NCBI RefSeq assembly: GCF_000332275.1
Contig: NZ_CM001776.1
Coordinates: forward strand, 2,128,789 to 2,192,788
Direction of reading: 5' to 3'
Origin: Synechococcus sp. PCC 7336
Lineage (GTDB): Bacteria > Cyanobacteriota > Cyanobacteriia > Thermostichales > PCC-7336
DNA: 64,000 nt
Shown here: positions 1-64,000 of the stretch, piece by piece
How positions within the stretch are numbered: the stretch's first letter is position 1
Layout of the letters: each line of letters begins with the position of its first letter
Made by a program: the position numbers and the translations under genes
The notes under the pieces: model-generated
The model's database searches: none
Told to the model about the DNA's origin: nothing
Seen by the model: the letters and a program-made list of their open reading frames with translations, nothing else

Positions 1-697
1 CAGCAATGTGATGTCTTGAAGAACACATGCTAGGGGTATATTTTTGACATGAGAAGCTTGGAAAAGTGATTTTTCTCTGACAAGGCTAGCGTTGGAACCT
101 CGATAACAACTTGAGGACGTGTAGCTTATTTATCAAAAGAGCGCGCGGATCGGAAGGCCCGTATTCCTCAAAATACTGGGGTGGTATCAGACAGTCTTTT
201 AATACTGCTCAGAACACTTTGCTTGGAGGGTTCTGGGGGTCCTACTTCAAGTGAGCGAAAGGGCAAAATTCTCAAATTAAATACTACCTCCTTGTGTAAT
301 TTTCAAGAGTATAATTATCGAGATAAGGTATCTCTCAATAGCATAACTATTGGAGACTCGACAATGACATTATCCTCGTCACTCGGCCTTTGCTGAGATA
401 CAATATTTCTTTCAATTTTGACTCGATTCTAATAGTGACTCGATCCGTTTATCCTCTCGCATTCCAACTGAGACTGTGAACATTATGGCGCCATTCTGAG
501 AAATCAGCATTCGCCAACACCAGCATCTCGTGACAGACTTGACTGCGGGCCCGTAGTGACTCCATTGACAAACTGAGGGCGAAGACCCTGCCTGCAGACG
601 CTCTGGCAGTACTCGTTGAGGTTTCGGGTGGAAGAATTATTCTTGGCGATCGCGTAATCGGATCGAGTAAAGGTAGCCAGCATATGCTCAGCTAGCA
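1..697. other. Non-coding or decayed sequence at window start
   Basis: No recognisable gene is present. The two short open frames here (181-396 on the plus strand, 504-698 on the minus strand) have no familiar motif, no convincing ribosome binding site and atypical composition. The stretch leads into transposase debris that starts at 698, so it may be flanking sequence of a decayed insertion element. Confidence 0.4.
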
Positions 698-1143
698 ATG
701 ATGCTAGGTCTGGGCATGGGAGCTCAACTCACGGTTACCACTGAACGTATTGATGATGTGGTGCTATTCCTGCATGTGATGATGCAGATGGGATTGCCAG
801 AGCTGCTCAACCGCCATCTACCCCGCCACTGGAAGCAAGAAGGTTTGGATTGGGGGTGGGTGATTGTCATCTGGCTAGCCTACATCCTCTCAGAAGGAGA
901 CCACCGCAAAGTGGTAGTGCGAGAGCGGGTCAAGCAGCGGCTCGAAGCGCTCGATAAGGAGATTGACCAACTGCGTCAAGAGTGCAAGCCTTCCAGGCAA
1001 GCTATGAGTTACTCATGAGTGTGCCTGGAGTGGGGCGGGTGGTGGCCACGGTGTCGGTCTCGACGCTGCCGGAATTAGGTCAACTGAGCAGCAAGAAGCC
1101 ATCCAGCTTGGTGGGTCTAGCTCCGTCATTCTGGGGGACTTGA
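698..1143 (+). mobile_element. Transposase remnants: IS1634/DUF4277-type N-terminus joined to IS110-type C-terminus
   Basis: Residues 15-70 of the open frame at 698-1018 (ERIDDVV..., MGLPELLNRHLP, WVIVIWLAYILSEGDHRK) match the N-terminal DUF4277 domain of IS1634-type transposases. The frame then runs into LEALDKEIDQLRQE. After a frame change near 980 it continues as YELLMSVPGVGRVVATVSVS and TLPELGQLSSKKPSSLVGLAP, the signature of the C-terminal IS116/IS110/IS902 domain, and stops at 1141-1143. Neither catalytic core is complete. This is a chimeric, frameshifted fossil of two unrelated insertion sequences and cannot make a working transposase. Confidence 0.75.
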
Positions 1144-1209
1144 GTGCAGTGCCAGTTGGCATTGAGAGACTGGGAAGGCGATCGACAGTTGCAGAACGAA
1201 GCCAACAAA

Positions 1210-1289
1210 CTTTCGGAAGTCCCCTACTGGTGGGGGATTGAGGGGGCCGAGTGCAATGTCTGAAAACTCCAGGTCTCAACATGGACGAG
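1210..1289 (-). repeat. Interspersed repeat R1, copy a (partial)
   Basis: Read on the minus strand this begins CATGTTGAGACCTGGAG and continues through GTTTTCAGACATTGCACTCG, followed by a CCCCCTCAATCCCCCAC...GTAGGGGACTT hairpin-like segment. The same sequence occurs at 20182-20280 and 22292-22455 on the plus strand. Here only the left part is kept; it breaks into the IS110-type debris. In the 22.3-kb copy the first part encodes the C-terminus of a PIN-domain toxin. Confidence 0.75.
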
Positions 1290-1317
1290 GTTTATTGCAA
1301 GCGTTTTATCCCTCCAA

Positions 1318-1440
1318 TATGCATGTAGTTTAAGAATTGGGACTGGGGTAAACGCGACCTTTCCAAGCCCCGCCTTTACCTTGCCAGTGCTGAATGGCAG
1401 AGTCGAGGGTCATGAGGGTGTAGAGAAAGGCGATCGCCGG
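1318..1440. repeat. 123-bp direct repeat, left copy (duplicated 3' end of hpnB)
   Basis: By eye this 123-bp block matches 2155-2277 without gaps and with about six mismatches. The right copy is the real 3' end of the glycosyltransferase gene; this one is an orphan tail. The two copies flank the HepT/MntA toxin-antitoxin pair in direct orientation, 837 bp apart. Confidence 0.9.
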
Positions 1441-1450
1441 TAACTAATTC

Positions 1451-1819
1451 TCATTGAAATTTCTCTAGCTCACTCAGCATGGCAGCAATAGCCTTCTCGA
1501 GATCGGGCAAACTCTCCCGTGCCGTATTCCAAATGAGCTTGAGTGAAACTTGTTCGTAATCGTGGCGTAGAATATTGCCGATTCCCGCAACCTGCTTCCA
1601 CGGAATTTCTGGATAATTCTGTTTCAGTTGCTCTGGAATACGTCGGCTAGCTTCAGAAATTCGCTCAATGCCTCGCTCGACAGCACTGTAGAGTGTCCAA
1701 TCCTCAGAAAATTCCTCGAAGTTGATATTGGTGAGGGCTTGTTCGATTCGATCGATATTCTCCTGAATAGTCTGCAAGTGGAGGTAGGCAGAACGACCTC
1801 GCTTGGACTCTCTCTCCAT
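1451..1819 (-). CDS. hepT: HepT-like ribonuclease toxin (DUF86, HEPN)
   Basis: A 122-residue all-helical protein of the HepT/DUF86 family, the HEPN-type toxin of HepT-MntA systems, which cleaves RNA until AMPylated by its partner. The family motif is normally R-x4-H-x-Y; here the segment reads GIGNILRHDYEQV, so H-D-Y is kept but the position five residues before the histidine is Gly. I recall the GIGNxLRHxY form in other DUF86 members, so it need not be dead. The start codon overlaps the mntA stop by one base (TGATG), indicating translational coupling, antitoxin first. The pair is flanked by the 123-bp direct repeat. Confidence 0.85.
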   Translation of the reverse strand: MERESKRGRSAYLHLQTIQENIDRIEQALTNINFEEFSEDWTLYSAVERGIERISEASRRIPEQLKQNYPEIPWKQVAGIGNILRHDYEQVSLKLIWNTARESLPDLEKAIAAMLSELEKFQ

Positions 1820-2115
1820 CAGAAGATACGCTCCGCCGAGTCAATCACTCGATCGCGAATGAGAGGGTGAATACTATCGCGAGTCATGATATCGACATGA
1901 CCTGCTAATAAACTAGTGAAAAATTCTTGAATATCGAACAGATCGAATAAAGTAAATGGCATGGCAGGATTGTAGTCGAAAAACAAATCTACATCGCTAT
2001 CCGAGCGCGCCTCTCCTCGCACAGTCGAGCCAAATAAGTAGAGCGAGGTGACTCCAAGCTTGCGAATGTTAGCTTCATTAGCTCGCAAAATATCGATCGC
2101 GCGATGTTTGTCCAT
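1819..2115 (-). CDS. mntA: MntA-like nucleotidyltransferase antitoxin
   Basis: A 98-residue minimal nucleotidyltransferase. It carries the diagnostic G-S-x10-D-x-D motif (GSTVRGEARSDSDVD, residues 29-43), which binds metal and nucleotide. In characterised HepT-MntA modules this enzyme transfers AMP onto a tyrosine near the HEPN active site and so neutralises the toxin. It is the first gene of the pair and overlaps hepT by one base. Length is normal for the family. Function is inferred from family and gene order. Confidence 0.88.
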   Translation of the reverse strand: MDKHRAIDILRANEANIRKLGVTSLYLFGSTVRGEARSDSDVDLFFDYNPAMPFTLFDLFDIQEFFTSLLAGHVDIMTRDSIHPLIRDRVIDSAERIF

Positions 2116-2154
2116 ATTCCGACTATAAACATTTCCTCAAGCGCATTCCACTTA

Positions 2155-2277
2155 TATGCATGTAGTTTAGGAATTGGGACTGGGGTAAACGCGCCCTTTC
2201 CAAGCCCCGCCTTTGCCCTGCCAGTGCTGAATGGCGGAATCGAGGGTCATGAGGGTGTAGAGAAAGGCGATCGCCGG
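2155..2277. repeat. 123-bp direct repeat, right copy (native hpnB 3' end)
   Basis: Covers the last codons of the glycosyltransferase gene (stop at 2167) plus 12 bases beyond. It matches the orphan block at 1318-1440. The arrangement repeat - hepT/mntA - repeat suggests the toxin-antitoxin cassette arrived together with a duplicate gene tail, or that a local duplication was split by the cassette. Confidence 0.9.
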
Positions 2278-3405
2278 AAGTGCAAAGGCCAACAGCGGCG
2301 ACTGTCGGTAGAACTTCAACGTGGGCCAATAGGATAGCGCCATGAGACACCAGGTAAAGGCGGCGGCGATCGCCCCAATCCAATGAGAAGTAGCCAAACT
2401 CCACACCAACCCCAGCGGCGCAACTAAATAAATCAGGGCCATGGCAAACAGCGTGCCGATCAGCAGGAGTGTGGAATAGTTCAGTTGCGTAAAGGCTGTG
2501 CGCGAGACCATCTTCCACACCGTATCGAGATCGGGATAGGGACGCAGGCTGATAATGTCGGACCCCAGTCCCAACCAAATACGACTCTTGCCGTCGGGGG
2601 CCTCGGGGGAAGGATTGGCTTTGACTTTGGCCGCCAAGGTGCAATCGTCAATCAACGCCTCCTTCAGACAGGCCATGCCGCCAATGCGCTGCAAAGCGTC
2701 ACTGCGAATTAAAATGCAGCCCCCTGCCGCCCCTGCTGTCGGATTATCTGGGTCGTTCACCCAGCGGAAGGGATAGAGCTTCATAAAAAAGAAGATAAAG
2801 GCTGGAATCAGAAACCGTTCCCAGGCTGTCTTGCAGCGCAGACGCACCATCACCGAGGCCATATCGAGGCGATCGCGCTCTGCCAGCGACGCGACTCTGC
2901 GCAAGTTCGAGCGATTGTGTTGAATATCGGCGTCCGTCAGCAAAATATAATCCGGCAGCGTCTTCAGAGCGTATTGAGTGCCCTGCTCCAGCGCCCACAA
3001 TTTGCCAGTCCACCCAGCGGGTAGCTCCTTGCCCGAGAGCACTTCCAGTTGGCGATCGCCCGACTCCTGCCGAAATTCCTCGGCGGCTTGACGAGCCACA
3101 TCCGCAGTGCCATCGGTACTTTGGTCGTCAACCAAGACAATTTTCAGTTCGCCCGCATATTCTTGGGCGAGCAAGGCACGCACGGTGGTGGCGATCGCCT
3201 CTGCCTCGTTGCGAGCGGGAATCACAGCACAGACGGAGGGCCAGCGCTCGGGAGCAGGCAGGTCGTCGTTCAAGATTTGGTCGGCGGTCCAAAAGCGGCC
3301 CCGCAGAGTTAAAAGCCCCAGCCAGATTGCCAAAGACAGGAAGATCGAACCCAATGCGATCGCACTCATACTGTCAAAATTCGGTATCGGTTCAGTCAGA
3401 ACCAT
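2167..3405 (-). CDS. hpnB: Hopene-associated glycosyltransferase HpnB (GT2)
   Basis: A 412-residue membrane glycosyltransferase of family 2. An N-terminal membrane segment (about residues 14-36) is followed by the GT-A domain with VCAVIPARNEAEAI (about 58-71), VDDQSTDGT and the metal-binding LLTDADIQH. Hydrophobic segments follow in the C-terminal half (FIFFFMKLYPF, LLLIGTLFAMALIYLVAP and two more). The sequence and the divergent position 73 bp from squalene-hopene cyclase fit HpnB, a hopanoid-cluster protein proposed to act in side-chain or saccharide formation; its exact substrate is not known from sequence. The ATG at 3403-3405 is used; MSAIA at residue 13 is an alternative. Confidence 0.85.
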   Translation of the reverse strand: MVLTEPIPNFDSMSAIALGSIFLSLAIWLGLLTLRGRFWTADQILNDDLPAPERWPSVCAVIPARNEAEAIATTVRALLAQEYAGELKIVLVDDQSTDGTADVARQAAEEFRQESGDRQLEVLSGKELPAGWTGKLWALEQGTQYALKTLPDYILLTDADIQHNRSNLRRVASLAERDRLDMASVMVRLRCKTAWERFLIPAFIFFFMKLYPFRWVNDPDNPTAGAAGGCILIRSDALQRIGGMACLKEALIDDCTLAAKVKANPSPEAPDGKSRIWLGLGSDIISLRPYPDLDTVWKMVSRTAFTQLNYSTLLLIGTLFAMALIYLVAPLGLVWSLATSHWIGAIAAAFTWCLMALSYWPTLKFYRQSPLLAFALPAIAFLYTLMTLDSAIQHWQGKGGAWKGRVYPSPNS

Positions 3406-3478
3406 ACAATGTCAACCCACTCGAGAAACTGTAAACTTTATCCCTAGCAACCCTTAAGGTGTCGAGGAACAATCCTTC

Positions 3479-5428
3479 ATGCAGACTCAGGACAGGCCAA
3501 TCGCAGCCAAAAGCCTAGCCGAAACAATTGCCGCCAGCCAAAATTACTTACTTTCCCAGCAGTACTCCGAAGGATATTGGTGGGCGGAGCTGCAGTCGAA
3601 TGTGACGATTACGGCGGAAGTGCTACTGTTGCATAAAATTTGGGGCACCGATGGCGATCGCCCCGTCGAGAAAATTGAGTCTTACCTGCGCCAGCAACAG
3701 CGAGGGCACGGCGGTTGGGAGCTGTATTGCGGCGATGGCGGCGAATTAAGTGTTTCCGTAGAAGGATATATGGCCCTGCGCTTGTGCGGCGTGCCTGCTG
3801 AAGACCCCGCCCTGTTGAAGGCCAAAGACTTTATCGTGGCTCGCGGCGGCATTAGCAAAACTCGCATTTTCACTAAATTCCACCTTGCCCTGATTGGCTG
3901 CTACGACTGGCGCGGTCTGCCCTCGATTCCGCCGTGGATTATGTTGTTGCCCAACTGGGGACCGTTCACCATTTACGACATGTCCAGTTGGGCGCGAGAA
4001 AGTACGGTGCCGCTGGCGATCGTGTTCGATCGAAAGCCCGTCTACACTGTGGAACCCAAGTTCCGCCTGGACGAATTGTATGCCGAGGGTATCGACAACG
4101 TTCGGTACGAGTTGCCCAAAAATAATGACTGGTCGGATGCGTTCGTTCACCTCGACACCGCTTTCAAATGGGGAGAAAACCTCGGGTTCGTGCCCTGTAG
4201 AGCAGAGGGCTTGCGGGCGGCGGAACAATGGGTGCTGGAGCGGATGGATGCGGCAGGGGATTGGGGGGATATTATCCCGGCGATGCTCAATTCCATGCTG
4301 GCGCTCAAAAGTCTCGATTACGGCATCTCCGATCCGATTGTGGAACGGGGGTTTAGAGGACTGGACAACTTTGCGATCGAGCACGAGAACGACTATCACA
4401 TTCAGCCCTGCATCTCGCCGATCTGGGATACGGCTTGGGTGGTGCGGGCGATGGCAGAGTCGGGCTGCGATCGCGATCGGCCCGAGTTAGTGCGGGCAAC
4501 TCAGTGGCTGATGGATAAGCAAATTTTGGGGTATGGCGACTGGAGGGTGAAAAATCCCAAGGCCATGCCGGGGGGCTGGGCGTTTGAGTTCGAAAACCGG
4601 TTCTATCCCGACTTAGATGATTCTGCTGTGGTGGTGATGGCCATCAATCAAATCCAGATGCCAAACGAGGCCCTGAAACGGGGCTGTATGGAGCGTGCAG
4701 TGGGTTGGATGCAAACCATGCAGTGCAAGCCTGGAGGCTGGGGGGCTTTCGATATCGACAACGATGCCGATTGGCTGAATAGCCTGCCTTATGGGGATCT
4801 CAAGGCCATGATCGATCCCAATACCGCTGATGTGACTGCTCGCGTACTGGAAATGCTGGGGGAATGTGGGCTGGAGATGGAGTCTGGCAGAGTGGAGCGG
4901 GCGATCGCCTATCTCAAACAGGAGCAGGAACCTGACGGCTGTTGGTTCGGTCGCTGGGGGGTGAACTATATCTACGGTACCAGCGGTGCGTTGTCAGCTT
5001 TGGCGCTGCTAAATCCCGAATCTCATCGCTCGGAGCTGCTGCGCGGGGCTGAATGGCTGGCGAGCTATCAGAATCAGGATGGTGGCTGGGGGGAGACTTG
5101 CGAGAGCTATCGCGATCCGTCTCAGCGCGGTCGAGGGGACAGTACGGCGTCTCAGACGGCTTGGTCGCTGATTGGATTAATCGCGGTGGGCAATGCGATC
5201 GGCCAGTGGTATCCCGAGGCGATGGGTCGCGGGGTTGATTACCTGATGGCCACTCAACGAGCAGACGGTACTTGGGATGAGGATGGGTTCACCGGTACGG
5301 GTTTCCCCAACCAGTTCTATTTGAAATACCACTACTACCAGCAATATTTTCCCCTGCTGGCTTTGGGTCGCTATCAAGCCGCTTGCGAGGGCAATCCCGA
5401 ATTAGTGGGGCGATCGGACGGCCATTGA
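3479..5428 (+). CDS. shc: Squalene-hopene cyclase
   Basis: A 649-residue class II triterpene cyclase that folds squalene into hopene and hopanol, the committed step of hopanoid synthesis, as a monotopic membrane enzyme. The catalytic acid motif D-x-D-D appears as DLDDSAVV at residues 378-381. Several QW repeats are visible (DGGWGETCESY, DGTWDEDGFTGTGFP, DGCWFGRWGVNYIYG). The length is typical. A GAGGA sequence lies about ten bases before the ATG. It is divergent from hpnB, so the 73-bp gap should hold promoters for both. Confidence 0.97.
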   Translation: MQTQDRPIAAKSLAETIAASQNYLLSQQYSEGYWWAELQSNVTITAEVLLLHKIWGTDGDRPVEKIESYLRQQQRGHGGWELYCGDGGELSVSVEGYMALRLCGVPAEDPALLKAKDFIVARGGISKTRIFTKFHLALIGCYDWRGLPSIPPWIMLLPNWGPFTIYDMSSWARESTVPLAIVFDRKPVYTVEPKFRLDELYAEGIDNVRYELPKNNDWSDAFVHLDTAFKWGENLGFVPCRAEGLRAAEQWVLERMDAAGDWGDIIPAMLNSMLALKSLDYGISDPIVERGFRGLDNFAIEHENDYHIQPCISPIWDTAWVVRAMAESGCDRDRPELVRATQWLMDKQILGYGDWRVKNPKAMPGGWAFEFENRFYPDLDDSAVVVMAINQIQMPNEALKRGCMERAVGWMQTMQCKPGGWGAFDIDNDADWLNSLPYGDLKAMIDPNTADVTARVLEMLGECGLEMESGRVERAIAYLKQEQEPDGCWFGRWGVNYIYGTSGALSALALLNPESHRSELLRGAEWLASYQNQDGGWGETCESYRDPSQRGRGDSTASQTAWSLIGLIAVGNAIGQWYPEAMGRGVDYLMATQRADGTWDEDGFTGTGFPNQFYLKYHYYQQYFPLLALGRYQAACEGNPELVGRSDGH

Positions 5429-5593
5429 GAGGCAATACTGCAGCCGAAGTCCCTGCCTCTCAAGTCGTTATGACAGTTGAGCGACTCGCGACTCAGTCAA
5501 GTATCCCTCGAAGCAAGGGTCGTATCGGCGACTATCTATTCAGTTGCCTTGTAAGCTCAACTGAAGAATTGCTAGAGTAGTAGACTAGAGGCA

Positions 5594-5696
5594 TAGAACA
5601 TTTTCTAGGTTAGTGATATACATTCTGCACCGCAGGAGCTTGGAAGCTCTGGGTTTGAAAATTAGGGCTTACACCACCCACCTGAAAATTGCTCTA
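5594..5696 (+). repeat. MITE-like element, copy 1
   Basis: A 103-bp block that recurs inverted at 43862-43964 (about 92% identical by eye, no gaps). The ends form an imperfect inverted repeat (TAGAACATTTTCTAGG against TAGAGCAATTTTCAGG), and both copies start and end with TA. This is consistent with a small non-autonomous element moved by an IS630/mariner-type transposase. It lies in the 320-bp gap between shc and the Panacea operon; nothing else is evident in that gap. Confidence 0.75.
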
Positions 5697-5750
5697 GCCT
5701 GACTGAATTCTGTGAATTTTGCCTGCTTTCACTTTTGAGCGATTAACTAT

Positions 5751-6491
5751 ATGGATATTAGTGCAAGTAAGTTTGCTCCCTACTTCATTCTCCGAGCTCA
5801 TGCAGATTCCCAGTTCGGAATCAGTCCTTTGAAGCTTCAAAAGCTCCTCTACTATGCACAGGCATGGAGTTTAGTCTTTAGAAATAACATCCTATTTCTG
5901 GATCGGATTGAAGCTTGGGTTCACGGTCCAGTTATACCAACTGTATACCACAAATGCAAGCCGTTTTACGACCAAGCTATTCCGATTGACTCATTCCCTA
6001 GCGAATCAACTTGGCTGTCAGATGAACTTGAGATTTTGGATGAAGTATGGAATACATACGGACATCAGAGTGGACAGTTTCTTGTGGAGTTAACTCACGC
6101 TGAATTTCCCTGGAGACACGCACGCCGTGGCCTCTATCCACATCAACCTTCGCATCGACCCATATTCCTTGAAGATATGAGACGGTATTACTCTCATTAC
6201 GCTCATGACAGCATTCCAAATAGGATTAACCCTGTTGTCTTGAAAAAAGATAAAGATATGAAAAAGACAACAAAAGGAGACTTTTTTAAAGCTGAGCACA
6301 TGCGTAACTTCTTCTATGGCATGGGATCCGTCTTAGATATACTGCCTGTGGAAGAAGAAAATCGTTTAAATTCTTTGCGAGCTGTTTTTAGAGATCCAAT
6401 GGCAGATTCCATTGCGATAAGCTCCGATTGGGATCGCATTGGCCTTTATCTCAGTAACGCGCTCGAATCAGATTGTCGGGAGGATTTGTAG
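5751..6491 (+). CDS. Panacea-domain (SocA/DUF4065-like) protein, putative antitoxin
   Basis: A 246-residue protein. Its N-terminal half (MDISASKFAPYFILRAH..., ISPLKLQKLLYYAQAW, EAWVHGPVIPTVYHKCKPF) is the Panacea domain, formerly DUF4065 and shared with the SocA antitoxin, which is known to neutralise many unrelated toxins. The C-terminal 100 residues (KDKDMKKTTKGDFFKAEHMRN onward) are not recognised. It is the first gene of a three-gene operon: the DUF2335 membrane protein follows after 4 bases and the Uma2 protein 3 bases later. The region is clearly richer in A+T than the flanks, suggesting acquisition. Confidence 0.8.
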   Translation: MDISASKFAPYFILRAHADSQFGISPLKLQKLLYYAQAWSLVFRNNILFLDRIEAWVHGPVIPTVYHKCKPFYDQAIPIDSFPSESTWLSDELEILDEVWNTYGHQSGQFLVELTHAEFPWRHARRGLYPHQPSHRPIFLEDMRRYYSHYAHDSIPNRINPVVLKKDKDMKKTTKGDFFKAEHMRNFFYGMGSVLDILPVEEENRLNSLRAVFRDPMADSIAISSDWDRIGLYLSNALESDCREDL

Positions 6492-6495
6492 GAAG

Positions 6496-7002
6496 ATGCC
6501 TGGCCAGATATCTGATTCTTCCCCTGAAGATCCTAAAACCGATGTAGCTGATGAGTTAATGGATGAAAAGCCCATTAACATTCAAGTTAACACCAGCGCC
6601 AATCCGCCCCAGCGATCGTTAGTAGGATATGCCTCTATGTACGGCGGTCCGCTTCCACCAGCAGAAGAAATCGCGAGATACGAGAAAGTGTTGCCCGATG
6701 CTGCCAATAGATTGTTTGCGATGGTAGAACGGGAACAATCGCATCGCCATAAGATGGATGAAAAATTGGCTGAGGCTCAAATCGAGGATATGAAGAAAAT
6801 GCGCTTGGAGCGCGCGCGGGGGCAGAGATATGGTTTAGGAATTGGTGTAGTAGCTATTATTTCTGGCTCGCTCATCGCTTCATTCGGCGCAGAATGGCCG
6901 GGAGGAGTTATTGGGTTTGGCGGTGTTGCTACACTTGCCTCTGTGTTTGTTTCGGGGCGTCGTCGATTGGACGGTCCAGATTATCCAGAGATTGAAGAAT
7001 AA
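6496..7002 (+). CDS. DUF2335 membrane protein, putative toxin partner
   Basis: A 168-residue protein. The stretch GGPLPPAEEIARYEKVLPDA, then RLFAMVEREQSHRH, a short coiled segment, and two hydrophobic helices (GLGIGVVAIISGSLIASFGA and VIGFGGVATLASVFVSG) followed by RRR match the DUF2335 family of predicted membrane proteins. An upstream in-frame ATG at 6439 would overlap the Panacea gene by 53 bases; the ATG at 6496 is preferred because a GGAGG lies just upstream and it follows the previous stop by 4 bases. Tight coupling to a Panacea protein suggests a membrane-active toxin, but that is inference. Confidence 0.78.
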   Translation: MPGQISDSSPEDPKTDVADELMDEKPINIQVNTSANPPQRSLVGYASMYGGPLPPAEEIARYEKVLPDAANRLFAMVEREQSHRHKMDEKLAEAQIEDMKKMRLERARGQRYGLGIGVVAIISGSLIASFGAEWPGGVIGFGGVATLASVFVSGRRRLDGPDYPEIEE

Positions 7003-7005
7003 GTT

Positions 7006-7653
7006 ATGGCTTTACAAACTCCGCTACTGACAGATACTTGGGTGACGGCGACCTGGGAGGAGTATCTGCAGGCGATTGGCGCACCCGAGAGTGACAAAGG
7101 CAAAAGTTATTACGATGACGGCAGAATGAGACTGGAAATGGCACCTGTTGGCAGCGACCATTCCTGCGACCATACGATTGTTAGCTACGCTGTCACACTG
7201 TATGCCGGTCTTCGAAGCCTCGATCTGCAGGGGCGCGATAATTGCACTTTTCGGAAACCGGGTTTGAGGGAATGCCAACCGGATATTGCCTTTCATGTCG
7301 GCAAGAATGCGGCAGCAATTCCCTACGGCACAGGCATTGTCGATCTCAATATTTACCCTCCGCCCGATCTAGTCATTGAAGTTGCTAAGTCCTCGCTAGC
7401 CGATGACCAGGGAGCAAAACGCCTGCTCTACGAAGACATGGGAGTTCCTGAGTATTGGATTGTCGATGTCAATACGGTGCGAATTCTAGCCTTCGCAATT
7501 GAGGATGGGGGCAGCCGCAGGATTGCTGAGTCTGGCGTTTTACCTGGTTTGCAACTCGCAGTATTAGTGGAAGCCCTGCAGCTCGCTCGCAAGATGAGTC
7601 ATGGCAAAGTGAGCGCTTGGCTATTATCGAAGTTTCAAGCAACTGAGGGTTGA
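7006..7653 (+). CDS. Uma2 family protein (DUF820, PD-(D/E)XK nuclease fold)
   Basis: A 215-residue member of the Uma2/DUF820 family, greatly expanded in cyanobacteria, with a restriction-endonuclease-like fold and no established role. Core motifs seen: CQPDIAFHVG (acidic residue), PPPDLVIEVAKSS (acid strand, where the family usually has E-V-x-S-P-S) and VPEYWIVDV. It starts 3 bases after the DUF2335 stop, so it is probably the third gene of that operon. It is only distantly similar to the three Uma2 copies at 46-48.8 kb. Confidence 0.85.
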   Translation: MALQTPLLTDTWVTATWEEYLQAIGAPESDKGKSYYDDGRMRLEMAPVGSDHSCDHTIVSYAVTLYAGLRSLDLQGRDNCTFRKPGLRECQPDIAFHVGKNAAAIPYGTGIVDLNIYPPPDLVIEVAKSSLADDQGAKRLLYEDMGVPEYWIVDVNTVRILAFAIEDGGSRRIAESGVLPGLQLAVLVEALQLARKMSHGKVSAWLLSKFQATEG

Positions 7654-7723
7654 ATGTATCCGAGCGATCGCCGATATCCAGCTAAGTTCTAGCTGTTCTC
7701 AAACCGCTAAGCGATGGTTCGCG

Positions 7724-8467
7724 CTATTGCGGCAGCGGCACATTCGATACGCGCAATCGCATGGCTTGACTGGGATAGTCTGGCAGGCTCAACGACACCG
7801 TACGAGAGCCGTTCAAAAAGATAGCGGGAATGCGCACCGTACCGCTATAAGACTGGCCGTTGGGGGGCACTTCCCCCGGCAAGCCCTGGGTACTGGCACT
7901 GATGGGGCGACCGCGATCGTCCGTCACATCCATAAAGCTGTAGAGAAAGCGCACGATACGACCGCTGTTGTTCTGCAGGGTTACATTCAAGACCACTGAG
8001 CCCCCTTGCTTCTGGGCTGAAAGCACCCGCATCACGACGCCTCCAGTCGGGACTGGCGTTGCGACTGGTGCAAGCGTGGGCGCAGGAACCAGAGTAGCTC
8101 TGGGGGTGGGGGTGGAGGTCGGCGTCGCACCTGCTTGAGGGGGAGGAGTGGGTCGGGGGGTGACGGTCGGTTCGGGGGTGGGGATTGGAGCACCTTCGGC
8201 TAATAGGCGATTGGCTGGCGGTTTGAGAATGTCTGCATTGGCTGCAATCAGTTGACTTTCATCCGCCAGGGGAACCGTACGGCGAATGCCAATGCGGCGA
8301 GTGGCGGTCTCGGGGTTGCCAGTATCTTGCAGTGGCGTTACCCCCTGCAAAGCAGTCTCTCCAAATCCCAACCCGAGAAAATAACTGACCCCCCCAACGA
8401 TCGCGATTGCCACCAGCGAGCCCGCGCCCGTTACAGCCAACAATATGGTTTTCCGGCGGTTGGGCAC
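7724..8467 (-). CDS. Membrane-anchored protein with Pro/Thr-rich stalk and Ig-like C-terminal domain
   Basis: A 247-residue unrecognised envelope protein. A single N-terminal membrane segment (ILLAVTGAGSLVAIAIVGGV) is followed by a linker dense in Pro and Thr (about residues 90-140, PTPEPTVTPRPTPPP). A C-terminal beta-rich domain (VVMRVLSAQKQGGSVVLNVT to the end) resembles DUF4352-type domains. A longer ATG frame exists, but GTG at 8465-8467 is preferred because an AGGAGAG ribosome binding site lies just upstream. It probably acts in the periplasm as an anchored binding or scaffold protein; the function is unknown. Confidence 0.65.
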   Translation of the reverse strand: MPNRRKTILLAVTGAGSLVAIAIVGGVSYFLGLGFGETALQGVTPLQDTGNPETATRRIGIRRTVPLADESQLIAANADILKPPANRLLAEGAPIPTPEPTVTPRPTPPPQAGATPTSTPTPRATLVPAPTLAPVATPVPTGGVVMRVLSAQKQGGSVVLNVTLQNNSGRIVRFLYSFMDVTDDRGRPISASTQGLPGEVPPNGQSYSGTVRIPAIFLNGSRTVSLSLPDYPSQAMRLRVSNVPLPQ

Positions 8468-8585
8468 AATCTCTCTCCTGCCTTTGCAAGACAATCCTCA
8501 CAGCCCCTGCCCACAATATCCTATGGCACGCTCGGTTGGGCTGAGCAAAGTGGCAATTCCTATTGTTCCCCGAAAGCAGGTGGTC

Positions 8586-8777
8586 TTAAGGGGTATCTAG
8601 ATCGATCGCCCGATCGCCGTTCAGTACGGGCAGTCGCTGCTCCTGCCACAACAAGTCGCCAGCCCCTTCAACCGCGCTCAACACGCCCTGAAACTGCTCG
8701 AAGGCCAAGAGTGCCCCCATCGCGGGCAGGGCACAGACACTGAGCGTCAACTGGAGTAGAGAACAAGAAGAACGCAT
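8586..8777 (-). CDS. Possible small exported protein
   Basis: A 63-residue frame beginning MRSSCSLLQLTLSVCALPAM, which resembles a short signal peptide, followed by about 35 polar residues. A GAGGTG motif lies eight bases before the ATG. It follows the HEAT-repeat gene by 60 bases on the same strand and could be co-transcribed. It has no family match that I know, and its short length keeps confidence low. Confidence 0.4.
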   Translation of the reverse strand: MRSSCSLLQLTLSVCALPAMGALLAFEQFQGVLSAVEGAGDLLWQEQRLPVLNGDRAIDLDTP

Positions 8778-8837
8778 TCGATCGCGCACCTCGCAATTGA
8801 TAACTGGGCTAATGGACCGAGCGGGCAGACGGCTGTC

Positions 8838-9560
8838 TCAGCCCATCAATAAATCGTCATCCAATTCGGCGATCGCCGCCAGCCCTTCCGCGTCGGCTAA
8901 CTTTTGCAGGGCATCGCGGGCATCCTCTCGCAAGCCTTCATCGTCCTGCTGGAGTGCGGCGATTAGGACGGCGATCGCCCGACGATAGAGGGCCTGTTGC
9001 GCTGGAGTGCCTGCCTCTAAATTCAGACAATCTAGGGCACGACCTAGCGACCAAGCACAATTACTGCGCACCGCCGCAATTGGATCGGATTGCAGCCCTG
9101 CCACCAGCGGTTCCACCGCGATTTCGTCGATGACCTGACCCAAAGCACTGGCGGACCACAGCCGCACCGCCGTAATATCGTTGCGCAATCCATCAACGAG
9201 GACTGGCAGCGCTCTAGTATCGCCAGCATTGCCCAAGGCCCACACCGCCCCCTTGCGCACGTAGCCGTTCCAATCGAATTGCAATGCTCGCATCAAGGGC
9301 TCGACCGCCCGAGGGGCGCTATTGCGGCCTAACGCATAGGCAGCACTCACCCGCACCAAAACGCATTCGTCCCCCAATAGCTCGATCAACCGATCGATCG
9401 CCTTGGGTTCTTCCAAATCGCAAAACGCCCTAGCCGCCCGCATCCGCAGTTGGGTGTCATCCGCATACAAATGTTCCAACATTGCAGCTGCATCGGGGAG
9501 GGGGGGAGCCTCGCCGATATTGTCTAGGGGTTCTAAGGGAGTAAAAGCGTTTTCGTACAT
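8838..9560 (-). CDS. HEAT-repeat protein (PBS-lyase-like repeats)
   Basis: A 240-residue alpha-solenoid built of about five HEAT units, each with a core such as RAARAFCDLEEPKAIDRLI, RVSAAYALGRNSAPRAVEPL, RKGAVWALGNAGDTRALPVL and RLWSASALGQVIDEIAVEPL. Proteins of this build are common in cyanobacteria; some (CpcE/F) attach bilins to phycobiliproteins, others act as scaffolds. Nothing here identifies a lyase, and no phycobiliprotein gene is near, so only the repeat scaffold can be stated. Confidence 0.85.
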   Translation of the reverse strand: MYENAFTPLEPLDNIGEAPPLPDAAAMLEHLYADDTQLRMRAARAFCDLEEPKAIDRLIELLGDECVLVRVSAAYALGRNSAPRAVEPLMRALQFDWNGYVRKGAVWALGNAGDTRALPVLVDGLRNDITAVRLWSASALGQVIDEIAVEPLVAGLQSDPIAAVRSNCAWSLGRALDCLNLEAGTPAQQALYRRAIAVLIAALQQDDEGLREDARDALQKLADAEGLAAIAELDDDLLMG

Positions 9561-9588
9561 ACCTCAATTCTAGACAGGGGCCAGACCT

Positions 9589-10686
9589 CTAAAAACCCAT
9601 CACTTTGGCCACGGCGGATAGATTAGCGGGTATCCCCGAGTGTATGTCAGTCTCGCAATGCTTGACAGCCGTATCGGGATCTTTGAGACCGTTGCCGGTC
9701 AATACGCAGACAATGGTGGCTCCAGTCGGAACGCGATCGCGGTATTTCAACAAACCGGCGACGGAGGCAGCACTAGCGGGTTCGCAAAAGATCCCTTCTT
9801 CGCGAGCCAAGAGGCGATAGGCCGCTAAAATCTCGGCATCCGTCACGCTGCCAATATCGCCGCCACTCAAATCTCTCGCAGCAGTGGCTTTGTGCCAGCT
9901 CGCTGGATTGCCGATGCGGATGGCGGTGGCAACAGTCGAGGGGTTGGCGATCGCGCGGTTGAGGGCGATCGCCGCCGATCCTTCCGCCTCGAAGCCAAAC
10001 ATCTGGGGACTGCGACTGGATTTGCCGGTGTTGCGGTAGTGGGAAAATCCCATCCAATAGGCGGAGATGTTGCCCGCATTCCCGACGGGAATGCAGAGCC
10101 AGTCAGGCGCGTCTCCCAAAGCATCGACAATTTCGAAGGCAGCCGTTTTTTGCCCGCACAGCCGGTAGGGATTGACAGAGTTGACCAGGGCCACGGGATA
10201 CTTGGCAGCAATCTCGCACACGATCGCCAGTGCCTCGTCAAAATTTCCCCGAATGGCGATCGCTTCGGCTCCATGCATTAGGGCTTGGGCCATTTTCCCT
10301 TTCGCCACATAGCCATCCGGCAGGAGAACGTAAGCCCGCATCTTGCCTTTGGCAGCATAGGCAGCGGCCGAAGCCGAGGTATTGCCCGTGCTGGCACAAA
10401 TCAGGGCTTCAGCTCCCTTCTCCTTCGCCTTCGAAACCGCCACCGTCATACCCCGGTCTTTGAAGCTGCCAGTAGGGTTGAGGCCGTCCAATTTCACGAA
10501 CACTTGACAGGATTTGCCAATCGCCTCGGCGATCGCCGGAGCGGACACCAACGGGGTATTGCCCTCATTCAGAGTAATCGTCGGCGTGGAGTCCGACACG
10601 GGTAAATAATCCCAGTAGTGGCGAATCAGACCGGGCCATGCTTGAGATTGGAGGCGAGGTAGGCTGAGAGTCACAATGGAGCTCAA
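9589..10686 (-). CDS. thrC: Threonine synthase
   Basis: A 365-residue PLP enzyme converting O-phosphohomoserine to threonine. [11 protein letters not shown] opens the fold; the PLP lysine lies in [26 protein letters not shown] binds phosphate; [12 protein letters not shown] and [11 protein letters not shown] are also typical. The length fits the short bacterial form. The stop is 28 bases upstream of the HEAT-repeat gene start on the same strand, so the two may be co-transcribed. Confidence 0.95.
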
Positions 10687-10883
10687 TCGGAGGCGGGGTT
10701 AGCTTTTTGATTATCGGAGAAAGTTTCCCTGCCGTCTAGAGCGTCTCTTAGCGATCCTTAGCAATAGAGGGCAACCCAAATGGCTTGTCCTTCAATATCA
10801 GCGAGAATTTCTATTGCTAGTGCAAGAACTATAAAAAGGCACGAGTTTATGTAAGCAGCGTCGCAATGGAGAGCGATCGCTAG

Positions 10884-10936
10884 AAAAAAAGGCCCGGAGA
10901 ATCGGGTATTTTTGCCAGAACCTCCGAGCCTTTTAA
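10884..10936 (-). terminator. Rho-independent terminator of hsp20
   Basis: Read on the minus strand, AAAAGGCTCGGAG pairs with CTCCGGGCCTTTT across a loop of about 20 bases and ends in a run of T. It starts about 25 bases after the hsp20 stop codon. This is the clearest intrinsic terminator in the window. Confidence 0.88.
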
Positions 10937-10960
10937 ATTAAGCACTGAATTTTGAGCGAA

Positions 10961-11395
10961 CTAGTGGAGGCTTACTTTAACTGCTCCATTCCCATTGCCT
11001 CCTAATTTGGGAAGATTCAGGCTGAGAATGCCATCCTTGTAATCGGCCTTGACAGTGTTGTTGTCGATGCGACCGGGTAACGGAACGACTCGCCTAAAAC
11101 TACCGTATTGGAATTCGGTGCGGGTGATGCCGCCTTGTTCGGATTTGGTTTCGGACTTGCGTTCGCCACTCACGGAGACGGAGTCTTCTGTGACCTCAAT
11201 ATTGATGTCTTTGGCTTCTAGACCCGGGACTTCAAGCTTGAGGGTGTAGGCTTCGTCGGTTTCTTCCAGCTCTGCAGATGGAGCAAAGTCGATACCGCGC
11301 CGAGAGGTGGGTGCGAATGTCTCGTTAAAGAGACGATTCATTTCCTCTTGTAGGCTGTAAATATCGCGAAAGGGTTCCCAACGAACGAGTGACAT
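10961..11395 (-). CDS. Small heat shock protein Hsp20
   Basis: A 144-residue ATP-independent holdase. The N-terminal arm MSLVRWEPFRDIYSLQEEMN is typical, followed by the alpha-crystallin domain (about 45-135) with LKLEVPGLEAKDINIEV, FRRVVPLPGRID and the closing GILSLNLPK. A longer frame begins at 11452, but the ATG at 11393-11395 has GGAGG eight bases upstream and matches the family start. It is followed by a strong terminator, so it is monocistronic. No CIRCE element was seen upstream. Confidence 0.95.
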   Translation of the reverse strand: MSLVRWEPFRDIYSLQEEMNRLFNETFAPTSRRGIDFAPSAELEETDEAYTLKLEVPGLEAKDINIEVTEDSVSVSGERKSETKSEQGGITRTEFQYGSFRRVVPLPGRIDNNTVKADYKDGILSLNLPKLGGNGNGAVKVSLH

Positions 11396-11477
11396 TGTGA
11401 TTTCCTCCGCATGAGTTATCTCTACATTCATATGATAGGAATTTGCCATCACTTCGGAAGGGGGAATTTATCGACTT

Positions 11478-11825
11478 CTAGGGTCGGTTTCCCGAAGTTG
11501 TTCGCAAATTATTTTCAGAGAAGAAAGGGGCTTGCAGTTCCGATAAATCCATAGGGCTAACGCATCCAACGTCAATGCGATAAGCGCGATTGCACAATCC
11601 CCGTAGTAGTTCCAGACGATGCTCGATCGACAATACTGCCTGCCCTTGCCGTACCCGCTTCTGCAAGAGTGCTAGCAAGAGATGAACGCCAGCGGCATCT
11701 AGAAATGCAAAGGGGTCATCCAACAGCAGCATGTCTGGATTTCGGGTGAGAAGACAGGCCAGGAGCAGGCGCTGTTTTTGTCCTGCCGAGAGCTGGCGAA
11801 TCATCCAGCTTTGTTGCTCTACCAT
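11478..11825 (-). pseudogene. Truncated ABC-transporter ATPase (C-terminal half only)
   Basis: The 115-residue remnant carries the ABC signature LSAGQKQR (residues 12-19), Walker B MLLLDDP with the D-loop FAFLD, and the switch histidine in SIEHR, but has no Walker A or Q-loop. An intact ATPase would need about 120 more N-terminal residues. The remnant ATG follows the TAG stop of the upstream TOPRIM-like gene with no gap and in the same frame, which looks like a recombination junction. I found no missing N-terminal half in the 300 bases beyond the island. Probably the relic of a nutrient importer gene cut by the island at 11.8-14.0 kb. Confidence 0.75.
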
Positions 11826-12479
11826 CTAGCTCTGGAGAAGATCCCACCCTTGCGCCTGAATAACAGCTCCTAGCTCGGATTCCAAAGATTTAAAAGCAGG
11901 CAAACTTCGTAACGGACCAAAGTCATCAATGAGTTCTGCGACACGATGAGTACGAGCGTTCACAGAAAATCTTTTAAGTCGTCTTGACGAAAGCCCACTG
12001 GCTTGGCGAAGAAGTTCATGGAGGGTCTTTTTCGGGTCGGGCTCCTGCTCAAGTTTGCTAGTGTTTGGAAGCTGCAATGCGATCTTCCCATTTGGATTGG
12101 ATACTGCTGTACGCAAAGCGGCAATATCAAATAGCAGCCATGCTTCTGTCATACGAACTGGTACAACACAAACTGCTGGAATTTTGAAAGAAGATTCAAC
12201 TTGATTAACAGCTTCATAAATTTCATTTACTCGATCCTGATGAGAGTCTCGTTCTGCGTCGCGATGGATAAACAAAAGCTCACATGGATATAGTTCTAAA
12301 CTCAATTCGATCCTCTTTTTAAATGTATCTCTTAGTGATTTCTCCAAGCTGCGAAGATCTGCCCATTGAGCTTGGACGGCACAATTATTAAGATTATTTC
12401 GTAACAACCAGTTTAGGATTGGAATTAGTGCTTTGTCTGAACTGCCATCGGATAGCAAAGTATAGCTCAATTCCATCAT
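11826..12479 (-). CDS. DUF4276/TOPRIM-like protein, partner of AAA ATPase
   Basis: A 217-residue protein resembling the DUF4276 family. Features are LLSDGSSDKALIPIL at the start (TOPRIM glutamate position occupied by an Asp/Ser-rich loop), ELLFIHRDAERDS (the D-x-D-like strand), PVRMTEAWLLFD and HRVAELIDDFGPLRSLP. Such proteins pair with OLD-like ATPases in phage-defence systems of the PARIS and AbiL kind, where the TOPRIM subunit is the nuclease. It overlaps the ATPase gene by 4 bases (ATGA). The second Met at residue 2 is an alternative start. The nuclease role is inferred from context. Confidence 0.7.
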   Translation of the reverse strand: MMELSYTLLSDGSSDKALIPILNWLLRNNLNNCAVQAQWADLRSLEKSLRDTFKKRIELSLELYPCELLFIHRDAERDSHQDRVNEIYEAVNQVESSFKIPAVCVVPVRMTEAWLLFDIAALRTAVSNPNGKIALQLPNTSKLEQEPDPKKTLHELLRQASGLSSRRLKRFSVNARTHRVAELIDDFGPLRSLPAFKSLESELGAVIQAQGWDLLQS

Positions 12480-14017
12480 AGCTGTTGCTTGCTAGAAAAC
12501 CCTGGAAGTAATAGTTGAAGGTCTTCTCTATCGACAACTCTACGCGTCTTAGATTTTTCAGTCCTTGATTTTTTATATTTTGTATTATACCCATTGCGAT
12601 CTAACTCTAGATCTTGACTGGGAACTGGATTGAGGTACGCAAGAAGTCTACCTTTTGAAACAACGCGATCGCTGTCAGGCTCTGAGTCTTTTCGGTGTCG
12701 CCAAGTGTTAGGCAAGTATCCAAAGCAAACCCGCTTAAACCTCCGATCTAACTGTATTGCTTCTCTTAATTCAGCTACTAGAAGGCTATCTTCAGGTACT
12801 TGCATGACAACGGCTGGTGAGTGAGTATTAACAATCACTTGCCGTAAAGGATTGTCTGGTCCAATAGCTTCATCTGTATCGGTAGCAATATCTTGGAGCA
12901 GGTGAAGAATTTTTGGAATTCGCTCTGGATGAATTCCGTTTTCTGGTTCTTCAAGGCACAGAAGACCTTTTGCTTCTGGATCCTGCTCCAGAACTGCCAA
13001 TGCCAAAAATCGCATAGTACCGTCTGAAAGTGCTTTGGCTGGATGAGAAGTGCCATCGCGGCTTTTAACCATTAAAGTAAGCAGCTCACGCCGATCGTCC
13101 CGGTCAATCCACACCTTATCAACATCGTCAATTAGACTTGCCAAACGATTTGCAATCTCGTAATACACTGAGCTATCGACTTCATTCGTAGACTGTTCCT
13201 CTCCATATCTTTTGAGTCTGGCAAGATGATAGAGAGTTGCAGCCAAATGGGAGCCATCTATCTCTAATTTTGTAGGCGCAGTAAATTCGTCAGGTTGTCT
13301 TAATGAGGAGGGTTCTAGTTGGAGCAGCCGCCAGGATTGCATCTCTCGCCTCGCTAACAGCGCGGTAGGGCCTTCAGCAGCATTTGTGACAGACAAAACA
13401 GTGCGAGGAAGATTAACTGCCGATCGAGATAGAGGCTGACCTCTGCTTCCTCCATCTTGGTGTAGTTTTATGACTCGGTTTATACCATCATCTTCAGTAG
13501 AGATGAACGGCGAAGTCCTGCGCCCCTTTACCGCTGACTTTCTCCAAGTAGGGCGATTAGGGAATAATAGATTTTTGGTTGCATCTCCAATATTGATATG
13601 TACCAATTCTTCCTTGAGAATTTCTAAAAATCCAAAGGAACGAAAATTGTTGTCAGACTTATAAGCAAGTATTAAGGAATAACGCAAAAAAGTAATGCTT
13701 GCTTTTGCCTTCTGTCCTAAATCATCTTCTCCTTCTTCTGAGACGATCATCTCAGCTTCAAAGGACATCTTATCTGCATAAGCATCGCCTACACGATGAA
13801 ATAGGCTTCGTACATCACCTGTTTTTCCTGCTTCATCTCGAATAGACAAAGCAGCTTCAATTAGAGGTAGATCTGCCAACGCACTTAGGAATCTAATTGA
13901 ATCGAAAAGATTAGATTTTCCGACACCATTTGCCCCAGCAATGCAAGTAAATGTCCCAAAGCGGACATCTACATCGACGAGATTCTTGAATCCAGAAATC
14001 TTCAGTCGAGTCAGCAT
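12476..14017 (-). CDS. OLD-like AAA/ABC-class ATPase
   Basis: A 513-residue ATPase of the AAA_21/OLD-like class. Walker A is GANGVGKS (residues 28-35); the ABC signature-like segment is ALSDGTMRFLAL; Walker B is LLCLEEPENGIHP; the switch histidine is in VNTHSPAVV. A basic C-terminal tail (KYKKSRTEKSKTRR) follows. There is no fused TOPRIM domain; instead a separate TOPRIM-like gene follows with a 4-base overlap. This makes a two-gene ATPase-effector unit of the sort seen in PARIS, AbiL or split OLD systems. The region is visibly A+T-rich and HIP1-poor against its neighbours, suggesting horizontal acquisition. Confidence 0.85.
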   Translation of the reverse strand: MLTRLKISGFKNLVDVDVRFGTFTCIAGANGVGKSNLFDSIRFLSALADLPLIEAALSIRDEAGKTGDVRSLFHRVGDAYADKMSFEAEMIVSEEGEDDLGQKAKASITFLRYSLILAYKSDNNFRSFGFLEILKEELVHINIGDATKNLLFPNRPTWRKSAVKGRRTSPFISTEDDGINRVIKLHQDGGSRGQPLSRSAVNLPRTVLSVTNAAEGPTALLARREMQSWRLLQLEPSSLRQPDEFTAPTKLEIDGSHLAATLYHLARLKRYGEEQSTNEVDSSVYYEIANRLASLIDDVDKVWIDRDDRRELLTLMVKSRDGTSHPAKALSDGTMRFLALAVLEQDPEAKGLLCLEEPENGIHPERIPKILHLLQDIATDTDEAIGPDNPLRQVIVNTHSPAVVMQVPEDSLLVAELREAIQLDRRFKRVCFGYLPNTWRHRKDSEPDSDRVVSKGRLLAYLNPVPSQDLELDRNGYNTKYKKSRTEKSKTRRVVDREDLQLLLPGFSSKQQL

Positions 14018-14052
14018 TACTAGTCCTTAGTAGAGTCTATCTCAAGCAAACA

Positions 14053-14084
14053 CCTCTAATAGATATAACGATTCTATCTAGAGG
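14053..14084. promoter_or_regulatory. Inverted repeat upstream of AAA ATPase operon
   Basis: CCTCTA and TAGAGG enclose TAGA...TCTA, giving an interrupted palindrome that ends 36 bases from the ATPase start codon. It lacks a T-run, so it looks more like an operator or promoter-proximal element than a terminator. The rest of the 300-bp gap to the transketolase-like gene shows nothing else. Confidence 0.35.
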
Positions 14085-14316
14085 TTGATTGCTCACATCA
14101 TAGCCGATGGCCGAATAGATTGTTCAATATTTGGTACAATTTTGGGTAATAATCTTTCGTGAATATGCCAATTCATCAAGAACTGGTGGATTGATGATTT
14201 GTCAGGTTAAGCCCTGTGACACAGATGTCCTCTGTTGTGTCATTCGTCAGAAGCTTAGGGAAGCTACCCACAGCAGCTCCCCTCGGCCGTCTAGCAAAAA
14301 TTGGCAGGTGAAACCT

Positions 14317-16230
14317 CTAACCCACCAGTTCCTTCACCTTGGCCATAATCCCCACCGGATCGATGCCTTGGTGTGGGAATTGCTCCCACAAACCACCGCA
14401 GCCTTCCTCGTGAGTACCGAGATAGGCATACTTAGGTGCGTAGCCCCGCTCCAGCAACCAAGACCCAAACCGGCTGCCCAACCCCGTGCGGCGGTTGAAA
14501 GCCTCCACAACAATAACGAAAGGAGAAGCACCAATTTTAGCCAGAGTCTCTTCATCTACCACATTCAACGTCGCCTTGTTAATCAAGCCCACATCGATAC
14601 CCTCTTGCTTGAGGCGCTCCACAGCATCCAGCGATCGGTACAAGGCATCGCCAAAACTGACGATATACCCCGCCGTCCCCTCGCGAACCACCTCATCTTT
14701 GCCAGGAGTAAAAGTATAGTTGCCGCCAAACAGCTCGCCACCATCGCCATCCAGAATCATCGGCACCTTGGAGCGGGTGGAGAAGATAAAACGCAACCCC
14801 GGATCGCCAAACACCGATGTGACGCAAGCCTTCATTTGGTTGGCATCTGCCGGGAAATACAGCCGAGTTTCATAACCATCATCCAAGCCATTATCGGCAA
14901 ACATATTATTAATGCCGAAATGACAGGTGTTGTCGGCCATATCGTCAATCCCAGCATGGGAGAAATGGCAGAGCAGGTTGGAATAGTTCAGCCGTGCCAT
15001 CGTAATTTCGGAGACGCACATCTCTAAAAAGGCACTGAAAGTGGCAAAGATCCCCTGCTTGCCTTTTTCCATCCCGAAGCCTGCTGCCGCAGACAGATTG
15101 CTCCGCTCTTGGATGCCGCCGCTCACAAACACTTCCGGGTGGGCTTTGCGAATGTGCTGCAGACCGCAGGAGCCCTCCAAATCGCTATCGATAACTAATA
15201 CATTATTCTTGCGATCGCCCTCGCTCATGCCCCCCAAAATTTCCACCACCGCTTGGCCAAAAACATTGCGGTTAGAACCCACCGTGTCGGAAGAACCCAA
15301 GAAGGTATAAGTGTTTTTGGGTTTTTCGATGCCCTTGAGGTATTCGACAGCAGCATCGTGGCCGCGAGCGGACAAGTACTGCAGAGCGAGATCGACTGAG
15401 ATGACATCGTGGCCGTGGTTGGAACCCTCCAGTCCTTCAATGCCCGGGCACATCGGGCGCTTGTTGACAACGGCGATCGGGCCGGGGGTATTGACGGCTT
15501 CGCAAATGCGAGCGTAGAGGCCGTCGATGTCTTCGCCATTGCCTTCCAAAACTTTCAACCCGTGGCCTTCCAGCGTGCGCGTCACGCTGAAACCGGGCAT
15601 GTACTTCGACGGATTGCCTGCAATGGTGACATCGTTATCGTCGATTAGGAGCTTGACATTGAGGTGTTGCGCCACCGCCAAACGGGCGGCTTCGGCATCG
15701 TTGCCCTCCTGCTGCGAGCCATCGGAACCCAGACAGAACACCGTTTTGCCGGGATTGGCGAAGGCAACGCCATTCACATAGGGCCACATGTGGCCGAGGC
15801 GGCCCGAACTAAATTTGACGCCAGGGGTTAGGCCCAATTCGGGGTGACCGGGCAGGGTGGAGTGGGCTGCTCGATATTTCAGCAATTGTTCGACCGGCAG
15901 GGAACCCTCTAGCGCAGCCATCAAATACTGAGTTCCCACCCGGTGACCGGCTTCATCGAAAAAGATGGGGACGTATTGGTCCGCACTGCCCCGGAATAAG
16001 GCATCCAAAATCATCACTTCGGGCACAGTATCGAATGGTCCGCCCGTATGGCCGCCAACTCCCCGAGCAGCTCCAGTCGCAGTGAAGAAAACGATCGCGT
16101 CGCGACACAGTTGGATATTAAATTGCAAGTCCGCTTTTTGCCCATCGCTCAGGGTCGGGGTAGCGGCGTCTAACCTCAGGGGCTTGTAGGTACCGAGGTC
16201 AATCGGGAAGGTGGCTGTGGTGGCAGTCAT
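14317..16230 (-). CDS. Transketolase-family thiamine-diphosphate enzyme
   Basis: A 637-residue enzyme with a full transketolase domain order: TPP domain with HTGGPFDTVPE and the G-D/S-G...N-D motif (CLGSDGSQQEGND about 168-180, DDNDVTIAG); pyrimidine domain (VLVIDSDLEGSCGL, AAAGFGMEKGKQGIFATFSA); C-terminal domain (GYIVSFGDALYRSLDAVERL). It would exchange two-carbon ketol units between sugar phosphates. The sequence is diverged from canonical TktA of the Calvin cycle, so it may be a paralogue with a different substrate. The D-xylulose-5-phosphate phosphoketolase family was considered and rejected. Confidence 0.8.
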   Translation of the reverse strand: MTATTATFPIDLGTYKPLRLDAATPTLSDGQKADLQFNIQLCRDAIVFFTATGAARGVGGHTGGPFDTVPEVMILDALFRGSADQYVPIFFDEAGHRVGTQYLMAALEGSLPVEQLLKYRAAHSTLPGHPELGLTPGVKFSSGRLGHMWPYVNGVAFANPGKTVFCLGSDGSQQEGNDAEAARLAVAQHLNVKLLIDDNDVTIAGNPSKYMPGFSVTRTLEGHGLKVLEGNGEDIDGLYARICEAVNTPGPIAVVNKRPMCPGIEGLEGSNHGHDVISVDLALQYLSARGHDAAVEYLKGIEKPKNTYTFLGSSDTVGSNRNVFGQAVVEILGGMSEGDRKNNVLVIDSDLEGSCGLQHIRKAHPEVFVSGGIQERSNLSAAAGFGMEKGKQGIFATFSAFLEMCVSEITMARLNYSNLLCHFSHAGIDDMADNTCHFGINNMFADNGLDDGYETRLYFPADANQMKACVTSVFGDPGLRFIFSTRSKVPMILDGDGGELFGGNYTFTPGKDEVVREGTAGYIVSFGDALYRSLDAVERLKQEGIDVGLINKATLNVVDEETLAKIGASPFVIVVEAFNRRTGLGSRFGSWLLERGYAPKYAYLGTHEEGCGGLWEQFPHQGIDPVGIMAKVKELVG

Positions 16231-16256
16231 GCGACTTGGTCCTCTCGCGCGAAATT

Positions 16257-16552
16257 AGGGTGAGTTGAATGAATCAGGCTATAGGTTGGGGTGCCGAAGT
16301 GGAGCGATCGCCACGGACCCAAACTTCTCACCTCGGAGCCCAAATTGCGATGGATGGCTTCAGCTATCCATTAAGACTTTAGGCGAAAGCTGTCCGCTTG
16401 GAGTTAGGGCGAGCTAAATGAATGGGGAAAAAGGCTGGGATGTCTGAGGGGCGATCGCCACGGGGTCAGCTTTCTCATATCGACACCTAAGCTGCGCGGG
16501 ATCGCTTTAGCCTTCTACTCAGGCGGTAGGGGAAAGTTGCCCGCCTCGATCG
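16257..16552. repeat. Degenerate tandem duplication overlapping smc 3' end
   Basis: Two units of about 147-149 bp (16257-16405 and 16406-16552) align along their length: both start AGGGyGAGyTrAATGAAT, both hold GCGATCGCCACGG at the same offset, and both end AAAGyTGyCCGC. The second unit runs into the last codons of smc, so the first looks like a decayed copy of the smc 3' end and trailer. The gap between smc and the transketolase-like gene holds nothing else. Confidence 0.6.
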
Positions 16553-19500
16553 GCTGGATTCTTGACTCCAACCACCTGCGTGTAAGCTCCCCGCGCTTGG
16601 GTCACCCCAATAATCCGCTCCGATCGCTCGATCATCGGCCGGCGATGACTCACCACCACAAACTGAGCCTGCTGCGAATTACTCAGCACCATCGCCGCCA
16701 ATTTCTCCACATTCCCCCCATCCAAAAATGCATCCACCTCATCCAGCGCGTAGAAGGAAGACGGCCTAAACCGCTGCAGGGCAAAAATGAAGCTCAGAGC
16801 CGTTAGCGACTTCTCGCCCCCCGACATGGAATTGAGACGGCGCACGGGCTTGCCCTTCGGGTGGGCGATCAGCGTCAAGCCGCCGGCAAGCGGGTCTGCG
16901 GGATTTTCTAGCTGTAACTGCCCGTCCCCATCTGACAACTGGGCAAAAATCTGCCGGAAATGTTCGTTGACGGCAGTAAATGAGTCCATAAACGCCTGCG
17001 TGCGCAAGGTGGTGAAATTTTCGATGCGCAGCAAGAGTTCGGTGCGCTCCTCTTGCAATGTCTCTAACTTTTGCCGCAAGTCTTCAACCCGAGCTTGGGT
17101 GGTCTTATGCTCCTCGATCGCCAACATATTCACCGGCTCCAAGGCCCGCAATTTTGCTTCGGTGCGCTTAATCTGGGCCTGCAAGTCCTCCAGCGTCAAA
17201 TCGTCGGGGATCTCGGGGGGCGGCGTCTCGGCGGCGTCCCCCAGCATTTCCCGCAACTGCTGTTGCAAGTGCTGCAGCAACTCCGTTTTCTCCTGCTGCT
17301 TGGTGGCCGCCGCATGCTTGTCCCATTCCAACCGCTGGGCTTGCTGCTGGCGCGATCGCAGCTGCAGCTCCTGCTCGTCCCGCCGCGATCGCGTCTCTGC
17401 CAGCCGCTGCGACAACACTTCAATTCGCGCCTCTAACTGTTCGATCCCCGTTTGAGACTGCTGCACCTCCCCCTGCATTCGATCGCACTGTTGCAACAAC
17501 TGCGCGGCTTTCTCGTCCATCTCCCCAATGCGATCGCTTTGCTGCTGCACCTTTTCGACATTGAGCTGCTGCTCGGATTTAAGCTGCTGCTGCTGTTGCT
17601 CCAGTTGCCGGATTGCTGCCTCGCTCTCCTGCAACACCTGCTCCGCCTGTTGCACCAGCGATTGCATTTCCTGCCAGCGTTGATTGAGGGAAGACTCTTC
17701 CAATTGCTGTAATTTCTCGCTCAGATCGCGAATGCGATCGCTCAGCGGTGCCAACTCCAGCTCGCACCGTTCCAGTTCGATCTGGCTTTGTTCTCGCTCC
17801 TGCTGCTGGGCGGCGAGGGTGGTTTGCAGCAGTTCGAAACGCTCCTGGCGGGATTGGGTGGTCGCTAAGTGTTTTTGATAGTCCGTGCTGGCGGCGCGGG
17901 CGCGATCGCGGGCGTCGTTAAAGCTTTTGGACAACTGCTTGAATTGTTCCTGCTGAGCTTTGACCCGAGGGGCGATCGCCTCCAACAACTCTGACAACTC
18001 TTCGTAGCGGCGGCGCACCTCCACCATTTCCCGAGATTCTGCTGCACCAAAGTGAACGCTGTGGCGCTGCTTGTTGGCACCGCCGGTCATCGCACCGGAA
18101 GTCTCCAACAATTCGCCGTCGAGGGTGACTATACGATGCTGGCCGATAAAACTGCGGGCGCGATCGAGGGATTCAAAAATCAGGGTTTGACCGAAAACAA
18201 ACGCAAAGACATCCCGATAGCGGGAGTCAAATTCCATCAAATTAAACGCATAATCGATCGCCCCCGGCAGCCGTCGCATTGGCAGGGGACGGGCTTCCTT
18301 CAGCTTATTGAGGGGGAGAAACGTGGCTCGCCCCGCTTGCTTTTGCTTCAAAATTGCGATCGCCCGCGAAGCCACCTCATCTGTTTCCACCACTAAATGA
18401 TTGAGCCGCCCTCCGGCAGCGATCTCCACTGCCAACTGGTACTTGGGGTCCACCTGACCCAGTTGGGCCACCAAGCCGCACACCCCTGCCAAACCAGCAT
18501 CCATGACCACTTTGACGGCACGAGAGCCTCGGGTTTCCTGCAGTACTTGCTGGCGAGTTTCTAACTTATCTAACTGGCGCTGTTGGGCCTGCCACTCATT
18601 GCGCAATCGCTCGGCGGTCGCTCGATTGAGTTCTAACTCGGATTGGAGATCCGCCAATTGCTGGCCCAATGTCTGAGCTTCGGTTTCTGCCCGCGCGCTC
18701 ATCGCCTCCAACTGTCGGGTGCGTTCTGCCTGTGCCTGCAGCCAAGTTTCTAGCTGCTGCATTTCGGTTTGCCCCTCCTGCTGCTGGCGCTCCAGTTGCT
18801 GCAATCGCTCGCTCAGGCGGATACGGCTTTGCTCGTAGGGTTGGGCCAGTTGGCGATTCTGTTTGAGTTGGTCGGAAAGATAGCGGTGTTGTTTGGCCCA
18901 AGCGTCTGACGATTGGGCGATCGCCTGCATTTGCGCCCGGGCATTCTCTAGGGCTTGCTGGCGCTGCTGTTGTTGGGTTTGAAGGTCGGCGGATTGGCGA
19001 TCGAGTTGGCCTAGCTGTTCCTCCCGTTGCTGCGATTCTGACTGCAGTTGGCGAATGCGCTCTTCCGCTTGCTGAATGGCGGTTTGGGCTGCCGATCGCT
19101 CTTTTGTCCAAGTTTCAATTTGCCCCTGTTGTTGCTGGTGCTTGGCCTGCGCCCGAGCCAACTCACTTTGCAAGTCCAGATATTCCGCCTCCCCCAGTTG
19201 GCGCACCGCTTGATTTAACTGATTCAGGGTGGCTTCGTCAGCGGCGATCGCCTTTTGCAAGTCCTCTAGTTTTTGATTCGCCTCGGCCTCAGCTTTGCGA
19301 GCCGCTTCAATCTCCTGCTGGGCTTGCTGAATTTGGATGCGAACGTGTCGCCGCGTCAATTCCTCCCGCCACAACTCGTACTCTTCCAGTTGAAGGCGTA
19401 ACTTTTGATATTTCTCGGCCTTTTCACACTCTTTAATCAGGCGATCGCTTTGTTCTTCTAGCTCCCGCATCACCAGGCCCGAGCGCTCCTCCTGTTCCCG

Positions 19501-20070
19501 CACTGCCTCCAACTTAGTTTTGGCCTGGTCAATTTTGCGATCGAAATTGGCTACACCAGCCAACTCGTCAATAATCTGACGGCGCTCTTTGGCATTCATC
19601 GAGATAATGCCCGTCACATCCCCCTGCAAGACGACATTGTAACCATCGGGATAGATGTGCATCTCCGACAGTTGTTCGTGCAGTTCGGTGAGGGTACAGG
19701 GAATGTCGTTAATGTAATAGGTACTGGTATAGCTATCCGCCGCCGCATTCACCCGCAGCCGCCGCGTCACTTTCCAATCCATCGCCTCCCCATCAGGTTT
19801 GGGAATGGCGAAGGTGACCGATACCCAAGTTTCGGTGCGTCGCCCTGCTTTGGACTTTTCCAAACTGGCAGAATGGACCAAATCTGGCAGTCGTTCTGCC
19901 CGCATCCCCCGCGAAGTTGCCAGCCCCAAGGAAAATAACAGGCCGTCAATAATGTTGGATTTTCCCGAGCCATTTGGCCCGGAAACCACTGTAAAACCGG
20001 GCAACAGCGGAATCGTCACTGTGCCGCCAAAAGACTTAAACCGAGTCAGCTCCAGCTGCTTGACGTACAT
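16519..20070 (-). CDS. smc: Chromosome segregation protein SMC
   Basis: A 1183-residue condensin ATPase that organises and helps segregate the chromosome. Walker A GPNGSGKS is at residues 31-38; two long Gln/Glu-rich coiled coils flank a hinge domain (about 520-680, with GVCGLVAQLGQVDPKYQLAV and TLDGELLETSGAMTGG); the C-terminal head has the signature SMSGGEKSLTAL and Walker B FYALDEVDAFLDGGN. A frame open to 20184 exists, but the ATG at 20068-20070 (MYVKQLELTRFKSFGG) is the family start. ScpA and ScpB are not in the window. Confidence 0.96.
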   Translation of the reverse strand: MYVKQLELTRFKSFGGTVTIPLLPGFTVVSGPNGSGKSNIIDGLLFSLGLATSRGMRAERLPDLVHSASLEKSKAGRRTETWVSVTFAIPKPDGEAMDWKVTRRLRVNAAADSYTSTYYINDIPCTLTELHEQLSEMHIYPDGYNVVLQGDVTGIISMNAKERRQIIDELAGVANFDRKIDQAKTKLEAVREQEERSGLVMRELEEQSDRLIKECEKAEKYQKLRLQLEEYELWREELTRRHVRIQIQQAQQEIEAARKAEAEANQKLEDLQKAIAADEATLNQLNQAVRQLGEAEYLDLQSELARAQAKHQQQQGQIETWTKERSAAQTAIQQAEERIRQLQSESQQREEQLGQLDRQSADLQTQQQQRQQALENARAQMQAIAQSSDAWAKQHRYLSDQLKQNRQLAQPYEQSRIRLSERLQQLERQQQEGQTEMQQLETWLQAQAERTRQLEAMSARAETEAQTLGQQLADLQSELELNRATAERLRNEWQAQQRQLDKLETRQQVLQETRGSRAVKVVMDAGLAGVCGLVAQLGQVDPKYQLAVEIAAGGRLNHLVVETDEVASRAIAILKQKQAGRATFLPLNKLKEARPLPMRRLPGAIDYAFNLMEFDSRYRDVFAFVFGQTLIFESLDRARSFIGQHRIVTLDGELLETSGAMTGGANKQRHSVHFGAAESREMVEVRRRYEELSELLEAIAPRVKAQQEQFKQLSKSFNDARDRARAASTDYQKHLATTQSRQERFELLQTTLAAQQQEREQSQIELERCELELAPLSDRIRDLSEKLQQLEESSLNQRWQEMQSLVQQAEQVLQESEAAIRQLEQQQQQLKSEQQLNVEKVQQQSDRIGEMDEKAAQLLQQCDRMQGEVQQSQTGIEQLEARIEVLSQRLAETRSRRDEQELQLRSRQQQAQRLEWDKHAAATKQQEKTELLQHLQQQLREMLGDAAETPPPEIPDDLTLEDLQAQIKRTEAKLRALEPVNMLAIEEHKTTQARVEDLRQKLETLQEERTELLLRIENFTTLRTQAFMDSFTAVNEHFRQIFAQLSDGDGQLQLENPADPLAGGLTLIAHPKGKPVRRLNSMSGGEKSLTALSFIFALQRFRPSSFYALDEVDAFLDGGNVEKLAAMVLSNSQQAQFVVVSHRRPMIERSERIIGVTQARGAYTQVVGVKNPADRGGQLSPTA

Positions 20071-20181
20071 CTGGTGTGAACCACCCCCAGTATTTGAATA
20101 ACAGTAGCATAGGTAGCGCGAAATGCAACGGGTGCCGATCTTTGGGACAATCCCTTGCATCGTTTTGTAAAAAGCAAACCT

Positions 20182-20280
20182 CATCCATGTTGAAAACTGG
20201 AGTTTTCAGACATTGTGCTAGTGAGAGGTACGAATCGGTACCTCATCAAAACTATAGGTTTCAGACTAGACTTGATTGAG
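20182..20280 (+). repeat. Interspersed repeat R1, copy b (without palindrome insert)
   Basis: CATCCATGTTGAAAACTGGAG, then TTTTCAGACATTGTGCTAGT and TTTCAGACTAGACTTGATT match the two ends of the copy at 22292-22455, but the roughly 60-bp hairpin segment is absent. This is the shorter form of the repeat. It lies between smc and the cupin gene. Confidence 0.75.
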
Positions 20281-20340
20281 GAGTTTTGAGGAAAATTGTG
20301 GGAGAAACTACTGTTGGAATTTGTGAATTAGAGAGACAAG

Positions 20341-20829
20341 ATGAACAAACAAGAACTCATCGGAAGACTGTCGTTAGTAGAACATATTGAGGGGGGATAT
20401 TTTGTCGAAACCTATCGATCGCAGCAAGACATCTCCACCGAACGAACAGGCTCCAATCGCTCTGTAATGACTTCGATCTATTACCTCCTAACCGACGATC
20501 GTCCGATCGATTGCCTCCACAAAAATCGATCAGATATTATGCATTATTTCCACGCGGGTTCCCCGATTACCTATATCCTACTAACTCCAGATGGGCAGTT
20601 TCAGAAAGTGAAGCTCGGGTTAGATCTCGCTAACGGAGAAGTACCGCAGTTACTCGTGCCCGGAGGGTATTGGAAAGCAGCCACACTAGAGGCTGGAGAG
20701 TTTGGCTTGATTGGGGAAGCAGTTGCGCCGGGATTTGACTATCGCGATATGGAGGTTGCGACCTCTGAGGCGATCCGGCTAGAGTTTCCTACCTTTTGGG
20801 GGGAGGTAGCGCCGTTTATCAGGAAATAA
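20341..20829 (+). CDS. Cupin family protein (Cupin_5, DUF985)
   Basis: A 162-residue beta-barrel protein of the DUF985/Cupin_5 family: HIEGGYFVETYRS, then TSIYYLLTDDRP, MHYFHAGSPITYILLTPDG, VPGGYWKAATLEAGEFGLIG and APGFDYRDMEVA. The family shares the cupin fold of sugar-nucleotide epimerases, but its role is unknown. Length is normal. It starts 60 bases after the R1 repeat and appears monocistronic. Confidence 0.88.
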   Translation: MNKQELIGRLSLVEHIEGGYFVETYRSQQDISTERTGSNRSVMTSIYYLLTDDRPIDCLHKNRSDIMHYFHAGSPITYILLTPDGQFQKVKLGLDLANGEVPQLLVPGGYWKAATLEAGEFGLIGEAVAPGFDYRDMEVATSEAIRLEFPTFWGEVAPFIRK

Positions 20830-20846
20830 GGGGCCTGCTCCGATCG

Positions 20847-20923
20847 TGTTGTCATGAAGATTCTGTGTTGTCATGAAGATTATTGCAGATCGATCGCAAC
20901 AGACTCATCGATCGCAACAGACT
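20847..20923. repeat. Two adjacent pairs of short direct repeats
   Basis: TGTTGTCATGAAGATT occurs at 20847 and 20866, and ATCGATCGCAACAGACT at 20889 and 20907. The cluster fills the convergent gap between the cupin and DUF924 genes. It may be slippage-generated; no function is apparent. Confidence 0.7.
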
Positions 20924-21497
20924 AAAAACGAGATCTTGGTTGTTGCAAAAATTCCAATTCTGCAGGCGTGCTGAGACGACCTAAAACAGCATTGCGGTGG
21001 GGAAAGCGGCCAAAACGGCGTATAAGCTCGCGATGTCGGCGGGCAGACGCGACTGCTTGAGGATCTCCCACTTCATCCCCTAAAGCTTGGAACAGAGCAA
21101 CGCATCGATCTTGATGGTCTAGACTTTCGCTGTGTTCGAAGGGCAAATACATAAACCAGCGCTGGATCGGCAAGAGCTGACGATCGTATTGGAGAGCGAT
21201 CGCCCCTTCGGCGATCGCGAGAGCTTTCGGATCGGTGGCATACGCTTGCGGGCGATCGCGAAACAGATTGCGGGGGAATTGATCGAGCAATAACAACAGC
21301 GCTAGGCAACTGTGGGGCTCATCTTGCCAAGCATCGAGCTGACCTGCAGCCGCAAGAAAGTAGTCGGGCAAAAAGCGATCGCGAATGGCGGCATCGAAGC
21401 GATCGTCTTTGCGAAACCAAACTCGACGGGGCCGACCGAATCCTTCACTGCCCGGTTCGCCAAACCAAAATGCCAAAATCTCTTCCACCGATGCCAT
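20922..21497 (-). CDS. DUF924 family protein
   Basis: A 191-residue, TPR-like helical protein of the DUF924 family: EEILAFWFGEPGSEG near the start, WFRKDDRFDAAIRDRF, LALLLLLDQFPRNLFRD, QRWFMYLPFEHSESLDHQD, and a C-terminal RRHRELIRRFGRFPHRNAVLG. The family is widespread in bacteria and eukaryotes and of unknown role. Length is standard. Its 3' end touches the short direct repeats. Confidence 0.9.
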   Translation of the reverse strand: MASVEEILAFWFGEPGSEGFGRPRRVWFRKDDRFDAAIRDRFLPDYFLAAAGQLDAWQDEPHSCLALLLLLDQFPRNLFRDRPQAYATDPKALAIAEGAIALQYDRQLLPIQRWFMYLPFEHSESLDHQDRCVALFQALGDEVGDPQAVASARRHRELIRRFGRFPHRNAVLGRLSTPAELEFLQQPRSRF

Positions 21498-21613
21498 AGA
21501 GTATGGTCCTCAGGCGCTGAATACTGCCCGTCCCTGACGGTTGGCCCCGTAGCGCGATCGCAAACTCCTGCGTCACTCAATACTGTTCGGATAAGCTCTA
21601 AGCACTGCTGGGG

Positions 21614-21916
21614 ATGGAAAAAGTCAATCTCTCCAACTTGGTGCTGCTCCCTCTGTGCTTTGGCTTCCTGGAGGGAAACTTCGAGCGTGGCTTCTCGACC
21701 ACTCTAAGATTACTTCTGCCCTGTCGTGGTGGAAGCTTCTGGTCTAAAATCTCTTGGGTTAGCCAACTCAAAAAAGACAGCCTTGCGGCCATCATTGAAG
21801 ATGCCCTGGAGATGCGCCCCTTGCCAGAGCGCCCCGAAGCCTTGTTGGAGTTGGCCGGTATCGTCCCGCAAGCGCCGTACCATGCTGCGGACCATGCCGA
21901 GGATAGGCAACTTTGA
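21614..21916 (+). pseudogene. Antitoxin-like frame upstream of PIN gene, probably decayed at its N-terminus
   Basis: The last 45 residues (DSLAAIIEDALEMRPLPERP onward) read like a VapB-type antitoxin tail. The TGA stop overlaps the TTG start of the PIN gene (TTGA), as in vapBC operons. The first half (LLLPCRGGSFWSKISW) lacks any ribbon-helix-helix or AbrB-like strand, so either the true start is internal or the N-terminus has been replaced. I treat it as a probable broken antitoxin. Confidence 0.45.
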
Positions 21917-22341
21917 AGCGACTGCTCCTTGATGCAGGGCCTTTAATAGCCTTATTTCATGCCAAAGATCGGGACCATCAGGTTTGCCTAACCGGATTTC
22001 AGCAACTGATTGCGCAAAAAACCGAAATGCTAGCGCCTCATCCCATTGTGTATGAAGTTCACAAATGGTTCATGCACAATGCTGCGCCGCGCGATGCCCG
22101 CAAAGCGCTGACAGGCATGGAACAGAGTGTGCGATTTTTGTACGTTGATGATGTGATTTTTCAATCGGTAACACATTTACAAACAAGTCTGATTGACTGG
22201 GCCGGTACGCTTGAGGATGCAACCGTAGCCGTGATGGCCCTGCATTATCGCTGTCCTGTCTGGACATTGAAGCTGGCAGCAGCCTTAACCCGCATCCATG
22301 TTGAGACCTGGAGTTTTCAGGCGTTGCACTCAGCCCCCTAA
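21913..22341 (+). CDS. PIN-domain protein, VapC-like toxin
   Basis: A 142-residue PIN domain with LLLDAGPLIALFHAKDRDH at the N-terminus (first catalytic Asp), HPIVYEVHKWF (central Glu) and DWAGTLEDATVAVMALHY (late acidic residues), a normal VapC pattern for a metal-dependent RNase. The start is TTG, overlapping the upstream frame by 4 bases. The final codons (HVETWSFQALHSAP) and stop are encoded by the R1 repeat, so the C-terminus may have been reshaped by it. With the antitoxin apparently damaged, activity is uncertain. Confidence 0.72.
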   Translation: MKRLLLDAGPLIALFHAKDRDHQVCLTGFQQLIAQKTEMLAPHPIVYEVHKWFMHNAAPRDARKALTGMEQSVRFLYVDDVIFQSVTHLQTSLIDWAGTLEDATVAVMALHYRCPVWTLKLAAALTRIHVETWSFQALHSAP

Positions 22342-22455
22342 ATCTCCCACTGGTGGGAGATTTAGGGGGCGAATGCAGCGATCGACAGTGCTAGTGAGAG
22401 GGACTAATAGATGTCTCATCAAAACTACGGGTTTCAGACTAGACTCGGTTGATGC
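22292..22455 (+). repeat. Interspersed repeat R1, copy c (with palindrome insert)
   Basis: The longest copy of R1. Its first 50 bases encode the PIN protein's C-terminus; the middle holds a perfect hairpin (22334-22369); the remainder (TGCTAGTGAGAGG... to GTTTCAGACTAGACT) matches 20214-20280. Comparison with copy b shows that the hairpin segment is an insert of about 60 bp. Confidence 0.78.
22334..22369. repeat. Perfect palindrome, 17-bp arms
   Basis: CCCCCTAAATCTCCCAC and its exact complement GTGGGAGATTTAGGGGG are separated by TG. Very similar CCCCCTAAATCCCCCA/GGGGGACTT elements are dispersed downstream of genes in many cyanobacterial genomes, from memory. It could act as a bidirectional terminator between the PIN gene and the convergent lrgB, and overlaps the PIN stop codon. 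Confidence 0.8.
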
Positions 22456-22457
22456 CT

Positions 22458-23189
22458 TTATCGAAGTATGCCGACTAGGCTGAGTAACCAAGGCAGAAGA
22501 ATGGCAGTGGAAAATGCCGACAATGCCATAGCCAAACCTGAAAAAGCCCCCATTTCCGAGCTGACTTGAAAGGCGCGGGCGGTTCCCATCCCATGTGCAG
22601 TCACCCCCAAAGCAATGCCTTTAACGCTGTCATCTTTAATGCGCATTAACTTTAAAAGCTTCGTACCGAGGACAGCTCCCAGAATACCCGTCATGACCAC
22701 TAAAACTGCTGTGAGTGATGGCAATCCGCCAATTTGTTCCGAAATCCCCATTGCCACAGGTGCCGTAACAGATTTAGGGGCTATCGATAATTGCGTTTGT
22801 AGACTGGCACCCAAAAGCCAAGCAATCGTGACGGAACTCAAAGCACCAATGGTGACCCCCGAAATGATGGCGATCGATACCGGCAGCCATAACTGTCTCA
22901 ATTTAGAAAATTGTTTATACAGCGGTATGGCTAAAGCAACCGTTGCCGGACCCAGCAAAAAATGAACGTACTGCCCTCCCTCAAAATATACTTCATAGGA
23001 TGTATTGGTTAATAAAAGAAAAGTGATTGAGATGGCGATCGCTGTCACCACGGGATTGAGTAAAGGGTTGCACTTCGCATAACAATAAAGTCGGAAAGCA
23101 ATGTTGTAGGCTGCCAAGGTCATGGTTAGTCCCAAGAGAGGCGAGGCAGAAAGATAGACCCAAATTCTTGTCAAGTCTGACTCAGGCAT
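22458..23189 (-). CDS. lrgB: LrgB/CidB family membrane protein
   Basis: A 243-residue protein of about seven membrane helices with family landmarks NPLLNPVVTAIAISI, FLLGPATVALAIPLYKQ, APKSVTAPVAMGISEQIGG and GVTAHGMGTARAFQ. LrgB/CidB proteins work with LrgA-type holin-like partners in murein hydrolase control; plant and cyanobacterial homologues are linked to glycolate or pyruvate transport. It overlaps lrgA by 8 bases and is downstream in the same operon. Confidence 0.92.
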   Translation of the reverse strand: MPESDLTRIWVYLSASPLLGLTMTLAAYNIAFRLYCYAKCNPLLNPVVTAIAISITFLLLTNTSYEVYFEGGQYVHFLLGPATVALAIPLYKQFSKLRQLWLPVSIAIISGVTIGALSSVTIAWLLGASLQTQLSIAPKSVTAPVAMGISEQIGGLPSLTAVLVVMTGILGAVLGTKLLKLMRIKDDSVKGIALGVTAHGMGTARAFQVSSEMGAFSGLAMALSAFSTAILLPWLLSLVGILR

Positions 23190-23550
23190 CTTTGTTCGAC
23201 CTCTTTGAGAGTAGATAATTGGTACCTGTCATAATCGCGGCTGTAGAGGCCATCGTTATCGCGGTGCTCAGCACTAAAGCGATGCCGATCGGTATCCATT
23301 CGTTAACGATTCGATCGAAGTGGATGATTACACCCACGCCAGCCGGTACAAAGAGCAGCGGCAGGTGGCTCAAGAGTGCTGTAGAAGCTGAATCTAGCGA
23401 TTCATCTATGCTTCGCCGCAGTAATAGTGTGAGGAATAGCAAGGTCATGCCCAGCACCGGACCCGGCACGGGGATCTGCAGTAAAAGTGAGCTGATTTCG
23501 CCGACCAGCTCGTAAATCAAAAGTATCGTTATACCATTCAGAAAACTCAT
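23182..23550 (-). CDS. lrgA: LrgA/CidA family holin-like membrane protein
   Basis: A 122-residue protein with four hydrophobic helices. LLIYELVGEISSLLLQIPVPG and PVLGMTLLFLTLL match the LrgA/CidA domain, and HLPLLFVPAGVGVIIHFD is its best-known motif. It is the upstream gene of an lrgAB pair. Its partner overlaps by 8 bases, so the two are translationally coupled. Confidence 0.9.
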   Translation of the reverse strand: MSFLNGITILLIYELVGEISSLLLQIPVPGPVLGMTLLFLTLLLRRSIDESLDSASTALLSHLPLLFVPAGVGVIIHFDRIVNEWIPIGIALVLSTAITMASTAAIMTGTNYLLSKRSNKDA

Positions 23551-23665
23551 TCAATATCGAGCCCCAACCCAGCAGGTGTGATTCAACGGCTCCAATTCTG
23601 CCTTGAGGGAATTGGGGCGACCCTCGCGCCACACTGGAACCAGCTCATCTTGCGAGCTTACTGAC

Positions 23666-23968
23666 TCAATCGGTCTGTGCCAAGCGATGTTTCATCTCCT
23701 CCCAAGAAGTTGCGCCAGCTTCCTGCGATCGCTCGGCGAGGAAATCCATGAACTTTTCGCTCTGCCCTAATTCAGCCACTTCTCGCTCAAACGCATCGGC
23801 TGCTTCTAAAATGTACTCTCCCCCATCCTGGCTGAAAATTACTACAGTTTCCTTGCTTGCGACCTGCAATAGCTCTTCCAAAGTTATTGGAGATTGACGT
23901 AAATCGAGGGTTTTCCTAAATCCGCGATGGTCTAATCGAGTGGTTCGAGGCGATAGCGACTCAACCAA
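23666..23968 (-). CDS. Phd-like antitoxin-type protein with doubtful start codon
   Basis: From TLDLRQSPITLEELLQVA through VVIFSQDGGEYILEAADAF to the end, this resembles small Phd/prevent-host-death-like proteins common in cyanobacteria. Those usually begin M-K-T-L-D; here the aligned codon is AGG (F-R-K-T-L-D at 23917), so the expected ATG is missing. The only in-frame start upstream is TTG at 23966-23968, inside the response-regulator gene. No toxin gene lies downstream before lrgA. It may be an orphan antitoxin or a start-loss pseudogene. Confidence 0.55.
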   Translation of the reverse strand: MVESLSPRTTRLDHRGFRKTLDLRQSPITLEELLQVASKETVVIFSQDGGEYILEAADAFEREVAELGQSEKFMDFLAERSQEAGATSWEEMKHRLAQTD

Positions 23969-24675
23969 TTATCTAGCTCCTTCTCTTCTTCATCCAGTAG
24001 AGAGAGATTAATTAAGCCGCGACGGAAAGCAAGGCGGATGGCCCGCGATCGCAAACTAAACGTCGTGCCCCATTCATCACTCTCAATCTGATCGTTATTC
24101 ACCTCTAACTTGTCGTAGAGATTGCGCAACCGATTTGTCACGCCGCGACGGGAGAGAAAGCGGCGAGAGGCGATCGCCTGATCGGTCAACCCCAACGCAA
24201 TATCGATCAACACCTCGTATTCCGCATCGCTCAAGCCCGTAATCTTATTTTGCGAACGAGAATCGACACCCCGCACCTCGCGATCGATCACGCACTGCTC
24301 GTCCTGCACCACCGCCATCACCGCGCTGAGCAACTTGTCGTCCGTACTGTTTTTGAGCAAATAGCCATACACCGTCTGAGGCGGCACAATCTTGTGCAAT
24401 TCCCGCACGTACACCTCATCGGCAAAATTCGACCAGAAGATAATCCGCGTGTCGGGGCGTTCGTTCCACACCTGCCGCGCCACATCAATACCCGTCATCT
24501 CCGGCATTTGAATGTCCAGTAGCAAAAACGAAGGGGTGTGGCGATTGGCTAAATCTAAGGCATCGCTGCCGTTGCTCGCAACGTGAAAGGGACCGCAGTC
24601 AGACAAATGCTGCTCCAGCAATTCGAGCACGTGTTGGCGATAGAGGGCATCGTCTTCGGCAATTAAAGTACTCAC
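23932..24675 (-). CDS. Response regulator with C-terminal DNA-binding domain
   Basis: A 247-residue regulator. The receiver domain (residues 1-125) has STLIAEDDALYRQ, the phospho-acceptor Asp in FLLLDIQMPEMTG, and the lysine in YGYLLKNSTDDKL. A LuxR/NarL-like helix-turn-helix follows (LSDAEYEVLIDIALGLTDQA, RGVTNRLRNLYDKLEV), then a 60-residue extension. A longer ATG frame exists, but GTG at 24673-24675 has AAGGTGA five bases upstream and starts at the receiver. No histidine kinase is adjacent. Confidence 0.82.
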   Translation of the reverse strand: MSTLIAEDDALYRQHVLELLEQHLSDCGPFHVASNGSDALDLANRHTPSFLLLDIQMPEMTGIDVARQVWNERPDTRIIFWSNFADEVYVRELHKIVPPQTVYGYLLKNSTDDKLLSAVMAVVQDEQCVIDREVRGVDSRSQNKITGLSDAEYEVLIDIALGLTDQAIASRRFLSRRGVTNRLRNLYDKLEVNNDQIESDEWGTTFSLRSRAIRLAFRRGLINLSLLDEEEKELDNWLSRYRLEPLD

Positions 24676-24745
24676 GCAATCACCTTCGCCGCAGCAGGTT
24701 GTTCCTAAATCTATCGAAGTGGTAGCCGCTAGGCAAGTTACGCCT

Positions 24746-25177
24746 CTAAGACGCTCCACCACGCCAGGATTTCAGCCATCTTCCCACCATTTGGGTTAAT
24801 TTCTGTACTGCGTTTGGTACCGGTCTGACGGCAACTTGAATCGCTTCATCGGCGTAGAGCTCGTCCTTGAGCCGATAGCCGTATTCCAACTGCTCCCGCC
24901 GTTTGGCTAAACGAGGAAACAACCGAAACGCTCCTTTGAGCAATTCCGCTTCATTTTGGAAAATCGCTGCGTCGATCGCCGCAGACCGTTTTACTGCCAC
25001 AGAACCCACCGGCAACCAGTTTTGGGGCTTGTTGCGATCGCGAATATAGATGTTGAACTCCGGCAAACCCTGCGACTGCATCTTGTCGTACTGAGTCGCG
25101 GCTGCCTTGCGCTTTTGAGTGCTAGCAGACTTTTTCTTGTGCGGCTTCGACTGACCAAATCCTTTCTGCTCTGCCAT
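24746..25177 (-). CDS. HHL1-like protein
   Basis: A 143-residue protein similar to HHL1, a plant thylakoid protein that protects photosystem II under high light and has cyanobacterial homologues. Landmarks: a basic N-terminus (KPHKKKSASTQKRKAA), LPEFNIYIRD, NWLPVGSVAVKRS, AELLKGAFRLFPRL and EYGYRLKDE. A start at 25204 is possible, but ATG at 25175-25177 follows GGGGAAT. It sits 70 bases upstream of the response regulator on the same strand. Function is inferred from the plant homologue. Confidence 0.7.
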   Translation of the reverse strand: MAEQKGFGQSKPHKKKSASTQKRKAAATQYDKMQSQGLPEFNIYIRDRNKPQNWLPVGSVAVKRSAAIDAAIFQNEAELLKGAFRLFPRLAKRREQLEYGYRLKDELYADEAIQVAVRPVPNAVQKLTQMVGRWLKSWRGGAS

Positions 25178-25200
25178 GTGGATTCCCCTAGCGTCTGTTC

Positions 25201-25214
25201 GCATAACGTTATGC
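25201..25214. promoter_or_regulatory. Perfect 14-bp palindrome between HHL1-like gene and metH
   Basis: GCATAACGTTATGC is self-complementary and lies 24 bases upstream of the HHL1-like start, in the divergent gap with metH. Its size and place suit a dimeric repressor site, but no known consensus was recognised. No cobalamin or SAH riboswitch was seen before metH. Confidence 0.35.
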
Positions 25215-25336
25215 TATCGGGTTGCGGCGATGCAATGGGCGGGGAGGACTGTCGGGGGGGCTATGGCGATGTACGGAGGCGATCGCGGGAATTCGTTACA
25301 ATGTAAACCATTAAAAAAGTCTGTTGCCTTGCCCCC

Positions 25337-28300
25337 ATGACTCAATCCTTTCTCGATCGCCTGCAAGATCGTGTCTGCGTCTTCGATGGAGCGACGGGGA
25401 CATCCCTCCAAAGCCAAAACCTGACGGCTGAAGATTTTGGCGGCCCCGAACTGGAAGGGTGTAACGAATATTTGACCCTCTCCAAGCCCGAAGCGGTGGA
25501 GGAAGTGCATCGAGGCTTTTTGGAGGCAGGGGCGGATGCGATCGAAACCGACACCTTTGGCAGCACCTCGATCGTCTTGGCAGAATACAACATTGCCGAT
25601 CGCGCTTACGAGTTAAACAAGCGGGCGGCTGAAATTGCCAAGGGCATGGCGGCTCGTTATTCCACCCCCGACAAGCCCCGCTTCGTGGCCGGTTCGATGG
25701 GGCCGGGAACTAAGCTGCCCAGCTTGGGACATATCGACTTCGACACGATGGTGGCCGCCTATATCGAACAGGCAGAAGGGCTCTACGATGGCGGCTCCGA
25801 CCTGCTGATTGTGGAAACCTGTCAGGATGTATTGCAGATTAAAGCGGCCCTGACGGCGATCGAACAGGTCTTTCAACACAAAGGGACTCGCTTGCCCCTG
25901 ATGGTTTCCATCACGATGGAGCAGCAGGGCACGATGTTAGTCGGCACTGAAATTGGGGCGGCCCTAACCATTTTGGAGCCCTATCCGATCGATATTCTGG
26001 GCCTTAACTGCGCCACCGGCCCCGATTTGATGCTGGAACACATCCGCTATCTGTCCCAGCACTCCCCCTTCCATATCTCCTGCATTCCCAATGCCGGTTT
26101 GCCCGAAAATGTCGGCGGTCAAGCCTTCTACAAGCTCACGCCTACAGATTTGCAGACCTATCTGCGCCGCTTTGTGGAAGAGTTTGGCGTCAGTGCGATC
26201 GGGGGCTGCTGCGGCACTCGTCCCGATCACATCGAGGCGCTGGTCAATACCGTGCGGGATCTCAAACCCAAACAGCGGCAACCCCAATTTGTGCCCTCGG
26301 CTGCATCCATCTACAGTCCGCAGCCCTACGACCAAGACAATTCATTTCTGATTATCGGCGAGCGTTTGAACGCCAGCGGGTCTAAAAAGTGCCGCACCCT
26401 GCTCAATGACGAAGACTGGAACGGGTTGGTGTCTCTGGCGAAGTCGCAGGTGAAAGAGGGTGCCCACGTTCTAGATGTGAATGTGGATTATGTGGGTCGG
26501 GATGGCGAAGTCGATATGCGCGAGCTGGTGTCGCGGGTGGTGACGAGTGTGCCCCTGCCTTTAATGCTCGACTCGACAGAATGGCAGAAGATGGAGGCCG
26601 GTCTCAAGGTGGCGGGGGGCAAATGTCTGCTCAACTCCACCAACTACGAAGACGGCGAAGAGAGATTCTACAAAGTTTTAGAGCTGGCCAAAAAATATGG
26701 GGCTGGGGTGGTGGTGGGCACCATCGATGAAGAGGGCATGGCCCGCGCTGCCGAGAAAAAGTTTGAGATTGCCAAGCGGGCCTACGATGCGGCGATCGCC
26801 TACGGACTGCCCCCCTACGAAATTTTCTTCGACCCCCTCGCCCTGCCCATTTCCACGGGGATTGAGGAGGATCGCGCCAACGGCAAAGCCACCGTAGACG
26901 CCATTCGTCAAATGCGCCAGGAACTCCCCGGCTGCCATATTTTGTTGGGTATCTCCAATATCTCCTTTGGGCTCAATCCAGCAGCGCGCATTGCCCTCAA
27001 CTCGATGTTTTTGCACGAGACCCGCGCGGTGGGCTTGGATGCTGCCATTGTGAGTGCGAGCAAAATTTTGCCTCTGTCTCGCATTGACGAAAAGCACCAG
27101 CAGGTGTGTCGCGATCTAATCTACGACGAGCGCAAGTTTGATGGGGATGTCTGCGTTTACGATCCGCTGACTGAGTTAACGACGCTGTTTGAGGGGGTAT
27201 CGGCTAAGCGCGATCGCAGCGTAGATGCTTCTCTGCCTTTGGAAGACAGACTCAAGCAGCACATTATCGACGGCGAACGTATCGGGTTAGAAGAGGCGTT
27301 AAAGGAGGCACTGGAGAAATATCCCCCGCTCGAAATTGTGAATGAATATTTGCTGGACGGTATGAAAGTGGTGGGAGAACTGTTTGGTTCCGGTCAAATG
27401 CAGCTTCCCTTTGTGCTGCAGTCGGCTGAAACCATGAAAGCAGCGGTGGCTTATCTGGAACCCTTTATGGAGAAGGCGGAGGGTTCGACCAAGGGGAAAG
27501 TGGCGATCGCCACCGTCAAAGGAGATGTTCACGACATTGGCAAAAACCTGGTGGATATTATCCTCACCAACAATGGCTATACCGTTTATAACTTAGGTAT
27601 CAAGCAGCCAGTGGATAACATTATTGCAGCCTATCGCGAGCACGATGTGGACTGCATTGCCATGAGTGGCCTGCTGGTCAAGTCTACGGCGTTTATGAAA
27701 GAAAACTTGCAGGTGTTTAACGAGCAGGGCATTACCGTTCCGGTCATTTTGGGGGGGGCGGCTCTGACCCGCAAGTTTGTGGAACAGGATTGCCAAAACG
27801 CCTATAACGGGCGGGTGGTTTACGGTAAAGATGCCTTTACCGATTTGTATTTTATGGATCGGCTGATGCCTGCGAAGGCGGAGGATAATTGGGACGATTT
27901 GCAGGGCTTTTTGGATGAGGAGCCTTCGTCTGCTAACGGTTCTGGGCTGTTGGAGGTTGAGCAGGCGATCGCCCCCGAGGAGGTTAAACCCACCGAACCC
28001 GAAATCATCGATACTCGCCGCTCCGAAGAGATTGCTGTCGAGATCGATCGCCCCTTACCCCCGTTTTGGGGTTCTAAGATCCTCGCAGGCAAAGACATTC
28101 CTTGGCAAGAGGTGTTTGGCTATATCGATCGCCAAGCGCTGATCGCCGGTCAGTGGCAAATTCGCAAGTCCCGCGACCAATCGAAGGCAGAGTTTGAAGC
28201 GTTTCTCAAAACTGAGATCGAGCCTATTTTAGAGCGTTGGAAGGCTCGCATTGTGGAGGAGGATCTGCTGCATCCGCAGGTGGCCTATGGGTATTTCCCC

Positions 28301-28921
28301 TGTCAATCGGAAGGGAATGCAGTTCTGATTTACGATCCTGCGTCTCTGGATGGGTTGCGGCCTGATGTAGAGGGATCGACAGCATTTGAGGGCGATCGCC
28401 CTATTGTACCGGAGTCGGTCGAGCCGCTGGTAACGTTTGAGTTTCCGCGACAGAAATCTGGCATTCGCCGTTGTATCGCTGATTTCTACGCCCCCAGAGA
28501 GCAAGGTATCCTCGATGTTTTTCCGATCCAAGCGGTCACGGTGGGGGAAGAGGCTTCTCTTTTGAGTCAACAGCTTTTTGCTGAGGATAAGTACACCGAC
28601 TATCTCTATTTCTACGGGCTCACCAACGCGCTGGCGGAGGCGCTAGCGGAGTGGGCGCACGCTCGTATCCGTCGCGAATTGGGTTTTGGCGCTGAAGACA
28701 GTGCCGATATTCGCAAGATTATGCACCAGGGCTATCGCGGTTCTCGCTATAGTTTTGGCTATCCCGCTTGCCCCAACATGGGCGATCAGCACTATCTGTT
28801 GGAGCTGTTGGAGACGGAGCGTATTGGTTTGGTGATGGATGAGAGCGAACAGCTCCATCCCGAGCAATCGACGACGGCGCTGGTGGCTTACCATCCCAAG
28901 GCGAAGTACTTCAGTGCTTGA
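25337..28921 (+). CDS. metH: Methionine synthase, B12-dependent
   Basis: A 1194-residue modular enzyme moving a methyl group from methyl-tetrahydrofolate through cobalamin to homocysteine. Domains in order: homocysteine binding (1-320, ending in [15 protein letters not shown] with zinc cysteines), pterin binding (about 340-610, [11 protein letters not shown] and [12 protein letters not shown]), B12 cap and binding (about 640-880, with DVHDIG at residues 730-735; His732 is the cobalt ligand), and the reactivation domain at the C-terminus ([32 protein letters not shown]). Full length; it appears monocistronic. Confidence 0.97.
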
Positions 28922-29234
28922 CAGACATTTCAGCCCTCTTGCCTCGGCGTTCGAGAACTCCAGCCGATCGCCCCATCCGTGGGCGTCGCTTTCTAGGGCG
29001 ACTGCTATAACGGTCGGCTCTCAACGAACCTCTTTTAGACTTATTTATTTCCATGTTTGAGCTAGAGCCGACTTTAATTAAATCTCATCCCAACTACCAG
29101 AACCTGCTTGCCTACGGGGCTATAGCCGCCTGATTCTGTCCGAAGTATTGAGTGAAATCTACCTAGAGACAGAAGTTTTCGTAGATTTTTTTGGAAAACC
29201 ATCAATTCTTTCTCGTCAAACTCGATCGCAAAAT
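28922..29234. other. Convergent gap between metH and sbcC with a long-range inverted repeat
   Basis: No gene is seen. GTCGGCTCT (29013-29021) and AGAGCCGAC (29064-29072) could form a stem around a 42-base A+T-rich loop. With genes converging from both sides this could serve transcription termination, but there is no strong T-run. The short open frames here look like chance. Confidence 0.4.
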
Positions 29235-32200
29235 CTAAGACTCCCGCTTCACCCAGATAATGTTTTCCGTGATGTTGGCGAAAGTGTCGTCGTGGCTGAT
29301 GACAAAAAGCTGGCGGAAAGACTTGATATTGGCGATCGCCTCTGCCAAGCGCTCGCGGCGAGGGCGGTCCATATTGGTGGTGGGCTCGTCGAAAAAGGCA
29401 ATATCGATATCGGCTAAAGCCCTCAGTAAAGCCAGACGAACCGCTAAAGCCGCCGTCATTTGCTCCCCCCCCGAGAGACTGGGAAAACGCCGCCTTTTGC
29501 TACCGCTCTCCTGAACCGTAATGTCGTAGTTGGCCTCCCATTTCAAAGAAATGCCGGGACGGTTGAGGATCTCTCGAAATAGGCGATCGGCTTCACGGTT
29601 GACACTGTGTTGGTAAAGCTCCGTAATGCGCGGACCGGCATCTCGAAACACGGTGCGCATGTATTTAACGAAACGCTTGAGCCGCTCCCGCTGTTTTTTG
29701 TCGGCTTCAGCGGCTTCCAGCTGAGTTTGAATGTCGGCCAATCGGTCCAAATGTTTCTGGACGCTATCGAGTTGGGGTTGAGCCGCTTGAATCTGCACTT
29801 GCAAGCGGGTGCATTGCTGTTGTAGTTCCCCGAACTGCTGTTGGAGCCGCTCGTGAAGATCGCGATCGAATTGAGCCGCCACCGTTTCCCGTTGGGCGAT
29901 CGCCTCCGACTGCTGCCGCTGACCCCGTTCTAAATCCTGTTGGAGCGTCTGGCAGACCGCTTCCCGTTCTGGCAAGGTTTGAGCCAGTGGGGCGTTGCTC
30001 AAAAAGGTTTGGTAACTGCTTCGATGGCGATCGCGACTTTGCTGTTGCTCGGCAACTCGTTCGTCAATCCCGGCAGTCTCGGCTAGCTGATGTTCGATCT
30101 CCGCTACCCGATCGCGATCGCTCTGTCTGGCCGCTTCCACCTGCCGCAACTGCTGCTGTAATTGCGGACGAGCCTTCAGATCCTGCTGCAATCGGTTCAA
30201 CTGTTGGCGGGGATCTTGCAGGAATTTTAGCTCTGCGGCGATCGCCTGCTGGCGGCTGGAAATCTCGTCGGCACTCCCCTGCTCGGCAATAGCAGCGTCG
30301 ATCCTTTTCTGCCCCCCCTCTAACTGCTGCTGCAACTGCTGCAGTTGCGCTTGTACCTGCCGATACTCCTGCTGTCGTTGGGGCAAGCTACTGGCCAGAG
30401 CTTCGGACTTGAGATATCGCTGGTGTGCCTCTAGATGCTGTTGGCGCAGTTGCTGCTGAGCGGCGATCTCGTCGATCAGATAAGCACTTTTGGCGAGGGC
30501 GCTCTCGATGTTTTGCAGGTCGGCTTGATGGCGTTCGAGGCGGGCACAGATCTCTCGCCACTGCTGCTGGAGATCTTGAAAGGTCTGCTGCTCCTGCTGG
30601 AGCAGCTCCAGCCGCGATCGCACATCCCCCGATTGCTGCAATTGCTCGGCCACTTCCTCCAATTGCCGCCGGCAGGTGGCTTCTGCTTCCAGTTGCCATT
30701 CCAGATCGGCGATCGCCTCTTCCAACGTCTCCAAGCGGTGCTGCACTTGTTCCACTTCCGCCAGCAACTCGGGCAATTCTTGCAATTGCGATTGTGCCCG
30801 GAAGCCAGCTTGGAGCTGTTCTTGCAGGGTTTGTCGGCGTTTTTGCAACTGCGGCTCCGACACCCGCTCGGACAGATCGTCGAGAATGGTACCGATTTGA
30901 GTGACGAGCTCCTGCGAAATACGGTGTCCCTGCTGTAGGAGGGGCGCGATTGGCTCGAAGCTAGGCTGCAATTGGGGATAGCTTCCAGCCACAGCTTGCA
31001 GGTGCTGCAAGAGCTGTTCGGATTGTTGGCGATAGCGCTCCAGATTCTGGCTGCCAGACTGGTGCAGGGCATCGAGTTCTTGCCGAAATTCTCGGGCCGC
31101 CCCCAGGCGGGCCAATTGGCGCTCAATACGGTCGAGCTGTTGTCGAATCTGAGGCAGTCGCTTCACCTCCGATTGCAATGCTTGGCGCTGCTGAATTTTG
31201 ACTTGCAAGGAGGCGATCGCTTGCCGCAATGCCGCCGCCTCTTGTCCCCGCTGCTGCAGTGTTAGGCGAATGGTTTGAAATTGTTGGTGCTGGGCCTGCA
31301 GTTGTTTCTGCTTGCTTTCCAGCGCCTCCTGTTGGGGAATTTGAGGGGTTAATGCTTGAATTTGGCGATCGAGCTGCTGCGATCGCAATAGTTGTTCCCG
31401 CAAGCTGGCCTGTTGCACCTGAACCCGATGGCACACCTCCAACAATTCCGTACGCTGCTGCATGGCCTCTTGCCGCTGCTGCTGTCGAGCTTCCAACGAT
31501 TGCAAGGTGGCTTCTGCTTGCCGCACTCGCTCGTAGCCCTCGCGATTGACCTGCTGTTCTCGGTGGGCGGTTTGGGCCTCAGTCAATGCCCGCTCGACCC
31601 CCTCGTATTGTTGCTGTTGGGCCTCCAACTGCGCGATCGACAGTTGGCGCTGGTGGTGCAATTCTTGCAGCCGGACTGCAACTGCTGTCAATTCCTCCTG
31701 CTCCGCTTCCAGTTGTGCTTGCTGCTCGATTAAGGGTTGCAACATCTCCAGTTGTTGTTCGGCCCGATCGAGTAAATCCAGCCCCTGTTGCAGTTTTGCC
31801 TGTTTCATCTGGCGATCGCGATCGGCCTCGAGCAGTTGTTCTTTCTGCTGCATCAGCGCTTGGCGTTGCTGGCGAGCCACTTCTAACGCTTGCAGAGCAG
31901 CTTCTGCTGCTTCAAAAGCTCGGTGGCCTGCCTCCGAAGCCGCCAATGCCTGCTGGGCTTCCCGAGCTGCGGCCAGTTCCCGTTCGCGATTGGCAACTTC
32001 CTGCTGTTTGAGGGCCTGCTGCAGTTGGAGCTGCTGCAGTTGCTCGTCCAGCTCGGCCAACTGCTGAGCTGTTTTCGCTAAGCTGTCGAGCTCGGCTTGC
32101 AGTTGTTCCTGCTGAGTTTCCAACTCGGAGAGGGCTGTTCTATCGGTGGCGATCGCCTGTTGTAGATCCTCTTGTCGCTGCTTTAAGTCGCCCCATTCTT

Positions 32201-32792
32201 GCAATTGCACCTGGCACAATTCAATTTGGTGCTCGCAGTCCTTCACCTGCACTTCGGCATACTTTTGCAGGCTCAGCAAGTCCTTGTAAATACTCTGGTA
32301 TTCCTCCACCTTGAGAATGCCATCGAAGGTGCGCTTGCGCTCTTGAGCCGTTTTGAGAAAGTCAGCCGTGAAGGTGCCCTGCGGCACCCCAATCGTGTTG
32401 GCAAACAGCTTGGGCAGATCGGTTCCTGGCGGCACCCCTAAATGCTGTCGCAGCCATCGCATCACATCGACTTTTTTCTCGTGCTCCAAGCGCCGATCGA
32501 GCTGTGGGTCGTAGAGCCGGTAACCGGTGGCAGTGCTGCGACGCACTTCGTAAGTGCGCTCTTCGAATGCCGACACAAACGTCACGGCCACTTCAGCCGT
32601 ATTGGCCCCCTCCCTGACTAGGTCGTCGGCAGTGTAAGGACTGTGGTCGAACAACACCCAGGCGATCGCTTCTAAAATCGATGTTTTGCCCGCCCCATTC
32701 TCGCCACAGATGGCATTGGTTCCGGGGGCAAACTCAAAGCACCGATCCTGATGAGATTTAAAGTTATGCAGCGAAACCGACAGAATTCGCAT
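29235..32792 (-). CDS. sbcC: SbcC/Rad50-type nuclease subunit
   Basis: An 1185-residue SMC-like ATPase, partner of SbcD in trimming hairpins and protein-blocked DNA ends. Walker A GENGAGKT is at residues 30-37 and the ABC signature LSGGEQMTAALA with Walker B IAFFDEPTTNMD is near the end. Between them are about 900 residues of Gln/Glu-rich coiled coil. The usual C-x-x-C zinc hook at the coil apex cannot be found: the few cysteines are scattered. The segment YPQLQPSFEPIAPLLQQGHR (near residue 610) may mark the apex. It follows sbcD by 9 bases. Confidence 0.9.
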   Translation of the reverse strand: MRILSVSLHNFKSHQDRCFEFAPGTNAICGENGAGKTSILEAIAWVLFDHSPYTADDLVREGANTAEVAVTFVSAFEERTYEVRRSTATGYRLYDPQLDRRLEHEKKVDVMRWLRQHLGVPPGTDLPKLFANTIGVPQGTFTADFLKTAQERKRTFDGILKVEEYQSIYKDLLSLQKYAEVQVKDCEHQIELCQVQLQEWGDLKQRQEDLQQAIATDRTALSELETQQEQLQAELDSLAKTAQQLAELDEQLQQLQLQQALKQQEVANRERELAAAREAQQALAASEAGHRAFEAAEAALQALEVARQQRQALMQQKEQLLEADRDRQMKQAKLQQGLDLLDRAEQQLEMLQPLIEQQAQLEAEQEELTAVAVRLQELHHQRQLSIAQLEAQQQQYEGVERALTEAQTAHREQQVNREGYERVRQAEATLQSLEARQQQRQEAMQQRTELLEVCHRVQVQQASLREQLLRSQQLDRQIQALTPQIPQQEALESKQKQLQAQHQQFQTIRLTLQQRGQEAAALRQAIASLQVKIQQRQALQSEVKRLPQIRQQLDRIERQLARLGAAREFRQELDALHQSGSQNLERYRQQSEQLLQHLQAVAGSYPQLQPSFEPIAPLLQQGHRISQELVTQIGTILDDLSERVSEPQLQKRRQTLQEQLQAGFRAQSQLQELPELLAEVEQVQHRLETLEEAIADLEWQLEAEATCRRQLEEVAEQLQQSGDVRSRLELLQQEQQTFQDLQQQWREICARLERHQADLQNIESALAKSAYLIDEIAAQQQLRQQHLEAHQRYLKSEALASSLPQRQQEYRQVQAQLQQLQQQLEGGQKRIDAAIAEQGSADEISSRQQAIAAELKFLQDPRQQLNRLQQDLKARPQLQQQLRQVEAARQSDRDRVAEIEHQLAETAGIDERVAEQQQSRDRHRSSYQTFLSNAPLAQTLPEREAVCQTLQQDLERGQRQQSEAIAQRETVAAQFDRDLHERLQQQFGELQQQCTRLQVQIQAAQPQLDSVQKHLDRLADIQTQLEAAEADKKQRERLKRFVKYMRTVFRDAGPRITELYQHSVNREADRLFREILNRPGISLKWEANYDITVQESGSKRRRFPSLSGGEQMTAALAVRLALLRALADIDIAFFDEPTTNMDRPRRERLAEAIANIKSFRQLFVISHDDTFANITENIIWVKRES

Positions 32793-32801
32793 GACGTACC
32801 C

Positions 32802-34079
32802 CTAATCATCGGGCAGGTCTCCTGCCAGTCCCTTCTCTAGATAATCGTACAGGCGCTCTTCTGGCTCGCCATCCCCCATCAGGTCTTTCACCCTCAGCAA
32901 CACTTTTGACAGCTCCCCACTGCGGCGGCGGTAATGGGCGTGCTGAGCCAACAGATCCGAGAACACCTGCGTTTCAATCGCCAGCCGTTCGTCAGTGGCG
33001 ATCGCGTTGGGGGCAATGTCGTACTGCACGGCCTCGGCTTCAACCTTGAGCAAGACAATCAGGGCATTGGCCATCAACTGGATGCGCTGCTTGAGTTCCT
33101 TCACATTCAGCTCGTAGCGCTCGAACCCCAGTTGTCCCACCAGCTTCAGCTCGACGATCGCCTGCTGGCGGCGATCGATGTTCGCCTTTGCCACCTTATC
33201 TAAAATCCGTTCGGCCACCTGTTCGGCGGTTTCTGTGCCGATGGTCTCGCAGCGCAACCGCACGCAGGGTCGTTGATGATAGTCAGATTTCAATTCCGCA
33301 GAGATTTTTCTGTCCTCTACTTCAACGACATAAGCCCCCCGCTCTAGGGAAAATTCCGCTGCCGTGTTGGGCAAGAGCGAACCGGGGTTGAAGACCCAGC
33401 CGTCCAGTTCGTAATTCTTGTGAATGTGGCCCAAGGCAAGATAATCCACCCCCGCCTCGCGCAAGGGCAGAATATCTCGGTAGCGCAGCGCGCCTGCGTA
33501 GCGGGCAATTTGGCCCTCTAGACCGTGGTGAAACATTAAGACCGTGGTGTCGGGGCCAGGAGGCAAGTTGGCGATCGCCTCGGCCAGGTGGGCGATCGCG
33601 GCAGGAGCCACCGAGCCATACCAGCGGGAGCCAATGACCCTGACGCCGCAGGGTAAATCCAGATAGCTACCCGACCGCTGCTGCTCCGACCAAGGCGCCA
33701 GCAAAAACTCCCCCGTCTCCCCCGGCTGTGGTTCTAACAGAATTAGAAAGTCTCGCTCGGCCAGATAGCGCAGCCAACTGGTATGGGTGCCATAGGGGCG
33801 GTTGTCGTGGTTGCCCTCGATCGCCAAGACGGGAATACCAGCCTCTCGCAACGGCTTCAGGGCCAATTCAGCCTGATTGAGCACATTCGGCAAAATCGTG
33901 CGGTGCTCGAATAAATCTCCCGCGATCGCGACAAAATCGACTGCGGGCTCTAGCGCATACTGCTGCAGGACATCGCGAAAGGTAAAAAAGAAGTCCTTGG
34001 TCCGTTCGGGGCTGTCGTAGCGGTCGAACCCCAAATGAATGTCGGCGATGTGGAGAAAGCGAGCGGAAGGCAAGACCAC
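32802..34079 (-). CDS. sbcD: SbcD/Mre11-type exonuclease subunit
   Basis: A 425-residue metallophosphoesterase nuclease. Metal-binding motifs are HIADIHLGFDRYD (N-terminus), AIAGDLFEHR, AIEGNHDNRPYG, MFHHGLEG and LALGHIHKNYEL. The C-terminal cap and helices should bind the base of the SbcC coils. It is first in the sbcDC operon, nine bases before sbcC. A GGTACGCC region and no clear Shine-Dalgarno precede sbcC, so translational coupling is likely. Confidence 0.93.
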   Translation of the reverse strand: MVLPSARFLHIADIHLGFDRYDSPERTKDFFFTFRDVLQQYALEPAVDFVAIAGDLFEHRTILPNVLNQAELALKPLREAGIPVLAIEGNHDNRPYGTHTSWLRYLAERDFLILLEPQPGETGEFLLAPWSEQQRSGSYLDLPCGVRVIGSRWYGSVAPAAIAHLAEAIANLPPGPDTTVLMFHHGLEGQIARYAGALRYRDILPLREAGVDYLALGHIHKNYELDGWVFNPGSLLPNTAAEFSLERGAYVVEVEDRKISAELKSDYHQRPCVRLRCETIGTETAEQVAERILDKVAKANIDRRQQAIVELKLVGQLGFERYELNVKELKQRIQLMANALIVLLKVEAEAVQYDIAPNAIATDERLAIETQVFSDLLAQHAHYRRRSGELSKVLLRVKDLMGDGEPEERLYDYLEKGLAGDLPDD

Positions 34080-34634
34080 GGGTAAATCCTGGGGCGATTG
34101 CGTTTGGCCCTCAGCTTACCAAGGGATCGATCCGGGCGCTCGCTCGGCCTGTGCCAATCCCCGAGAAGTGTCAGTGCTGCAAGCCTCCCCCTGAATCCCG
34201 CAAAATAATTGGCTCGATTCTTTGTCTCTAACCATTTTAAGATGGCGACTCAACTTGTATTTAGTTATCTAAACTACGTAAAATTCCTGATTTACCATGT
34301 TAGTATCAGTGTCGAGTCAGGGAAAATACTGAGTCGGTTTGCAGCCCTTAAGTGGGTGCGGTGCTTCTCGATCGGCAAGTTCCAGTTTTCCTGTACCTCT
34401 ATGTGGGATGCGTGACGCTCCTAATCCGAGCGAGCTCAATCGACAGGTGCAATTTTTGCACGATTGACGGTTGAGTGGGTTTGCATCCTTTGAGTGAGTT
34501 CTCAACTCCGAGTGAGCTCTCAACTCCGAGTGAGCTCTCAACTCTGAGTGAGAGTAAGGCGACATCAACAGTTGGGCAATGGCCGCAAAGGCAATTGCCA
34601 TGGATTCCTCAAATGGATGAATTGGAAGTTTTGA
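34080..34634. other. Intergenic region with hairpin and tandem repeats
   Basis: No convincing gene in 555 bases. At 34437-34473 TCAATC...GTGCAA and TTGCACGATTGA form a bulged hairpin. At 34495-34548 an 18-bp unit (TGAGyTCTCAACTCyGAG) is repeated three times, with a partial fourth. A short plus-strand frame (34475-34714) translates the repeat as STPSEL units but overlaps the sugar transferase start and looks spurious. Confidence 0.55.
34495..34548. repeat. 18-bp tandem repeat, three units
   Basis: Units at 34495, 34513 and 34531 differ by one or two bases; each contains GAGyTCTCAACTC. It lies 90-140 bases upstream of the sugar transferase start. Could affect the promoter or leader of that gene; likely a slippage hot spot. 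Confidence 0.85.
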
Positions 34635-35747
34635 GTGCGATCGCCAATGATAGCCGCAGACCGATACCCCCACGAGTTTCAACCGGGTGCTCAGCCCCTC
34701 AGCGATACTTCTAGCAAGTTAGCCTACCTGAGGCCCCATACGCCCGAATCGATTGATTTAGGACAGCGCTTGCTCCATGCCGGTTTAGTGACTGAGTTAC
34801 AGTTAGCTGCGGCATTGCGTCACTTTCAAAAAGCACGGCACTTGCAATTGGGCGAGATTTTAGTGTCGCAGGGGGCGATCGCGCCCCAGACCGTTGACTT
34901 TTTTGTCCGTCAGCTACCCGTGTTAGAGCGAGAGCGACCCCTGCTGACCATCGGGCAGATCTTGACTGCTGCCGGTCTATTGAGCAAACGGCAGGTAAAG
35001 GCCATTCTGAACTATCAGCGCAGACATCCCGACCAGCGTTTCGGCGAAATTGCGATCGCGTTCGGTTGGGTCAAATTGCAACCCCTCACTTATCTCCTCA
35101 CTCGTCTCTACCCAAAATGCTGTACCGCCGTGAGAAGCCCACACCCATCAGTGGGGAACGGTATTAAACGATTTATCGACATCTTGGGGGCCGCAATCGG
35201 TCTGAGTTTGACTGTGGCTGCGTTGATTCCTGTGGCGATCGCCATTCGTCTCAATAGCAAAGGTCCTATTTTTTACAGTCAAATCCGCTACGGCCTGAGG
35301 GGAAAGCCCTTTAGAATCTGGAAATTCCGCTCGATGGTGGCTTGGGCCGATCGGCAGCAGCATCTGGTTGAAAATGAGGCAGAAGGCCAATTTTTCAAGC
35401 AGGCTAACGATGCTCGCATTACTCGCGTGGGACGTTTCTTGCGGCGCACCAGTCTAGATGAGTTTCCTCAATTTTGGAATGTGCTAATGGGGGATATGAG
35501 CTTAGTGGGTACGCGACCTCCCACCCCCAATGAGGTTCAGAACTATGGCGATTGGCATTGGCAGCGGCTGGATGTGAAACCTGGTTTGACCGGCGAGTGG
35601 CAAGCAAATGGTCGGTCGAATATCAAAAGCTTTGACGATGTGGTTCGCCTAGATTTGGCCTATCAAGCCCGCTGGTCAATTGTCTACGACTTAAAGCTAA
35701 TCTGGAAAACCATCTATGTCGTGCTTGCCTGTAAGGGGGCCTGCTAG
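34635..35747 (+). CDS. Undecaprenyl-phosphate sugar-1-phosphate transferase with MshEN-like N-terminus
   Basis: A 370-residue two-part protein. Residues 175-370 form a bacterial sugar transferase domain (PF02397 type): a membrane segment GAAIGLSLTVAALIPVAIAI, then KGPIFYSQIRYGLRGKPF, WKFRSM, TRVGRFLRRTSLDEFPQFWN and GDMSLVGTRPP. It should start exopolysaccharide repeat assembly on the lipid carrier. Residues 30-150 hold two half-repeats (LLHAGLVTELQLAAALRHF, LGEILVSQGAIAP, IGQILTAAGLLSKRQVKAIL, FGEIAIAFGWV) resembling the nucleotide-sensing MshEN/GspE-N module. The GTG at 34635 or ATG at 34647 may be the start. Confidence 0.88.
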   Translation: MRSPMIAADRYPHEFQPGAQPLSDTSSKLAYLRPHTPESIDLGQRLLHAGLVTELQLAAALRHFQKARHLQLGEILVSQGAIAPQTVDFFVRQLPVLERERPLLTIGQILTAAGLLSKRQVKAILNYQRRHPDQRFGEIAIAFGWVKLQPLTYLLTRLYPKCCTAVRSPHPSVGNGIKRFIDILGAAIGLSLTVAALIPVAIAIRLNSKGPIFYSQIRYGLRGKPFRIWKFRSMVAWADRQQHLVENEAEGQFFKQANDARITRVGRFLRRTSLDEFPQFWNVLMGDMSLVGTRPPTPNEVQNYGDWHWQRLDVKPGLTGEWQANGRSNIKSFDDVVRLDLAYQARWSIVYDLKLIWKTIYVVLACKGAC

Positions 35748-35924
35748 CCGCAGTCTAGAGCGCGGTTGCCGAGAATCGTCTCAGTCAATGGCTGAAGAGG
35801 GATGGTGGTAGAAGCTAGAGGTCTCTACCCTCCTCAGAATCTTTGAAATTGCTAACCTCCTGACGCTCGGGCGGACGAGCGAGGTCATAATAACTGGAGA
35901 TATTGCGTCCCTCCCTGTGTTGCT

Positions 35925-36800
35925 ATGTCCTCAACCTCTAGTTCGCCTGCAACCCCCTGGCTTCACCACTACTCTCGCATCATCTTGGCGGCGATCGCGA
36001 TCGCCGGTAGCCTGCTCACCTCTTATCTCACCGCCAATAAGCTCTTGTCTCAGCAGGTGGCTCTGTGCGGCGAGGGGGGTGGCTGCGGTGTCGTGCTCGG
36101 CAGTCGCTGGGCCACCTTTTTAGGCGTGCCCGCTGCCTTTTGGGGCATGTTGGGATTTATCAGTGTGTTTCTCTTGGCGGCAGCCTCAGATGAGTTGCCG
36201 TTGTTGAAGCGGTGGCGATGGCCTGCTCTGTTTGGCCTGACAACCGCTATGTTTGCATTTGAGATGTATTTTGCTTATTTGATGCTGTTTGTGCTGAAGG
36301 CATTTTGCCTGTACTGCACTGTGGCAATTGTCTTCACGACAGTGATTTGGCTGACCGTGTTGTTCGGCAAGTTTTGGGTAGATATCGGGCAATTGGTGGT
36401 GAGTGGTGTAGCGGTGGCGATCGCCACTTTGTTAGTGGTCGTGGGGGTCTATGCCAATCAGCCAAAATCTCCCAGTGCCTTCGCAGCAGGTTTAGCCGAG
36501 CACCTGCAACAGACTGAGATCGCAATGTACGGAGCAAATTGGTGTCCCCATTGCCAGGAACAAAAGGAACTGTTCGGGACGGCCTTTAACCAGCTTCATT
36601 ATGTGGAGTGCTCCCCTTACGGCGGTCGGGGGACGCCGCAGGCACCAGAATGTGTCGCTGAGGAGATTAAGAGCTATCCCACTTGGATTTACAAAGGCGA
36701 TCGCATTTATGGCATTCAAACATTGGAACAATTGGCGGCCCTAACGGGGTTCGAGGGGGATGGGGCTGCGGCGGTGGCAGTTGACGGCGGTGCTGAATAG
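35925..36800 (+). CDS. VKOR-thioredoxin fusion (disulfide-forming membrane oxidoreductase)
   Basis: A 291-residue fusion typical of cyanobacteria. The N-terminal four-to-five-helix VKOR domain has the loop cysteines CGEGGGCG and the quinone-proximal CLYC in ALKAFCLYCTVAIVF-like context. After a further membrane helix, a periplasmic thioredoxin-like domain carries WCPHCQEQK and a cis-Pro loop SYPTWIY. The enzyme passes electrons from protein thiols to quinone, making disulfide bonds in the lumen and periplasm. Confidence 0.94.
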   Translation: MSSTSSSPATPWLHHYSRIILAAIAIAGSLLTSYLTANKLLSQQVALCGEGGGCGVVLGSRWATFLGVPAAFWGMLGFISVFLLAAASDELPLLKRWRWPALFGLTTAMFAFEMYFAYLMLFVLKAFCLYCTVAIVFTTVIWLTVLFGKFWVDIGQLVVSGVAVAIATLLVVVGVYANQPKSPSAFAAGLAEHLQQTEIAMYGANWCPHCQEQKELFGTAFNQLHYVECSPYGGRGTPQAPECVAEEIKSYPTWIYKGDRIYGIQTLEQLAALTGFEGDGAAAVAVDGGAE

Positions 36801-36897
36801 GGTAGAAGCGATCGTGCTGCGGGCGCAAGTAGGGCCGGATTTCTGAGTAACCCAGTCTTGCTTCGATACACTTGGAAAGACGCAGATCGGCAAAAAC

Positions 36898-37692
36898 ATG
36901 AAGCTAATTCATCTGATTGCAGACTACGGTGCTAACGACCCGGCGTTTGCGGAGGTGAGTCAGCGTCTGCTGTCGCACTTGCCCGCAGCTCAAATTCGAT
37001 GCTTGTCCGTTCCTCCGTTCAGTACCCTGGCAACGGGTTTCTGGATTGCTCAACTGGGTTTGAACCCCGGTCCATCCGATCGCCTCATCTACCACAATTG
37101 TGCGCCCCGTCACGATAACCCCGCTGCGCGAGCGGATAACGAAGGGGAAGGCTTGACCTATGCCGTGCTTCCTAATGGAGTCTGCGTTGTAGGAGTCTGG
37201 GCAGGTTACACGCTGTCTTTCATTAAAGATATAGCCCAGTCCATCCACGCGGTTGAGGTGTCTCGCGGTGGTTCCCAGTTTCGCTCGCGCGATGTCTTCC
37301 CCCCAGCAGCGGCGGCCATCGCTCGGGGAGAGAAAGACCTCTTGGGAGAAGCGATCGCCCCCGAGCGGATTCCCAATTTGCCCAGCAACCGGGTTGTCTG
37401 GGTGGATGGCTACGGAAATCTCAAGACAACCATTGCGGCTGATGCCCTTCAATTGAGTCCGATGGCAAAGGTAACCGTGCGCGTGGGCGATGTCGTCAGC
37501 GATGCAGTTTTTTCCGACGGTAGTTTTGACGTGCCGGAAGGAACGCTAGCGTTTGCACCCGGTAGTTCGGGCTGGTCGGCTGGAGGCAAAACCGTGCGTT
37601 GGATGGAGCTGTTTCTGCGGGGGGGGAATGCTTGGCAGCGGTTTGGCAAGCCGCGCCTCGACCGAGAGGTGTCTTATCAGGTGCAGTGTTGA
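36898..37692 (+). CDS. SAM hydroxide adenosyltransferase (DUF62)
   Basis: A 264-residue member of the DUF62 family, homologous to fluorinase and chlorinase, that hydrolyses S-adenosylmethionine to adenosine and methionine with hydroxide as nucleophile. HLIADYGANDPAFAEV at the N-terminus, VVGVWAGYTLSF, RDVFPPAAAAIARG and VVWVDGYGNLKTT (ribose and hydroxide site) are the family landmarks. It appears to be a single gene 98 bases downstream of the VKOR gene. Confidence 0.85.
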   Translation: MKLIHLIADYGANDPAFAEVSQRLLSHLPAAQIRCLSVPPFSTLATGFWIAQLGLNPGPSDRLIYHNCAPRHDNPAARADNEGEGLTYAVLPNGVCVVGVWAGYTLSFIKDIAQSIHAVEVSRGGSQFRSRDVFPPAAAAIARGEKDLLGEAIAPERIPNLPSNRVVWVDGYGNLKTTIAADALQLSPMAKVTVRVGDVVSDAVFSDGSFDVPEGTLAFAPGSSGWSAGGKTVRWMELFLRGGNAWQRFGKPRLDREVSYQVQC

Positions 37693-37949
37693 ATAGACGC
37701 CCACAGCTTTTGCAGATATAGCGCTGTAAAGGCTGTTGATGGCGGTGAGGGCTAAACCCTCTCTAAACCCATTTCTGTCCAGTGCCCAAATCTTAAGGAC
37801 AGCAGAAGCCTAACAGTTGAGCTAACCGGCGCGCACGCTCTTCTTGGAAAGCGGCACGCGATTTCCCCGCGTTCGGTTTAGCGGGCTGTTAGGTTGCTTT
37901 ATCTTCCAGGAATCCTCATCGGCATCTGCGGCCAGAAGAATTCTGCTAA

Positions 37950-38170
37950 GCAGGAGTGACTACTCTCACCGCTAACCCTACGGGTCTAGCGGGAGCTTCT
38001 CAGACTCACGAGTGAGAGTTGCTGTTTCACAGGCATCCCAGCGGATAAGCCTCCACAGCCAGAGAGCGGTAGTCCAACCGCCCTGCGTTTAACTATCCTA
38101 TCCCCCTCACCGCCAAACGCTCTGCGTTCTGGCGGGAGTACCCCGGAGGTCATGATGGAGCAGCCACGAG
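37950..38170 (-). pseudogene. Probable remnant of an IS200/IS605-type tnpB 3' end and its omegaRNA region
   Basis: On the minus strand a frame ending at 37986 finishes AVGLPLSGCGGLSAGMPVKQ plus 12 residues. From memory this resembles the tail of cyanobacterial TnpB proteins (VSACG...KQE). The DNA is dense in hairpins: CCGCCA...TGGCGG near 38120, GACTCACGAGTGAGAG near 38010 and GCTAACCC/GGGTCTAGC at 37971-37990, as expected for the guide RNA scaffold that overlaps tnpB ends. The RuvC domain is absent. The rest of the gap (37693-37949) shows no gene. Confidence 0.45.
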
Positions 38171-38217
38171 TCAAGCCCCGATCGAACGACAAAACTATTG
38201 AATGAATCTCAACCCCC

Positions 38218-38520
38218 TTACAGGCTGAACCCCACCGCTTGCACAACGTCCCACAACACCCAGCCGCCAATGCCAATGAAGCCCACGCCTGCTGTAAGCT
38301 TAATGGTGCGAGGGGAGACGCGATCGGCCACCCAGCGACCCGCCCAGACCCCGATCGCGCTAGTGGTCACCAGGGCAGATGCCGCGCCTGCAAAGGTAAT
38401 GACAGGATGGTGGGATTGCGCACTCAGCAAAACTGTTGCCAATTGCGTCTTGTCCCCCATTTCCGCCAGAAAAATGGAGCCAAAGGCCACCAACCCCACC
38501 TGTGCTTGCTTAGACTCCAT
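38218..38520 (-). CDS. Half-size GDT1/TMEM165 (UPF0016) transporter, second subunit
   Basis: A 100-residue protein of three hydrophobic helices with the diagnostic EMGDKTQLATVLLSAQ. Full-size GDT1 proteins contain two such motifs in one chain; here each motif is on its own gene, and the products should pair. Cyanobacterial members export manganese or transport calcium. ATG at 38518-38520 overlaps the stop of the preceding partner gene by 11 bases; the longer frame to 38583 is less likely. Confidence 0.88.
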   Translation of the reverse strand: MESKQAQVGLVAFGSIFLAEMGDKTQLATVLLSAQSHHPVITFAGAASALVTTSAIGVWAGRWVADRVSPRTIKLTAGVGFIGIGGWVLWDVVQAVGFSL

Positions 38521-39055
38521 CACAATCGGATTCCTCCCTCGCAGTTTCAAGATCTGCCGTGCTTTCGAGGTCGGCATCCTCATCGGTAGCAGTTAATTCG
38601 GCCCACAAGATATAAAGGCCCAGCAGCGTAAAACTGATTCCGGCGATCGCCTGCAACACTTCCGGTTCCACAATCGCAGACAGCCACCCCCCCAACGTCA
38701 CACTCACCAAACTGGCCGCCACCAAGGCAGACGCAGACCCAAAGAAAATCCCCCACGGCGACTTGCCCCGGGCACTCATCAACATCGTCGCCAATTGCGT
38801 CTTATCCCCCATCTCTGCCACAAAGACAGTGCTGAAGGCGATCGCCAGCCACTGCCACAAGGCCACATCTGCTTCGGCCCCCTCTGCGAGAGGAGCTTGG
38901 AATCGTGCGATCGCCTGCCGCAGGTTGGCTGGCACGCTCTCGGCTAACTGCTGCAAGGAGGGACTCCAGATGACGAGTCCGATCGCGGCAATGGCGACAA
39001 TCGAAACCGTGCATAAAACGAGGGTGCGGGTACGGTGGGAATCTTGAGAGGTCAC
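38510..39055 (-). CDS. Half-size GDT1/TMEM165 (UPF0016) transporter, first subunit
   Basis: A 181-residue protein: an N-terminal hydrophobic segment (LVLCTVSIVAIAAIGLVIW), a 40-residue periplasmic spacer, then the UPF0016 repeat with FVAEMGDKTQLATMLMSA and two further helices, and an acidic cytoplasmic tail (EDADLESTADLE). It forms a pair with the downstream half-size gene, with overlap of the stop and start. Together they would make a functional Mn2+ or Ca2+ carrier of the photosynthetic type. Confidence 0.88.
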   Translation of the reverse strand: MTSQDSHRTRTLVLCTVSIVAIAAIGLVIWSPSLQQLAESVPANLRQAIARFQAPLAEGAEADVALWQWLAIAFSTVFVAEMGDKTQLATMLMSARGKSPWGIFFGSASALVAASLVSVTLGGWLSAIVEPEVLQAIAGISFTLLGLYILWAELTATDEDADLESTADLETAREESDCDGV

Positions 39056-39068
39056 GGTGGAGGAGCTT

Positions 39069-39074
39069 TATAAT
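39069..39074 (+). promoter_or_regulatory. Possible -10 box of queF
   Basis: TATAAT lies about 105 bases before the queF start. The best -35-like sequence, TTGAGA, is 19 bases upstream, a poor spacing. It overlaps the divergent GDT1 gene start region. Weak call based on consensus only. Confidence 0.3.
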
Positions 39075-39178
39075 GGGCAAGCCAGCTATTGGTTGGAGTC
39101 CGCAGCCTCGATCGAGATCGGGTCGACCGCGCAACCCCATTTGAGGTTACAAGACGGGCTGAGAAAATCTTAACTGGA

Positions 39179-39637
39179 ATGATGACCTTCTCTCCGCTTG
39201 CAACTATGACCGCTTCTTCTGCCACCCCTGCTGAAGTCACCCCCAACGCTCCAGAACCCAAATATGGGGAAGAGGCGATCGCAGGCAACCAATTCGTCAC
39301 CTTTCCAAATCCTCGCGAGGGGCGCGACTACACCGTACACATCACACTGCCGGAGTTCACCTGCAAATGCCCTTTCTCGGGCTATCCCGACTTCGCCACC
39401 TTTACGCTAACCTATACCCCCGGCCCCTCAGTGGTGGAACTCAAGTCCCTCAAGCTCTACATCAACAGCTACCGGGATGTCTACATCGCCCACGAAGCTG
39501 CGACCAATCAGATTTTGGATGACATTGTTGCTGCTTGCCAGCCCGTGCGCGCTCGCCTCACAGGAGATTTCAATCCGCGCGGTAACGTCCATACCGTCGT
39601 GGAGGTGAGCTACGAGCGCCCCGATAGCGACAGTTAG
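39179..39637 (+). CDS. queF: NADPH-dependent 7-cyano-7-deazaguanine reductase QueF
   Basis: A 152-residue T-fold enzyme reducing preQ0 to preQ1 in queuosine synthesis. The catalytic cysteine lies in TCKCPFSGYPDFATF, the QueF motif is VVELKSLKLYINSYR, and the substrate-binding glutamate region is AHEAATNQILDDIV. The size fits the short unimodular form. Starts at ATG 39179, 39182 or 39206 are all possible; conservation begins near EPKYGEEAI. It precedes moaE by 16 bases, suggesting co-transcription. Confidence 0.92.
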   Translation: MMTFSPLATMTASSATPAEVTPNAPEPKYGEEAIAGNQFVTFPNPREGRDYTVHITLPEFTCKCPFSGYPDFATFTLTYTPGPSVVELKSLKLYINSYRDVYIAHEAATNQILDDIVAACQPVRARLTGDFNPRGNVHTVVEVSYERPDSDS

Positions 39638-39653
39638 CCCCTGCGAGATTGTC

Positions 39654-40118
39654 ATGACTCAGACTCTGCACCTTCCCGCCACCGATTTTGCGATCGCCCT
39701 TGCCCCCCTGTCTCTTTCAGCAGTCTATGCAGCAGCAAACCATCCAGGCAATGGAGCAGTTGTCGTCATGAGTGGGACGGTGCGCAATCAAACGGACGGA
39801 CAGCCGGTACGGTATTTGGAATATCAGGCTTATCAGCCGATGGCTTTAAATGTATTTGCAGATATCGCTCGTCAGATTGGCGATCGCTGGCCAGAGGTTA
39901 ACGCGATTGCGATCCATCACCGCATTGGTAAGTTACAGATTGGCGAGATTAGCGTCTTGGTGGCGGTGGGGATGCCCCATCGTTCGGAGGCGTTTGCGGC
40001 CTGCCAGTTCGCGATCGACACCCTCAAGCACAATGCGCCGATTTGGAAGAAGGAACATTTTGCCGATGGCAGCAGCGAATGGGTGAGTATTGGGGCTTGC
40101 GAGCTGGATGCCGATTGA
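39654..40118 (+). CDS. moaE: Molybdopterin synthase catalytic subunit MoaE
   Basis: A 154-residue subunit that inserts sulfur into precursor Z to form molybdopterin, with MoaD as sulfur donor. NGAVVVMSGTVRNQTDGQPV, LEYQAYQPMALNVF, IHHRIGKLQIGEISV and the catalytic lysine region LKHNAPIWKKEHFADGS are all present. Full length. It follows queF closely; moaD is not in the window. Confidence 0.94.
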   Translation: MTQTLHLPATDFAIALAPLSLSAVYAAANHPGNGAVVVMSGTVRNQTDGQPVRYLEYQAYQPMALNVFADIARQIGDRWPEVNAIAIHHRIGKLQIGEISVLVAVGMPHRSEAFAACQFAIDTLKHNAPIWKKEHFADGSSEWVSIGACELDAD

Positions 40119-40215
40119 CTGCTACTCGTTTTCTGCATTGGCCCCTCCGGGTTTGGGGCGATCGCAGTCAGTTAGACATCGCCGAGCCAGGTTTCCCGAC
40201 CTGAATAACGGCCTG

Positions 40216-40395
40216 CTACTCAACCGCGACATCTCCTGTCCAGATCGAGTTCTCTAAGATGCAAATCGCCAGTCGATCTTCAATGTCCAGCTCGTTTTGT
40301 AGCATTACGCTACGCAAATGACTTTGGCGATCGCGCAACAGTATCTTTCGGTTCATGGATTCCCGCACGATGGTTTTTACACTTAATGCGTACAT
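40216..40395 (-). CDS. Possible small protein of 59 residues, unrecognised
   Basis: ATG at 40393-40395 opens a frame encoding MYALSVKTIVRESMNRKILL, then DRQSHLRSVMLQNELDIEDR and LAICILENSIWTGDVAVE, ending TAG at 40216. It is compatible with a helical soluble protein and contains a HIP1 site, as coding DNA here often does. The Shine-Dalgarno (GAAAG) is weak. No family is known to me; NblA and ApcC were considered and do not fit. Confidence 0.3.
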   Translation of the reverse strand: MYALSVKTIVRESMNRKILLRDRQSHLRSVMLQNELDIEDRLAICILENSIWTGDVAVE

Positions 40396-40754
40396 GATCT
40401 TTCAAGGCCAAACAACTTCTGCGCTCTTATCTATTCCCAGATTTCATGCGTTATTACATAGATTTTTAATGAACTTATAAGCCTATGTAAAGCATCCGTA
40501 AGTACAACATTTAACTGTAGTCGAGCAAATTATTTTTATACGCATTTAAGCTTGTAGAGTACGGACTGATGGGGGAAACTGGCCAGCAACGATCGAGGTC
40601 GAGGCTGGTTGTTTATGTATTTTTCTTAAGGACTCCGCTTGTCGGTGGCATTTAATCAGTCGCATCGGGTGGTGGGAGATCGCCAACCCTGGCTTTGCGT
40701 CTCAAAAAGGCTATGTGTAGGTCTGACCTGCTGTCGCTCGCTTCCTTAAAAAGT

Positions 40755-40779
40755 GTGCTGCCATCACTGGCAGCAGCAC
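40755..40779 (+). ncRNA. Strong hairpin, candidate small-RNA 3' end
   Basis: GTGCTGCCA, loop TCAC, then TGGCAGCAGCAC; nine pairs with a small bulge. On the minus strand the stem is followed by CTTTTTAAGG, resembling an intrinsic terminator for a minus-strand transcript. No known RNA family was recognised and no gene on the minus strand ends nearby, so a short non-coding transcript initiated near 40.9-41.0 kb is possible. Confidence 0.35.
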
Positions 40780-41284
40780 GAGCAAGTAATCAGGTTGACT
40801 TCAACATACGCTGGGGGTCGAGCTGAAGCGATCTCGAGCGATATGAAGTCGAAAGGAATGGTCTGGTTAGTGGTAACTTACCCTAAAAGCATCAGAAACT
40901 GACATCTGAAATTTCTCAATGACAGAATTCCTAGTGGTGTTTAGCCAGTCTGGGCTGTGACTCGACTTTGAAAAGGATACCCAAATACTGAAGTTTTTGT
41001 TCTCATCCCGATGCGCTCTCGCTACAATTGCGCGGACAACCCCAGTTGCATGCACCCATTAGGCATATTTTGGATGGCATGGAACGTGTCGGTTAGTTGT
41101 GAAATCGAATTCCATACCGATAAAATCGACTAAAAAGTTTTTTCTGGAACTCGTTCTCGATCTTTGATTCCCCTTTTGCCCGCGAATCCCATAGCGGCAT
41201 CCCTCAATCTATCGTGATGTTTTGCCAGGGGACTGGCTGTAGGTCGACATGGGTGGAGATAATCAATAGATAGCAGCACAAGTT

Positions 41285-42334
41285 TTGGACTCCTACAGCG
41301 TGAGCGCAATCGAACCACTATTGGGACAATCGGCCCGAGATCTGACGGCATGGGTTGTGGAGCGAGGTCAACCGAGCTTCCGGGGCAAGCAACTGCACAA
41401 TTGGATTTACAACAAAGGGGTGCGATCGCTGGCCGATATCACTGTGTTTTCAAAGGCTTGGCGCGAGCGAGTGCAGGATTCTCCAGTGGGGCGATCGGAG
41501 ATTGTCGAGCGCTCCGAATCTCGGGACGGTACGGTGAAGCTCCTGTTGGGCTTGGAGGATGGAGAAACGATTGAGACCGTCGGTATCCCCAGCCGCGATC
41601 GCCTGACCGTCTGCGTCTCGTCACAGGTGGGCTGTGGGATGGCCTGCGATTTTTGCGCCACGGGCAAGGGGGGGCTGAAACGCAATCTGGCGGTACACGA
41701 AATCGTCGATCAAGTCCTGACGGTGCAGGCGGAGTGCGATCGCCGCGTCAGCAATATTGTGTTTATGGGCATGGGGGAACCCCTGCAAAATTTCCCTAAT
41801 GTGCTCTCGGCCCTGCGCTGTTTCAACGAAGATATCGGCATCGGTCAGCGGCATATCACCGTTTCGACCATCGGCATTCCCAAACAAATTCGCCGCTTTG
41901 CCCAACAGCAACTGCAGGTCACCTTGGCGGTTAGCTTGCACGCCCCCAACCAGTCGTTGCGCCATCAGCTAATCCCCTCTGCCGATCGCTATCCGATCGA
42001 GCGCCTGATTGCCGACTGCCGCGCTTATGTGGATATTACCGGTCGTCGAGTGAGTTTCGAATACATTCTGTTGGGGGGCGTCAACGATGCCATCCAACAT
42101 GCCGAGCAATTGGCAGATTTAGTCGGAGGCTTTCAATCCCACGTCAATTTGTTGCTGTACAATCCGATTTCCGAGGCCGATTATCAGCGCCCCGCCCCCG
42201 ATCGCGTGGAACGATTTTTGCAGCGCTTGCAGGAGCGGCGGGTGGCGGCGAGCCTGCGGCGATCGCGCGGCCTCGATCGAGATGCCGCTTGCGGCCAGTT
42301 GCGGCGCAGGCAGTTAACGGGGCTGTCGGGATAG
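41285..42334 (+). CDS. rlmN: Dual-specificity RNA methyltransferase RlmN
   Basis: A 349-residue radical SAM enzyme methylating C2 of A2503 in 23S rRNA and A37 of some tRNAs. The C-x3-C-x2-C cluster motif is [14 protein letters not shown]; also present are [25 protein letters not shown] and [16 protein letters not shown], with the tail cysteine in DAACGQLR. The TTG at 41285 is the frame limit; GTG at 41300 is a plausible alternative. It is followed with no gap by the LD-carboxypeptidase gene. Confidence 0.95.
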
Positions 42335-43267
42335 GTGAGTGGGTTGGCGGGCTTGCAATTCCCGGCCCGGTTGCAGGAGGGCGATCGCATTTGCGTGGTG
42401 CTGCCGAGCGGCGGCGTAACACTGGCAGACCTAGAGCCGGGACTGCAGTATTGGCGGCAATGGGGATACGAGGTGGTGTCGCTAGTACCGCAGGAGTCGA
42501 GCGAACTGGAGTATTTAGCAGGAACTGATGGGGCTCGGCTGAACTCCCTCCAAACGGCACTGGACGATCCGCACTGTCGGGCAATTGTGTGCGGGCGAGG
42601 GGGCTACGGGGCGACGCGGCTGTTACCCCATTTGGACTGGACGCAGTTTTGTCAGTCTCCCAAATGGATTGTGGGGTTTTCGGATATTACGGCGCTGTTG
42701 TGGGCGGCGGCGCGGCGCGGGGTAGCCAGCGTTCACGGGCCAATTGTAAAACATATGCCGTTGGAGTCCGATGTCTCTCGAGATCGCCTGCATGGCTGGC
42801 TGACGCAGGGGTATGTGGATTCCCTGCAGGGTCTTGTTTGGTCCGGCGGGACCGCTACAGGACTGCTGATGCCTGCCAATTTGACGGTTGCGACTGCATT
42901 GCTCGGTACTCGGGATTGGCCGTTGGCCGATCGACCGGCGATCTTAGCGATCGAGGATATTAACGAAGAGGCGTATCGGCTCGATCGCCTGTTAACCCAA
43001 TGGCGCAATGCAGGCGCATTCGAGGGTGTGGCGGGAATTGCGTTGGGACGGTTTAGTTGGTCGGACGATTGGCACGAGCCGGTGCCTTATTCTGCCGAAG
43101 CTGCGTTGCGCGATCGCCTGTTGGATTTAGGTATTCCCATCGTTGCCCAGTTGAAATTCGGCCACGGGGAGGGGGACAATTTGGCGTTGCCGGTGGGGGC
43201 GATCGCCCGCTTGGATGGCGATCGGGGCAGCTTGAGTCTGCTGGAAGCGACCCCTCCTATCAGTTGA
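42335..43267 (+). CDS. LD-carboxypeptidase (peptidase S66, MccF/LdcA family)
   Basis: A 310-residue serine peptidase removing the terminal D-alanine from muropeptide tetrapeptides during murein recycling; some relatives detoxify microcin [13 protein letters not shown] opens the fold; the nucleophile is in [13 protein letters not shown], the catalytic Glu in [15 protein letters not shown] and the His in [18 protein letters not shown] at 42335 follows the rlmN stop directly. The 3' end overlaps aat by 8 bases tail to tail. Confidence 0.88.
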
Positions 43268-43841
43268 ATTGGCAAGGGAGGGCGACCGCCCGCTGCAGTT
43301 GCTCTAGATAGTCCTCCTGCGGGACAGCAATAGCTCCAAAGCGGTCTAAATGGGGATTGCTCAGTTGGCCGTCGCAGAGAATAAAGCCCCGCTGGCGGAG
43401 ATGTTCGACTAATTTCACCAAGGCCACCTTCGAGCCGTTGGGGATGGCGTAGAACATGGATTCGCCGATATAAGCCCCGCCGATGGCAATTCCCAGTAAG
43501 CCCCCCGCCAAGCGATCGCCTTCCCACGCTTCGAAACTGTGAGCCCAGCCCCGCTCGTGCAATTGAAAGTAGACGGTCGCCAATTCGTCACTAATCCAAG
43601 TGCTGTCGCGATTGGCACAGCCTTCCACGACGCGATCGAAGGCACGATTGACATGTACGCTAAATTGGTTTCGGTTGAGGACTTTGCGCAACGAGCGCGG
43701 ATAGCGGAAGCGATCGTCGAGGGGAATCAAGCTGCGCTCTGTGGGGGTGCCGTACCAGCCGAGATTGCCGCGACCGTCATCCATCAGGAAGTAGCCGCAA
43801 GCGTACCCCTGCACAATTTGCGCAATGTCCCAGGTCACCAT
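43260..43841 (-). CDS. aat: Leucyl/phenylalanyl-tRNA-protein transferase
   Basis: A 193-residue enzyme adding Leu or Phe to N-terminal Lys/Arg of proteins, creating N-end-rule degrons for ClpS/ClpAP. Family landmarks are [76 protein letters not shown] and [15 protein letters not shown]. Length is slightly below the E. coli enzyme but usual for cyanobacteria. It converges with the LD-carboxypeptidase gene. Confidence 0.94.
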
Positions 43842-43861
43842 ATGTCTGGCTGAACCCTCGA

Positions 43862-43964
43862 TAGAGCAATTTTCAGGTGGGCGGTGTAAGCTCTAATTTT
43901 CAAACCTCGAGCCTCCAAGCTCTTTCGGTACAGAATGTATATCACTAACCTAGAAAATGTTCTA
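43862..43964 (-). repeat. MITE-like element, copy 2 (inverted relative to copy 1)
   Basis: Reverse complement of the block at 5594-5696 with about eight mismatches and no gaps. It starts and ends with TA and has imperfect terminal inverted repeats. It lies 20 bases upstream of aat's start and 55 bases before the GT51 gene, so it forms most of the divergent promoter region between them and could supply promoter elements. Confidence 0.75.
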
Positions 43965-44018
43965 ACAGTGACAGACCTTTATTCTCGCCACAATTAGGGC
44001 AATCGATTGGGTTTCAAG

Positions 44019-44825
44019 ATGGCGAAAGCACCTTCTCCGGCGAAACAACGGGCTGCGACTGCCTCCCCTGCTGCATGGAAACGGTTCTCACTGGGGGCGA
44101 TCGCGCTCCTGGGCGGCACGCTCCTCGCCCTCGGCGCGGGCTATGCAATGCTCGAACGCAGTTTGCCGTCGGTGTTGCCCCTGGAAGCAGGGGTGGAATC
44201 CGGTCAGTTCGATCGCCCTGACGGTATTTTGCCCAACCCGCCAGTGGAGGTCGATCGCCTGCCCGAAGTCATGGTGAATGCGGTGGTGGCGATCGAAGAC
44301 CGACGGTTTTACCAACATGGCGGCGTGGATTGGCCGGGGATTGTGCGGGCGGCGATCGCCAATGTCGCGGCAGGGGCTTTGCGGGAGGGGGGCAGTTCAA
44401 TTACCCAACAACTGGCCAAAAATCTTTATTTGTCTCCCGAACGCACTTGGCAGCGCAAGCTCAAAGAAATTGTGCTGGCAAGAGAAATTGAATCTGTGCT
44501 GACCAAGTCTGAGATTGTGGCCTATTATCTCAACCGCATTTACTTTGGCAGCAATGCCTACGGGATTGGGGCAGCAGCCGAAGTGTATTTCGATAAGCCT
44601 GCAGAGCACCTCACGCTGGGGGAGGCTGCTTTGCTAGCCGGATTGTTACCGGCTCCCAGTGTCTATTCCCCCCATGTCAATCCCGATATTGCCCGGATGC
44701 GGCGGGATCTGGTGTTGGAGGAAATGGTTGAGAACGGTTTCATCTCGCCAGCAGCAGCGGCAGCAGCGAAGACATTATCCTTGCGGGTGGTGCCGTTGCG
44801 ATCGCTCCGACCGAGCCTCGATTGA
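44019..44825 (+). CDS. Monofunctional peptidoglycan glycosyltransferase (GT51)
   Basis: A 268-residue protein with one membrane anchor (FSLGAIALLGGTLLALGAGYAM) and a GT51 domain polymerising lipid II into glycan strands. The catalytic Glu is in VVAIEDRRFYQHGGVDW; also GGSSITQQLAKNLYLSPERT, KEIVLAREIESVLTKSEI, YLNRIYFGSNAYGIGAAAEV and LAGLLPAPSVYSP. There is no transpeptidase domain, unlike the class A PBP at the window end. ATG at 44019 is preferred over the TTG at 44007. Confidence 0.9.
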   Translation: MAKAPSPAKQRAATASPAAWKRFSLGAIALLGGTLLALGAGYAMLERSLPSVLPLEAGVESGQFDRPDGILPNPPVEVDRLPEVMVNAVVAIEDRRFYQHGGVDWPGIVRAAIANVAAGALREGGSSITQQLAKNLYLSPERTWQRKLKEIVLAREIESVLTKSEIVAYYLNRIYFGSNAYGIGAAAEVYFDKPAEHLTLGEAALLAGLLPAPSVYSPHVNPDIARMRRDLVLEEMVENGFISPAAAAAAKTLSLRVVPLRSLRPSLD

Positions 44826-44849
44826 ATGACAAGCGATTGCCTGAAGCGA

Positions 44850-45842
44850 CTATCGATTGCCCGAAGCAAGGGGGGGTTCGACAAACACGCCCATTTGACG
44901 GAACTTGTGGTATCGCTGCTCGCGCAACTGTCTGCCGCTGAGAGCAGATAATTCATTGAGATGGCGAATCCAGGCTTGTTTGAGGGTTTCGGCAGCTTCT
45001 AGTGGGGCACGGTGGGCACCGCCAATGGGTTCTGGCAAAATTTCGTCAATCACCCCCAAACCCTCGAGATCTCGGGCGGTAATTTTGAGGGCCTGGGCGG
45101 CACGGCCCGCCTTACTGGCGTCCTTCCATAAAATAGCGGCGCATCCTTCGGGCGAAATCACCGAATAGACAGAATGTTCGAACATCAAGATGCGATTGCC
45201 AACGCCAATGGCCAGTGCTCCCCCCGACCCCCCTTCGCCAATGACGGTACAAATCACCGGCACTTCCACCTGAAATAGCTCCCGTAGGTTAACGGCGATC
45301 GCCTCCCCTTGACCCGTCTGTTCCGCCTCAATGCCCGGATAAGCCCCAGGCGTATCGATCAGGGTCAAGATGGGCAGAGAAAAGCGATCGGCATGTTGAA
45401 TTAAACGCAGGGCTTTGCGATAGCCGCCGGGGTTGGGCATGCCAAAATTGCGCAGCACGTTGTCTTTGGTATCGCGACCTTTTTGATGTCCCATCACCAC
45501 CACCGGGCGCTCGGCCAAGCGGGCTAGGCCCACGACCAAAGCAGGGTCGTCACAACCGTGGCGATCGCCGTGCAGCTCGAACCAATCGTCGCAGATGGTC
45601 TGAATGTAGTCGAGGGTACTGGGGCGACGGGGATGGCGAGCCACCTGCAGCCGCTGAGCGGGAGACAGGCGCAGAAAGATTTCCTTGCGCAATTCGGCGG
45701 CCCGATGTTCGAGCTGCTGAATTTGCTCGGAGGCTTCCAGTTCGTTATCCTCTGCCAGCGCGCGGATCTCTTCAATTCGCTGTTCTAGATCGGCAACGGG
45801 TTTTTCGAAGCTCAACAACAGGCGATCGGATGACTTCGTCAT
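44850..45842 (-). CDS. accA: Acetyl-CoA carboxylase carboxyltransferase subunit alpha
   Basis: A 330-residue subunit that with AccD transfers the carboxyl from biotin to acetyl-CoA in the first step of fatty acid synthesis. [18 protein letters not shown] starts the protein; [78 protein letters not shown] and [15 protein letters not shown] are family blocks. A longer frame runs to 45962, but ATG at 45840-45842 matches the family start. Confidence 0.96.
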
Positions 45843-45992
45843 ATGGATAGCAACTTGAGTGACTGCAGGCCCCCACCTATCTAGAATAAGCCAGTGACTG
45901 TCAGCTAGTAGGATGGCAATCGTAACCCTGTTATCGAGCTGCGGCCATTGGGATGGAAGCAAAGGGCATAGGAACCAGTGCTGAGGCTAACC

Positions 45993-46778
45993 TCACTCCA
46001 GCTCGTCGGGATTCACCCCCAGAGAACGGAGATACGCCAACAGTTTCTCTTTCTCCTGACGTTCCTGCTCCAGTAACGACTCTGCCTGCTCGGCCCGCTG
46101 ACGCTCCCAAGCCGCCGTCTCCGTATCGGTGGGAATCCAATCCCCAGCGCTGCTGTACCAGCGCAACCAAGCCCGCTCGATTCCCTCGTATTCCCCCTGC
46201 CAAACCCCCAGCCCCAAGTCCAGTGCTGGTATCCAGAGTCGCCGTTCCGCGATCTCCAATGGCCGATAGCTTCCCCCCACTAACTCGAACGCCCTCAACT
46301 GGTCCGTATAGCGATCGAACACCACGTAGTAGGGCACTTTTAGGATTTGTTCGTACACCTCCCACTTGGTGGGAGGACGGTCGGCCTGACGCTCGGTTGC
46401 ACCCAAATCTTCCCGCTCCGTGCCGGGGGATAGCAGTTCGACCACCACAGAGGGACTCACCCTTTCCTGCCAAATGACATAGCTCAGTCGCAGGTCAGCT
46501 CCGCCATACAGGCGGGGGACGCCCAAGACCAAAAACCAGTCGGGTCGCTTGTGCCAGAGGGGATGGTGGATGTCGTAATAGAGGTTGAGGTCCGTGCCGG
46601 TAAAGCGGTTGTCTGGTGCGTATTGGGAGAGGCGCAGGGTGGCACTCAAAAGCTGGGGTTGCAGGTTGTGAAATTCGTCAGGCAAACCGGGTTCTGCGGA
46701 ATCTTCGCTGGGAAGATCGTACATGCTGGGCAGGGGGTTTCGCTGGTACTGCGGCAGGGAAGGTTTGGCGGCGGTCAT
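45993..46778 (-). CDS. Uma2 family protein, array copy 1 (no heptad insert)
   Basis: A 261-residue Uma2/DUF820 protein with a PD-(D/E)XK-like core: LPDEFHNLQPQLLSATLRLS, KRPDWFLVLGVPRL, SPSVVVELLSPGTEREDLG, and VPYYVVFDRYTD. A C-terminal coiled-coil follows (ERQRAEQAESLLEQERQEKE) and the end is SLGVNPDELE. This is the most distal of three tandem copies; it has no extra 21-bp repeats. N-terminal details (EDSAEPG, ATERQAD) agree with copy 3 rather than copy 2, indicating gene conversion. The family's role is unknown. Confidence 0.85.
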   Translation of the reverse strand: MTAAKPSLPQYQRNPLPSMYDLPSEDSAEPGLPDEFHNLQPQLLSATLRLSQYAPDNRFTGTDLNLYYDIHHPLWHKRPDWFLVLGVPRLYGGADLRLSYVIWQERVSPSVVVELLSPGTEREDLGATERQADRPPTKWEVYEQILKVPYYVVFDRYTDQLRAFELVGGSYRPLEIAERRLWIPALDLGLGVWQGEYEGIERAWLRWYSSAGDWIPTDTETAAWERQRAEQAESLLEQERQEKEKLLAYLRSLGVNPDELE

Positions 46779-46863
46779 GGGCTGTGCTGCAGGGGGATTG
46801 GCAGAAATAGAGGGGATTTGGCCCTATTGTAACTGGGGGGATTCTGAGGGCGATCGCCTTCCA

Positions 46864-46894
46864 TCAGCTCAGCAACAGCGAGTCATGCGAGAGG
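46864..46894 (-). repeat. Duplicated 3' tail of the ABC ATPase gene, copy 1
   Basis: These 31 bases repeat the last nine codons and stop of the ABC ATPase gene (48867-48897), with one mismatch. The same tail recurs at 47834-47864. Each marks an edge of the tandem duplication unit that carries a Uma2 gene. Confidence 0.85.
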
Positions 46895-46908
46895 ACAAGG
46901 AAGCAGTG

Positions 46909-47748
46909 CTAAGGCCGACCTCGCTCCAGCTCGTCGGGATCCACCCCCAAAGAGCGGAGGTAGGCCAACAAGTTCTCTTTATCCTGACGCTCTTGCTCGA
47001 GCAACGACTCTGCTTGTTCGGCCCGCTGTTGCTGTTGCTCGGCCCGCTGTTGCTGCTGCTCGGCCCGCTGACGCTCCCAAGCCGCCGTCTCCGTATCGGT
47101 GGGAATCCAATCCCCAGCACTGCTGTACCAGCGCAACCAAGCCCGCTCGATTCCCTCGTATTCCCCCTGCCAAACCCCCAGCCCCAAGTCCAGTGCTGGT
47201 ATCCAGAGTCGCCGTTCCGCGATCTCCAATGGCTGATAGCTTCCCCCCACTAACTCAAACGCCCTCAACTGGTCCGTATAGCGATCGAACACCACGTAGT
47301 AGGGCACTTTTAGGATTTGTTCGTACACCTCCCACTTGGTCGGAGGACGGTCGGCCTGACGCTCGGTTTCACCCAAGTCTTCCCGCTCCGTGCCGGGAGA
47401 TAGCAGTTCGACCACCACAGAGGGACTCACCCTTTCCTGCCAAATGACATAGCTCAGTCGCAGGTCCGCTCCGCCATACAGGCGGGGGACGCCCAAGACC
47501 AAAAACCAGTCGGGTCGCTTGTGCCAGAGGGGATGGCGGATGTCGTAATAGAGGTTGAGATCCGTGCCGGTAAAGCGGTTGTCTGGTGCGTATTGGGAGA
47601 GGCGCAGGGTGGCACTCAAAAGCTGGGGTTGCAGGTTGTGAAATTCGTCAGGCAAACCGGGTTCTGCGGGATCTTCGCTGGGAAGATCGTACATGCTGGG
47701 CAGGGGGTTGTGCTGGTACTGCGGCAGGGAAGGTTTGGCGGCGGTCAT
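46909..47748 (-). CDS. Uma2 family protein, array copy 2 (two heptad units)
   Basis: A 279-residue paralogue nearly identical to copies 1 and 3. It differs at EDPAEPG, YQHNPLPS, DIRHPLW, GETERQAD and GSYQPLE. Its C-terminal coiled coil holds two RAEQQQQ heptads encoded by 21-bp units at 47019-47060. The end is DPDELERGRP, shared with copy 3 but not copy 1. It has its own start with the same upstream sequence as the other copies, so all three may be expressed alike. Confidence 0.85.
   Translation of the reverse strand: MTAAKPSLPQYQHNPLPSMYDLPSEDPAEPGLPDEFHNLQPQLLSATLRLSQYAPDNRFTGTDLNLYYDIRHPLWHKRPDWFLVLGVPRLYGGADLRLSYVIWQERVSPSVVVELLSPGTEREDLGETERQADRPPTKWEVYEQILKVPYYVVFDRYTDQLRAFELVGGSYQPLEIAERRLWIPALDLGLGVWQGEYEGIERAWLRWYSSAGDWIPTDTETAAWERQRAEQQQQRAEQQQQRAEQAESLLEQERQDKENLLAYLRSLGVDPDELERGRP
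47019..47060 (-). repeat. 21-bp in-frame tandem repeat, two units
   Basis: Unit CGGCCCGCTGTTGCTGyTGCT encodes RAEQQQQ on the minus strand. Two units here, five in copy 3, none in copy 1. This is the main length difference among the Uma2 paralogues. Confidence 0.9.
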
Positions 47749-47833
47749 GGGCTGTGCTGCAGGGGGATTGGCAGAAATAGAGGGGATTTGGCCCTATTGT
47801 AACTGGGGGGATTCTGAGGGCGATCGCCTTCCA

Positions 47834-47864
47834 TCAGCTCAGCAACAGCGAGTCATGCGAGAGG
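47834..47864 (-). repeat. Duplicated 3' tail of the ABC ATPase gene, copy 2
   Basis: The same 31-base tail of the ABC ATPase gene as at 46864-46894, here between Uma2 copies 2 and 3. The distances between the three tails are 970 and 1033 bp; the 63-base difference equals three 21-bp units. Confidence 0.85.
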
Positions 47865-47878
47865 ACAAGGAAGCAGTG

Positions 47879-48781
47879 CTAAGGCCGACCTCGCTCCAGC
47901 TCGTCGGGATCCACCCCCAAAGAGCGGAGGTAGGCCAACAAGTTCTCTTTATCCTGACGCTCTTGCTCCAGCAACGACTCTGCTTGTTCGGCCCGCTGTT
48001 GCTGCTGCTCGGCCCGCTGTTGCTGCTGCTCGGCCCGCTGTTGCTGCTGCTCGGCCCGCTGTTGCTGCTGCTCGGCCCGCTGTTGCTGCTGCTCGGCCCG
48101 CTGACGCTCCCAAGCCGCCGTCTCCGTATCGGTGGGAATCCAATCCCCAGCACTGCTGTACCAGCGCAACCAAGCCCGCTCGATTCCCTCGTATTCCCCC
48201 TGCCAAACCCCCAGCCCCAAGTCCAGTGCTGGTATCCAGAGTCGCCGTTCCGCGATCTCCAATGGCCGATAGCTTCCCCCCACTAACTCGAACGCTCTCA
48301 ACTGGTCCGTATAGCGATCGAACACCACGTAGTAGGGCACTTTTAGGATTTGTTCGTACACCTCCCACTTGGTGGGAGGACGGTCGGCCTGACGCTCGGT
48401 TGCACCCAAATCTTCCCGCTCCGTGCCGGGGGATAGCAGTTCGACCACCACAGAGGGACTCACCCTTTCCTGCCAAATGACATAGCTCAGTCGCAGGTCA
48501 GCTCCGCCATACAGGCGGGGGACGCCCAAGACCAAAAACCAGTCGGGTCGCTTGTGCCAGAGGGGATGGTGGATGTCGTAATAGAGGTTGAGGTCCGTGC
48601 CGGTAAAGCGGTTGTCTGGTGCGTATTGGGAGAGGCGCAGGGTGGCACTCAAAAGCTGGGGTTGCAGGTTGTGAAATTCGTCAGGCAAACCGGGTTCTGC
48701 GGAATCTTCGCTGGGAAGATCGTACATGCTGGGCAGGGGGTTTCGCTGGTACTGCGGCAGGGAAGGTTTGGCGGCGGTCAT
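47879..48781 (-). CDS. Uma2 family protein, array copy 3 (five heptad units)
   Basis: A 300-residue Uma2 paralogue whose N-terminal 220 residues agree with copy 1 and C-terminal end with copy 2. Its coiled-coil segment holds five RAEQQQQ heptads from a 21-bp repeat at 47989-48093, which should lengthen a helical stalk after the nuclease-like core. It lies 86 bases downstream of the ABC ATPase stop on the same strand and could receive read-through from that operon. Confidence 0.86.
   Translation of the reverse strand: MTAAKPSLPQYQRNPLPSMYDLPSEDSAEPGLPDEFHNLQPQLLSATLRLSQYAPDNRFTGTDLNLYYDIHHPLWHKRPDWFLVLGVPRLYGGADLRLSYVIWQERVSPSVVVELLSPGTEREDLGATERQADRPPTKWEVYEQILKVPYYVVFDRYTDQLRAFELVGGSYRPLEIAERRLWIPALDLGLGVWQGEYEGIERAWLRWYSSAGDWIPTDTETAAWERQRAEQQQQRAEQQQQRAEQQQQRAEQQQQRAEQQQQRAEQAESLLEQERQDKENLLAYLRSLGVDPDELERGRP
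47989..48093 (-). repeat. 21-bp in-frame tandem repeat, five units
   Basis: Five near-perfect units of CGGCCCGCTGTTGCTGCTGCT, each encoding RAEQQQQ. Repeat purity is high, which suggests recent expansion and a potential for phase-neutral length variation, because 21 is a multiple of three. Confidence 0.93.
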
Positions 48782-48866
48782 GGGCTGTGCTGCAGGGGGA
48801 TTGGCAGAAATAGAGGGGATTTGGCCCTATTGTAACTGGGGGGATTCTGAGGGCGATCGCCTTCCA

Positions 48867-49661
48867 TCAGCTCAGCAACAGCGAGTCATTCGAGAGGGCT
48901 TCGCCGCGCAATTGTTCGAACATGCGCAATAGGTCGGGTACGTCCAAACTGGCCCGTTCTGCCCCCGACACGTCGAAAACGATACGACCCTCGTGCAGCA
49001 TTAGGGTGCGATCGCCCAAGTCCAATGCCTGCCGCATACTGTGGGTCACCATCAAGGTGGTCAGTCCCTTTTCGGCCACGATCGCCCGCGTCAAGTCGGC
49101 GACGTAGACAGCAGTTTTGGGATCGAGGGCGGCAGTGTGTTCGTCCAGCAATAAAATCTCGCGATTGGCTAGGGTGGCCATGAGTAAACTGACCGCCTGC
49201 CGCTGACCGCCCGAGAGTAGCCCCATGCGATCGCCGAGGCGATTTTCCAGGCCCAAGTCGAGCCGTTCGAGATGGCTGCGAAATTCCACCATCATACGGC
49301 GGTTGAGGGCTCGCCCGAGCGAGCGCCGCTGGCCCCGCCGGTAGGCTAGGGCCATATTTTCGGCAAGGGTGAGATGGGCGCAGGAGCCTGCCAGGGGATC
49401 TTGAAAGACGCGGGCCACTAGGCGGGCGCGTTTGGGGGCGGGCCAGCGGGTGACATCGCGACCGGCGATGGTGATGCTGCCGCGATCGCAGGCGATATCT
49501 CCGGCAATGGCCCCCAATAAAGTGGATTTGCCTGCGCCGTTACTGCCAATCACCGTGACGAACTGGCCGGAGGGGATGGTCAGACTCATCCCCTGCAGCG
49601 CCCGCGTTTCCATTGGGGTGCCGGGATTGAAGGTGACCTGGAGGTGCTCTGCCGAAATCAC
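48867..49661 (-). CDS. ABC transporter ATP-binding protein (COG1101 type)
   Basis: A 264-residue ATPase. Walker A GSNGAGKST is at about residues 39-47; the signature is LLSGGQRQAVSL; Walker B with D-loop is ILLLDEHTAALDPKT; the switch His is in MVTHSMRQALD. A longer frame reaches 50192, but GTG at 49659-49661 overlaps the permease stop by 4 bases (GTGA) and has AAGGAAAC upstream. It is third in an operon: lipoprotein, permease, ATPase. The last nine codons are duplicated downstream between the Uma2 genes. Confidence 0.9.
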   Translation of the reverse strand: MISAEHLQVTFNPGTPMETRALQGMSLTIPSGQFVTVIGSNGAGKSTLLGAIAGDIACDRGSITIAGRDVTRWPAPKRARLVARVFQDPLAGSCAHLTLAENMALAYRRGQRRSLGRALNRRMMVEFRSHLERLDLGLENRLGDRMGLLSGGQRQAVSLLMATLANREILLLDEHTAALDPKTAVYVADLTRAIVAEKGLTTLMVTHSMRQALDLGDRTLMLHEGRIVFDVSGAERASLDVPDLLRMFEQLRGEALSNDSLLLS

Positions 49662-50566
49662 GAGACAGTTTCCTTGCGGCGGAGGAGCTTGAGGGGGTTG
49701 CGGGCGTTGGGTAAGACGAGGGCTAGGGTGACTAAGACGGCGGTGACGAGGTTGAGATCCTGAGCTTGCAGGCCGATCGCATCCACATTCAGGGCAAAGG
49801 CCACCACAATGCGATACACAATCGACCCCGCCACTGCCCCCGTAGTGGACAGCCACACCCATCCCCCCGGCAATAGCGATTCCCCAATAATGACTGCGGC
49901 TAAGCCAAACACAATCGTGCCCACTCCCATCGTTACGTCGGCAAATCCAAAGGTTTGGGCAAACAGTGCCCCTCCGAGTGCCACCAACCCGTTGCTGAGG
50001 CCCATGCCCAACAGCGTGGCTGCACCAGTGGAAATGCCTTGGGCGCGAGCCATGCGCGGATTGGCTCCGGTGGCGCGCATGGCTAATCCCATTTCGGTGG
50101 CTAAAAACCAATCGGTGGCGAATTTGGCGGCGATCGCGATCGCCAGCAAGACGAACAGTTCGATATAGCGCTCGGGCAGCCAATCTCCCCAACGTTCGAG
50201 GGGAGTGTAAAGGGTGGATTGTCTCAACAGCGCTACATTCGGTCGCCCCATGACCCGCAAGTTAATCGAATAGAGCGAAATCATCGTCAGGATGCTAGCC
50301 AGTAAGTTAAGGATTTTGAGCTGGACGTTGAGCCAAGCGGTGACTAACCCGGCGATCGCCCCGGCCAGTATCGCCAGTGCCGTTGCCGCATAAGGGTTCC
50401 AGCCCCCCACAATCAGGGTGGCGGCGACTGCGCCCCCCAAGGCAAAACTGCCATCTACGGTCAAATCGGGAAAGTCCAGCACCCGAAAGGACAGATATAC
50501 CCCCAGCGCCACCAGACCGAAAATCAATCCGGTCTCGATCGCCCCTACCAGTGCCGTCCAGCTCAC
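49658..50566 (-). CDS. ABC transporter permease (COG4120 type)
   Basis: A 302-residue permease of about eight to nine membrane helices, in the branched-chain amino acid permease superfamily. Family blocks: GLIFGLVALGVYLSFRVLDF, FPDLTVDGSFALGGAVAA, AGLVTAWLNVQLKILNLLA, EMGLAMRATGANPRMARAQG and GLSNGLVALGGALFAQTFGF. COG4120 permeases act with COG2984 lipoproteins; some relatives (TrpXYZ) are implicated in aromatic amino acid uptake. The start lies 10 bases after the lipoprotein gene stop. Confidence 0.9.
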   Translation of the reverse strand: MSWTALVGAIETGLIFGLVALGVYLSFRVLDFPDLTVDGSFALGGAVAATLIVGGWNPYAATALAILAGAIAGLVTAWLNVQLKILNLLASILTMISLYSINLRVMGRPNVALLRQSTLYTPLERWGDWLPERYIELFVLLAIAIAAKFATDWFLATEMGLAMRATGANPRMARAQGISTGAATLLGMGLSNGLVALGGALFAQTFGFADVTMGVGTIVFGLAAVIIGESLLPGGWVWLSTTGAVAGSIVYRIVVAFALNVDAIGLQAQDLNLVTAVLVTLALVLPNARNPLKLLRRKETVS

Positions 50567-50575
50567 CCGACCCCT

Positions 50576-51619
50576 CTATTCCGCTTCTCGCATAATCGCA
50601 TCCGCTCGCGCCAGCACTGCGGCGGGGATATCCACTCCCATCGCCGCCGCCGCCTCGAGGTCGATCGCCAGTTCGAGTCGATCGATCGACTGTACTGCAA
50701 TAGTGCCGGGATCTTCCCCCTCCAGTACCCGCACCACAATTGCCCCCGTTTGGCGACCGACATCGTAATAGTCGAACCCCAGCGCGGCGATCGCCCCCCG
50801 CGCGACTGAATCAGTATCTCCTGCAAAGACGGGCAGTTGATTTTCTCGACCCACTAACACCACAGACTCGAAGGCTGAAATCACCGTATTATCTGTCGGT
50901 ACGTAGATGGCATCGCTGCGGCCCACCAAACTTTCGGCTGCTGCGGCCACATCGCTCGATCGCGCAACAGTGGCTTTGACAATATCGAGCCCCCGCTCGG
51001 GGGCTTCGGCCTCCATGAGTTTGACGAGGCTGGCGGAATTATCTTCTCCGGCGTTGAAGATAACCCCAACGGTTTGTGCTGTGGGGACAATTTCGAGCAG
51101 CAGATCGAGTTGAGAGCCAATTGGAGTGAGATCGGTGACGCCTGTGGCATGTCCTCCCGGAATCTCCAGACTATCGACGAGGGAAGCGCCTACGGGATCG
51201 GTGACGGCAGAGAAGATGACGGGAATCTCTCGGGCAGCCGCGACAGCCGCTTGGGCAGAAGGAGTGGCGATCGCCACGATGACATCGGGCTCGTCTCCGA
51301 CAAATTTGCTGGCAATTTGAACAGCGGTGGTGGGGCTGCCTTGGGCACTTTCCCAAGTCCACTGCAGGGTGTCGCCGATAACATAGCCCGAGGCGGCCAA
51401 TTCGTCGCGAATGCCGTCGCGGGCAGCATCGAGGGCAGGGTGTTCCACAATTTGAGTCACCGCCACTGACAGGGTCTCAGTTCCTGCGGCGGGGGTGTTT
51501 GGGGCAGGGGTGCAGGCAGATAGGCTCAACCCGGCGACGACTAAAAGTACAGATGCACTGCGGAGCCGAGGGGGGGCGATCGCGATCGCTGCAAGAATCG
51601 GGGTCAGTCTGGCAATCAT
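50576..51619 (-). CDS. ABC transporter substrate-binding lipoprotein (COG2984 type)
   Basis: A 347-residue exported lipoprotein. A hydrophobic signal ends in a lipobox LSLSAC, followed by a Pro/Ala/Thr-rich linker and a two-lobed periplasmic binding fold (VAVTQIVEHPALDAARDGI, PDVIVAIATPSAQAA, IPVIFSAVTDPVGA, VGVIFNAGEDNSASL, LPVFAGDTDSVARGAIA, LGFDYYDVGRQTGAI). COG2984 members bind amino acids such as Trp, Phe or Tyr in some species; the ligand here is unknown. First gene of the transport operon. Confidence 0.92.
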   Translation of the reverse strand: MIARLTPILAAIAIAPPRLRSASVLLVVAGLSLSACTPAPNTPAAGTETLSVAVTQIVEHPALDAARDGIRDELAASGYVIGDTLQWTWESAQGSPTTAVQIASKFVGDEPDVIVAIATPSAQAAVAAAREIPVIFSAVTDPVGASLVDSLEIPGGHATGVTDLTPIGSQLDLLLEIVPTAQTVGVIFNAGEDNSASLVKLMEAEAPERGLDIVKATVARSSDVAAAAESLVGRSDAIYVPTDNTVISAFESVVLVGRENQLPVFAGDTDSVARGAIAALGFDYYDVGRQTGAIVVRVLEGEDPGTIAVQSIDRLELAIDLEAAAAMGVDIPAAVLARADAIMREAE

Positions 51620-51811
51620 GGTTAGGCCGGAGTTGATTCGGTTATACCCCAGATTGGGGATGTTCTTAGCAGGGGAATCTGCGTTTCAACTGCGATCCCC
51701 AAAATCTAAAGGCTTTATTGAGCCATAGTGGTGACTCATTTAAAGGTCGGCCATAATAGTGCCAAAGTGGCCCCAACAGGGGTCGATTACTCCATATTTA
51801 TGGTGACCGCT

Positions 51812-52216
51812 ATGGACAAGGTCAGAATATACACCATCAAGCGCCAGTTGGGACTGCCCAGGTGCCAGCCAATTCTCGATGCTTGTAACGAGCTGAGAAT
51901 TCCGGTGAAGACGGCTAGCAGCACGTTAACGAAGGCACAGGCGTTACAGGTGGTGGAGTGGCTGCAGGCGGAGACTGCGAAGCAAAAGGTCCAGCCTACG
52001 GCGGCTCCCGATCGGGGCAGTAATGGTGCGCCGGAAATCTATAAGAATGGCAATCGCTCGTTTATGTTGAAGGTGACTGGCCTGAAGGGGGCGGGAATGC
52101 GCAAGGCGGTGATGAATATATCGGTGCCGTTTGGTCGTTTGGGGGCTGAGATTCAGCGGCTGAATCGGTCGAATGCAAAGATTTTAGAGGTGAATACGGT
52201 TTGGTCGGACAAATGA
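51812..52216 (+). CDS. IF2N-like / CpcD-like two-domain protein
   Basis: A 134-residue protein with two recognisable halves. Residues 3-52 (KVRIYTIKRQLGLP, ILDACNELRIPVKTASST) match the IF2_N-type domain found at the start of translation initiation factor IF-2. Residues 80-131 (RSFMLKVTGLKGAGMRKAVM, NISVPFGRLGAEIQRLNRSN, AKILEV) match the CpcD phycobilisome-linker domain, also seen at the N-terminus of cyanobacterial FNR. A Gln/Ala/Pro linker joins them. ATG at 51812 has GGTGA five bases upstream; earlier in-frame starts exist. No phycobilisome gene is adjacent. Role unknown. Confidence 0.7.
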   Translation: MDKVRIYTIKRQLGLPRCQPILDACNELRIPVKTASSTLTKAQALQVVEWLQAETAKQKVQPTAAPDRGSNGAPEIYKNGNRSFMLKVTGLKGAGMRKAVMNISVPFGRLGAEIQRLNRSNAKILEVNTVWSDK

Positions 52217-52321
52217 TCTGTGCGGAGAGGCGCCCTCGATCGGTTTCCTACACCTAAGAATTAAATAGGATTTCGCAACTCCATTTGCTAGGATTGTGAG
52301 GCTATCTATGGAACGTCACAC

Positions 52322-52828
52322 TTGACTAAAGCTGTCGAGATACCCCCGACCGTTGATGTCTTCTTGCAAGAGCTTGCCACCATTCAACAAGCGGGGCCAA
52401 AGCGTATTGCTATTCTGGGAAGTCGCCACGTCCCCATTACCCATCAATACTTGATTGAAATGCTCAGCTACGCGCTGGCATTAACGGGCAACCGCATGCT
52501 CACTTCGGGGGCTCAAGGGACCAATTCTGCCGCTATTCGAGGCGCTATGCGGGCAGACGAGGGCGCGCTGACCGTGATTTTGCCCCAAAGTCTAGACAAG
52601 CAGCCCGCAGAGTCGCGCGCCCAGCTCGAAAGCGTGATGCACTTGGTGGAGCATCCCGAAAATGACCATCTGTCGCTGGCTGAGGCCAGCTCCCTCTGCA
52701 ATACCGAAATTATTAGTAAGTGCCAGCAGCTCATTTGCTTTGCGTTCCACGACAGTACCACCCTGCAAGAAGCCTGCGCCTATGCTGAAGACCAACATAA
52801 AGTGGTGACGCTGTTTTACTTCGATTGA
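52322..52828 (+). CDS. DprA/SLOG-like Rossmann protein
   Basis: A 168-residue protein with the nucleotide-binding Rossmann fold of the DprA/LOG superfamily: KRIAILGSRHVPITHQYLIE, then MLTSGAQGTNSAAIRGAM (SGxxxG phosphate loop), ALTVILPQSLDKQP and CNTEIISKCQQLICFAFHD. It lacks the winged-helix of full DprA, so it is not an orthodox DNA-processing protein. Family members bind nucleotides or process them; role unknown. The frame begins at TTG 52322, since the nearer ATG at 52308 hits a stop after five codons. Confidence 0.7.
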   Translation: MTKAVEIPPTVDVFLQELATIQQAGPKRIAILGSRHVPITHQYLIEMLSYALALTGNRMLTSGAQGTNSAAIRGAMRADEGALTVILPQSLDKQPAESRAQLESVMHLVEHPENDHLSLAEASSLCNTEIISKCQQLICFAFHDSTTLQEACAYAEDQHKVVTLFYFD

Positions 52829-53039
52829 ATTTGTAGTTTGACGATAGGATTCCCCTGCTGTGCAAAAGACCGATTGAGCGCACTGTGCTGATGGGCGTTG
52901 AGTTGTCCTGGGAAAGTGGAATTGAACTCGCGATCGCGATAAATTGGGGTTTCGACAGTCGTCCGCAACCCCATCGTCAGACGGCAGTGTCGAACAGCCC
53001 AGTGGTAAAGCGCATCGCCCGATCTTGGGGAGCCCAGAC

Positions 53040-53651
53040 ATGACCAGTGCCACCGTCGAGATTCTCGATGCAGCCGAAGTGCGACGCACCCTCACCCGCC
53101 TTGCTTCAGAAATTATCGAACACCATCCCGATCTCAGCCGCGTCGTGCTATTGGGTATCCGCACCCGTGGTGTCCCCCTCGCCCATCGCCTAGCCGACCA
53201 AATTCAGCGGCTAGAGTCTGGAGCCTTTGGTGCCGAATCCGCCGATTCATCCTCCACTCCAGGCACTGCTCCCGAATTTGCGGCTCCCCACATCGATGTT
53301 GGCGCGCTCGACATCACCTTCTACCGCGACGATCTCGAGCGCCTTCACATGCGCACCCCTCGCCCCAGCGATCTGCCCTGCGATATTACCGATCGCCAAG
53401 TGATTCTCGTGGACGATGTCATCTATAGCGGTCGCACCATCCGAGCGGCTCTAGAAGCCGTCAACGGTTTCGGTCGCCCCGAGCTCGTGCGCCTAGCGGT
53501 TCTGATCGATCGCGGCCATCGCCAATTGCCCGTCCATCCCGACTATGTGGGCAAGCAGCTACCCACCTCTCTCTCCGAAAGCATTCGCGTTCACGTTACA
53601 GAGATTGATGGCAAGGATCGAGTATTTTTAAAGCGCGCGGAAGCAATCTAG
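53040..53651 (+). CDS. pyrR: Pyrimidine operon regulator / uracil phosphoribosyltransferase PyrR
   Basis: A 203-residue phosphoribosyltransferase-fold protein. [19 protein letters not shown] begins the conserved part; [33 protein letters not shown], the PRPP-binding loop [17 protein letters not shown] and [19 protein letters not shown] follow. A 20-residue Ser/Ala-rich insertion (after residue 61) is unusual. ATG at 53040-53042 has GGGAG seven bases upstream; a longer frame from 52944 is unlikely. No other pyr gene is near and no anti-antiterminator was found, so enzymatic rather than regulatory use is possible. Confidence 0.9.
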
Positions 53652-53689
53652 AGAGCATCGATACAAGCCCTCATCCCGAGCCCTCGCCC

Positions 53690-54805
53690 ATGAACGAACG
53701 GCAAATTATCTTCTCTCCCTCCAGCCTGCTGACGATTGTGACAGCGGTCGCTTCAATCGTGCTGCTTTGGCAGTTGCGGGGGTTGTTAGTGCTGCTCATG
53801 GTCGCGATTGTGATGGCCTCCTCAATCGCTCCGATTGTGGATTGGGCGGAACGGCGGCGGATACCTCGCTGGCTATCGGCTCTGGTGGTGTATTTGCTAG
53901 CAATTTTAGGGTTGGTGGGGGTCTTCTTTCTGATTGGCCCGACGGTGCTGGAACAATTGCAACGGTTGTTCCGACAGTTGCCGATTGTGTCCGAAAAACT
54001 GGTTAGTCTCTTGGATGAACGGCTCAGCCCAGAAGATGCCGCCCAATTAACTGACCTGGTGCGCCAAACCCTCAACTTTCAGGCCTTAACTCGGTGGACC
54101 TTTCAGACCAGTCAAGAACTCTTGCTGCGCTCTTACAGCATTACGCGCGGCATCGTCGGGGCCGTTTTGAGTTTAATCCTGGCTCTCTTTCTCTCGGGAT
54201 ACATGGTGGCTGACAGTCGGACGTTGGTGCGGCGCTTGGTGCGCTTGCTGCCCGACCCCTGGGACCGCAGGCTCTACGGCCAAATGGGTAACGTGGGCAA
54301 TCGCATGGGCACCTACATTCGCGGGCGGCTGCTGGTCTCGATCGTATTGGCCATTGCGACCTCGCTGGGATTGCGCGGTTTGGGACTGGCGGAATTTTCG
54401 CTCGGCCTGGGGGCGATCGCTGGAGTCACCAATCTGATTCCCTTTCTGGGGCCAATTTTGGGAGCGATTCCAGCACTGGTGGTGGCGATCGCGCAAGGGG
54501 GATGGACCGTTTTGTGGGTACTGCTGTTTTATGTGGTGTTACAAAACCTAGAGACTTACGTGCTCGATCCCCTCTTGGTGGGGACGGCGGTGGGGATACA
54601 TCCCCTCTACCAGTTGCTGGCCGTGTTGGGCGGGGTGCAGGTACTGGGGATTTTAGGAGCGTTGATTGTTCCCCCTTGGTTTGCAGGGGTATCAGTTTTG
54701 GTGGATAACCTCTACCTCAAACCCAAATTGAAAGCCGAACGGCTGGCTAAATCCGAGCTATCCCAGGCCAAAACTGCAGATGCTGTCGGGATCGATCGGC
54801 CCTAA
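53690..54805 (+). CDS. AI-2E family (PerM-like) membrane transporter
   Basis: A 371-residue protein with about seven to eight membrane helices of the AI-2E/PerM family: VASIVLLWQLRGLLVLLMVA, SIAPIVDWAERRRIPRWLS, ALVVYLLAILGLVGVFFLIG, a long amphipathic region with QLQRLFRQLPIVSEKL, and LGLAEFSLGLGAIAGVTNLIP, FLGPILGAIPALVVAIAQGG near the end. Substrates proposed for the family include autoinducer-2 and ions; none can be assigned here. It begins 38 bases after pyrR. Confidence 0.9.
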   Translation: MNERQIIFSPSSLLTIVTAVASIVLLWQLRGLLVLLMVAIVMASSIAPIVDWAERRRIPRWLSALVVYLLAILGLVGVFFLIGPTVLEQLQRLFRQLPIVSEKLVSLLDERLSPEDAAQLTDLVRQTLNFQALTRWTFQTSQELLLRSYSITRGIVGAVLSLILALFLSGYMVADSRTLVRRLVRLLPDPWDRRLYGQMGNVGNRMGTYIRGRLLVSIVLAIATSLGLRGLGLAEFSLGLGAIAGVTNLIPFLGPILGAIPALVVAIAQGGWTVLWVLLFYVVLQNLETYVLDPLLVGTAVGIHPLYQLLAVLGGVQVLGILGALIVPPWFAGVSVLVDNLYLKPKLKAERLAKSELSQAKTADAVGIDRP

Positions 54806-54895
54806 CCCAACCTGCCTCGAACCCGAACGGCATCTGCCAATTCTCACTGAGTCCGCCCTGCCCCACCTGAGTTCGATGATTCTGCATGGCCCCCA

Positions 54896-56305
54896 TTAAG
54901 ATTTGCAGGCGTAGTAGCGCAGTTTGAATTCTCGCTGCCGCAGTTTGTGGTCCACAATCGCCTGCGGATAACCGCACCCCTGCCGTTCGAGTGCTCCGAG
55001 CCTGTTCGCGTCGAGCAATTGCGGCAGATCGAGTCCAGCCAATTCTGGAACGTATCGGCGAATGTACTCCCCCTCGGGATCGTAGCGTTTGGCTTGGGTG
55101 GATGGATTGAATATACGTAGCGGCTTCCGGTCGGTGCCCACACCGGCACTCCACTGCCAGCCGCCGTTATTGGCAGCTAAGTCCCCATCCACCAACATTT
55201 GCATGAAATATTGCTCTCCCCAGCGCCAGTCGAGCAGCAGATCTTTGGTCAAAAAGCTGGCCACAATCATGCGACAGCGATTGTGCATCCACCCCGTTTG
55301 GTTCAACTGGCGCATGGCGGCGTCCACGATGGGGTAGCCCGTTTGACCGCTGCACCAGGCTTCAAAGTTAGCCCGATCGGTATCCCATTCGAAGCACTTG
55401 AATTGCTGCTGAAAGACCTGTGTTTCTAGCTGGGGCCAGTGGTAGAGGGCGTGCTTGTAAAATTCGCGCCACGCTAACTCCTGCCGCCAAGTTTTGAGAC
55501 TGGTTTCCCCCTCGTCACTGCGAATTTCTGGCTCGGCATCGACAGTGGCTTGCCACACCTGTCTGACTCCAATCGTGCCCCAGCGCAAGTGCGGGCTCAA
55601 GCCGGATGTGCCGTCGCAGGCGGGTAAATTGCGCTGACTGCGGTAATCGAAGATCGCGCCGCTGCTCCAGAATTGGTCCAATCGCTCTAGGGCCGCCGAT
55701 TCTCCAGCAGTCGGTAGCTCTTGCTGGCAGCTAAACCCGAGATCTGCCAATGTCGGTAGGGGAATGGAGGAAATATCTGGGGCCTGCAGGCGATTGGGAG
55801 CTGAGTAGGGGGCAGGTTTGGGCCTGCTCGACCAATTGCGCCAAAAAGGACTGTAGACGGAGTAGGGTTTACCGGCTCGAGTGGCGATCGCCTCTGGTTC
55901 GTGCAGCAACATATCTTGAAACGATCGCGCTTCAATACCATCAGCCGTCAATCCCTCGCGCACTTGTCGGTCGCGGGCGATCGCATAGGGTTCCACATCC
56001 TCATTCCAGAACGCCGCCGCCGCACCGCTGTCTCGCGCCAGTTGTCGCAACACCGCTAGCGGCTGGCCCTGCCGCACCACGAGACGGCCCCCTCGACTGG
56101 CGTAATTTTCCTGCAGTTCTGCCAGCGATGCCAACATAAATTGCACCCGTGCGGGGGCCGTATCGGCCCTGTCCAAGATGCCGCGATCGAGGATAAACAC
56201 CCCCAACACCCGCGCATATGCTTGGGTCGCCATATGGAGCGCAGCATTGTCGTGCAGGCGCAAATCGCGGCGATGCCACAGCAGGGCCAACGCGTCCCGA
56301 GTCAT
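54896..56305 (-). CDS. phr: Deoxyribodipyrimidine photolyase
   Basis: A 469-residue class I CPD photolyase using blue light to split pyrimidine dimers. The N-terminal antenna domain (LLWHRRDLRLHDNAAL) and the FAD domain are complete: LSPHLRWGTIGVRQVW, WREFYKHALYHWPQ, GQTGYPIVDAAMRQLNQTGW, MHNRCRMIVASFLTKDLLLD, GDLAANNGGWQWSAGVGTD and RIFNPSTQAKRYDPEGEYIR. The tryptophans of the electron-transfer chain appear kept. Length and motifs suit the 8-HDF type. Confidence 0.95.
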   Translation of the reverse strand: MTRDALALLWHRRDLRLHDNAALHMATQAYARVLGVFILDRGILDRADTAPARVQFMLASLAELQENYASRGGRLVVRQGQPLAVLRQLARDSGAAAAFWNEDVEPYAIARDRQVREGLTADGIEARSFQDMLLHEPEAIATRAGKPYSVYSPFWRNWSSRPKPAPYSAPNRLQAPDISSIPLPTLADLGFSCQQELPTAGESAALERLDQFWSSGAIFDYRSQRNLPACDGTSGLSPHLRWGTIGVRQVWQATVDAEPEIRSDEGETSLKTWRQELAWREFYKHALYHWPQLETQVFQQQFKCFEWDTDRANFEAWCSGQTGYPIVDAAMRQLNQTGWMHNRCRMIVASFLTKDLLLDWRWGEQYFMQMLVDGDLAANNGGWQWSAGVGTDRKPLRIFNPSTQAKRYDPEGEYIRRYVPELAGLDLPQLLDANRLGALERQGCGYPQAIVDHKLRQREFKLRYYACKS

Positions 56306-56334
56306 GCCAATTTCTCCTTGCTAGCGGGGTCCAA

Positions 56335-57273
56335 TCAATTCTCAGTCCAGAAGCGATCGGATAGATATTTATCTGCGCTATCGCACAAAATGGTAACGAC
56401 AATCCCTGCTTCTAACTCGCGGGCGATTTCGATCGCCGCTAAGACATTGGCTCCGGCTGAAATACCTACCATAAGCCCTTCTTCGCGGGCAAGGCGCTTC
56501 ACCATCTGCTGAGCGGCCTCGGTGGAGATTGCAATTTGGCGATCGGGCACGTGTGGGTCGTAGATGGGGGGAACGATCGATGTTTCCATATGCTTGAGAC
56601 CTTCCAAGCCGTGAAAGGGGGAATCGGGCTGCATGGCCACAATTTGAATGGCTGGATTGAACTGCCGCAGGCGGCGACCCACTCCCATACAGGTACCGCT
56701 AGTGCCCAAACCGGTGACAAAGTGGGTGATTTGTCTTTCGGTCTGTTCGTAGAGTTCGACAGCGGTGGTATGGTAATGGGCTTTCCAGTTAGCAGGGTTG
56801 CTGTACTGATCGGGATAGAAATAGCGTTCGGGGTTGGCTTGGTAAATCTCTTTGGCCTTGAGAATCGCCCCATCGGAGCCTTGACCGGGATCGGTCAGGA
56901 CCAGTTCGACGCCATAGGCCGACAGAATTTTTTTGCGTTCTTCGCTGGCATTAGAGGGGAGGGCTAGTTTGACGCGATAGCCTTTGGCGGCTCCAATCCA
57001 GGCATAGGCAATGCCAGTGTTTCCAGAGGTAGAATCTAGAATCACCTTGTCCGGCGTGAGAGCCCCCGATTGCTCCCCGGATTCAATCATGTTCAGGGCG
57101 GGGCGGTCTTTGACCGAGCCGCCGGGGTTAAACCATTCTGCTTTACCGTAAACCTTGACGGTGGGCGGCAGATCGGCCGCGACTCGCCTGAGACGGATTA
57201 GGGGGGTGTTGCCGACGAGTTCGAGCGGACTTTCGACAGTAAGTGCAGCAGGTTTTGTGTCACGCTGAAGCAC
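56335..57273 (-). CDS. Cysteine synthase family protein (CysK/CysM)
   Basis: A 312-residue PLP enzyme making cysteine from O-acetylserine and sulfide, or a close relative. PLELVGNTPLIRLRRV opens the fold; the PLP lysine is in NPGGSVKDRPALNM; the phosphate loop is TSGNTGIAYAWIGAAKG; GLGTSGTCMGVGRRL and the Ser/Ala of GLMVGISAGANV are typical. The longer frame to 57408 is rejected: GTG at 57271-57273 has AGGGG six bases upstream and conservation begins just after it. Start is 29 bases downstream of photolyase on the same strand order. Confidence 0.9.
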   Translation of the reverse strand: MLQRDTKPAALTVESPLELVGNTPLIRLRRVAADLPPTVKVYGKAEWFNPGGSVKDRPALNMIESGEQSGALTPDKVILDSTSGNTGIAYAWIGAAKGYRVKLALPSNASEERKKILSAYGVELVLTDPGQGSDGAILKAKEIYQANPERYFYPDQYSNPANWKAHYHTTAVELYEQTERQITHFVTGLGTSGTCMGVGRRLRQFNPAIQIVAMQPDSPFHGLEGLKHMETSIVPPIYDPHVPDRQIAISTEAAQQMVKRLAREEGLMVGISAGANVLAAIEIARELEAGIVVTILCDSADKYLSDRFWTEN

Positions 57274-57585
57274 GAGAGAACCCCTAGAAACGCTTCTTGA
57301 GTCTATCGAATGGTGGGTTCGGGAGGCTATAGGACTCCCAGAATCTTTGATTTGGCAGCGGGAGACACGGATCTCTCGAATGTTCCGAGGGGTTCGATGC
57401 CGCCACAAAACATACCTCGAGAACTATGGCTCTACCGGGATTGCGATGCAGGGTGAGTCAAGAAACGCCCTCAATCCTTTAAACGTATGATTTTCATCTA
57501 AAAGCTACAGACTATTTAAAATTATGTTCTAAAGAAGTTCCAGATCTTTGCTGGAGGTTACCTCGCCGGAACGCTGGTCGAGTCC

Positions 57586-57927
57586 TTAAGGCTTGCTGTT
57601 GATTTCTACGATCGCCTCTCCTTGGCGCAATCGTTTTAAGGCGTCAGGCAAGATGGCAGTTAGCAGTCGTCTGAGATTGCGGTTTGTGACGTTGCCGCAG
57701 GTGAGCCACAAAATTTGATGTGGAGATCCCAATCAACATACTAAGTCAATAAAATCACTCTCTTTCGTCATAACCACAGCACTCTCGGCTCGTGCTGCTT
57801 CGAATATTTCGATATCTCGAGCATCCCGCAGTTCTAAATCGCGCAATGCAGTAGCTTCTAAATCAAAGCTGTTTGCCAACCAACTTGCAAGGGTTGGAGG
57901 TAGTTGAGCGTCGATCCAAATCTTCAT
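57586..57927 (-). pseudogene. DUF5615 PIN-like toxin interrupted by an in-frame TGA
   Basis: The first 64 codons (MKIWIDAQLPPTLASWLANS, DIEIFEAARAESAVVMTKES, DFIDLVC) match the N-terminal half of DUF5615 PIN-like toxins. TGA at 57733-57735 stops the frame. Directly after it, without frame change, the DNA encodes LGSPHQILWLTCGNVTNRNL, RRLLTAILPDALKRLRQG and EAIVEINSKP, the expected remaining half, and ends TAA at 57586. Family alignment predicts Arg at the stop position, so a single CGA to TGA change explains it. The start overlaps the DUF433 antitoxin stop by 4 bases. Confidence 0.88.
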
Positions 57928-58157
57928 GCCGTCAGTCTAGGAAAATCTGTAGGGCGCGCTGCAAAGATTAGGCAAGCTTGAATATCGGCTAGTTCGAGAT
58001 CGGGAAAGTCTTCTAAAATTTCAGTAGCACTAATGTTCTCAGCCAACATTTCTAAAATATCGGTGACTCGAATGCGCATCCCTCGAATGCAGGGACGCCC
58101 GCCGCACTGGCCGGGGGTTTGGGTAATGCGATTCAACAAGCCAGTCGCTGAGCTCAT
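57924..58157 (-). CDS. DUF433 family antitoxin
   Basis: A 77-residue antitoxin-like protein. RITQTPGQCGGRPCIRGMRI, then RVTDILEMLAENISATEILE and DFPDLELADIQACL form the DUF433 winged-helix-like domain. It precedes a DUF5615 toxin gene with a 4-base ATGA overlap, the usual order of this TA type. Since the toxin carries a nonsense codon, the antitoxin is probably an orphan that may still bind its own promoter. Confidence 0.88.
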   Translation of the reverse strand: MSSATGLLNRITQTPGQCGGRPCIRGMRIRVTDILEMLAENISATEILEDFPDLELADIQACLIFAARPTDFPRLTA

Positions 58158-58206
58158 GGGGGTGTCTGCCAGTAGATTGGTTTGCCTCTATCCTATCGAG
58201 TAAGGA

Positions 58207-60033
58207 CTATGACCCACTGGGATCGATATCGATCGTCTGGGGTAGCGATCGCGTCGTACTCAAGCCATTTCGTTCGAGCTCCACCTGCACGATGCCACTG
58301 CGGATGGCAGGGGTATTGCGATCGATGCGAATTTGTCCTCGATAAACGCCAGGGGCAACTTCCTGCATCTCGACATCCGGCAACACATTTAAAATTCGGA
58401 AGACCGCCCGACCTCGCTGCTCCCCCCGCATGTTCACCTGTAACACGTCATCGGGCTGCAAGGGGCGATCGCCTGTGTTGGCAGAGATGGCAAAAATCAA
58501 TGGCTGTCTCCCTAGCCCCGGCACGGCATCGCGGGGATCGGGACTGGGGGTGGGGGCCGGGTTAACGGCTTGGGGAGTAGGTCTCGGAGCAGGGGTAGGT
58601 CTCGGGGTGGGGGTGGGCCTCGGGGCACTCGCGACTGAGGCTCCATTAATGACAAAGGGCAAGGTTTCTCGGTGCTGCACCCCCAAACCATCTTTGACGA
58701 GGATCGCCCGCAGCGTAGGGCTGTTCGCGAAGTGGTTACTAGCGACCACGTAGGTGCCTTCGTAGATTCCCGGCTGGACTTCGCGCATGGGCTGCTCGAT
58801 CGCCAGATTGCCAATGTCGAAGCGAGCCACTCCGCCAGCATCGCCGCGAATATTGATGGTAAAAATATCCCCTTGTCGCAAATCTCGAACGGGACCGAAG
58901 CGGATGCCGGTTAGGGTGGGGCGGCCTGCCGCGCTGGGGGTACGGGGGCGCGTGACGGGGGGAACTGGAGCGGGCAGGCTGGGGGGACTATTGATGGGAG
59001 GAGGCCCAGTGGGGTCGAGGGCATTGCCGAGGGCGAGTTGGGGGAACTGACGCTGGCGGCGGGTGACCTCGCCATTGAGCTCCAATTGGACGCCGATGGA
59101 AGGATTGGCAATAAAGTCTGCGTTTGTCGGGACGTAAGTGGCTCGGTACAGACCCGTTTGGACCTCCTGCATGGGGAGTTCGATCGAGCCTGCCAGCAGA
59201 ACTGTGCCCCGGCCTTGAGGGGTGCCTCTGGCTTCAATCACCAAGGAGCCCCCGGGGGGAACTCGTCCCGAGGCCGGAGTGACTTGAATATCGGTCAGTT
59301 CGGGTTTGGGCAACGCCTCGGGGGCCAGTTGGGCGACAGCGGGAGCGAGCGGACGCACCTGTCGTCGAAACGCCAGGGCTTGGTGCAGCATGACCACACC
59401 CTCCCCCCGCGTCAAAATCAAGTTGGGGTTCAGTTGAGCGGGGTCGGGATGGTTGACAATCAGTCCGGCTTGTCCGGCTAAGGCAATGAAGGGGCGACCA
59501 ATATCGGGAACCGCCACGCGATCGCTATATAGCACCAGCCAGCGATCGACCTCTGCATTAGAGGGAGCTTCGAGCTGGAGAGCTCTGACGAAGATGGCGA
59601 TCGCCTCCAGTTTGGTCAGATCTCCTTCGGGACGGAAGCGATCGCCCTCAAAGGCGCGCATGATGCCTGCTTGCAAGACCGCCTGAGCAGTCCAATAGTC
59701 GGGCGAATCAATTTCCATATCGGCAATGGGCAGGCGCTGTTGGGGGTTGGCGACAAAGCCAAAAAATTCCGCCAGCCACTGGGCCAATTCGATGCGGGTG
59801 AGGGTATTGTCCAGCGGTTGCGATCGCAGCACCAGGCTGGTTTGGGCTTCTAGAGCCGTTGCGTAGGGCTCAGTCCAGGCCACTCGATTGGCCGGTTGGG
59901 CTCGCGCGGGACTGAGGAAAGGGAGTTGGCCGAGGGGCGATCGCGATGGGATAGAGACCGTTGCCAGCCCCAGCCAGAGGGAGGTGGCAGCTAGGGTCAG
60001 CGCGGCAGTGCGGCGGATGGAAGGTGCGGGCAT
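58207..60033 (-). CDS. SLH-domain envelope protein with three beta-sandwich repeats
   Basis: A 608-residue exported protein. A signal peptide (residues 1-45, LTLAATSLWLGLATVSI) is followed by SLH-like segments (about 75-235: TRIELAQWLAEFFGFVANP, YWTAQAVLQAGIMRAFEGD, TKLEAIAIFVRALQLEA) that would hold it to peptidoglycan-linked polymers. Then three homologous Ig-like units, each with a PMxEVQxGxYxGTYVxxxx pattern (ELPMQEVQTGLYRATYV, EQPMREVQPGIYEGTYV, DVEMQEVAPGVYRGQIR), are separated by Pro/Thr-rich linkers. The function is unknown; an envelope-spanning structural role is likely. Confidence 0.85.
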   Translation of the reverse strand: MPAPSIRRTAALTLAATSLWLGLATVSIPSRSPLGQLPFLSPARAQPANRVAWTEPYATALEAQTSLVLRSQPLDNTLTRIELAQWLAEFFGFVANPQQRLPIADMEIDSPDYWTAQAVLQAGIMRAFEGDRFRPEGDLTKLEAIAIFVRALQLEAPSNAEVDRWLVLYSDRVAVPDIGRPFIALAGQAGLIVNHPDPAQLNPNLILTRGEGVVMLHQALAFRRQVRPLAPAVAQLAPEALPKPELTDIQVTPASGRVPPGGSLVIEARGTPQGRGTVLLAGSIELPMQEVQTGLYRATYVPTNADFIANPSIGVQLELNGEVTRRQRQFPQLALGNALDPTGPPPINSPPSLPAPVPPVTRPRTPSAAGRPTLTGIRFGPVRDLRQGDIFTINIRGDAGGVARFDIGNLAIEQPMREVQPGIYEGTYVVASNHFANSPTLRAILVKDGLGVQHRETLPFVINGASVASAPRPTPTPRPTPAPRPTPQAVNPAPTPSPDPRDAVPGLGRQPLIFAISANTGDRPLQPDDVLQVNMRGEQRGRAVFRILNVLPDVEMQEVAPGVYRGQIRIDRNTPAIRSGIVQVELERNGLSTTRSLPQTIDIDPSGS

Positions 60034-60129
60034 TGGGACTGGTGTGCGTTTGCTTGCCAGCTTATCGCAGCTCTTGTGGCTTGTTCTAAGACTTGAGTGC
60101 GCTGCGGACTGCGGTTGGGCGTAGAATTT

Positions 60130-60165
60130 GCTCCGTTAGTCTAGAGAGCTCCGTTAGTCTAGAGA
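60130..60165. repeat. 18-bp tandem repeat, two units
   Basis: GCTCCGTTAGTCTAGAGA is repeated perfectly, with a further partial GCTCC. It sits 37-72 bases upstream of the DUF92 gene start and between divergent genes, so it may overlap a promoter. Confidence 0.9.
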
Positions 60166-60201
60166 GCTCCTTTAAGCTAAGGACAGTGGCGGAGGTTCTC
60201 C

Positions 60202-60954
60202 ATGTCGGGTTTTCTGACACAGCAGTGGATTGTGGCTTTGGCGCTCAATGGCGCGATCGCGGCTGTAGGCTTGCTGAGCGAACAAAAGGCGCTCACCCGG
60301 TCTGGCACGATACACGCGGCCATCTTGGGCGCGATCTTGTGGGGCTGTTTGGGCTGGCCGGGATATGCGATCGTAGCTGTCTATTTCATTCTCGGTACGG
60401 CAGCGACCAAAGTGGGGATGGCCCAAAAAGAAGCTCAGGGGATTGCCGAAAAGCGAGGGGGGGCTCGCGGTCCCGAAAATGTTTGGGGGTCGGCCCTGAC
60501 GGGGGCGGTTTGCGCGATCGCCTTTGCCTTCTGGCCCAATCCCCTCTGGAAATTGGGTTTTGCAGCCAGCTTCGCAGCTAAGTTGGCCGATACCGCCAGT
60601 AGTGAAGTGGGTAAAGCCTACGGCAAGCGAACGTTTTTGATTACCTCCTTCAAGCCCGTGCCCCCCGGTAGCGAAGGGGCGATCAGTTTGGAAGGCACGC
60701 TGGCGGGTTGGATTGCGGCTGGAGTTTTGACGGGACTGGCGGCGGTCTTGCAGGTGGTACCGCCCAACTGGTGGTGGGTCTGTTGGGGGGCGGCAGTGTT
60801 AGCCACCACCATAGAAAGTTGGATGGGGGCCACCATTCAACCGCTGTTTGACTGGCTCACGAACGAGGCGATCAACGGCATTCAGACCGCGATCGCCGCC
60901 GCGATCGCCATCCTCGGCGTTGTGTTGTTGCGCACCCAAGGATTCAATTTTTGA
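60202..60954 (+). CDS. DUF92/TIGR00297 membrane protein (VTE6-like)
   Basis: A 250-residue membrane protein with about six helices of the DUF92 family: RSGTIHAAILGAILWGCLGW, YFILGTAATKVGMAQKEA, RGPENVWGSALTGAVCAIAF, ASFAAKLADTASSEVGKAYG and EGTLAGWIAAGVL. Plant VTE6 in this family is a phytyl-phosphate kinase of tocopherol and phylloquinone synthesis, and cyanobacterial homologues are thought to act likewise. The assignment to that reaction is by homology only. GGAGG is not seen; GGAGGTTCTCC lies just before the ATG. Confidence 0.85.
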   Translation: MSGFLTQQWIVALALNGAIAAVGLLSEQKALTRSGTIHAAILGAILWGCLGWPGYAIVAVYFILGTAATKVGMAQKEAQGIAEKRGGARGPENVWGSALTGAVCAIAFAFWPNPLWKLGFAASFAAKLADTASSEVGKAYGKRTFLITSFKPVPPGSEGAISLEGTLAGWIAAGVLTGLAAVLQVVPPNWWWVCWGAAVLATTIESWMGATIQPLFDWLTNEAINGIQTAIAAAIAILGVVLLRTQGFNF

Positions 60955-61062
60955 ACAGTCCTGTTGAAATCATTCAATCGCAGCGGGATGACGTGCTAGT
61001 TTGGCAACAGCCTTCCCCCGAGCGACGCGACTCCGATTGCAGATACTCTTTCACCCACCCAC

Positions 61063-61635
61063 ATGTCATTCAGTTGCAACCGAGTTCTGGCACTGTTGCT
61101 GGGCTGTCTTGCCATCAGTCACGCGGGAGCGTTCCCGATCGCCGTCCGGGCACAAGCGACGATCGAGCCTACGCAAGCCGAGCGCGAGGGGCAAGGGGCG
61201 ATCGAGTCGGCGGTGACTGAAATTTTGGAGCGGGAAGCAGCGGAAGCGGCGGCGATCGACGCTGAGGGGCAGGAACCCCCACCCACCGCTGCCGAGTCTG
61301 ACGAAACCGCAGCGATCTCGATCAAAGAAGGATTGCTGCGGGTGGGCAACCGGACGCCATTTCCGCTGCGGGTTGTGGTGCTCGCGCGCAATGTGCCGGA
61401 GAACCCCAGCAATATCCCAGCCCATTGGGACTTTGCGCCTGGAGAAGGGGGCAGTGAGGGGCTGACGTTGAGTTTGAAGGAAAAAGAACCGCTCGTGGTG
61501 GGACCGGGGGATATCATTGTGGCCTTCACCATTGACGGTTCGCGGCGATATTGGGGGCCGAATGTGGTGGACGAGACGATCGCCCCGTTTTGGAACAGCA
61601 GCGATCGCAGTTGGACGATGATTTTGCAGCCTTGA
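61063..61635 (+). CDS. Exported protein of unknown function
   Basis: A 190-residue protein with a signal peptide (VLALLLGCLAISHAGAFPIA, probable cleavage after AVRAQA), an acidic Ala/Glu-rich segment (residues 35-85) and a C-terminal beta-rich domain (LLRVGNRTPFPLRVVVLARN, HWDFAPGEGG, DIIVAFTIDGSRRYWGPNVV). No known family was recognised. It follows the DUF92 gene and precedes another envelope protein by a few bases, so these are likely co-transcribed. Confidence 0.7.
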   Translation: MSFSCNRVLALLLGCLAISHAGAFPIAVRAQATIEPTQAEREGQGAIESAVTEILEREAAEAAAIDAEGQEPPPTAAESDETAAISIKEGLLRVGNRTPFPLRVVVLARNVPENPSNIPAHWDFAPGEGGSEGLTLSLKEKEPLVVGPGDIIVAFTIDGSRRYWGPNVVDETIAPFWNSSDRSWTMILQP

Positions 61636-61642
61636 ACGGGTG

Positions 61643-62140
61643 ATGCAATCTGGCTCGATATTGGCGGGGATGCATCAGACTGACAAGGGGAATTGGAGCA
61701 AGTGCTGGGAGAGGGCAGTGGAACGCGGATTGCTGTGGCTGCCATTGTTGGCGGCATTTATTGCCTTAACAGTTTTGGGTTGGCGTTCTTATCGCCAGGT
61801 GGAACTCTACCGAGAGTGGGCGACACAGTTCGATACAGCCAAATACGATCCGCTCGCAGTGGCGGGACTGAAGGGCCACACTTTGACCTGGGGGAAGCCC
61901 AGCCTGCAGGGAGTGCAGGCGGTTCAGTCGCTTGAATTGACAGAGGTGGAGAGCTTGCAACTGCTGGTGGACGGTCGGCCGATCGCCCTCCCCCCAGACT
62001 CGCTCCCGCCCGGTAAAGACATTCAGATCGAGTTACTGCCCCAGCAAGCGAGCATCCCGTTTACGGACGCGACGCTGGCGATCGCCTGGTGCCGCAAACT
62101 TGCCCACATCCTCTCAACCGCTAGCGCAACTCGGGGCTAG
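61643..62140 (+). CDS. Single-pass membrane protein of unknown function
   Basis: A 165-residue protein with one membrane segment (GLLWLPLLAAFIALTVLGW) and an extracytoplasmic domain (KGHTLTWGKPSLQGVQAVQS, LQLLVDGRPIALPPDS, KDIQIELLPQQASIPFT). It begins a few bases after the exported protein; ATG at 61643, GTG at 61640 and ATG at 61670 (GGCGGGG just upstream) are all possible starts. Its 3' end overlaps the convergent PBP gene by 20 bases. Not recognised. Confidence 0.6.
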   Translation: MQSGSILAGMHQTDKGNWSKCWERAVERGLLWLPLLAAFIALTVLGWRSYRQVELYREWATQFDTAKYDPLAVAGLKGHTLTWGKPSLQGVQAVQSLELTEVESLQLLVDGRPIALPPDSLPPGKDIQIELLPQQASIPFTDATLAIAWCRKLAHILSTASATRG

Positions 62141-64000
62141 TTTGATTGCGAGACGCGGGCCGCGTGAATTGATAAGCGGGGGGAAACTCTTCTACCGGAA
62201 CATCCGCCAGGGCTGCATCCATAAATTGCTTCCAAATGGGAGCGACATAGCCGCCGCCAGTGGTGCCGTGGGCCATCGGCGAATTGTTATCGTTCCCAAT
62301 CCACACCGCTGTCGAGAGCTGCGGCGTAAAACCCACAAACCAGGCATCTCTAAAGTCGGAGGTGGTGCCGGTTTTCCCAGCCAAAGGCCGCCCATCTTCC
62401 AGCCGAGCCGCCACCCCCGTTCCTCGCAGCGTCACCCCCTGCAAAATCTCCACCAAACTGGCTACCGCCCACGGATCGAGCGTGCGTTCGGTGTCCGGTT
62501 GAGCCGTTTCGATAATGTTTCCCTGAGTGTCAATCACCTGCAGGATTAAGCTGGGCTCGATGCGCACGCCCCCATTGGCAAAGGTGGCATAGGCACTGGC
62601 CATTTCCAGCGGCGTGATATCGGCAGCTCCCAAAGCCAGCGAGAGGTTGGGCTGCATCGCCTGCTGAATGCCCGCCGCTCGGGCTGACTCAATCACATCA
62701 GAGACCCCCACTGCATTGGCCAGCTTGACCGCTGGCACATTGCGGGAGAGCTCCAAGGCCCGCTGTAGCGTGAGCGTCCCCATAAAGCGGCTGTCGTAAT
62801 TGCGGGGGCTGTAGGTGCGACCGGGACCGTCGGGATAAGTAATGGGAGAATCGTTCAACAGACTGGTCAGGCTGTATCGACCGGAGGCCAAGGCTGTGTA
62901 ATACACAAACGGCTTGAAGGCCGAACCGGGTTGGCGAATGGCTTGAATGGAGCGGTTGAACTGTCCCCGCTCGGCGTTGACTCCCCCCACCATTGCCTTG
63001 ATAAATCCCGTGCGCGGATCGACGGCAACCAATGCCAGTTGATTCGCTTGGCGGTTGTACTGCTGCAGGAAGGCAGCCCCATCATTCACGGCCTGTTGAG
63101 CCTCTCGCTGCAGGTCTAGATCGATTGTGGCCTGTACCCGAAAGCCTCCTCGCAGCAAGGCATCGCGACCGAATCGGTCGATCAACTCAGCCTCGATCGC
63201 GTCGGCGATCGCCGGAGCACTGGCTTGAAACGAGGTAATCTGCCCCAACGTCAATTCCTGTTGGGCGGCAGCTAGGGCGGTATCCGCATCGATCCATTCC
63301 AACTCCACCATCCGCTGTAACACCGTCTCCTGTCGCCGCTTGGCTGCCTCGAAATTTCGAAATGGGCTGAGCTGTTCGGGAGCTTGCAACAGCCCCGCCA
63401 GCATGGCTGACTCTGCTAAATTGAGCTCGGATGCTTCTTTGTCGAAATAGCTTTCTGCCGCTGTTTCAATGCCGTAGAGATTGTGACCCCAATACACTTG
63501 ATTGAGGTACATCTCCAGAATTTCGTTTTTATCAAACACCTGCTCCACCCGCACCGCCAGTACGGCTTCAGCCGCTTTGCGGCTAATCGTGCGATCGGGC
63601 GTCAAAAACAGATTTTTGACCAGTTGCATGGTGAGGGTAGAGCCGCCGCCAGCAGACCCCAAGCCCCCTTGGACGCTACCCAAAAAGGCTCGACCGATGC
63701 GGACGGGGTTAATGCCGCTATGCAGGTAAAAGTGGCTGTCTTCGATCGCCAGCAGCGACAGCTTCATTTCGTTGGAAATTGCTTCTAGGGGAACCAGTTG
63801 GCGGTTGGCTTCGCCGTGTAGAGAGGCAATCAGGGTGCCGTTGATATCGACGATGGTAGTGGTTTCGTTGGGAACGTAGTATCTCAAGCTTTGGACTTCG
63901 GGCAGATTGCGAAAACTGACCGCTAGGCCGATGAGAGTGCCCGAAACGACGGTCACCCCCAAAACCAGCACTCCCAGAGAGACGTTGTTGATGCCACTCA
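62121..64000 (-). CDS. Class A penicillin-binding protein (PBP1A family), 5' end beyond window
   Basis: At least 626 residues; the frame is still open at the window edge, so the N-terminus is missing. A membrane anchor (VLVLGVTVVSGTLIGLAVSF) precedes the GT51 domain with LLAIEDSHFYLHSGINP and GGGSTLTMQLVKNLFLTPD, then the transpeptidase domain with S-x-x-K in RQPGSAFKPFVYY, S-x-N in SRNVPAVKL and K-T-G in LAGKTGTTSDFRDAW. It both polymerises and cross-links peptidoglycan. Confidence 0.95.
   Translation of the reverse strand, partial: SGINNVSLGVLVLGVTVVSGTLIGLAVSFRNLPEVQSLRYYVPNETTTIVDINGTLIASLHGEANRQLVPLEAISNEMKLSLLAIEDSHFYLHSGINPVRIGRAFLGSVQGGLGSAGGGSTLTMQLVKNLFLTPDRTISRKAAEAVLAVRVEQVFDKNEILEMYLNQVYWGHNLYGIETAAESYFDKEASELNLAESAMLAGLLQAPEQLSPFRNFEAAKRRQETVLQRMVELEWIDADTALAAAQQELTLGQITSFQASAPAIADAIEAELIDRFGRDALLRGGFRVQATIDLDLQREAQQAVNDGAAFLQQYNRQANQLALVAVDPRTGFIKAMVGGVNAERGQFNRSIQAIRQPGSAFKPFVYYTALASGRYSLTSLLNDSPITYPDGPGRTYSPRNYDSRFMGTLTLQRALELSRNVPAVKLANAVGVSDVIESARAAGIQQAMQPNLSLALGAADITPLEMASAYATFANGGVRIEPSLILQVIDTQGNIIETAQPDTERTLDPWAVASLVEILQGVTLRGTGVAARLEDGRPLAGKTGTTSDFRDAWFVGFTPQLSTAVWIGNDNNSPMAHGTTGGGYVAPIWKQFMDAALADVPVEEFPPAYQFTRPASRNQTSPELR

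Follow-up and report, generated by a model that had tools for sequence, protein, structure and literature searches.

A single cyanobacterial protein joins an IF-2-type N-terminal domain to a CpcD phycobilisome-linker domain

Introduction

Why would the small domain that begins translation factor IF-2 stand at the head of a phycobilisome-linker domain? The question is raised by a short gene of Synechococcus sp. PCC 7336, located in the 64,000-nucleotide stretch of DNA analyzed here (the window; Table 1). CpcD domains are not confined to linkers: in the long form of ferredoxin-NADP reductase (FNR), a CpcD domain docks the protein on phycobilisome rods (PMC6479007, PMC10322944), and FNR is the CpcD-docked cargo described in the cited papers besides the linkers themselves. 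We asked whether both domains of the new protein are genuine, whether the combination occurs elsewhere and what such a protein might do.

Results

The gene is an intact two-domain fusion

Only an IF2_N-type and a CpcD domain were detected in the 134-aa protein. The GTPase and fMet-tRNA-binding domains of IF-2 are absent, as are, in a domain search, the FAD- and NADP-binding domains of long FNR. A truncated or duplicated IF-2 is ruled out by the missing GTPase and by an intact IF-2 elsewhere in the genome (1071-aa frame), and a contig-edge artefact by the assembly itself, a single contig of 5.07 Mb. Further in-frame starts lie upstream of the ATG at 51812, at 51800 (ATG) and 51728 (GTG), but translation from 51812 opens with MDKVRIY, in agreement with the beginnings of cyanobacterial IF-2 N1 domains, which makes it the start that matches them. 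The protein carries a net charge of +12, and its pI compares with 4.2-6.8 for the products of adjacent genes. Both halves are basic: the CpcD half by itself has a pI of 11.5, and the IF2_N half one of 9.5, against ~5.7 for the IF-2 N1 domains checked.

Table 1. Features of the fusion locus, in positions of the window
Feature	Position	Strand	Description
IF2_N-CpcD fusion gene	51812..52216	+	134 aa, 14.8 kDa, pI 10.25
IF2_N-type domain	51812..51982	+	residues 1-57, beta-alpha-alpha-beta-alpha in model
Linker	51983..52051	+	residues 58-80, pLDDT <50, predicted flexible
CpcD (PF01383) domain	52052..52213	+	residues 81-134, beta-beta-alpha-beta, short beta1-beta2 loop
SLOG/DprA-like gene, downstream of fusion	52322..52828	+	context only

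The N-terminal half is homologous to the N1 domain of cyanobacterial IF-2

Scored against Pfam IF2_N, the isolated N-half (residues 1-65) gave 12.9 bits (E 0.098) and did not reach the cut-off of 25.3; judged from its sequence, our claim is one of homology to cyanobacterial IF-2 N1, not of Pfam IF2_N membership by cut-off. A profile built from 17 cyanobacterial N1 domains gave 47.3 bits; among 2000 shuffles the highest score was 10.3. BLAST with the whole protein matched IF-2 N-termini (first 50-80 residues) in dozens of cyanobacteria at ~30-51% identity, with E down to 3e-7 per genome, and the N-half shares 45% identity with the IF-2 N1 domain encoded in its own genome (L051). The IF-2 N1 signature residues VRIY and SST are retained. 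The same genome also encodes a stand-alone 77-aa IF2_N-like protein (L053/L065, G000:C1:3728088-3728318), whose Pfam match (0.0011) is under the cut-off.

The AlphaFold model of the whole protein was weak (pLDDT 56 overall, up to ~73 in the C-half), and the N-half was therefore modelled separately, reaching an AF2 pLDDT of 88.6. The top Foldseek matches of this model were solved bacterial IF2 structures (4b43/4b3x, 4b48), with TM of 0.81-0.82, rmsd of 1.4-2.0 A and ~30% identity. The list also holds the DNA-binding folds pSK1 Par and RacA, matches that may reflect a common small helical fold. VIA-align of the whole model listed matches to the C-half alone and was uninformative for the N-half.

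The C-terminal half is a CpcD domain with a shortened contact loop

Pfam CpcD matched residues 81-128 close to its cut-off of 27, scoring 25.7 bits in hmmscan (E 1.5e-5) and, when the whole genome was searched, 27.1 bits. A CpcD profile of the order that left the query out gave 49.9 bits, the best of 2000 shuffles reaching 4.6, and a profile from bona fide linkers only gave 33.9 bits for the C-half (best of 2000 shuffles, 7.4). In a model of moderate confidence, this half forms strands at 82-90 and 99-106, a helix at 107-119 and a strand at 123-131. The first 27 PDB matches returned by Foldseek are all phycobilisome linkers (probability 0.98-1), and VIA-align reached a Z of 7.3 at best, aligning residues 81-132 with an rmsd of 2.9. 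A Z below 8 is not decisive alone, but taken with the sequence evidence it is, and on sequence and model together we assign the C-half as a CpcD domain.

The domain departs from the usual pattern at two points: its beta1-beta2 loop is shortened, and the GG that usually precedes the last strand is replaced by NA, in the context RSNAKI. Two genuine rod linkers of the same genome, L006 and L008, also have the short loop, so the loop alone is no argument against docking.

Both halves score far above shuffles, which rules out a spurious ORF or chance likeness. The earlier note had read this frame as an IF2N-type domain joined to a CpcD domain; lineage profiles, shuffles and Foldseek agree, and we regard the fusion as confirmed. 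Profile searches returned IF2_N and CpcD for the respective halves, as that reading anticipated, though with Pfam alone the result was marginal.

The fusion was found in one genome

No second protein with both domains was found in 390 Cyanobacteriia genomes, the nine genomes of the order, GTDB contigs or plasmids. In this search a fusion was expected to give a pair of matches within a single short frame; a strongly diverged fusion could escape it. The short IF2_N frames of other genomes that were inspected proved to be pieces of IF-2, cut or frameshifted, none with CpcD. Among the hundreds of genomes searched, the full fusion thus apparently occurs in this one alone, which rules out a widespread family. 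The host is the sole species of its own family in the genome set, and its closest relatives make up one further family within the order. A literature search for IF2_N together with CpcD found no paper, and the fusion is apparently an undescribed variant on the theme of CpcD-tethered proteins.

The adjacent genes encode an ABC transporter, a SLOG protein, PyrR and an AI-2E transporter, with no antenna genes among the neighbors. Gene order around the fusion is not conserved, and neighbor-based inference gave nothing: the downstream SLOG/DprA-like gene is kept through the order at 77-80% identity without the fusion gene alongside. One genome of the set, G005, carries two copies of that gene. Elsewhere in the window, three Uma2-family genes stand in tandem (45993-48781, minus strand). 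Codon adaptation of the fusion gene is 0.04, against 0.11-0.16 in neighboring genes, and no promoter-like site was found for it.

Occurrence in one genome, weaker codon adaptation, unconserved gene order and the missing promoter-like site are what would be expected of a recent chimera with no function, or of a decaying gene. We nevertheless hold this to be very improbable. The 134-codon frame is intact and the core residues of both domains are conserved; the halves have diverged to 40-45% identity from their nearest relatives yet keep their fold signatures, which points to long maintenance. With a single sequenced species of the family in the set, the lack of the fusion in other genomes says little.

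The order has a second family of CpcD fusions, and its FNR lacks CpcD

The genome encodes rod linkers with PF00427 and CpcD as well as short CpcD/ApcC-type linkers, so sites at which a CpcD domain could dock exist. A plain capping role would suit the size, charge and fold of the fusion, which resemble those of small linkers: its CpcD domain would cap a rod or the core, as rod-capping CpcD proteins end rods (PMC10696076), and IF2_N would act as a steric plug or stabilizer with no partner of its own. We consider this improbable, since ordinary small CpcD/ApcC-type linkers are already present and IF2_N keeps VRIY, SST and its fold, none of which a mere plug would need.

The closest CpcD domains (34-40% identity) belong to an order-specific family of ~150-175 aa that we call L005-type, in which an ~80-residue N-terminal domain, without a Pfam match, is joined by a linker to a CpcD domain at the C-terminus. 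Members are L005 of the same genome (G000:C1:673141), L014-L019, and L059 and L060 (MAGs SM2_3_1, SM2_3_2). They occur in most genomes of the order and constitute a second non-FNR CpcD fusion; most share the short loop. This kinship raises the alternative that the fusion belongs with the L005-type family and carries a repurposed CpcD-type domain, one that binds a target outside the phycobilisome, so that the fusion would not be an antenna protein. The N-terminal domain of the family with its lack of a Pfam match, the absence of antenna neighbors and the diverged GG motif fit such a reading. On the other hand, L005-type CpcD domains reach ~50 bits with Pfam CpcD and nothing indicates that they have departed from the antenna, and a tree of 18 CpcD domains did not settle where that of the fusion belongs. 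We judge repurposing possible but unlikely.

All nine genomes of the order encode a short FNR that has no CpcD (in the host, L061, G000:C1:1972074-1972994). The earlier note's remark that the linker domain anchors FNR is therefore not applicable here. A short FNR without CpcD has also been described in Gloeobacteria (PMC10696076). Because the FNR of this order lacks CpcD, FNR may have acquired that domain only after the order split off, and here FNR would be no competitor for a rod-end site.

IF2_N also heads proteins unrelated to translation initiation

Polyphosphate kinase 1 (PPK1) bears an N-terminal IF2_N in ~14 of 291 genomes, all of one cyanobacterial family; in the PPK1 of the other cyanobacteria searched, the match lies wholly downstream of IF2_N. 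Examples are L054 (G132:C5), L055 (G201:C82) and L056 (G126:C194), with ~11 more genomes, and we found no paper on IF2_N with polyphosphate kinase in cyanobacteria. A viral contig (IMGVR_UViG_3300047552_000782, 1471-1962) encodes a 164-aa protein, L064, that also starts with IF2_N (Pfam 1.4e-8). Its tail is possibly ubiquitin/ThiS-like by eye, and it adjoins a ThiF-like gene and an ORF in which a JAB-like HSH motif was likewise picked out by eye. With a second CpcD-fusion family in the order and IF2_N on PPK, both modules are shuffled.

In E. coli, pull-down, cross-linking and tracking revealed direct binding between IF2 N1 and the C-terminal portion of NusA, but both the N-terminus of IF2 and the C-terminus of NusA are poorly conserved across species (PMC12297416), and NusA is for this reason no more than a candidate partner. 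The earlier note had offered two roles, a link from antenna state to ribosomes or RNA and a simple protein-binding module. Our analysis favors the latter, since IF2_N also sits on PPK and a phage protein and, among the functions we found for an isolated N1, protein binding (to NusA in E. coli) has the best support.

A physical link between the antenna and gene expression would have IF2_N bind NusA, a ribosomal subunit or factors associated with RNA polymerase while CpcD senses phycobiliprotein, free or assembled, for example coordinating antenna synthesis with assembly. The NusA interaction and the similarity of the N-half to the host's own IF-2 N1 speak for it, and the basic pI of that half could favor RNA. 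Given the poor conservation of both partners, and with IF2_N on polyphosphate kinase speaking for a general module, both binding and sensing seem quite improbable. Equally doubtful is the version in which an antenna-docked protein uses its IF-2-derived domain to tie phycobilisomes to transcription or translation (for example through NusA or 30S) and so reports antenna or rod-end status to gene expression.

Discussion

We favor, at a rough probability of 0.45, a small two-module adaptor in which CpcD would dock at the phycobilisome and a flexible linker would display IF2_N to a partner. The C-terminal CpcD would bind where a phycobiliprotein/linker site is left open. The likeliest place is the distal tip of a rod, where the domain would lie within the hexamer cavity and face the PF00427 domain of a rod linker. 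Docking would follow the mode of long FNR, whose CpcD domain was placed by cryo-EM at the distal rod end against CpcC2 PF00427, while a flexible linker carries the remainder of the protein (PMC10322944). The ~23-residue linker would present the N-terminal IF2_N, a compact protein-binding module, and the partner would thereby be brought to the antenna. The analysis itself establishes the gene, the two domains with their fold class, the strongly basic charge, the confinement to one genome and the presence of rod and core linkers alongside; docking, recruitment through IF2_N and the identity of the partner are what we infer here.

In favor of the adaptor we count the homology and fold of both halves, the strongly basic charge, IF2_N on PPK1 and on a phage protein, and NusA binding by E. 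coli N1. Against it, there is no genomic tie to antenna genes, and the nearest CpcD relative lies in a family without an assigned function. The loop that is truncated here is among the three elements through which the CpcD domain of CpcC1 makes contacts (PMC10322944), and its truncation counts against docking at a rod, as does the change of GG to NA. The linkers of the genome are not uniformly basic (pI 6.2-9.3), codon adaptation is weaker than in the neighbors, and with one species carrying the fusion, selection cannot be gauged.

If a second kind of CpcD-docked cargo is real, rod ends would be a general landing platform, and an IF-2-domain cargo would make a coupling between the antenna and gene expression directly testable. 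The shuffling of IF2_N onto PPK and a phage protein bears on the still unsettled role of N1 in IF2.

Among known systems, long FNR (FNR-L/FNR3D, PetH with CpcD) offers the same plan of a CpcD domain, a flexible linker and an unrelated functional domain, but its cargo is an enzyme rather than IF2_N and its CpcD is N-terminal rather than C-terminal; docking on rods is described for long FNR and proposed for the fusion. The small CpcD/ApcC capping linkers (PF01383) share the fold and homologous sequence of residues 81-134; unlike them, the fusion has an 80-residue IF2_N-bearing head, a short beta1-beta2 loop and RSNAKI for the usual GGKI. IF-2 begins with the homologous N1 domain (PF04760), with the same VRIY, SST and fold, followed by a flexible linker, whereas the fusion has neither GTPase nor tRNA-binding domains and is basic where IF-2 N1 is slightly acidic. 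In the L005-type proteins the closest CpcD likewise sits C-terminally behind a different domain, yet that N-terminal domain is unrelated, and the family is spread over most genomes of the order, the IF2_N fusion being confined to one. The IF2_N-PPK fusions, finally, also place IF2_N at the head of a protein unrelated to translation initiation, but they carry an enzyme as cargo, belong to another cyanobacterial family and have no CpcD.
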